Part shown: positions 1 through 35,000 of the stretch, in pieces
Numbering within the stretch: position 1 is the first letter of the stretch
Layout: every line of letters starts with the position of its first letter
DNA from: Oceanospirillales bacterium
GTDB lineage: Bacteria > Pseudomonadota > Gammaproteobacteria > Xanthomonadales > SZUA-36
Assembly (NCBI GenBank): GCA_003232965.1
Contig: QIKG01000107.1
Location: 1 to 35,000, forward strand
Direction: 5' to 3'
DNA length: 35,000 nucleotides
Notes under the pieces: model-generated
Databases searched by the model: none
Told to the model about the DNA's origin: nothing
What the model saw: the letters and a program-made list of their open reading frames with translations, nothing else
Made by a program: the position numbers and the translations under genes

Positions 1-26
1 TAAGTGTTTGATATATATTGAAAAAA

Positions 27-102
27 TGGTGGCTCGACCCGGAATCGAACCAGGGACACGCGGATTTTCAATCCGCTGCTCTACCAACTGAGCTATCGAG
101 CC
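27..102 (-). tRNA. tRNA-Phe (anticodon GAA), CCA encoded
   Basis: Reverse complement GGCTCGATAGCTCAGTTGGTAGAGCAGCGGATTGAAAATCCGCGTGTCCCTGGTTCGATTCCGGGTCGAGCCACCA is 76 nt. It has a 7-bp acceptor stem, anticodon stem GCGGA/TCCGC with loop TTGAAAA, and a TTCGATT T-loop. Confidence 0.97.
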
Positions 103-210
103 ATTACTTACCTGCACAATTGCTGTGTAGGGCGCGTTATTAGACAATTACAGGGGGGTGAAGTCAAGTTAATTCTGGGTTTTTCTATTGAAAAACTGAA
201 TTCTTCGGTG

Positions 211-480
211 TCATTCCGGTGCTACAAAGCCTTCCGGTTTTTCTGAGCCTCTACCAAAAAAATACTTTTCCATCTCAGTCTCAATAAATTGACGATCTTT
301 TGGGTTTAATGGGTTCAATCTATGTTCGTTTATCAGGGTGGTTTGGTGATCCATCCAGGTTCGCCAGGCCTGTTGAGAAACCTCATTATAGATACGCTTG
401 CCCAGTTCGCCGGGCCATGGTGGGCGTTTTAGGCCATCGGCTTGTTGTTTAAGAATGGTGCAATTGACTTTATGATTCAT
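211..480 (-). CDS. yggX: YggX-type probable Fe(2+)-trafficking protein
   Basis: Translation from ATG at 480: MNHKVNCTILKQQADGLKRPPWPGELGKRIYNEVSQQAWRTWMDHQTTLINEHRLNPLNPKDRQFIETEMEKYFFG, characteristic of the family. It overlaps the end of mutY, a known gene pairing. Confidence 0.93.
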   Translation of the reverse strand: MNHKVNCTILKQQADGLKRPPWPGELGKRIYNEVSQQAWRTWMDHQTTLINEHRLNPLNPKDRQFIETEMEKYFFGRGSEKPEGFVAPE

Positions 481-1531
481 CTGGGTTCTCTGTTTGCCGG
501 TTTGCTGTAAGGGGTATTTTAACGCTTTGCTCAAGAATTTGCCGGATGGGTGCAGGCAGGCCGAGTTTACGCCAGTCATTGGTGGCGAAATAGCCACCCT
601 TTGCCTCATTCACCTGCATTTGTTTGTGGTCAACTAGTAGTGGCGTGATATGTAGTCGAAAATGGCTGAAATCATGAATTAACAAAGGTAATTGTTGTTC
701 AATATTTATAGCATCCTGCTCGGTGTGCTCGGGGAGTGACCAAAGTCCACCCCAGATTCCAGTAGGCGGGCGTTTTTCCAAATAAATGCGACCTTGGGAA
801 TCCCGATTGATGAGTAATTGTTTGAATTGCTCAGGGTTCTTTTTCGCAACTTTGCGACCGGGAAACTCAGCTACTCGATTTTCCAACAAGGCGTAGCAAT
901 CGGCATTAACTGGGCAGTGCGTACACTCGGGCTGGCTGCGGCTGCAAAGGCTGGCTCCCAAGTCCATGATGGCCTGGGTGTAGGCTGCGCCGTTTACTTT
1001 TGTAAGTCGGCCTTCAGCTGCCTGCCAAAGTTTATTTTGTACTGCTACCTTGCCTGGCCAGCCGGGAATGCCTGCATGGCGGGCAAAAACCCTCTTGGCG
1101 TTGCCATCAAGGATGGCTAAAGGCGTGTTGCTTGCCTGTGAGGCGATGGCATTTGCAGTTGAGCGGCCGATGCCGGGGAGTATCAACAATTCCGCTGCCG
1201 AGTCCGGAAAAGTCGTAGAAATCCGGTGGGTTATTTGTGCGGCTTTATGTAAATTGCGGGCGCGGGCGTAATATCCTAGCCCCGACCATAGCGCCAGCAC
1301 CTCATCCAGACTGGCTGTTGCAAGAACCGGTAGTGACGGGAATTGCTGCATAAATGCCTGGTAGTAGGGTATTACTGTTTTTACCTGGGTTTGCTGGAGC
1401 ATTATTTCTGCTACCCAGATGGGGTAAGCGTCTATTTTTTTAGAATTCCGGCTTCTCTTGGGCTGCCAGGGCAGGTCATGGCGACCATGGACTTTCGCCC
1501 AGGCAAGCAGCCTTTCGGGGAATGACTTCAA
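470..1531 (-). CDS. mutY: A/G-specific adenine glycosylase MutY
   Basis: 353 aa with HGRHDLPWQ, EIMLQQTQVKTVIPYY, LPGIGRSTANAI and the [4Fe-4S] motif CSRSQPECTHCPVNADC. Confidence 0.96.
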   Translation of the reverse strand: MKSFPERLLAWAKVHGRHDLPWQPKRSRNSKKIDAYPIWVAEIMLQQTQVKTVIPYYQAFMQQFPSLPVLATASLDEVLALWSGLGYYARARNLHKAAQITHRISTTFPDSAAELLILPGIGRSTANAIASQASNTPLAILDGNAKRVFARHAGIPGWPGKVAVQNKLWQAAEGRLTKVNGAAYTQAIMDLGASLCSRSQPECTHCPVNADCYALLENRVAEFPGRKVAKKNPEQFKQLLINRDSQGRIYLEKRPPTGIWGGLWSLPEHTEQDAINIEQQLPLLIHDFSHFRLHITPLLVDHKQMQVNEAKGGYFATNDWRKLGLPAPIRQILEQSVKIPLTANRQTENPDES

Positions 1532-1543
1532 GCGAGTAGGTAA

Positions 1544-2560
1544 CTAATGATTTTCAGGGATTGGCAGGATAGCATTAATAAATGTACCCGCATCAAAGGG
1601 TCGCAGATCGACAGCAGACTCACCCACACCGATAAATCGTATGGGTATGTCCAGTTCTTTGGCGAGTGCGAAAAGTACTCCGCCTCTAGCGGTACCATCT
1701 AGCTTGGTAAGGGTAATTCCTGTTACTTTCACAGACTCGTTGAATTGTTTGGCCTGGGCGATGGCGTTTTGCCCGGTTCCGGCATCCAGTACCAGCATAA
1801 CTTCATGTGGGGCATGGCTATCGAGCTTGCCCATCACCCGATGTATTTTACGCAGTTCTTCCATCAAGTTGGACTGGGTATGCAGGCGCCCGGCAGTATC
1901 GGCAATGAGTACATCGACACCACGCGCGCGGGCTGATTCCAGCGCATCAAAAATAACCGAAGCAGAATCAGCCCCGGTTGCCTGGGCGACTACGGGTATC
2001 TGATTGCGTTCACCCCAGGATTGTAGCTGTTCAACGGCCGCTGCCCGGAAAGTGTCACCGGCGGCCAGCATCACCTTTAGGCCTTCTTCTTTATAGCGCT
2101 GGGCGAGTTTACCGATGGTTGTGGTTTTACCGGCACCATTAATACCCACCACAAGGATTACAAAGGGCTTGCTACTGGTGTCAATCTGTAATAATTGCTC
2201 CGAGGGTTCAATTAATTCATACAACTCGGCCTGCACAGCGGGTAATAATTGCGAGGCTTCTGTAATCACCCCGGCTTTTATACCCTGGCGTAAGGCGTCG
2301 GCAATTTCGAGGGTAGCACTAACCCCAACATCAGCCATCAGCAGGGTAGTTTCCAGTTCTTCAAGCAAGTCTTCATCCAGCATAACCCCAGGGGAGAAAA
2401 GCTTGCTGAGGGTATCGCCAAGTGATGTGCGGGTTTTACCCAGCCGTCGCTCCAGTGGGTCAATGCCGGCAATTTCTACCGGTCGTAATTGCACATCTGA
2501 AACTTGACCGGCTTGTGTGCTACCGGTTTTGTCGCGTTTTTTTCTAAAAATTCTGAACAT
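1544..2560 (-). CDS. ftsY: Signal recognition particle receptor FtsY
   Basis: SRP GTPase motifs GINGAGKTTTIGKLA, DTFRAAAVEQLQ, DTAGRLHTQ, TKLDGTARGG. Internal start MFRIFRKKRDK preferred over the longer ORF. Confidence 0.95.
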   Translation of the reverse strand: MFRIFRKKRDKTGSTQAGQVSDVQLRPVEIAGIDPLERRLGKTRTSLGDTLSKLFSPGVMLDEDLLEELETTLLMADVGVSATLEIADALRQGIKAGVITEASQLLPAVQAELYELIEPSEQLLQIDTSSKPFVILVVGINGAGKTTTIGKLAQRYKEEGLKVMLAAGDTFRAAAVEQLQSWGERNQIPVVAQATGADSASVIFDALESARARGVDVLIADTAGRLHTQSNLMEELRKIHRVMGKLDSHAPHEVMLVLDAGTGQNAIAQAKQFNESVKVTGITLTKLDGTARGGVLFALAKELDIPIRFIGVGESAVDLRPFDAGTFINAILPIPENH

Positions 2561-2646
2561 GAAAGGCCTGATATCTGCTGGTGTTTGTAGCTGAAGCAGG
2601 TATGCTATCAGCAATATGTATATTGTAAACAAATATTGAAGCCGGG

Positions 2647-3216
2647 ATGCCGAAACAGAGTAAAAATTATGGCATCAGGATTATCGCGGGTAAGTGGCGA
2701 GGTCGTCGCTTGCCAGTAGTTGATTTACCAGGTCTGCGACCAAGCGGTGACCGTGTCAGAGAAACTTTATTCAACTGGTTACAAGCCGATATTCGCGGAG
2801 CCCGGTGTCTAGACCTGTTTGCTGGCAGTGGTGCGCTTGGTTTGGAAGCCGCTAGCCGAGGGGCAGCTTCAGTCAAGTTGTTGGAAAAGCATCCGCAAGC
2901 GGCGATGCAATTGCAGGAAAATTGCCGCGTGCTTGCGGCTGAGAATATACACATCGAGAATGTTGACAGCCTTGATTGGCTTAATTCGGTTAAGCCCGGT
3001 AGTTTTGAAATTATTTTTATCGACCCGCCGTTCGATAGTCAATGGCAAAGCAGCTTGCTTGAAAAAACAACATCGGTCGGAATGCTGACTGAAGACGGTC
3101 GGCTTTATGTTGAGTCAGCCCGCCGTTTCGAGGCTCCGCTTGTTCCGGCAGGACTAAGAGAACTAAAAATAAAACTCCTGGGTGAGGTTCGAATGCAGCT
3201 GTTAGCGCTAGCCTGA
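2647..3216 (+). CDS. rsmD: 16S rRNA (guanine(966)-N(2))-methyltransferase RsmD
   Basis: IRIIAGKWRGRRLPV, LRPSGDRVRETLFNWL, CLDLFAGSGALGLEAASRGA, FIDPPF; divergent from ftsY. Confidence 0.93.
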   Translation: MPKQSKNYGIRIIAGKWRGRRLPVVDLPGLRPSGDRVRETLFNWLQADIRGARCLDLFAGSGALGLEAASRGAASVKLLEKHPQAAMQLQENCRVLAAENIHIENVDSLDWLNSVKPGSFEIIFIDPPFDSQWQSSLLEKTTSVGMLTEDGRLYVESARRFEAPLVPAGLRELKIKLLGEVRMQLLALA

Positions 3217-3249
3217 CCGTAGTCATAAAAAACATTCCAACTAGTTTGA

Positions 3250-4200
<951 letters not shown>

Positions 4201-4207
4201 TTCAACG

Positions 4208-5884
4208 ATGAAGTTTTTAAATAAAACCCTGCTGTTATTGGTAGTGGTGTTAATCAGCAGCTCTTTACTGGCGGCAGACAAGCCCGGCAAATCAGCTATT
4301 TCCAGTGCCCACTACCTTGCCACTGAAGCAGGTTTTGAAGTGCTTGAGCAGGGTGGAAATGCCTTTGATGCTGCGGTTGCAGTTAGCGCTGCACTGGCGG
4401 TTGTTGAACCTGCAAGTTCCGGTATAGGTGGCGGTGGGTTTTGGTTGCTTCATCGTAATGAAGATCAGAAAAACATCATGATAGACGGTCGCGAGGAGGC
4501 ACCTTCTTCGGCGCACCGGGATATGTACCTTAACGAAGAGGGTGAGGTCAATCGTGATTTGGCAATGCAGGGCCCGTTGGCCGCAGGTATTCCAGGCCAT
4601 GTAGCTGGAATGGTGCATATCGCCACAAACTACGGCCGCTTGCCGCTCAAGGTATCCTTGGCACCGGCTATTCGCCTGGCAAAAGAAGGTTTTCCAGCAG
4701 ATGAAAAATATATTCGCCTGTTAAAGCCAGTGCGTAAGCACATGCTGCGCTGGCCGGCGGGTCGCGCGATATTCCTGCATGACGACCAAATTCCCGCGCT
4801 TGGTGCGGTAATTAAACAGCCCGATATAGCGCGGGTGCTTGAGCAAATAGTCTTAACCGGAACCAACGACTTTTACCATGGAGAAACGGCCCGTTTACTA
4901 GTCAAGGGTGTGAATGAGGCTGGTGGTAATTGGTCTCTAGAGGATCTCGCGGCGTATAAAGTTGTTGAACGGGAGCCGGTTCGCTTTACATATAATGATT
5001 ACGAATTGATTACTGCTTCACCTCCCTCCTCAGGTGGGGTAGCAATAGCTGAAATCCTCAATATTCTCGAGCCCTACAAAATCGCTGAACTATCTGAAGC
5101 TCAGCGCACCCACCTGGTAGTGGAAGCCATGCGGCGTGCCTATCGTGATCGCAGTATTTACCTTGGCGATCCGGACTTTGTTGATGTGCCGGTTGCAATG
5201 CTTATCGACCCGCAGTATGCAGCTGGTATGCGCACCTCGATTCGTATTGATAAAGCGACCCCTAGTTCCGCGCTTGCGGGAATAGGCGATGTTGCTAGAG
5301 GCACACACACAACACATTTCTCGATTGTTGACTCGGAAGGGAATCTGGTGGCAGCCACTTTAACTGTGAATACGCTCTATGGGGCTAATTTTGTAGCACC
5401 TGGAACGGGTTTTCTGCTGAATAACCAGATGGATGATTTTTCTGCCAAATCAGGAACTCCGAATGCTTACGGTTTGACCGGTTTTGAAGCCAATGCGATT
5501 GCCCCAGGAAAACGCCCGCTATCGAGCATGAGCCCGACTTTTGTTATCGGTGAAGATCGAGTGGCGGTATTGGGAACACCGGGCGGTAGCCGAATTATCA
5601 CGATGGTTTTATTGAGCATTCTGGATTTCTTCGCTGGCAATGGCCCGCAATCTTGGGTAGCGCTGCCGCGTTACCATCATCAGTACTTGCCGGATCGGAT
5701 ATTTGCCGAGCCGGATGCTTTCAGTGAAGAGTTGCAGAGTCAGTTACGCGCGCTTGGGCATGAGGTGCAGATATTGAATCGGCAATGGGGTAATATGAAC
5801 GCGATAATGTGGGATCGGCGCAGCGGAAAGTTAGAGGCTGCCAGCGACCCACGCACACCTTCCGGCAAGGCAACCGTAAAATAA
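4208..5884 (+). CDS. ggt: Gamma-glutamyltranspeptidase
   Basis: Signal-like MKFLNKTLLLLVVVLISSSLLAA, GGNAFDAAVAVSAALAVVEPASSGIGGGGFWL, nucleophile region RGTHTTHFSIVDSEGNLVAATLTVN, PLSSMSPTFV, GTPGGSRI. Confidence 0.94.
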   Translation: MKFLNKTLLLLVVVLISSSLLAADKPGKSAISSAHYLATEAGFEVLEQGGNAFDAAVAVSAALAVVEPASSGIGGGGFWLLHRNEDQKNIMIDGREEAPSSAHRDMYLNEEGEVNRDLAMQGPLAAGIPGHVAGMVHIATNYGRLPLKVSLAPAIRLAKEGFPADEKYIRLLKPVRKHMLRWPAGRAIFLHDDQIPALGAVIKQPDIARVLEQIVLTGTNDFYHGETARLLVKGVNEAGGNWSLEDLAAYKVVEREPVRFTYNDYELITASPPSSGGVAIAEILNILEPYKIAELSEAQRTHLVVEAMRRAYRDRSIYLGDPDFVDVPVAMLIDPQYAAGMRTSIRIDKATPSSALAGIGDVARGTHTTHFSIVDSEGNLVAATLTVNTLYGANFVAPGTGFLLNNQMDDFSAKSGTPNAYGLTGFEANAIAPGKRPLSSMSPTFVIGEDRVAVLGTPGGSRIITMVLLSILDFFAGNGPQSWVALPRYHHQYLPDRIFAEPDAFSEELQSQLRALGHEVQILNRQWGNMNAIMWDRRSGKLEAASDPRTPSGKATVK

Positions 5885-5900
5885 ATTTATAGGCGAATAC

Positions 5901-6767
5901 ATGAAAATCTGGTCAATAGAGGGAAACCAGCAAAAACTTGATGGTGGTGCAATGTTCGGGAATGCGCCAAAAGCGGTGTGGGAACGCTGGATAAAACCCG
6001 ATGATCGTAATCGTATTTCCATACCAACCCGCACCATGTTGGTAGAAAACCTGAACGGTAAAACAGTATTATTTGAAACTGGGATAGGCGCGTTTTTTGA
6101 ACCGTCCTTGCGCGACCGTTTCGGGGTGGAATCCAGCGAGCATGTATTGCTGAATAACCTCTCGGAGCTGGGTTTCAAAGATGAAGATATTGATGTGGTG
6201 GTTCTCAGCCATCTGCATTTCGATCATGCTGGCGGGCTGCTTTCAGCTTGGCAGGAAGATAGCGACTATGAGCTATTATTTCCTAATGCCCATTATCTGG
6301 TAGGCAAATCCCATTGGCAGCGAGCCACCCACCCACATCCACGGGATGCCGCATCCTTCATTCCCGAACTCAACCAACTGCTCGAACAAAGTGGGCGCTT
6401 AGAATTGGTAGATGACCGGCAACACCCATTATTGGGTGATAGTGTGCGCTTTAGTTTTAGTGATGGGCATACGCCAGGTTTAATGCTCGCGGAAATTGGT
6501 CCAGCTGAAGGTGGGGGAATTATTTTCTGCTCGGACTTAATTCCCGGACGCCCCTGGGTTCATACTTCAATCAGTATGGGTTATGACCGTTATCCAGAAT
6601 TATTATTAAACGAAAAAAAGACCTTTCTTGAAGATAAGCTGGCACGCAATGTACGCTTGTTTTTTACCCACGACAATGAATGCGCGCTAGTGAGTGTGCG
6701 TAAAGATGATCGTGGGCGCTTTGTTTCCAGTAAAGAAGTAGCCATTCTGGCAGGTCTACAATTGTGA
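5901..6767 (+). CDS. Metallo-beta-lactamase-fold hydrolase
   Basis: HLHFDHAGG motif, SDGHTPG, IIFCSDLIPG; 288 aa. Confidence 0.88.
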   Translation: MKIWSIEGNQQKLDGGAMFGNAPKAVWERWIKPDDRNRISIPTRTMLVENLNGKTVLFETGIGAFFEPSLRDRFGVESSEHVLLNNLSELGFKDEDIDVVVLSHLHFDHAGGLLSAWQEDSDYELLFPNAHYLVGKSHWQRATHPHPRDAASFIPELNQLLEQSGRLELVDDRQHPLLGDSVRFSFSDGHTPGLMLAEIGPAEGGGIIFCSDLIPGRPWVHTSISMGYDRYPELLLNEKKTFLEDKLARNVRLFFTHDNECALVSVRKDDRGRFVSSKEVAILAGLQL

Positions 6768-6775
6768 GCTTTATT

Positions 6776-8071
6776 ATGAAAAAAATCTTCAGCATATTCA
6801 TCCTGACTTGGACACTCTTGGCCAGCACAGTGAATGCCGCCCCCGAATGGCAGGCAATCGATACGGTTATTGCCACTAATAACCAGCAAATCATTGAATG
6901 GCGCCGCTGGTTTCATCAGAACCCCGAGCTTTCCAATCGCGAATTTAATACCGCAGAATATATTGCCAGAGAACTCAGTAATATGGGCCTGGATGTTGAA
7001 ACCGGAATTGCCAAAACTGGAGTAGTTGCAATATTACAGGGCGGTAAGCCAGGCAAAACTGTGGCTTTACGCGCAGATATGGATGCCTTACCGGTTCGCG
7101 AAGAAACCGGACTGTCATTTGCCTCCACGGTTGAGACCGAATTTGGCGGTAAAACGGTAGGGGTTATGCATGCCTGTGGTCATGATGCACATATGGCAAT
7201 CTTACTGGGAGTGGCTAAAACACTTTCGGCGATGCGCGATCAGATTCCCGGAAAAGTTCTGTTTATTTTTCAACCAGCAGAAGAGGGCGCTCCTGTAGGT
7301 GAAGAGGGTGGGGCTGAGCTGATGTTGCGAGAGGGCTTATTTGAAAAACATAAGCCGGAGGCAATATTCGGCCTGCATGTTGGTCTGAACATGCCATATG
7401 GCACTATCGCCCTGCGCCGTGGCCCGATGATGGCAGCAGTAGATACCCTCACTATTAATGTCAAAGGCCGGCAAACCCACGGCGCCCGACCCTGGGGCGG
7501 AGTTGATCCCATTGTGACCAGCGCACAAATCATTAACGGTCTGCAAACGATTGTTTCCCGGCAGGTCAACATCACCAAAGCTCCGGCGATAGTGACCATC
7601 GGCAAAATTACCGGCGGTATACGGCATAATATTATTCCCGATGAAGTAGAGCTCTGGGGTACCATCCGCAGCTTCGATCCGCAGATGCGCGAACAGATTC
7701 ATGCACAGGTCAAACGGATTGCTGAAAATATTGCGGCTTCTGCCGGGGCTACTGCAACCGTTGAGATCGACACGGGTTACCCGGTCACTGTCAATGACAG
7801 CGACCTATACGACCAGATGATGCCGACGCTGGTTAAAGTATCCGGCGAGCGCGAAATATTTACCCCTTCGTTAGTGACTGGTGCAGAAGACTTCTCGTTT
7901 TTTGCCAATGAAATTCCCGGAATATATTTCTATCTAGGTGCTGTAGCTGAAGGTCAGGATCCCTTGACCGCGCCATCCAATCATTCACCAATGTTTGATG
8001 TGGATGAGTCGGTGCTGGAAATTGGAACCCGGGCTTTGAGCCACCTAGCGATAGATTACCTCTCAAACTAA
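6776..8071 (+). CDS. Secreted M20-family amidohydrolase/peptidase
   Basis: Signal peptide MKKIFSIFILTWTLLASTVNAA; RRWFHQNPELSNREF, ALRADMDALPVREETG, MHACGHDAHMAILLG, IFQPAEEG, GAEDFSFFANEIPGIYFYLG. Confidence 0.93.
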   Translation: MKKIFSIFILTWTLLASTVNAAPEWQAIDTVIATNNQQIIEWRRWFHQNPELSNREFNTAEYIARELSNMGLDVETGIAKTGVVAILQGGKPGKTVALRADMDALPVREETGLSFASTVETEFGGKTVGVMHACGHDAHMAILLGVAKTLSAMRDQIPGKVLFIFQPAEEGAPVGEEGGAELMLREGLFEKHKPEAIFGLHVGLNMPYGTIALRRGPMMAAVDTLTINVKGRQTHGARPWGGVDPIVTSAQIINGLQTIVSRQVNITKAPAIVTIGKITGGIRHNIIPDEVELWGTIRSFDPQMREQIHAQVKRIAENIAASAGATATVEIDTGYPVTVNDSDLYDQMMPTLVKVSGEREIFTPSLVTGAEDFSFFANEIPGIYFYLGAVAEGQDPLTAPSNHSPMFDVDESVLEIGTRALSHLAIDYLSN

Positions 8072-8183
8072 AAGGTAAAGATAATTAGGCTCAGGGGTAT
8101 CTGATTTTTTTGATTTTGATTAGAGAGGGGTAGACGGGTAACCCAGTGGCAGTTTGAAGTGTAAATAAGGCACAACATTTAGT

Positions 8184-8366
8184 TTATTCAAAAGAATTTC
8201 GGAAAACTAAACTGCTATTATCAGCTCTTGGCCCATATCGGGTTAATGGTCTACCAAGTTCATGAGCTCCGAGATCTGGCGCTGCTGCATTAAAACCATT
8301 GTTGAGTATGAGGTGTCTGTTCCCGATACCCACTGCAAGAAGTAGTTGAGTACATTGTGGGCACAA
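8184..8366 (-). pseudogene. Possible remnant of the C-terminus of a beta-helix/surface protein
   Basis: Only a short ORF (TTG start) encoding ...[27 protein letters not shown]. The PDxGAxExG...YGPR pattern resembles C-termini of right-handed beta-helix surface proteins. An in-frame stop lies just upstream. Confidence 0.3.
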
Positions 8367-8418
8367 AATTCTATTTGACCACTACATAACGACCAAGGTA
8401 CTTTAAGAAGTGCATGCC

Positions 8419-8466
8419 CTATGGTTTGACTATGGTTTAGTCTATGATTTAGTTTATGGGTTTGGG
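8419..8466. repeat. Degenerate ~12-bp tandem repeat
   Basis: Units CTATGGTTTGA / CTATGGTTTAGT / CTATGATTTAGT / TTATGGGTTTGG. Confidence 0.6.
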
Positions 8467-8472
8467 TGTTTA

Positions 8473-9240
8473 TCAGAAATCGAAACCCACTCCCAGCATA
8501 AGCCCTGACACCCCCATATCAAGAACAAAATTATTATCATCATAGTCCATATCTAAATGCCGATAACCAAACCGCATAGATGTCAAATCATTGAATTGAT
8601 AGCTTACAGTCGCTGCTAGCTGATAACTAAAATCTGAACCTACCCCAAAACCGCCAACATCAGCACGAGCCCTGAAGCCCCACTTGTCACTTATCGGCCA
8701 AGTTCCCCGAATTCCGACAATGGGGTCGACCCAGCTATCACCTATTCGAATTCTGTAATCAATGCCAATCGGCGCATTACTCTGAAAATGGATAAGAGTA
8801 TCAACATCAACAGACCGAACCCCGCCGAAGACCTGCAGATTGTCATTGTTGCCAAGTTGGTAAGCCGCAACCATTTCCCATAGTTTCTGGGTCAGCTCCA
8901 GCGTGACACTCGAGGGTCCGCCTAAAACTTCGGTTTCGTTGGCGAGATTCATACGATTATAGTCTAACCAGTATGTCCAGCTGCCTTTGCTGGCCTCCAT
9001 GTTGATGATGATTGCGCCATCTAGATTGTCTAGAACATCACCAAAATTCATATCCACATCTGCCTCGGAACCTTTAGGGCCAGTTTGCCCTGACATACCA
9101 ATTGCCCACAGATAGGGTGTCACTGAATAAGACCATTCATCCGGATCTTCAGCTATTGCAGAAAACGGAAGCATACACAGACCAGCAAGGACAACTCGAA
9201 AAATAATTTTAAAATAAATGCCCTCACTTTTTCCAGTCAT
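8473..9240 (-). CDS. Predicted outer-membrane beta-barrel protein
   Basis: 255 aa with signal peptide (..VVLAGLCMLPFSAIAED), WSYSVTPYLWAIGMSGQTG opening, alternating amphipathic strands, terminal aromatic residue (GVGFDF). Confidence 0.75.
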   Translation of the reverse strand: MTGKSEGIYFKIIFRVVLAGLCMLPFSAIAEDPDEWSYSVTPYLWAIGMSGQTGPKGSEADVDMNFGDVLDNLDGAIIINMEASKGSWTYWLDYNRMNLANETEVLGGPSSVTLELTQKLWEMVAAYQLGNNDNLQVFGGVRSVDVDTLIHFQSNAPIGIDYRIRIGDSWVDPIVGIRGTWPISDKWGFRARADVGGFGVGSDFSYQLAATVSYQFNDLTSMRFGYRHLDMDYDDNNFVLDMGVSGLMLGVGFDF

Positions 9241-9478
9241 ATGATTTTCTCCAATTATGCTACGGGTGTAACCCGGCTATCGGGTCGAATCTATACAACT
9301 ATAACATGTTCGCTATCGGAGTAAGTTAAGGGGCTTTATCATGCGACCTATCAATGGCTTAACCCTTATTTAAAGCCAAATTAGAAGGTGTTACATCAAT
9401 GCAAAAATGGCTTAACTTAGTGCCATTCTGGACAGACATCCAATAAACCCAGCTGCTTTCGGTAAAGTGTGAGCGGTT

Positions 9479-11188
9479 TTATCCGCCCTGCAGTCGCTGT
9501 TTGAGGTGACTGATAATTTCTGTCAGTGGTATCTGGGTGTTTTCGCTTTCAGTGCGGGCGCGATATTCTATTTCGCCGGCATCGAGTCCGCGTTCGCCAA
9601 TAACAATCCGGTGGGGAATACCTATCAACTCCATATCGTTGAACATCACTCCGGGGCGCAGTGGGCGGTCATCAAAAAGCACATCAATGCCGGCATCTAC
9701 TAGTTCAGCGTAAAGCTTTTCAGCCGCTTCGCGAACACGCATCGATTTTTTCATATTCATCGGCAGCAGCACTACCTCGAATGGTGCCAGCGGTAGCGGC
9801 CAAATAATCCCACGGTCATCATGGTTTTGCTCTATCGCTGCGGCTACAATCCGGGTAATACCTATGCCATAGCAGCCCATGGGCATGGCGTGTGCTTTTC
9901 CGTCTTCGCCTAAAACCACGGCGTTCATGGATTCAGAATATTTACTTCCCAGCTGGAAGATATGCCCGACTTCGATCCCGCGTAATAGCGAAAGTGTACC
10001 TTTGCCATCAGGGCTGGGGTCACCGGCGACAACTACACGCAGGTCAGCAATTTGGGTGGCAGTAACATCGCGCTGCCAATTGACTCCGCTGTTATGGAAA
10101 CCATCTTCGTTTGCGCCGCAGACAAAATCTGCCAGCACGGCGGCACTGCGATCAATAATCATTGGGATCGGTAAGTCTAGCGGACCCAGCGAGCCGGTAC
10201 CGCAACCAATAGCGGCTTTAATTTGCTCCTCATCGGCTAGTTGCAAGGGCGCTTTAACCCCATCCAGTTTCTCGGCTTTTAGCTCATTGAGCTTGTGATC
10301 ACCGCGTAGAACCAGTGCAATTAATCCCTCATTAGCCTCTACCACCAGGGTTTTGACTGTTTGTGTGGCTTCAATATTTAAATGTTTACACACATCTTCA
10401 ATTGAATGGCAGCCGGGGGTGGGGTGTTTTTCTACGCTTGCACTTGCCGCTGGTGCTGCATCAAGCCCAGGCAGGGCTTCAGCCATTTCGGTATTGGCGG
10501 CATATTCGCTGCTGTCGGAATAGGCTATAAAGTCTTCACCGGAATCTGCCAATACATGAAACTCGTGTGACTGACTGCCACCAATGGCACCGGAATCTGC
10601 TTGTACCGCACGAAAAGTTAATTCTAGGCGAGTAAATATGGCGGTATAAGCCGTGTGCATAATTTCATAAGATTGTTGCAGGCTGGCGTTATCAATGTGG
10701 AAAGAGTAGGCATCTTTCATGATAAATTCGCGTGACCGCATTACTCCGAAGCGTGGTCGAATTTCATCTCTGAATTTTGTTTGTATCTGGTAGAAAGTCG
10801 CGGGTAGCTGTTTATAGCTTTTTAGTTCTTGGCGCGCCCAGTCAGTAATGACTTCCTCATGGGTGGGGCCGAAGGCATATTGGCGACCGTTACGATCTGT
10901 CATTTTAAGTAATTGTGGACCAAATTGATCCCAGCGGCCGCTTTCTTCCCATAGTTCAGCTGGCTGAACTGACGGCATTAGCATTTCCAATGCGCCAGCG
11001 CGGTTCATTTCCTCACGCACAACATGTTCAACTTTGCGCAGCACCCGTAGCCCCAGCGGTGACCAGATATAAATGCCGGATGTCAGTTTACGAATCATGC
11101 CGCTGCGCAGCATTAAACGGTGTGATGCGATTTCTGCATCGGCAGGGGTTTCCCGGGTGGTAGCCAGGTGAAATTGCGATGTTTTCAT
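9479..11188 (-). CDS. proS: Prolyl-tRNA synthetase
   Basis: 569 aa; [90 protein letters not shown]. Confidence 0.97.
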
Positions 11189-11305
11189 AACTATATTCTT
11201 ATTTTAGAGATACTATTTGACAGGTATAGAACAGAGCCGCTAATTTTAGCCTGAGAAACCACTGTAAGCTAGTGCTTATTTGTCTTTGAGTTAGCGTAGG
11301 AGAGT

Positions 11306-11773
11306 TTACTTATCACAGTATTCTTTTTCAGCGTCTCTGGATTTTTGTAACCAATCCATACGCTCATCATCATTTAGTCTGCGCATTGTCCCATCTTCAC
11401 TTTTGACTAGAATTCTGGGGGTTGGCTCCAGCGTTGCAACTCGTTTTCTGGCAGTTGCGCAATGCTGTTCACGCAAGGCTTTGTCTTCTTCTCGCGTGCG
11501 CCTTTCTTCTTTTTCAGCTGCCGCGGTTTCTTTGCGTTTTAGCGCCTCTTGTTTAGAAGCTTGTAGTTCTTGAGCTGTGGGGGCGGCAGTTCCAACTTTG
11601 CGAGTGTCGGGGGTGATTTTTTCTGCCTGAATGCCCTCGGGGGCTTTCTCACCAAAATGCAAATTGCCTTCGGAATCAACCCATTTGTAGATATTTCCGG
11701 CCGACGCTAAGGCCGGTAAAATCACCAATATTGCAGCGATAAGAGAAAAAACACTCCATGTTTTATTCATCAT
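11306..11773 (-). CDS. DUF4124 domain-containing protein
   Basis: Signal peptide followed by NIYKWVDSEGNLHFGEKAPEG, then a charged coiled-coil-like tail. Confidence 0.85.
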   Translation of the reverse strand: MMNKTWSVFSLIAAILVILPALASAGNIYKWVDSEGNLHFGEKAPEGIQAEKITPDTRKVGTAAPTAQELQASKQEALKRKETAAAEKEERRTREEDKALREQHCATARKRVATLEPTPRILVKSEDGTMRRLNDDERMDWLQKSRDAEKEYCDK

Positions 11774-11893
11774 TACAGGTTTCCGGTAAGCTATTATGCC
11801 CTCAGTATAGCCTGCAATTATTCGGCTGGCTATTGGCGTACTACCCTAATCCGCAGATAAAAAATTTCTGTCATGTTAAAGATTCATTTTTTA

Positions 11894-12664
11894 TCATTTC
11901 TTTTGTTGTTGCTTATATAAATCCAGTGCCTCGTCAAGCTCACCGTAAAAAATCATCTTACCTTTTGAGAGCACCAAGCCCTTGGTACACAGAGATTGCA
12001 TAAGGCTTGTGTTATGGGTGGCCAATACCAGCCCGCGACTACTCTCGACTAAGCCTTCCATACGCTGTTTTACCTTAGCCCTAAATTGCGTATCCCCAGC
12101 GCCTAGCCATTCATCAAGTAGTAATATATCCGGCTCGACTATGGTGGAAACTGAAAAGGCAAGGCGCATACGCATGCCGGTTGAATACGTATTTAACGGG
12201 TTATCAATGGCTTCGCTTAGTTCTGAAAAATCAACAATCCCTGGAACTAATTCCTTGATTTGCTTCAACTTCAAACCCATTTGCAGCCCGCGCATATAAA
12301 TGTTCTCTAGGCCGGTGGCTTCCTGGTTCATGCCGAGTGAAATTTCAAACATGCCTTTTGCTACCCCATTGACAGTCAGTTTTCCGGACGAAGGTTGGTA
12401 TATTCCAGCCAATACGCGCAGTAGCGTGCTTTTGCCAGCTCCATTAGCACCAATTAGCCCGAGGCGCTCGCCACGCTGAAGTTTAAAAGAAAGTTTATCA
12501 AGAATGGTGACAATTCCGCGCTTGGTTCGGGAGAAATAAAGGTCGGTCAAAAATCGTGACGGGTTGGATAGTAATTTGCGGTCGTTGGGCTGAAAAATTG
12601 GCACCTGCAGGGTGAGATTTTTAGCTTCAAGCAGTGGGCGTGGCTTTGGGGCATCGGTTTTCAT
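11894..12664 (-). CDS. Polysaccharide ABC exporter ATP-binding protein (Wzt/KpsT-like, no C-terminal carbohydrate-binding extension)
   Basis: LGLIGANGAGKSTLLRVLAGIYQPSSG, STGMRMRLAFS signature, DILLLDEWLGAGD, LATHN. ATG at 12664; ends at about 257 aa. Confidence 0.92.
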   Translation of the reverse strand: MKTDAPKPRPLLEAKNLTLQVPIFQPNDRKLLSNPSRFLTDLYFSRTKRGIVTILDKLSFKLQRGERLGLIGANGAGKSTLLRVLAGIYQPSSGKLTVNGVAKGMFEISLGMNQEATGLENIYMRGLQMGLKLKQIKELVPGIVDFSELSEAIDNPLNTYSTGMRMRLAFSVSTIVEPDILLLDEWLGAGDTQFRAKVKQRMEGLVESSRGLVLATHNTSLMQSLCTKGLVLSKGKMIFYGELDEALDLYKQQQKK

Positions 12665-12672
12665 TGTGACAG

Positions 12673-13455
12673 TTAAACCCAAAGCGGAACATTGTGGGCA
12701 AAACGCTTGTAAAAGAAGTTTGCCAAGGTAAATCCGACGATCGTGATAGTAATTACCACTATCCAGCTTAAAGGAGCAATGGGGTTTCCGAGCAAAGGGG
12801 CGCGGATTAATTCCAAAAAATGATAGCAAGGGTTGTAGACCAAAAACGCACCCATAACACCACCTCGGCCGTCCGTGCCTGGCATCCAGATGATAGGGGT
12901 AGCAAGAAAAGCAATGCGCATAATTGCTTGTACAACCTCCGATAGGTCACGATAACGCGCACCGATCATGCCAAAAAACATGGAAAGCCAGATACCATTA
13001 GCGATGAGCAGGGCAAGGCCGATTAGGCTGACAAGGGAATAAAAAGAAACATCTATGCCAAAAATGATAAAAACGATGACGATAAGAATAATTTTATGTA
13101 GGAAATTGAGAACGGTTGTAAACACATTAATAATAACAATATCCACAAGGTTCAAGCCACCCTGTAATATTTGCGCTCGCCCTCGTTGAAATACTGTCGT
13201 GCTGCTGGTGATAAAGCCGGTGATTAGGGTCCAAGCGATCAGGCCGATGGCGAGATGGGGGATAAATACGGCTGGGTCATTGCCACCAATACGAGAAAAC
13301 AGCATGCCTAGTAAGGCGATAAACAATGCTGGACTAACCAAAAGCCAAATTGGCCCGAGCATAGTCCTGCGATAACTAATGAGGAATTGGAACCATGTAA
13401 TATAGGCATGGCGTCCAAAGCTATCAAAAGGATAAGTCAGGATAGTACGGAGCAC
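12673..13455 (-). CDS. ABC-2 type polysaccharide exporter permease (Wzm-like)
   Basis: LISYRRTMLGPIWLLVSPALFIALLGMLF, six-TM-like hydrophobic pattern, YNPCYHFLELIRAPLLG. GTG start with AGGAGGT Shine-Dalgarno just upstream; directly followed by the ATPase gene. Confidence 0.92.
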   Translation of the reverse strand: MLRTILTYPFDSFGRHAYITWFQFLISYRRTMLGPIWLLVSPALFIALLGMLFSRIGGNDPAVFIPHLAIGLIAWTLITGFITSSTTVFQRGRAQILQGGLNLVDIVIINVFTTVLNFLHKIILIVIVFIIFGIDVSFYSLVSLIGLALLIANGIWLSMFFGMIGARYRDLSEVVQAIMRIAFLATPIIWMPGTDGRGGVMGAFLVYNPCYHFLELIRAPLLGNPIAPLSWIVVITITIVGFTLANFFYKRFAHNVPLWV

Positions 13456-13492
13456 GGTCTAGTACCTCCTGAAAAATAGATAGGCTTACTTT

Positions 13493-14692
13493 TCATGTTT
13501 TTTCTGCGATTATTCTACCGACCACTGGGTTATCGTCTTTATAAACAGCAAGACCTTTCTCTTCTACTGAAAATATCTCCATAAACCCAATGGCCTTAAT
13601 TCTTTTTCTAAGTAACTGAAAGTCGATAAACCTTCTATAGTGATCAGTGATTCTTTCATTTTTACCGAATACGAAACCGCTTTTCGCCAGAGGATCATTG
13701 ATTGTCCGGAACTCAATCATTATTCGACCGCCAGATGGCAACATGGAGTAGGCTCTACGGATGAACTTCTCTTGTGCATCTTCGCTCATCGCGTGCAGCA
13801 CAAACCGAGAGTACACTACATTAATTCCCATTGGCAAGTCCAATGAGAAATCTGAGAAATCTCCATTTATGAATTCAATTTGTGGGGTTTCATTTTGAGT
13901 TAATTGTATAGCAAAATTATTGTTATTTGTTACCGCTTCTAAAGATAAATCAATACCGACTATTTTATTTTTAGCATTAATATAAAAAGTATCCCTGCCG
14001 TCACCACATCCAACATCAATGATGTGATCCTCTTTTTTCAGATAATGCTCGTTACACCAAACTGCAAAAGGGCTGGGGCTTTTATTTCTTCTTGAATTCT
14101 TATAATACTTGTTCCAATAGGCCGTAACATCTTCCTTCAATTTCCCTTCCCACATATTACTATTAACTATACCTTTATCATCAATACTGGTTGAGAATAC
14201 TTTTTCCAGAATCAAAGTTGCCGCAGCCAAAGGCGTTGTATCCCCATGGTTGTTAATCACAAGGTCAGGGTTTTGGGGTAACTCATAGTCTTGCATATAA
14301 ACACTACTATCTGCATTTTGCTTTTCTTTATAACTGGTATACAATCCTTTCTGATCTCGCTTTTGGAGTACGCTCAACGGAACCTGTAAATATACTTCCA
14401 GGTAATCAGCGTTATTTTCTCTATTCCATCTACGCACATCCTCAAACATCGCCACTGTGGCACAAATCACGGTATTGCCCTCATCAGACAAAAATTGACA
14501 CAAGCGTGAATATACAAATCCCAAGTCCTTTCTTTCTTCTTTTTCATACCCCCACCTATTGCCAAATATTGTTCTCAAATTATCTCCATCTAAAACGATA
14601 TTCCTGATACTCAATAGTTGGAGTTTTTTAGACAGACTTTTAGCAATAGTAGTTTTGCCAGACCCTGAGAGCCCGGTGACCCATATTATCAT
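13493..14692 (-). CDS. CysC-like (adenylylsulfate-kinase family) kinase fused to a class I SAM-dependent methyltransferase
   Basis: N-terminus MIIWVTGLSGSGKTTIAKSL...VLDGDNLR...RDQKGLY (CysC-like P-loop kinase). C-terminal half HIIDVGCGDGRDTFYINAKNKIVGIDLSLEAV...NVVYSRFVLHAM (SAM methyltransferase). Confidence 0.88.
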   Translation of the reverse strand: MIIWVTGLSGSGKTTIAKSLSKKLQLLSIRNIVLDGDNLRTIFGNRWGYEKEERKDLGFVYSRLCQFLSDEGNTVICATVAMFEDVRRWNRENNADYLEVYLQVPLSVLQKRDQKGLYTSYKEKQNADSSVYMQDYELPQNPDLVINNHGDTTPLAAATLILEKVFSTSIDDKGIVNSNMWEGKLKEDVTAYWNKYYKNSRRNKSPSPFAVWCNEHYLKKEDHIIDVGCGDGRDTFYINAKNKIVGIDLSLEAVTNNNNFAIQLTQNETPQIEFINGDFSDFSLDLPMGINVVYSRFVLHAMSEDAQEKFIRRAYSMLPSGGRIMIEFRTINDPLAKSGFVFGKNERITDHYRRFIDFQLLRKRIKAIGFMEIFSVEEKGLAVYKDDNPVVGRIIAEKT

Positions 14693-14727
14693 AATGATTT
14701 CCTGCTCTAATTCCTACGGTTGGTGTG

Positions 14728-15615
14728 CTATTTAATATAATTGCCATTTTGCTCGCATTTTTCGCGATATTTTTCGATATCTTCCAGGTATGGCGCTCCT
14801 TGTAAGCTACGTAAAAACTTTTGTTTCTTAATTTCATAAAAAGCTATATCAAAGCCGATTAATTCTGAGATTTCTCGCTCTAATCCTCTTGGTATAGCAA
14901 CTGGTTTTGGTTTCGCGGTGTTTCGTTTGTCCAGCTCCCAAACAGGAGCTTGGTTGATCCCTATTTGGCTTAAAAATGATATAACTGACGCTTCAAACAG
15001 TTCACATATACCAAACCAGGAGATGTTGTTCGAAAAGTTTGCCTCCGCAACAGAAATCATTTCACCAATCGGTTTTTGGTCGATAATATGTGCAGTTTTA
15101 GTTGCTCTGTTGTCAAACGCAAATTGACGAACCTGCGCGTAAGTACGCCAATCTTGCCTTACCCAAGAGATGATATCTCGACCCATGATTTTCTCTGGAT
15201 GATGTGAGAGTAACCAGTAATATATAGAAAAAACCCTTTTCATTGGGTCGCGCAACATTGTGACACATTTAGCCCCAGGGTAGTTCTTTTCGTATCCGAA
15301 TAATCCGTGATCAATAAGAATAGGGTTGATTTCCAGTTTTTGTGAAAACTGGGCAAGCGCCTCTTCTCTTCCCGCAGGCATTTGCATATACCTACACATG
15401 AAACGCTTAATGTTTCCAGACTCTTTATAAGCCATATGAAGTGCTTTAGCGAAGGCCAAGCTACCACTTTTGTTAACACCATGGAATAAGATGGGAACAT
15501 TGTGAATAGTTGACTTCTCACTGGATGTGTTGATGCTATTAATGTTGTATATAGCCGGACGAACCAATGGTGTGTATGAGCCTGATGGTACTGCGTTTTT
15601 TGCTTTATTTATCAT
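14728..15615 (-). CDS. Sulfotransferase-family-like protein
   Basis: VPILFHGVNKSGSLAFAKAL (5'-PSB-like loop) and CVTMLRDPMKRVFSIYYWLLSHH (3'-PB-like RDPxxRxxSxY motif). Confidence 0.68.
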   Translation of the reverse strand: MINKAKNAVPSGSYTPLVRPAIYNINSINTSSEKSTIHNVPILFHGVNKSGSLAFAKALHMAYKESGNIKRFMCRYMQMPAGREEALAQFSQKLEINPILIDHGLFGYEKNYPGAKCVTMLRDPMKRVFSIYYWLLSHHPEKIMGRDIISWVRQDWRTYAQVRQFAFDNRATKTAHIIDQKPIGEMISVAEANFSNNISWFGICELFEASVISFLSQIGINQAPVWELDKRNTAKPKPVAIPRGLEREISELIGFDIAFYEIKKQKFLRSLQGAPYLEDIEKYREKCEQNGNYIK

Positions 15616-15690
15616 TTCTCACCTAAATAGTTAACAATTTTTAGTTTCGGCAGTTCTCCATCGTTAACGAGACCACAATTATGGAAACTA

Positions 15691-16563
15691 TTATTTTTTT
15701 CCAAAGATAGCGCGACAGAAATTCGGCTCGATTCCACCAGTTTCAATAAGAAATCTATCAATTTCCCACATTTCTTTTATAAATCTCATGTCATGTTCAG
15801 CATTTGTGTAATTCTGTGCAAACCCGTTAAATATTGGAAACAATACCCCGCAGAGAAAATAATGAGATTTCAAATCTAAATATTCAGTAAGAGCAGGCCA
15901 AATTGCATCTGACCTGATTGCCTCAAAGGGCGACATATTTTCCTTACACGGTATGGGTACGTTTTTGAATACTTTACCCGAATGATTAGTTCTCAATCTT
16001 TCTGGCATTGTTCTCCAGATACGCTCAGCGAGATGCAATTGTTTTTCAGTTCGCTGCAAGAACGGGCGCCCAATATAGTCGATAAGTACAAATATCCCAT
16101 CCGACTTAAGTGACTTATTAATTTCTTGTGCAACATACTCGACCTCAATCAGGTGATGGTATGCTTGCTGGATGAATATTAAGTCGTATTTTTCTTCGGG
16201 CAACACAATCTCATTGACATCGCAGATTTGGTAATTCACATTGATCGATTTATCGTAGTCACTTTGAAGAAATTTTTTCCTTTGTCCTTCACTTATATCA
16301 TAGGCGTCAATGGAGGTCGCACCTCGTGCTTTCAGGTATGCAAATTCTCCAGTCATCATTCCGCAAGCAAGACTCAAAGAAGTTATATTTTGTTTGCCGG
16401 ATAATAGATGATCTACCGAGGTAGTGATATTATATTCCTGATGAATTTGTTGCTGAAAATAGGGGATCGCACCCCAACTAACTGAGCGCGTAAGTTGGTT
16501 ATTAGCTTCGCCGAAAAACTCTGCCTCTGCTTGAAGTTTGTTCTTAAATTTACCTTTTAACAT
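15691..16563 (-). CDS. Class I SAM-dependent methyltransferase
   Basis: SLSLACGMMTGEFAYLKARGATSIDAYDISEGQ, YDLIFIQQAYHHLIEVEYVAQEINKSLKSDGIFVLIDYIG. Confidence 0.82.
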   Translation of the reverse strand: MLKGKFKNKLQAEAEFFGEANNQLTRSVSWGAIPYFQQQIHQEYNITTSVDHLLSGKQNITSLSLACGMMTGEFAYLKARGATSIDAYDISEGQRKKFLQSDYDKSINVNYQICDVNEIVLPEEKYDLIFIQQAYHHLIEVEYVAQEINKSLKSDGIFVLIDYIGRPFLQRTEKQLHLAERIWRTMPERLRTNHSGKVFKNVPIPCKENMSPFEAIRSDAIWPALTEYLDLKSHYFLCGVLFPIFNGFAQNYTNAEHDMRFIKEMWEIDRFLIETGGIEPNFCRAIFGKK

Positions 16564-16665
16564 CTAGCATTACTCACACTATTTCCCTCTGTCTATATCG
16601 AAACCATTGAAGTGTCCCATGGTCATTCTCATAAAACTTCCTACACCATGGTGCCATATTATATA

Positions 16666-19600
16666 TCACTCAATTGCAATAGCTTGTTTGTAATCTAATG
16701 TGCTGTAAAGCGCCTTTCGTCTGATACTTCGAATCGTGCTCAGAATTGATGCGGCAGAAGCTTCTTCAGCGATAAAACCCAAACTATAATCTTTTACACG
16801 TTCCGCCGGTGCGCCTAAATCAAAACATATCAGTGGTATGTTTAACTGCATTAATTCCTGAGTCACATATGAGAATGTTTCTGGCCAGATAGATGGTAAA
16901 ACACAGATGTTAATCCCATACTGGTAGATTAGTTCGGGAAGTTCACTGTGACGATATGAGCCATGAACAATAAAATTCGGTAGCTCACAGGCATATTGTG
17001 GATTGATTTTACCCAATAATACAATTTTCGCTGCGGGCTCACTTTTACTTAATTCCTGGGCTAAGTCGATAACAATTTTAGCACCTTTAGAAAGGTTTAG
17101 GTTGCCCACAACACCGATGACTAGACGGTCTGTTTGCGGGGCTGGGTCCAAAGGTTGAAAGTCTTTCAGAGGCTGGTGTGGCTTTACCGATGTTTTTTCC
17201 GAATCAAGCGGCCATGCGCGTGCGGCAATATCAAGACTCGCTTGTGAGAAACACACGATTTTGTGCGCCTTGGACAAAAGGTCACCCCATGTCTTACGCC
17301 ACTCGATCATACTCACACTGTTTAGTTCAGAATTTTTATTTTTCCTCAGGCATCGCCCGCATTCTTCAATATTTTCAGGCACATAGCAATAATTATCGTT
17401 ATCATTAAGTAGTGTGTAGGAGGGGCAAATAGCATAGTAATCATGAAATAATATTTTGATTTTCAATTTAACATTCTCACTAAACCTTGAAATTGTATGC
17501 ACAATTTCTAAAGGTTCAGGCCAGCCCACAATATTGCTAATAACGATATCTGCTCGGTCTATTCTGCCAAGTAGTTTGCCTATCCAGTTGATATCAGCGA
17601 AGTTAAACAGTGCTTTGGCATGGTCAAATTCGACTTGCAACCTAAAGCACATATTGCCTGCGTCATATGTGAGTAAGATTATAGGCCGTCCACTATCTAA
17701 TGTTTCCTGCACCAATCGTGCCCGGTAAGCATTAGCACCCCCCCCTAAGGCATGGTCTAAAACAAAGAGTGGATTATTTACACAGCAAAGGTGCAAAGTT
17801 ATAGACTCTCGTAGAACTCGCCATTTATCTATATTGATAAATTTTTCAACTGAGCTTTTATACTCAGGCCATCGTGAATTAATTAACGATAGATGTTTTC
17901 TAATTAATGCTTGTTTTTCTTCTGCCGAAAACGAGCCTCCATGTTTGTGATACACATACAGATTGGGAACTAAATTGTTTCTATATCCGCTTGCTATGGC
18001 TCGTTGACACCAATCATTTTCCTCTCCATATCCCTTGCCAAATGCCGCCTCGTCAAAGCCGCCGATTTTATCCCAAACCTGACGGTTTATACCCATACAA
18101 AAACCAACTCCAGTGGGTGCGTCGAGTTCTATATTTGTTTGTATTTGTAGTTGCTTGAAAGAGTGATCTATTTCCTTAACTGATAATCCAGCGACTATTG
18201 AACTATCTTGAGGGAATTCTGGGTAGCTGAAAATTGTTGCGGCATTCGAAAACGGAGTGGTCGAGGCGATGGTAGGATCCTTTATGATAGGAAACATCAA
18301 GCGTTCAAGCCAGTCTGGAGGAACAATAGTATCAGAGTTTAATATTACAAAGTTATTGGTATCACCTTTCGCCGCTTTATTTACAGTTTTCACAAAGCCT
18401 ATATTGTTGTCATTGTTTAGCACCTGAATCTGTTTATTATTACGCTCGTATATATCCAATAGGGGTTTGACCCCGGCGTCGGTACTAGAATCGTTTACCA
18501 ATAGTATTTTGTGTTTAGGGTCAGTGTTTTTAACGAGCGAGGGAAGTAGTTCCTCCAAATGCATAACGCCGTTGTATATAGGTACCAGAATAGTAATTGA
18601 CTCAGTTAGCTCTGGTACGGAAACGGGGGTTTTCGAAATTAGATCCAATGTACCCTTCAGAGGCGTGCCTAAGATGTGTATAGGCTGATTATTTGAAGGT
18701 TTTAATCCCTCTGCGGGTAGCGGTGATCGTCCTTCAACTTTCCCAAAACGCAAATAATGCAACAATGGGTTCTGCCTGGAAGAAAACACATCAGGATATT
18801 GCTGATAATACCAGTTGGAATCAAATGCTTTTGATGGGCTCCTTCCTTCATTGCCTCCATAATCTATATAATGATCAAGCAATTCTCTATGGTTTTTATT
18901 TGCCAAGTCCGCATTGTTGTTTCGATAGTAATCCTTGTCAAACATGTTGGATTTGCTAACTAATCTTCTTGTGCGTAAAACTACAATCTTGTTATGAAAT
19001 AGTTTAAATGCGCCTAGCAGCGCGTTGATTACAGAATGTTGGCTTATTTTTTTGACCAAAAGTGTCACTCGCCAAGACCTCGAACTTTCTATCGCATAGA
19101 GCCGTTCTTCGGAAAGAAGTAATTCGTCTTTTACGCCCAATATCTCCTTGTCACAGATATGTGTCTGCTCTTCAAGCTCACTGACCCTCCCTTGGGCTTG
19201 TTCAAAGCGTTTCTCAAACTTACTTGCTTTCTCTTTGGCGCTCGCCAATTTTTTATTTAATTTTGTTGTTTCTAACTCTTTTTCATACAGTTTAGTATCC
19301 AGTTTCTTGGACTTGGCTACTGCTTTTTTTATTTTTGCTCTGAGGCTACCAACCTCGTTTTTGTATTTGACTAGCTTAGTGTCCAAGCCAACAAATTCGC
19401 CATCCCGCTCCTTTCGCACCTCAGCATAAAGTCTGCTCATAATCGGACTCGCATTGCTGAATTCCGAGTCAATTTTGTCAAGCCTGGCAATAGCCTGCCT
19501 GGAACCTGGGTTGCGTGTGAGTATAAGCAATGCCTCATAGGCTCCCCCAACCCAGTCACACAGCATAGGGTCAAGCAGAACATCCTCGGTGTTGTAAAAG

Positions 19601-20337
19601 TGGTGACGATGGCTCGAAGAGAGAAACTCTTCTACCTGTGGGGCGATTTCTTTAATCGTGTGCCATCCCTCGACATCAAGTTGTTCGCTAATCTTGGAAA
19701 TACTAGCCTGCCAGTTCTCAAGGAAGTGATAATATGTGAGGATAGCGCGGTTTTGGTTACGCGTGGCTTTCTCTGCATCTAATACATGTCGCAGCCAGAG
19801 CAGAACGGCATCGACGCGTTTCATACCGTTTCGCGCCTCAAGCGACTCACATACCTCGAGCGGATTACGGAAGGTGAGAACGGGGAAAACATTTATACCC
19901 CCTTCGCGCAACAGTTCCATGAAAAATGGTGCGAAGCGACAGATGCGAGGGTCTTTGATAACAAACAGAGCGGTAGCACCATAATCGGCAACAATAATTT
20001 CGTGTATTTCTTGTTTAATTTCTTTACGTCGTTTGACGGGAAGGCGGCTTATATCTAGTGGTTGCCAGTCGTCCCACGAACTACTTAACTCAGTTAGCAG
20101 ACTATCATGATATTTAACAAGGTCTGCCGGCTCCCAATGTCCGGCTTCATTGCTTGTGTTCGGGCCAACTAGGTTTTGTGGTAGTTTTGCGCCGGCGATG
20201 CCAAGCACGCGTGTTAGTGCTGAGGTGCCTGAACGATGCATACCAAGAGCCAGTAAGCAGGTAGGTTTTCCCTCATGTGCTTTCCTAACAGCTTTGATTT
20301 TGGTTATTTTGCTTATCTTTGTATCTTGTTCAGGCAT
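16666..20337 (-). CDS. Multidomain glycan enzyme: N-terminal sulfotransferase-like domain, coiled coil, DxxYY-repeat linker, GT2 glycosyltransferase, C-terminal GT4-like glycosyltransferase
   Basis: Domain 1 LLALGMHRSGTSALTRVLG...FVIKDPRICRFAP. Coiled coil about 19.4-19.06 kb. Repeats FDKDYYRNNNADL.../FDSNWYYQQYPDV...HYLRFGKVEGRSPLP. GT2 SITILVPIYNGVMHLEELLPSL...NSDTIVPPDWLERL. GT4-like VIGVVGNLNLSKGAKIVIDLA...VLPSIWPETFSYVTQELMQLNIPLI. Confidence 0.88.
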   Translation of the reverse strand: MPEQDTKISKITKIKAVRKAHEGKPTCLLALGMHRSGTSALTRVLGIAGAKLPQNLVGPNTSNEAGHWEPADLVKYHDSLLTELSSSWDDWQPLDISRLPVKRRKEIKQEIHEIIVADYGATALFVIKDPRICRFAPFFMELLREGGINVFPVLTFRNPLEVCESLEARNGMKRVDAVLLWLRHVLDAEKATRNQNRAILTYYHFLENWQASISKISEQLDVEGWHTIKEIAPQVEEFLSSSHRHHFYNTEDVLLDPMLCDWVGGAYEALLILTRNPGSRQAIARLDKIDSEFSNASPIMSRLYAEVRKERDGEFVGLDTKLVKYKNEVGSLRAKIKKAVAKSKKLDTKLYEKELETTKLNKKLASAKEKASKFEKRFEQAQGRVSELEEQTHICDKEILGVKDELLLSEERLYAIESSRSWRVTLLVKKISQHSVINALLGAFKLFHNKIVVLRTRRLVSKSNMFDKDYYRNNNADLANKNHRELLDHYIDYGGNEGRSPSKAFDSNWYYQQYPDVFSSRQNPLLHYLRFGKVEGRSPLPAEGLKPSNNQPIHILGTPLKGTLDLISKTPVSVPELTESITILVPIYNGVMHLEELLPSLVKNTDPKHKILLVNDSSTDAGVKPLLDIYERNNKQIQVLNNDNNIGFVKTVNKAAKGDTNNFVILNSDTIVPPDWLERLMFPIIKDPTIASTTPFSNAATIFSYPEFPQDSSIVAGLSVKEIDHSFKQLQIQTNIELDAPTGVGFCMGINRQVWDKIGGFDEAAFGKGYGEENDWCQRAIASGYRNNLVPNLYVYHKHGGSFSAEEKQALIRKHLSLINSRWPEYKSSVEKFINIDKWRVLRESITLHLCCVNNPLFVLDHALGGGANAYRARLVQETLDSGRPIILLTYDAGNMCFRLQVEFDHAKALFNFADINWIGKLLGRIDRADIVISNIVGWPEPLEIVHTISRFSENVKLKIKILFHDYYAICPSYTLLNDNDNYCYVPENIEECGRCLRKNKNSELNSVSMIEWRKTWGDLLSKAHKIVCFSQASLDIAARAWPLDSEKTSVKPHQPLKDFQPLDPAPQTDRLVIGVVGNLNLSKGAKIVIDLAQELSKSEPAAKIVLLGKINPQYACELPNFIVHGSYRHSELPELIYQYGINICVLPSIWPETFSYVTQELMQLNIPLICFDLGAPAERVKDYSLGFIAEEASAASILSTIRSIRRKALYSTLDYKQAIAIE

Positions 20338-20556
20338 ATAATACCCACCCAAACCTATATAAAATAGACATACTAACTCTTAATTTCCGCATGGAAGCGT
20401 GACTATAACACAAGCTCTTGACGCACCTGCAAATATCGATCAGCCCCTCTAAACCCTCTTCTTCATAGTGGCAAATATAGCGCCTAAATGTGCGTGGATA
20501 TACATTCACAGCGGACATGTTAATATTGCGCGTAGTTAATGAACGGAATTTCATCG

Positions 20557-21360
20557 ATGACAGAACCCAGCACCAGCAATAAACCCTCACGCGGGGTTTA
20601 CCTGCTACCAAACCTAATGACAACAGCGGCGTTATTTGCTGGATATTATTCAATCGTTGCAGGTATTAACGGGCATTTTGAGAAAGCGGCAATTGCGATT
20701 CTATTGGCAGGTATTTTTGATGGTCTAGATGGCCGTATCGCCCGAATGACGAACACCCAAAGTGAATTCGGGGTGCAGTACGATAGCCTTTCGGATTTGA
20801 TTTCTTTTGGGCTGGCACCTTCGTTGCTGGCATATAACTGGTCACTGGCGAGCCTGCATGAGATATCCCCATTTATGGGTAAGCTCGGCTGGTTGGCGGC
20901 ATTTATTTATACCGCTTGCGCGGCGTTGCGACTGGCCCGTTTTAATACTCAGGTTGGGGTTGCCGATAAAGCGTATTTTCAAGGACTTGCCAGTCCGGCT
21001 GCAGCCGGGACCATGGCGGCCATAGTTTGGTTTGGTGTGGATCAGGGGGTAACAGGCAACAGCCTTGCCTGGCCGATGCTAGTGATAACTCCGCTGCTGG
21101 GATTATTAATGTTTAGCCGAATCCGTTATTTTAGTTTCAAGAGTGGGCCAGCCGGTGACCGGGTGCCTATACTCTGGATTTTCATTCTTATGCTGTTGCT
21201 GGTATTACTGGCAATTGACCCGCCGACGGTATTGCTGGTTGTCGGACTTGTGTATATCGCTTCCGGCTTTGTGTTCACGCTGATGGGCAAACAACGGCAC
21301 CGCAAAAGAAAAGAAGATGCTCAAAAACACAGCAGAGAAGCTGATATAGATGAGCAGTAG
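20557..21360 (+). CDS. pssA: CDP-diacylglycerol--serine O-phosphatidyltransferase
   Basis: YLLPNLMTTAALFAGYYSIVAGINGHFEKAAIAILLAGIFDGLDGRIARMTNTQSEFGVQYDSLSDLISFGLAP (CDP-alcohol phosphatidyltransferase motif). Start could alternatively be 20539. Confidence 0.94.
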   Translation: MTEPSTSNKPSRGVYLLPNLMTTAALFAGYYSIVAGINGHFEKAAIAILLAGIFDGLDGRIARMTNTQSEFGVQYDSLSDLISFGLAPSLLAYNWSLASLHEISPFMGKLGWLAAFIYTACAALRLARFNTQVGVADKAYFQGLASPAAAGTMAAIVWFGVDQGVTGNSLAWPMLVITPLLGLLMFSRIRYFSFKSGPAGDRVPILWIFILMLLLVLLAIDPPTVLLVVGLVYIASGFVFTLMGKQRHRKRKEDAQKHSREADIDEQ

Positions 21361-21832
21361 TCAGGAAAAAGCCATGTTGCTTGAGGCCATGGGTATTCAA
21401 CAGTGGCACTGCCGAGATACCATTGCAGAAGTAACTTCCCCAGCTGACCAGGCTCTAGTTGATAATGCTGTCGCGGTTTTGGTCACGGGAAACTCCAGCA
21501 GTGGCTGGCTTTGGCTGACAGAGACCTCTGTGAGTGAAAGAGAGCAGCGTTTGCTGGCTGATATACAGCGTGCTGTAAATTGTAATGATGGTGGCCTGCT
21601 TGCTCATGTCGATGCAACTTCGGCGGCTCGATTACTGGAAATTGCTATCAATGAGAATAAAATTAACCGACTGATGGTTTTTGGTAAGAGTGACTTTCAA
21701 GAGCAGGTCAAAACCAGTATTGAACAAACATCTGTAGTACAAATTTCTACACTGACACTGTCTGATCTAAGTCAGAGTCCAAGCGCAAAACGCCAACTCT
21801 GGACCGAACTAAAAAACCTGATAGCACAGTGA
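21350..21832 (+). CDS. holD: Probable DNA polymerase III psi subunit (HolD)
   Basis: N-terminal LLEAMGIQQWHCRD and C-terminal LTLSDLSQSPSAKRQLWTELKNLI resemble E. coli HolD (LQQLGITQWSLR ... PALTDLRANPTARAALWQQI). Immediately upstream of rimI, as in E. coli. Confidence 0.75.
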   Translation: MSSSQEKAMLLEAMGIQQWHCRDTIAEVTSPADQALVDNAVAVLVTGNSSSGWLWLTETSVSEREQRLLADIQRAVNCNDGGLLAHVDATSAARLLEIAINENKINRLMVFGKSDFQEQVKTSIEQTSVVQISTLTLSDLSQSPSAKRQLWTELKNLIAQ

Positions 21833-21841
21833 TGCTCTGAA

Positions 21842-22309
21842 ATGGCCGCTAATCTTGCCAGCTCGAAGCTTGCTGAAATTCGCCGGATGCAGCCTGAAGA
21901 TCTCGATGAAGTCTTCCAAATTGAGCTTAAAGCCTATCCCTTTCCGTGGACCAGAGGCATATTTACCGACTGCCTAGAGTCCGGTTTTCCTGCATGGGTT
22001 ATGCAGCAAGACGGCGTGATTTGCGGGTATTCTCTGATGAGCATTGCAGCCGGGGAATCCCATTTGCTGAATCTCTGCATAGATCCTAATAATCAGGGTG
22101 CAGGTCTCGGTGCATATTTTCTAGATTGGTTGTTGTTAGAAGTTGCAAAGCAGGGCGCCCAAGTTGTTTTTTTGGAAGTCAGACCCAGCAATTTTGCGGC
22201 AATACGTTTGTATGAACAGCGTGGGTTCAATCAGATCGGGCTGCGGCCTGGGTATTATCGAACCGGTCCCAAGCGTGAAGATGCGCTGGTGATGGCGTTG
22301 CAGCTGTAA
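21842..22309 (+). CDS. rimI: Ribosomal protein S18 alanine N-acetyltransferase
   Basis: GNAT fold: IRRMQPEDLDEVFQIELKAYPFPWTRGIFTDCL, AGESHLLNLCIDPNNQGAGLGAYFLDWLL, FLEVRPSNFAAIRLYEQRGFNQIGLRPGYY. Confidence 0.93.
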   Translation: MAANLASSKLAEIRRMQPEDLDEVFQIELKAYPFPWTRGIFTDCLESGFPAWVMQQDGVICGYSLMSIAAGESHLLNLCIDPNNQGAGLGAYFLDWLLLEVAKQGAQVVFLEVRPSNFAAIRLYEQRGFNQIGLRPGYYRTGPKREDALVMALQL

Positions 22310-22315
22310 CGCGAT

Positions 22316-22345
22316 CCCAAGCCCAAGCCCAAGCCCAAGCCCAAG
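22316..22345. repeat. Hexanucleotide tandem repeat (CCCAAG)x5
   Basis: Five exact consecutive CCCAAG units directly after the rimI stop. Confidence 0.97.
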
Positions 22346-22349
22346 TCAG

Positions 22350-22395
22350 GTGCTGGTATGGCGCGGGTATTAACACACGCCACAACACCCAGCAC
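22350..22395. terminator. Possible bidirectional hairpin between convergent rimI and valS
   Basis: Nested inverted repeats GTGCTGG (22350-22356)/CCAGCAC (22389-22395) and TGGCG (22359-22363)/CGCCA (22378-22382); no clear T tract. Confidence 0.35.
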
Positions 22396-22399
22396 GGCT

Positions 22400-25159
22400 T
22401 CAGTCGAGAGCTTCCATTTTGCTGATTTGCTCCTGCAGTTGGTCTACTTTCAGCTGGTGAGTCTGCAGGCGCTCGCGCTCCTGGACTACAACGGCTTCAG
22501 GAGCATTGGCGACAAAGTTTTTGTTACCGAGCTTGCCTTTGGATTTTTGCAAGTCGATCTGCTCTTTCTGCAATTGCTTTTTCAGCCGGGAAACTTCTTC
22601 GGCAGTATCTATCAGACCCGTCAGCGGAATAAGCAGCTGCATTTTCTCAACCAGGGCAACGGCGCAATCTTCGCTTGAGCGGGTGGTGTCTTCGTCCAGA
22701 ATTTCGATAGACTCGATGCGTGCCAAGGCACAGAACAGTTCATTAAACCGCCCCAGCCGGGCCTTGTCTTCATCCTGAGTACCAGACAACAACAGTGGCA
22801 AGGGTTTGCCCGGGGGTAAATTGAGTTCACTACGGATACGCCGCACACCCTGGATCATTAATTTCAGCCAAGCAATATCCGCCTCGGCCGCATTATTAAT
22901 GCTGCCCGGTTGCGGATAAGGCTGGAGCATAATGGTCTCGGCCTTAATGCCCAACTCAGGCGCTATGCGTTGCCATATTTCTTCACTGATATAGGGCATA
23001 ACCGGATGTATCAGTCGTAAGATCCCTTCTAGTACGGTTAACAGAGTATGGCGGGTAGCATTTTTAGCGGCTGAATCACCGTATTTTAACTGGGGTTTAC
23101 TAAGCTCCAGATACCAGTCACAGAATTCATCCCAGACCAGTTCGTAAATAGCTTGGCTGGCAAGATCGAAGCGGTAGTTGTCGAAATGACCGCGAACTTC
23201 AGCAACCGTGCGCTCAAAGCGCGAGAGTATCCAGTTGTCGATAGCGGAAAGCTCGGAAGCCTGTGGTTTACTGGTGGTTTCGCCATCAATTTGCATTAAT
23301 ACATAGCGACTGGCATTCCAGAGTTTATTGCAGAAATTGCGATAACCCTCGATACGACCGAGTTCGAAACGAATATCACGACCATTGGTTGCCAGGGAAG
23401 CGAATGTAAAGCGCATAGCATCTGTGCCAAAGGCAGAAATACCATCTGGAAATTCTTTTCGCGTTGCTCGTTCAATCTCTGGAGCCATTTGTGGTTGCAT
23501 CAGGCCGGTGGTGCGTTTGCTAACCAAAGACTCCAGATCAATACCGTGGATCAAATCCAGGGGGTCGAGAACATTGCCCTTGGATTTAGACATTTTCTGA
23601 CCTTGGCTGTCACGAATCAGGCCGTGCATATAGACTTCGGTAAATGGCACCTTGCCGGTAAATTTGATGCCCATCATGATCATTCTGGCAACCCAGAAGA
23701 AAATGATGTCAAAGCCGGTGACCAGTACTGAAGTCGGGTAGAAGGTTTCCAAGCGCTCGGTTTTTTCAGGCCAGCCAAGGGTAGTGAAAGGCCACAGGGC
23801 AGAAGAGAACCAGGTATCGAGTACATCCTCATCTTGTCTTAGCTCAACATTAGCACTCAATTGGTGGCGCTTGCGGGCATCGGCTTCATCTAGGCCAACA
23901 TAAATATTACCCTCGTTGTCATACCAGGCGGGAATTCGGTGCCCCCACCACAGCTGCCGGGAAATACACCAGTCCTGGATATTGTTCATCCATTCAAAAT
24001 AAGTTTTTGACCAGTTTTCCGGTACAAAGCGAACCTCTCCGCTTTCAACGGCGGCAATTGCTGGCTTGGCCAGTGGTTCAATTTGCACATACCACTGGTC
24101 GGTGAGATACGGTTCGACAATTTCACCGGAGCGATCACCGCGAGGGATCATCAGGCGATGGTCTTCAATTTTTTCCAGTAAACCGGCGACTTCTAAATCT
24201 GCAACGATCTGCTTGCGCGCTGCAAAACGATCGAGCCCGCGATAGGCTTCCGGTACATTGTCGTTAAGGCTTGCATCCTCGTTGAGAATATTAATAATCG
24301 GCAAGTCATGGCGTTTACCAATATCGTAATCATTGAAATCGTGTGCCGGGGTGATTTTTACACAACCGGTGCCGAATTCGCTGTCGACATAATCATCTTC
24401 GATGACCGGTAGATAGCGATCGCAAAGTGGTAGTTCAAGCTCGGTTCCAAGCAGGTCGGTGTAACGATCATCGCCGGGGCTGACGGCAACTGCAACATCG
24501 CCAAGCATGGTTTCCGGGCGGGTTGTAGCCACAATTACATAGCCTTTGCCGTCCCGGCGGGGATAACGAATATGCCAGAGTTTGCCGTTTTCTTCTTCAG
24601 AGAGTACTTCAAGGTCGGAAAGGGCGGTGCGTAATACTGGATCCCAGTTGACCAGTCGTTTGCCGCGGTAAATCAGGCCTTCTTCGTGCAGGCTGACAAA
24701 TACTTTAGTTACCGCATCGGATAAATCTTCATCCATGGTAAAGCGGGAATTTTTCCAGTCAACCGAGGCGCCGAGGTGGCGCATCTGCTTGCTGATTTTG
24801 CCACCGGATTCGTCTTTCCACTTCCAAACTTCATCAACAAAGGCATCACGCCCCATGTCGCGCCGATGTTTGCCTTCGGCTGCCAGTCGTCGCTCAACTA
24901 CCATTTGGGTGGCGATACCTGCATGGTCCATACCCGGCTGCCAGAGGGTGTTGTCGCCCTGCATGCGGTGGTAGCGGGTGAGGATATCCATAACGGTATC
25001 TTGAAACGCATGCCCCATGTGCAAGGTGCCAGTCACATTAGGTGGCGGCAGCATAATGCAGTAGGGCTTTTCGCCGCCCTGCGGACTGAACCAGTCGTTT
25101 TCTTCCCAATAGTTGTACCAGCGTTGTTCAATTCCGCCGGGGTTATAACTTTTATCCAT
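22400..25159 (-). CDS. valS: Valyl-tRNA synthetase
   Basis: About 920 aa; [18 protein letters not shown] (HIGH region), [16 protein letters not shown] (KMSKS), C-terminal coiled-coil tail. Confidence 0.97.
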
Positions 25160-25165
25160 GTTCAC

Positions 25166-26653
25166 TTATTCGCCTGATTGATCGATAAGATACTGACTGA
25201 GCAGGCCAACCGGTCGTCCGGTCGCGCCTTCCTGGGTTCCCCATTTCCAGGCTGAACCGGCGACATCAAGATGTGCCCAGTTCTGATCTTTAGCGAACCT
25301 TGAAAGGAAGCAGCCAGCGGTAATGCTGCCGGCCGGCATACCGCCGATATTTTTCATATCTGCAAATGGTGTGTCCAGTTGTGTCTGGTATTCATCCCAA
25401 AGCGGTAAGCGCCAGGCGCGATCGATAATCTCATCACCGGCGGTAAGTAGTTCTGCAACCAGGCTATCGCTCTTACTCATCAAGCCGCTGGCATGGTGAC
25501 CAAGGGCAATCACGCAGGCACCGGTGAGGGTGGCAACATCAATTAGTGCAGCGGGGTTAAAGCGTTCGGCATAGGTCAATGCATCACAAAGCACCATCCG
25601 ACCTTCTGCATCAGTATTTAGGACTTCAATGGTTTGGCCAGACATGCTGGTTATGACATCACCCGGGCGGTAGGCATCACCATCCGGCATATTTTCAGCG
25701 GCGGCGACAATAACAACCAGATTGATAGCCAGTTGCATCTGCGCACAAGCCTCAAATGTACCGATAACCCCGGCAGCACCGCCCATGTCGTATTTCATCT
25801 GCTCCATGTTTGCGCCGGGTTTAATTGAAATTCCGCCGGTATCAAAAGTAATTCCCTTACCTACCAGGACGATGGGTTTTACATCTTTATCAGCACCGTT
25901 ATACCGCATGATGATTAGGCGCGGGGGGTTGCGGCTACCACGGGCGACACCCAGTAGAGCCTGCATGCCCAGTTCCTGCATTTGCGCCGTATTCAAGGCT
26001 TCACTGCTACAGTTATCATAAGCTGCGGCAATTTCATCGGCCTGTGCTGCCAGATAAACCGGGTTACAGATATTGGGTGGCAAGTCACCTAGTGTGCGGG
26101 CGCGGTTGTAACCGCTGACTATCGCATCGGCCTGCTGTAGAACAGCGTCTGCAGAGGTATGCTCGGGAGTGCAAACAAGTTCAAGTTGCTTCAGTGGTTT
26201 CGGCCCGTCTGCTTTAGGCGCTTTGGTTGCAGTATAGAAATAATTAGCATTGCCAATGGCTATAACGGATTGACGCAGGCGCCAGTCGGCTGATTTGGAT
26301 TTAATCTCGAACTCGTGCAGACAGCTGGCGGCGGTATCAAATGCTAGATCACGCAACTGTTCGCCGGCAGCCTGGCAAGTGCTGCTGAATTTTGCGGCAT
26401 CAAGTTCTTCGGCCTTACCCATGCCTACCAGCAATACCCGCTCTGCGGAAACGCCTTGGAGATGATGCAGTAAGGTGGTTTTCCCGGCAGCAGTTTGAAT
26501 GTCACCGGTTTCCCGCATTTTTTCTAAGCCACCCTTGCAGGCAGTATTTACAGCAGCCGTGCTGCCGCTGAGTTTTTGGTCGGAAAATATCCCAAGCACA
26601 AGGCAGGGAGTTTGGAGACTAAGAATGGTTGTAGTAGTAATGTTAGTTTTCAT
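25166..26653 (-). CDS. pepA: Leucyl aminopeptidase
   Basis: VGKGITFDTGGISIKPGANMEQMKYDMGGAAGV, NTDAEGRMVLCDALTYAE (M17 active-site motif). Confidence 0.96.
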   Translation of the reverse strand: MKTNITTTTILSLQTPCLVLGIFSDQKLSGSTAAVNTACKGGLEKMRETGDIQTAAGKTTLLHHLQGVSAERVLLVGMGKAEELDAAKFSSTCQAAGEQLRDLAFDTAASCLHEFEIKSKSADWRLRQSVIAIGNANYFYTATKAPKADGPKPLKQLELVCTPEHTSADAVLQQADAIVSGYNRARTLGDLPPNICNPVYLAAQADEIAAAYDNCSSEALNTAQMQELGMQALLGVARGSRNPPRLIIMRYNGADKDVKPIVLVGKGITFDTGGISIKPGANMEQMKYDMGGAAGVIGTFEACAQMQLAINLVVIVAAAENMPDGDAYRPGDVITSMSGQTIEVLNTDAEGRMVLCDALTYAERFNPAALIDVATLTGACVIALGHHASGLMSKSDSLVAELLTAGDEIIDRAWRLPLWDEYQTQLDTPFADMKNIGGMPAGSITAGCFLSRFAKDQNWAHLDVAGSAWKWGTQEGATGRPVGLLSQYLIDQSGE

Positions 26654-26789
26654 ATTTTACTTCTCTGCAAAAGATTATCCGGGTGCATACTGCAGCTGGG
26701 TAATCACGGGGATTAATGTTATCTGTTCACCAGACTGTTAGAATTCACGCAATCCATTATTTTACAGAAAATTACGCCGCACAGATAGC

Positions 26790-27878
26790 ATGCTGACAAT
26801 ACTGCAAAAATACCTTTTTCGTGAATGGTTGCTGGCTTTTCTGGCAATTACCGTTGTGCTGATGATGGTAATGCTTGGTGTATTGCTGGGCAATCTGCTG
26901 GGAGATGTAGCTAAAGGCTCTTTGCCGGCTACTTTATTAGGCCAGCAATTGTTCTATCAGCTTCCCGAGGCATTGGGGCTGATTATTCCCCTTTCACTGT
27001 TTCTAGGGCTAATGACCGGGCTTGGCAGGCTCTATCGAGATAATGAAATGGCGGTAATGTGGGCTACGGGGTTTCGCGGGCGTGACTTGTTTAAGCCTTT
27101 GATGTTTTTAGTTATTCCGCTATTTATATTGCTGTTGGTAAATGGTTTTGTGTTGATGTCAGGAGCGGCCCGTGCGGCTGATGCCGCCATTGACAAAGCC
27201 TATAAAAGTGCGGTGCTCTGGGGCTTGCGACCAGCTACTTTTCATAGCTTGAGGAAGGGTGATTTGGTGATATACATTGAGTCCATGGGTACGGATGGCA
27301 ATTCATTAAACAATGTTTTCTTGCTTAACCGTGGCGCGGGGCAAGAGGAAGGAAAACTTGGCCGGGAGCAGTCATGGTTCGCAAAAAGCGGTCGTTTCTG
27401 GGTAGAAAAAGAAACCGGCAAGCGCTTTATCGAGCTGCAAGATGGTGAAATTATTGAACGCGACTTGAAAACAAAAGAGCTACAGAAGCTCAGCTTTGAG
27501 CGAGCCCAGCTCATTATTCCCGAAAATGAACAAAAAACTAAAAAAGATAACGCCCGGCGTTTGGATTCGCGGGAATTACTGGCTTCATCAACAGTTGCAG
27601 ATAAGGCGGAATTACACTGGCGAGGAATCTCCGCTGTAATGGCCTTGCTGATGGCAATATTGGCAATACCCTTGTCACATGTGGCACCGCGTGACAGTCG
27701 CGGTGGCAGAATCGTCATTGGATTGTTGGTTTATGTAATGTATATCAATTTGCTGACGGTAGCCCGTGGCTGGTTGGTCGTCGGTAAATTACCATCAATG
27801 CTGGGCTTATGGTGGGTGCATGCGATATTTTTTCTGTTGGCAGCCGTCTGGATCTGGCTACAGCGACGGCACAGATAA
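26790..27878 (+). CDS. lptF: LPS export ABC transporter permease LptF
   Basis: YLFREWLLAFLAITVVLMMVML, YQLPEALGLIIPLSLFLGLMTGLGRLYRDNEMAVMWATGFRGRDL; divergent from pepA and followed by lptG. Confidence 0.95.
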   Translation: MLTILQKYLFREWLLAFLAITVVLMMVMLGVLLGNLLGDVAKGSLPATLLGQQLFYQLPEALGLIIPLSLFLGLMTGLGRLYRDNEMAVMWATGFRGRDLFKPLMFLVIPLFILLLVNGFVLMSGAARAADAAIDKAYKSAVLWGLRPATFHSLRKGDLVIYIESMGTDGNSLNNVFLLNRGAGQEEGKLGREQSWFAKSGRFWVEKETGKRFIELQDGEIIERDLKTKELQKLSFERAQLIIPENEQKTKKDNARRLDSRELLASSTVADKAELHWRGISAVMALLMAILAIPLSHVAPRDSRGGRIVIGLLVYVMYINLLTVARGWLVVGKLPSMLGLWWVHAIFFLLAAVWIWLQRRHR

Positions 27879-27893
27879 AGGAGCCGCTGGACT

Positions 27894-28985
27894 ATGAAGA
27901 TTATTGATCGCTACATGGCAATTACCGTTATTCGCGGGATACTCTCGATTTGGGTTCTGCTGCTGGGTTTTATTTTGGTGGTCACGCTGATATCAGAACT
28001 TCAGACCGACAAGGGTAGTTATGGCCTCGGGCAAGCCGCCTGGTATGTGCTTTTGCGAACCCCCTACCTTGCCTATCAAGTGTTTCCCTTTGCCGCTTTA
28101 ATCGGTACTTTGGTGAGTGTAGGTAATCTGGGTAATTCCCAAGAACTGGTCGCGCTGCGCTCATCCGGAGTATCGCGTCAGCGACTGACAGTTTCCGTGC
28201 TGATGGGTGCGAGCGTGTTATTGATTCCAATCATGATGGTGGGTGAATACCTGGCGCCGGATTTACAGCAGTCAGCTCGAATCTTTCGCTTTGCCCATAA
28301 AACCGGGCGCATCCATATGGGTGGCAGTGGTGGCTTGTGGATCAGGGATGGTGGTCAAATTATTAATATCCGGACACCGATTATTGTTCCGGGCGAAACA
28401 ACCCGTTTTTCCAGTATTCAAATCTATAACCTCGACAGTGACTTTAGCTTGCAATCCATGACCAATGCAAAGGAAGCCCTGCATACCACCAATGCGTCGG
28501 ACGGCTCGCCTGAGTGGGCCCTGTTACAGGTTTCTGAAACAGTAATCGGTGATTCGCGTATCCGGGTGCAACACGAGCCTAGGCGGGCTTGGGCCACTCG
28601 GGTCGAGGTTGGCTTGTTAAGCTCAGTGGTTAACCGCCCAAACGCTATGTCGATGCGTTCATTACATAATTATGCGGAGTACCTGCAGGAAAACGGGCAG
28701 GATGCGCGTGAATATGTAGCTGCATATTGGGAAAAAATCTATTTTCCATTCACAATTTATGCGCTATTACTGTTGGGCCTACCCTTTGTGTTTGTGATGA
28801 ACCGGCAGCAAAGTATCGGGGTTAATATTTTTGCAGGGATTGTAGCCGGGTCGGTTTATCTAGTAATGGCTCGTTGGGTACAAAACTTTGCCGAGGCTTT
28901 TGGCTTTCCTTTTTGGCTGATTGCCGCACTGCCTATCATTGCACTTTCTTCGTTTGGCCTTTATCGTCTGCGAAAGGCAGCTTGA
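27894..28985 (+). CDS. lptG: LPS export ABC transporter permease LptG
   Basis: MKIIDRYMAITVIRGILSIWVLLLGFILVVTLISEL, FPFAALIGTLVSVGNLGNSQELVALRSSGVSRQRL. Confidence 0.95.
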   Translation: MKIIDRYMAITVIRGILSIWVLLLGFILVVTLISELQTDKGSYGLGQAAWYVLLRTPYLAYQVFPFAALIGTLVSVGNLGNSQELVALRSSGVSRQRLTVSVLMGASVLLIPIMMVGEYLAPDLQQSARIFRFAHKTGRIHMGGSGGLWIRDGGQIINIRTPIIVPGETTRFSSIQIYNLDSDFSLQSMTNAKEALHTTNASDGSPEWALLQVSETVIGDSRIRVQHEPRRAWATRVEVGLLSSVVNRPNAMSMRSLHNYAEYLQENGQDAREYVAAYWEKIYFPFTIYALLLLGLPFVFVMNRQQSIGVNIFAGIVAGSVYLVMARWVQNFAEAFGFPFWLIAALPIIALSSFGLYRLRKAA

Positions 28986-29002
28986 GTGAAATATACTTAT
29001 AC

Positions 29003-29476
29003 CTAAATCCTTACCAGTCGGCTATGACTCACCAAATCGTGCCAGCAGGCACGATCTTTCCGCAGCAGCGATAAAATAAAGCCGCTGGCAAACACAATTA
29101 GACCCAACCAAGCGGCACAAAAGCGCAACATGCTGCCCATCCAGCTTATCTTGTCGCCAGTATCGGTAAGCAATTTAACTTTCCATGCCCGCATGCCTAG
29201 CGTTGCCCCGCCCTTACGCCAACTAATCGCAAAATAAAACCAGGCAGCTAAAAATAAAGAAGCAAGGTACAGCGGGTAGACCGTCTGCCCCGGAGTTACT
29301 GCCTCACCTGAATTGCCGGTAACCCATAGTGCTGTTAGCAAAAAGCTTATCGACAGTACAGCGAAGCTGTCGTAGAGAATAACCATTAAGCGCCTTAGCA
29401 GTCGGCAGTACACTGGTGCGCCGTCGGCTGAATTTAAATCTTTTTCACGCTGTTTTGAGTTGCTTATTTTGTCCAC
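29003..29476 (-). CDS. RDD family membrane protein
   Basis: LLRRLMVILYDSFAVLSISFLL, WRKGGATLGMRAWKVKLLTDTG, LSLLRKDRACWHDLVSHSRLV. Confidence 0.88.
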   Translation of the reverse strand: MDKISNSKQREKDLNSADGAPVYCRLLRRLMVILYDSFAVLSISFLLTALWVTGNSGEAVTPGQTVYPLYLASLFLAAWFYFAISWRKGGATLGMRAWKVKLLTDTGDKISWMGSMLRFCAAWLGLIVFASGFILSLLRKDRACWHDLVSHSRLVRI

Positions 29477-29659
29477 TTTTGGTCTGTCCTGAGGAATAAT
29501 CGAGTTGCTATATTCTATATTTTTTTACGCTAGTACTGGAAATTTATCAAGCGCTTAGTTATCCTGAGTTATTGAGTTAACGGATTCATATCGTTTTCTT
29601 GGGTAATATAATGAATATTCACCTTGTTTTTTCTGCTTCAACAGGACTGGAAACCGGCT

Positions 29660-30472
29660 ATGCCAATGCAAACTATCAAGCAAACTATCAAGCAAAATAT
29701 TAAACAAATCACCAAGCAACACTTTATCAGTTTGGTGCTCGTGTTGAGTTGTGTTCTATTCGCAGCTTCTTCTTTACAAGCCCAGTCTCTGAATTCTTCG
29801 ATCCAGACGCAAACGAAGATAAACACTGATGCCAAAAGGTCGCAGCAAAAAATCAGCAACCTCGCCAGTCAGACTCAAGACTTGTTGAATGATTTTCGTA
29901 AGGTCGTAAACGAAACCAATGGCTTGAAGGTTTACAACAAGCAGTTAGAAAAGGTTGTGACCGATCAGCGTAACGAAAAGACATCAATTACCAATCAACT
30001 GGCAGGCCTTGAGGCTACTAACCGTGGGGTTACCCCGCTGATGATTGATATGGTGGAAATGTTTGACAAGATTGTAGAGCGCGATATTCCCTTCCATCTT
30101 GAACAACGCCGCGAGCGAGTAGTTAAACTCAAAGCCATGCTTGACCGTGCAGATGTAACCACATCTGAAAAATATCGCCGGGTAATGGAAAACTATATTG
30201 CTGAATTGGAGTATGGCCGTACTACTGAGGCTTACCGGGGTCAGCTGGAAGACGGAACCGTGGTTGATTTCCTGCGAGTTGGCAGGACAATGTTGTTATA
30301 TCAATCCTCTGATTTAAAGCGTACTGGTAGATACAATCTCGAAACGCGGGCTTTTGAAGACCTGGGTGATGATTACCGCCTTGAAATTAAAGAAGGGCTG
30401 TCGATTGCCAAAAATGAAAAGGCACCTGATCTGGTTCCCCTGCCGGTTAGTGCACCGGAGAGCGCACGATGA
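29660..30472 (+). CDS. DUF3450 family periplasmic protein (TonB-system associated)
   Basis: Signal peptide ...FISLVLVLSCVLFAASSLQAQS, coiled coil, TPLMIDMVEMFDKIVERDIPFHLEQRRERVVKL...EKYRRVMENYIAELEYGRTTEAYRG; first gene of the exbB/exbD/tonB operon. Confidence 0.87.
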   Translation: MPMQTIKQTIKQNIKQITKQHFISLVLVLSCVLFAASSLQAQSLNSSIQTQTKINTDAKRSQQKISNLASQTQDLLNDFRKVVNETNGLKVYNKQLEKVVTDQRNEKTSITNQLAGLEATNRGVTPLMIDMVEMFDKIVERDIPFHLEQRRERVVKLKAMLDRADVTTSEKYRRVMENYIAELEYGRTTEAYRGQLEDGTVVDFLRVGRTMLLYQSSDLKRTGRYNLETRAFEDLGDDYRLEIKEGLSIAKNEKAPDLVPLPVSAPESAR

Positions 30473-31824
30473 AAAAATTGATATTAATTTTTACCGCACT
30501 CCTGATCTTCGGTAGCAGCGCAAATGCCCAGTCCTTATCTGATCTTTATCGTCAAGTGCAAGAAGCAGTGGCGAATGAGGGCAAAATTAACAAAAAACGC
30601 GAGGCCGAATTTGTGGCGGCGCGGAATCGTCAGTCACAATTGTTAGCCCAAGCTAAGTCAGAACTGGCTGCTACGGAGCTCAGGGCCGAAGTACTGACAG
30701 CTGAATATTCTGCAAACGAAAAAGAACTTGCTGAGATGATGGAAACCCTGACAGATAGAATGGGTAACCTGGGTGAGTTATTCGGTGTAGTCCGGCAAAT
30801 TTCGGGTGATGTGCTTTCTGTTGTTAATGACTCTATGGTCAGTGCTCAATTTCCAGGCCGTGGTGAATTTCTCGCCGAGCTGGCGCAGGCTAAAGAGCTT
30901 CCAACTACTGCTGAATTGCGAAAGTTATGGGCTTCAATGGTTCATGAAATATCCGAAGCTGGTAAGGTCGCTAAATTCACCGCCCCAGTTATCGATGCCA
31001 ACGGCGAAAGACACGAGAATACTGAGGTTGTAAGAATCGGGGTATTTAATGCAATCGCAGACGGCAGTTTTCTGGTATGGGATACGGCTGTAGGTGGCGG
31101 TACTCTAGTGCAACTGGGTCGTCAGCCTGCCGGAAGATACCAGTCAATGGCTAAAGATCTTGAAAACACGACTAGTGGCACAACTAAGATGCCGGTTGAT
31201 TTTACTCGAGGCGCTATTCTAACCCTGGTGGTTAAGTCGAAAACTCCTTGGGAGCGGGTCAAAGAAGACGGTGGGCCTGTGGGTTGGGTAATCGTTGCAG
31301 TCGGCGTTTTCGGCTTGTTGCTGGCGCTGTGGAAGTTCCTTTCTCTGGCCGCTATTTCAACCAAAATTCGCAAACAGCGGAAGAGCGATACAGCTAATCA
31401 GGGCAACCCATTAGGTCGTGTTATGGCAGTCTATACTGATAACCCTGATGCCGAAATTGAAACCCTTGAGTTAAAACTGGATGAAGCAATTTTGCGTGAA
31501 ACCGCGCCGGTTGAGTCAACCCTTTCCTTTATCAAAGTTCTCTATGTGGTAGCTCCACTGCTGGGGCTTTTGGGTACGGTAGTTGGCATGATTGCTACCT
31601 TCCAGATGATTACCTTATTTGGTACCGGTGATCCTAAAATGATGGCTGGCGGCATTTCAACGGCACTGGTAACAACGGTTCTTGGTCTGGTGGTAGCGAT
31701 TCCGCTGACGCTGTTGCACAGTTATCTGCACAGCAGAGCAAAAACCATTATTCAGGTTCTCGAAGAACAGGCAGCTGGAATTATCGCTAGACTGGCAGAG
31801 AAGCGCGATGCTGGTACTGCATAA
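30469..31824 (+). CDS. TtpC-like large MotA/TolQ/ExbB proton-channel family protein with periplasmic N-terminus
   Basis: Signal peptide, long coiled-coil N-terminus, then ExbB core VAPLLGLLGTVVGMIATFQMITLFGTGDPKMMAGGISTALVTTVLGLVVAIPLTLLH. Confidence 0.9.
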   Translation: MKKLILIFTALLIFGSSANAQSLSDLYRQVQEAVANEGKINKKREAEFVAARNRQSQLLAQAKSELAATELRAEVLTAEYSANEKELAEMMETLTDRMGNLGELFGVVRQISGDVLSVVNDSMVSAQFPGRGEFLAELAQAKELPTTAELRKLWASMVHEISEAGKVAKFTAPVIDANGERHENTEVVRIGVFNAIADGSFLVWDTAVGGGTLVQLGRQPAGRYQSMAKDLENTTSGTTKMPVDFTRGAILTLVVKSKTPWERVKEDGGPVGWVIVAVGVFGLLLALWKFLSLAAISTKIRKQRKSDTANQGNPLGRVMAVYTDNPDAEIETLELKLDEAILRETAPVESTLSFIKVLYVVAPLLGLLGTVVGMIATFQMITLFGTGDPKMMAGGISTALVTTVLGLVVAIPLTLLHSYLHSRAKTIIQVLEEQAAGIIARLAEKRDAGTA

Positions 31825-32332
31825 TATACTCAACTCAATTCGTGAGTTTATAGAGCTCGGGGGCGATGTACTCTGGGCTATAGCACTGGTTGTGTTATTG
31901 ATGTGGACGCTGATTATTGAGAGGATCTGGTATTTTTATAAGATCTATCCCTCCGAGCGCAAACAGGTTGTATCAATCTGGGATCAGCGTGCAGATACAA
32001 CATCATGGTTTGCCAAGGGTATTCGTGATCAGATGATTTCCGATGCCAGTCTCAAGTTGAAACAGAATGTCGGCATGATTAATGCGTTGATCGCTATTTG
32101 CCCTTTATTGGGGCTACTGGGAACGGTAACTGGTATGGTCGGGGTTTTTGATGTTATGAACTATAGCGGTTCGAGTAATGCTAGGGCTATGGCGGATGGC
32201 GTTTCCAAGGCCACTATCCCAACAATGGCAGGCATGGTTGCTGCGTTATCGGGAGTGTATTTTGGTACATTCCTCGAGCGTAAGGCTGTTTCTGAATCCC
32301 AACAACTTGAAGACATGTTGCAAGCCCATTAG
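31808..32332 (+). CDS. exbB: ExbB/TolQ-family proton channel
   Basis: LIERIWYFYKIYPSERK, ICPLLGLLGTVTGMVGVFDVMNYSGSSNARAMADGVSKATIPTMAGMVAALSGVYFG. Confidence 0.92.
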   Translation: MLVLHNILNSIREFIELGGDVLWAIALVVLLMWTLIIERIWYFYKIYPSERKQVVSIWDQRADTTSWFAKGIRDQMISDASLKLKQNVGMINALIAICPLLGLLGTVTGMVGVFDVMNYSGSSNARAMADGVSKATIPTMAGMVAALSGVYFGTFLERKAVSESQQLEDMLQAH

Positions 32333-32372
32333 GTCTGCGGTAGTTTATAGCTTAGATATGAGAGGTTAATGC

Positions 32373-32780
32373 ATGGCACGAAGACGACATGCCCATGAAG
32401 AAGAAATTGAAATCAACATCACCCCGATGCTTGATATAGTGTTTATCATGCTTATCTTTTTCATTGTAACCACTTCATTCACTAAAGAAACGGGTGCGGT
32501 GATCAACAAACCCGAGGCGGCAACTACAACGGCGAAGAAGAACGGGACAATCTTAATTGGTATCCGCAGCAATGATGACATCTGGATAGCCAAACGCCAG
32601 ATGAAACTCAGCGATGTGCGGACTGCAGTAGAACGCGCGCATTCAGAAAACCCCAAAGGCAGTGTGGTAATTATCGCTGATAAGGGTGCTCGGGTTGGCA
32701 GAATAACCAAAGTGATGGACCAGGTGAAACTGGCCGGTATTAACGATATCGCGATTTCCGCTGAGTTACCGGGGAGCTGA
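32373..32780 (+). CDS. exbD: ExbD/TolR-family protein
   Basis: EIEINITPMLDIVFIMLIFFIVTTSFTKETG. Confidence 0.93.
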   Translation: MARRRHAHEEEIEINITPMLDIVFIMLIFFIVTTSFTKETGAVINKPEAATTTAKKNGTILIGIRSNDDIWIAKRQMKLSDVRTAVERAHSENPKGSVVIIADKGARVGRITKVMDQVKLAGINDIAISAELPGS

Positions 32781-32782
32781 GC

Positions 32783-33415
32783 ATGAAGACACCGAGAATG
32801 TTGGTCTCCTGTTTGCTGGCTGTTGCAGTAACTTTTAGCCTGTTTTATTTAATGGTAACCCTAGTTTTTTCAAATAACGATCGAGTGATTGATAAAGATA
32901 ATTTAGCCGGTATACACTTTGGGCCGGTAGATATACCTGAGGATGCTGCCTCTAAGCAGCGGATTAAACCTAAACCGCCACCGCCACCTAAAGAGCCACC
33001 ACCACCACCAAAAATGCAGGTAGATCAGGCTAATGTTGAACCTACCATACTGAATTTAAACATACCCAAGCTGGATGTGCCTTTGGTGGGTGGCAGTGGT
33101 TTGTTTTTGGGTAATTTTGCGGCGGTTGATCGTACAGCAGAAGGCGATATTATTCCGTTGGTTCGTATTCAGCCGCAGTATCCACGGGATGCCCAAATAA
33201 AAGGCACAGAAGGTTGGGTGACAATCGAGTTTACCATTACCCCAGTTGGTACGGTAACAAAGCCTCGGGTAATAGACTCTAAACCACCGCGAATATTTAA
33301 CCGCGAAGCCATTCGTGCCATTTTGAAATGGAAATTCAAACCTCGGGTAGTTGACGGTCAGGCTGTTGAGCGCCAGGCCACACAAACCATCGATTTTAAT
33401 TTGGGTGGTGACTGA
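32783..33415 (+). CDS. tonB: TonB-family energy transducer
   Basis: N-terminal TM, KPKPPPPPKEPPPPPK linker, IIPLVRIQPQYPRDAQIKGTEGWVTIEFTITPVGTVTKPRVIDSKPPRIFNREAIRAILKWKFKP. Confidence 0.94.
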   Translation: MKTPRMLVSCLLAVAVTFSLFYLMVTLVFSNNDRVIDKDNLAGIHFGPVDIPEDAASKQRIKPKPPPPPKEPPPPPKMQVDQANVEPTILNLNIPKLDVPLVGGSGLFLGNFAAVDRTAEGDIIPLVRIQPQYPRDAQIKGTEGWVTIEFTITPVGTVTKPRVIDSKPPRIFNREAIRAILKWKFKPRVVDGQAVERQATQTIDFNLGGD

Positions 33416-34764
33416 TGGGTAACACGGCTGATATGAATCAATTAAATATGATTAAGCAGCAAGGCATACCTATACAGCTGCCTAAGAAATGGCCTATGCA
33501 ACTATCCACGCAGCTCACCAAGAAGCCGAGCCGTAGTCTCAAGGCCTGTCTTTTTGGGGCTTTGCTGTTGCTCAGCTTTTCGGGTTTTGCCGCAGAAGCT
33601 TGTCACCTTGAACGAGATGTACAAGCCGGCAGCTACAGTGAAATTGAATATAAACGGATGGAGAAAATTTACGCGGTTATTGGCGATGAAAAGTACGCTG
33701 AAGCGGCTACAGCGCTTAACGAACTGCTTAAGCGCACCAAAAACAATGACTATGTAAAGGCGATTGGTCATCAGCTATTGGCACAGGTTGAGTGGTCTCG
33801 AGAACGCTACCCGGCAGCCTTGAAGCATTTTGAAACCGCTGTTGAACTTAATGCCCTGCCGGATCAGACTCACTATGCATTAATGTACCAAATTGCACAG
33901 CTGTATTATGCGGACAAACGCTATACCGAAGCGTTAGCGCGGTTAGATATGTGGTTTTGTGAAATACCCGAAGAAGATATCAATCCGCTGGCGTATGTAC
34001 TCAAAGCCTCAATTCATGTGGCAGAGGAGGATTATCGAAGCGTTTTAGTTGCTATTAAAAGCGCAATCGACTTGTCGGATAAACCTAAAAAGAGCTGGTA
34101 TGAAGTTAAGCTCGCCTCACACTATGAGCTACAACAATTTCCTGAAGCGGCGGAAACATTGGAAGCTATGATTTCCCGCTGGCCTGAAAACAAGCAAAGC
34201 TGGTTGCAGCTTTCTTCAATTTATGTCAGGCTGAAACAACATAAGCGAGGGCTGGCGGTTCTGGCGCTGGCTTATAGCAATGGTCTGCTGGATAAAAAAT
34301 CAGATGTATTGCAACTGGTTAGTCTTAATCAGTATCTTGATCTTCCCTACAAGGCGGCAGTAATTTTGCAGAAAGGTATGGCCGATGGTCTGATTGAAAA
34401 AACAGAAAAAATGTTGACCCAGTTGGGTGATGCCTGGTATCAGGCTGAAGAGAGTGATAAAGCACTGCTTGCCTTTGGTGAGGCCGGTAAGTTGGCGAAT
34501 GATGGTAAGATTGATCTGCGCCGCGGTTATCTGCTTGCTGATAGTGAGAAATGGGCCGAGGCCGGCATAGCGATGAACAGTGCGATTAAAAAGGGTGGCA
34601 TCAAAGAAAAAGAAGTCGGTGATGCTTGGTTGCTTAAAGGCATGGCTGAATTTAATACTAATGAATACAAGGCAGCGAGAGATAGTTTTGGCAATGCAAG
34701 TCGGTATCAGAAGACAAGTAAAGCGGCTATGCAATGGATAAAACACATGAATGAGCTAAACTAG
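33415..34764 (+). CDS. TPR-repeat protein of the TonB operon
   Basis: Repeated helical TPR-like segments (ALKHFETAVELNALPDQTHYALMYQIAQLYYADKRYTEALARL etc.); overlaps the tonB stop. Confidence 0.85.
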   Translation: MGNTADMNQLNMIKQQGIPIQLPKKWPMQLSTQLTKKPSRSLKACLFGALLLLSFSGFAAEACHLERDVQAGSYSEIEYKRMEKIYAVIGDEKYAEAATALNELLKRTKNNDYVKAIGHQLLAQVEWSRERYPAALKHFETAVELNALPDQTHYALMYQIAQLYYADKRYTEALARLDMWFCEIPEEDINPLAYVLKASIHVAEEDYRSVLVAIKSAIDLSDKPKKSWYEVKLASHYELQQFPEAAETLEAMISRWPENKQSWLQLSSIYVRLKQHKRGLAVLALAYSNGLLDKKSDVLQLVSLNQYLDLPYKAAVILQKGMADGLIEKTEKMLTQLGDAWYQAEESDKALLAFGEAGKLANDGKIDLRRGYLLADSEKWAEAGIAMNSAIKKGGIKEKEVGDAWLLKGMAEFNTNEYKAARDSFGNASRYQKTSKAAMQWIKHMNELN

Positions 34765-34828
34765 TCGACATCGCATAGTGTTTTGTGGCATCTTAATAGG
34801 TACTTGATTAAAATTAGGGAGATAATAT

Positions 34829-35000
34829 ATGTTGCACCATGAAGAAGAACTTTTGGAAGATAAAGCTGAAACGAATGTTACTGGTGGCGCTACTAGTAGC
34901 AAAAAGAAAGTAGCCAAGAAAAAGGTAGCCAAGAAAAAGGTAGCCAAGAAAAAGGCAGCTAAGAAGAAAGTCGCCAAGAAAAAGGTAGCCAAGAAAAAGG
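34829..35000 (+). CDS. Lysine-rich histone H1-like repeat protein, truncated by window end
   Basis: ATG at 34829 with upstream AGGGA: MLHHEEELLEDKAETNVTGGATSSKKKVAKKKVAKKKVAKKKAAKKKVAKKKVAKKK..., open to the edge. Confidence 0.75.
   Translation, partial: MLHHEEELLEDKAETNVTGGATSSKKKVAKKKVAKKKVAKKKAAKKKVAKKKVAKKK
34901..35000 (+). repeat. 15-bp coding minisatellite (AAGAAAAAGGTAGCC)n
   Basis: Consecutive near-identical 15-bp units encoding KKKVA/KKKAA, continuing past the window. Confidence 0.9.

Follow-up and report, generated by a model that had tools for sequence, protein, structure and literature searches.

A recurrent sulfotransferase–coiled coil–glycosyltransferase architecture and its proposed role in terminating ABC-exported glycan chains

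The protein described here unites a sulfotransferase-like domain, a coiled coil, two short repeats and two glycosyltransferases (GT2 and GT4) in one polypeptide, an architecture that is real, recurrent and modular. It is encoded in a 35,000-nucleotide stretch of bacterial DNA, referred to below as the window. While the underlying combination of terminator, ruler and polymerase is a known design, sulfation is the terminating chemistry proposed here: by analogy with characterised systems, the protein may end chains by adding sulfate and use its coiled coil to measure their length, a reading that we hold about as readily as we doubt it. If true, a sulfate cap would add one more chemistry to the known caps along with a large family that occurs in roughly one in ten of the genomes sampled from the class, and the modular layout of polymerase, ruler and terminator would serve to make sulfated glycans of defined length.

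Domain architecture

The open reading frame (Table 1) runs from an ATG at 20337 to the stop codon at 16666–16668 as a single frame with no internal stop; an alternative start, a TTG five codons upstream of the ATG, is possible. With the whole protein as query, Pfam returned PF00535 (GT2, 5e-17) and PF00534 (GT4-type, 2e-14) and no match at E<0.01 within the first 300 residues. The full-length AlphaFold model (24 sequences; pLDDT 83, pTM 0.59) shows a domain of the size of a sulfotransferase together with long helices, small repeats of helical structure and the two folds GT-A and GT-B. All segments that the first-pass annotation had read into this ORF are therefore present, and structure prediction and HMM searches upheld the identities it had assigned to the sulfotransferase, GT2 and GT4 domains. 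A chance fusion or artefact could be ruled out, given the single frame, an orthologue from the same genus in the same place, and the full sulfotransferase–GT2–GT4 homologues found in Rhizobiales (locus L001), Paenibacillus (L061) and Anaerolineae (L019).

Table 1. Positions of the protein, its segments and the neighbouring genes within the window.
Feature	Position	Strand	Evidence
Whole ORF, 1,223 aa: sulfotransferase, coiled coil, DXYY repeats, GT2, GT4	16666..20337	-	
Sulfotransferase domain, aa 24-275	19513..20268	-	Invariant residues, Pfam counts, AlphaFold, Foldseek
5'-Phosphosulfate-binding loop GMHRSGTS, aa 32-39	20221..20244	-	R35, G37, T38, S39 invariant (36 homologues)
KDPR motif, aa 128-131	19945..19956	-	K128, P130, R131 invariant, D129 nearly so (36 homologues)
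3'-Phosphate-binding motif RNPLEVCES, aa 157-165	19843..19869	-	R157, S165 invariant (36 homologues)
Long helices / coiled coil, aa 280-431	19045..19500	-	Heptad periodicity; AlphaFold helices
Two DXYY...EGRSP repeats, aa 465-539	18721..18945	-	Sequence; small helical domains in AlphaFold model
GT2 (GT-A), aa 578-840, complete	17818..18606	-	PF00535 5e-17; 53% identical to L001
GT4-type (GT-B), aa 841-1215	16693..17817	-	PF00534 2e-14; intact E-x7-E at E1153
SAM methyltransferase, next gene downstream	15691..16563	-	PF08241 2.6e-11
Orphan protein with sulfotransferase-like motifs	14728..15615	-	Sulfotransfer_3 E=0.032; PDB 3rnl E=0.26
APS-kinase-like domain fused to methyltransferase, PRK05541 subfamily	13493..14692	-	Nearest sampled relative in phosphoramidate-type cluster
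Wzm, ABC-2 permease, galactan-exporter-like	12673..13455	-	PF01061 1.8e-9
Wzt, ABC ATPase without Wzt_C cap-binding domain	11894..12829	-	

The N-terminal sulfotransferase domain

On the combined evidence of conserved residues, Pfam counts, an AlphaFold model and Foldseek, the N-terminal domain is classed as a PAPS-type sulfotransferase, in agreement with the first-pass annotation, which had recognised it from motifs. An alignment of 36 homologues, 24–38% identical to the window domain, contains 14 invariant columns (G32, R35, G37, T38, S39, N63, G66, E69, K128, P130, R131, R157, P159 and S165), which is more than chance would leave among sequences only this similar. E69 is presumably the catalytic base and K128 the transition-state lysine, by analogy with TPST. 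The segment FVIKDPRICRF, quoted for this domain in the first-pass annotation, does not correspond to the 3'-phosphate motif: KDPR forms a separate invariant motif, and the 3'-phosphate motif is LTFRNPLEVCESL (R157, S165), which HMMER pairs with RNPKDVAVS of SULT1A3.

Across the 36 members, Sulfotransfer_3 is matched by 33 (E<=0.1) and Sulfotransfer_1 by 23, and the window domain itself gives a full-length but weak match to Sulfotransfer_3 (E=0.008; 16.9 bits against a curated cut-off of 27). The model of the domain alone (eight sequences) reached a pLDDT of 89.5 and a pTM of 0.89, and its best Foldseek matches were human TPST1 and TPST2 with bound PAP; matches 1–13 were all sulfotransferases, with moderate TM-scores of 0.38–0.53. 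With these two enzymes, the nearest solved fold, the window domain has in common the P-loop-like 5' motif, the 3'-phosphate R...S motif and the fold, but it differs in being fused to a coiled coil and glycosyltransferases and shares only ~15% identity with characterised sulfotransferases.

This low identity, together with the fact that the window member alone falls below the Pfam cut-off, would fit a domain that has kept the sulfotransferase fold and lost sulfate transfer or turned to another donor, serving as a glycan-binding or scaffold module. We regard such a loss as improbable, as every residue that PAPS binding and catalysis should require is invariant in the 36 relatives and an APS kinase gene lies within 20 kb of the sulfotransferase genes in five genomes besides the window (~0.65 expected). 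The domain would thus be an active sulfotransferase, although both its catalysis and its acceptor are what we infer.

The coiled coil as part of a constant unit

The Lys/Glu-rich segment shows a strong 3.5-residue periodicity at aa ~309–415, heptad periodicity puts the coiled coil at aa ~314–421, and AlphaFold places helices at aa 280–359 and 366–431, with the low confidence as a monomer that is expected for a lone coiled-coil strand. Phmmer matches to influenza HA2 were dismissed as compositional coiled-coil similarity. In a simple scan, a coiled-coil-like stretch followed the sulfotransferase domain in 22 of 27 ORFs, as compared to 9 of 171 control ORFs (other long ORFs from the same loci). 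The constant unit is hence the sulfotransferase plus coiled coil, with the glycosyltransferases being optional.

Distribution and exchange of modules

Of 369 genomes sampled from the same class, 38 have a homologue of the sulfotransferase domain, and the family is also found in loci from Campylobacterota, Bacillota and Chloroflexota. All seven scanned long ORFs with the domain (>1,000 aa) contain glycosyltransferases, in differing pairs: GT2-GT2 (L136), GT4-GT2 (L140), GT2-GT4 (L139, L142), WsaF-like-GT2 (L132), GT2-TOD1-like (L149) and at least one GT2 (L135). In split loci (L005, L006, L026, L028), the sulfotransferase half is a gene of its own beside or near a GT2–GT4 gene. The window's own genome encodes, on contig C2, a second sulfotransferase–coiled-coil protein of 575 aa that lacks glycosyltransferases and lies amid glycosyltransferase genes. 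Fusion of a sulfotransferase to glycosyltransferases, which the first-pass annotation considered unusual, is accordingly not rare: fusions recur across phyla, as do versions split into neighbouring genes.

A tree built from 82 GT2–GT4 modules groups that of the window with that of L001 (SH-aLRT 96), and along this tree the link to a sulfotransferase changes seven times, at least six of these changes being forced by well-supported branches. Elsewhere in this GT2–GT4 family, the position ahead of the coiled coil is taken by methyltransferases (L004, L033, L042, L057, L068) or, in L035, by a weak radical-SAM match. The sulfotransferase module is hence swapped with other terminator-like modules ahead of the coiled coil.

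Gene neighbourhood and PAPS supply

The gene heads a same-strand run that continues with a methyltransferase, an orphan protein, a kinase–methyltransferase fusion, Wzm and Wzt. The orphan protein is a possible second sulfotransferase judging from its motifs; it was not accepted as a confirmed one, because its hhalign comparison with A1 was not significant.

The kinase scores 114.1 bits against the apsK equivalog TIGR00455, below the cut-off of 138.7, which the kinases of L006 and L061 exceed. The closest relative of this kinase in the sample is fused to a PEP-synthase-like protein and has a nucleotidyltransferase gene and a methyltransferase next to it, a gene set that we take to resemble the O-methyl phosphoramidate clusters of Campylobacter. 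The window kinase is therefore probably not a canonical APS kinase but more like a phosphoramidate-pathway kinase, and was rejected as proof of PAPS supply on account of its subfamily and of this relative. A better PAPS context is provided by the L061 and L006 loci, and the window's own genome encodes, on contig C52, a separate APS-kinase fusion and in addition has PAPS-reductase-family genes. Overall, six genomes, the window's among them, have an APS kinase gene no more than 20 kb from a sulfotransferase gene, against an expectation of 0.65 (rough Poisson estimate, P=6e-5; P=6e-4 when the window is left out).

The same kinase brings up a different terminator. Methyltransferases lie in the window cluster, in L001 and in L146, and these could be the terminators instead; in the window, the kinase–methyltransferase fusion or the lone methyltransferase would then supply the cap, of a methyl(phosph)ate or phosphoramidate type, and the sulfotransferase would decorate the chain. 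A kinase plus a methyltransferase is the chemistry of WbdD (PMC3482155), and the phosphoramidate-type surroundings of the kinase's relative point the same way. Nevertheless, we give this assignment little credence: the annotated domains of these genes come without a coiled coil, which here follows the sulfotransferase, and the locus sequence of L061, a contig that starts at Wzt, has the sulfotransferase without any methyltransferase.

Transporter context

Among the relatives, 10 of 27 loci have Wzt no more than 1.5 kb from the sulfotransferase gene and in the same orientation, and the two genes often overlap. Such adjacency was not accepted as proof of a cap and supports the pathway only, since it is also seen for GT2–GT4 proteins without a sulfotransferase (15 of 63 within 1.5 kb). 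In five related loci (L001, L061, L134, L141, L146), Wzt bears the Wzt_C carbohydrate-binding domain. The cleanest locus of the set is L061, in which Wzt with Wzt_C is followed by the sulfotransferase–coiled coil–GT2–GT4 protein, a true APS kinase, a GT2 and an initiating sugar transferase.

In the window's Wzt, Wzt_C is absent, which makes this transporter one of the cap-independent type, and cap-gated export is not supported for the window copy. For the same reason, we describe this copy as working like the coiled-coil terminators and do not file it as a proven member. A stand-alone Wzt_C supplied in trans was considered as well, but the single match in the incomplete genome belongs to another full Wzt. 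If the window protein is a terminator, its cap acts on length rather than as an export licence, or is read otherwise.

Proposed function

Chain growth in E. coli O9a, as well as in the O12 and O7 systems of K. pneumoniae, is stopped by an enzyme that the coiled coil carries at its far end (PMC11231755; PMC3482155), and the length of the coil has been shown to set that of the chain for O9 and O12 (PMC11231755; PMC3482155). In O12 and O7, the polymerase glycosyltransferases even share a polypeptide with terminator and coil (PMC11231755). The caps described in the open literature for ABC-exported bacterial glycans are methyl, (methyl)phosphate and Kdo (PMC9445017, PMC11231755).

As the window protein follows the same terminator–coil–polymerase plan with a sulfotransferase as end module, sulfation would most likely end the chain. 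The protein may accordingly represent a polymerase–terminator that acts on a surface glycan whose exporter is the Wzm/Wzt pair encoded four genes downstream. The GT2 and GT4 domains would lengthen a lipid-linked chain at the membrane, and a chain that has grown far enough to meet the sulfotransferase, which sits at the distal end of the coil, would receive sulfate from PAPS on its non-reducing end. Terminal sulfation would stop growth, so that the coiled coil would set the length; we infer both the terminal site and the ruler. This proposal builds on the domains, the sulfotransferase fold, the PAPS residues, the transporter context and the module swapping, all established above by computation. 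The coiled coil had been suggested as a length ruler before, which fits the established systems of the same pathway (PMC11231755, PMC3482155), with the ruler role in this protein being a candidate one. The coupling of elongation to sulfation suggested alongside it likewise appears plausible, but precedent favours sulfation that ends the chain over sulfation during growth.

The latter reading, in which every repeat of the growing chain is sulfated and the coiled coil only oligomerises the protein or positions the domains, is less likely but the main rival. Sulfated repeats made via ABC transporters are known in marine bacteria (PMC11766843, PMC11641403), the lack of Wzt_C in the window's Wzt speaks for it, and the L141 cluster encodes three sulfotransferases, a sign that sulfate may be added at more than a single site, which also speaks against a terminator. 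On the other hand, the far-end enzyme is the terminator in every characterised coiled-coil protein of the ABC-transporter pathway (PMC11231755), the papers on sulfated capsules list sulfotransferases as separate genes (PMC11766843, PMC11641403), and the five related loci have a cap-reading Wzt_C. Extending the preferred reading, a sulfate terminator, beyond the window, sulfate would be a previously unrecognised class of chain-terminating cap, laid down by a widespread sulfotransferase–coiled-coil family and read by the Wzt domain in some lineages; we put this broader proposal forward tentatively, at somewhat short of even confidence.

Comparison with known systems

With the coiled-coil terminators, the window protein has in common an extended coiled coil that carries a modifying enzyme at its far end, as well as a Wzm/Wzt pair encoded in the same gene run (11894–13455). 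Both known formats occur among its relatives, namely the sulfotransferase–coil unit alone (L171 and the split loci) and the unit joined to glycosyltransferases. The first-pass annotation had raised the possibility of a common and already characterised family. The architecture is indeed common, and the design has been characterised with methyl/phosphate and Kdo terminators, but no characterised sulfotransferase version was found; our search for a sulfotransferase terminator covered the open literature.

A close parallel is ORF6 of K. pneumoniae O7, which likewise consists of an N-terminal terminator, a coiled coil and two polymerase glycosyltransferases and belongs to an ABC-transporter pathway, but has a methyltransferase-kinase terminator, a GT2-GT2 pair and an extra carbohydrate-binding module (PMC11231755). 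WbbB of K. pneumoniae O12 and R. terrigena also combines polymerase glycosyltransferases, a coiled-coil ruler and a terminator in one chain, here with a Kdo transferase (GT99) as terminator and GT102 and GT103 as polymerase modules (PMC11231755). In contrast, WbdD of E. coli O9a, a terminator with a length-setting coiled coil, is a counterpart of the stand-alone relatives L171, L028 and L005; it differs from the window protein in being a kinase-methyltransferase and in having its polymerase, WbdA, as a separate protein (PMC3482155).

The sulfated capsule clusters of Cobetia and Vibrio resemble the window in ABC-transporter export and sulfotransferases and have PAPS genes; unlike in the window, the sulfotransferases are listed as separate genes, sulfate is present in each repeat and no coiled coil is reported (PMC11766843, PMC11641403). 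In the wbsalmo cluster of A. salmonicida, ORF19, a 216-aa sulfotransferase-domain gene, is listed between wzt and wbbB (PMC4483657). It encodes a separate small protein, unlike the window protein, and is taken here as a lead. In that study, sulfate was not found in the repeat of the O-antigen (PMC4483657). One sulfate per chain, if true, would be easily missed in structural work on repeat units, and this might explain why sulfotransferase genes lie beside seemingly unsulfated glycans such as that of A. salmonicida.

Base composition and neighbouring genes

The sulfotransferase domain of the large glycosyltransferase fusion has a G+C content of 49 %, similar to that of the flanking housekeeping genes (about 50 %), whereas the rest of the protein lies at 39-42 % and the cluster at 38-46 %, a contrast that makes a mosaic origin possible. 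The 295-aa orphan protein of the cluster, which carries the motifs GVNKSGSLAFAKAL and MLRDPMKRVFSIYYWL, is probably a divergent sulfotransferase; its relatives among 368 other genomes of the class number two, both weak. The nearest relative of the kinase–methyltransferase fusion among 369 class genomes (L172, 41 % identity) has a PEP-synthase-like protein as fusion partner and is adjoined by nucleotidyltransferase and methyltransferase genes, a layout that resembles O-methyl phosphoramidate clusters.

Coordinates of the features discussed
Location	Strand	Feature
window 16669-20337	(-)	sulfotransferase–glycosyltransferase fusion
window 14728-15615	(-)	orphan protein
window 13493-14692	(-)	methyltransferase joined to APS-kinase-like (PRK05541) domain
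L172:4567-7551		relative of kinase fusion
L054:7589-11887		GT2–GT4 protein
L141:1204-11071		three sulfotransferase genes, one methyltransferase, Wzm, Wzt with Wzt_C
L169:697-1890 (own genome, contig C10)		further Wzt, then methyltransferase
L171:3843-5567 (own genome, contig C2)		575-aa sulfotransferase–coiled-coil protein, the second of this genome

Related loci

In L054, the 790 aa ahead of the GT2–GT4 portion include a coiled coil, gave no match in Pfam and possibly form another, uncharacterised end module. The fusion protein of the L141 cluster contains a coiled-coil-like stretch of more than 500 residues. Within the source genome of the window, the further Wzt shows a weak Wzt_C match at its C-terminus, and its locus is predicted to be a separate one for an ABC-exported glycan. 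The second sulfotransferase–coiled-coil protein lacks glycosyltransferase domains and is adjoined by GT2, GT4, and GT10-like genes; in this stand-alone format it resembles the chain terminator WbdD.
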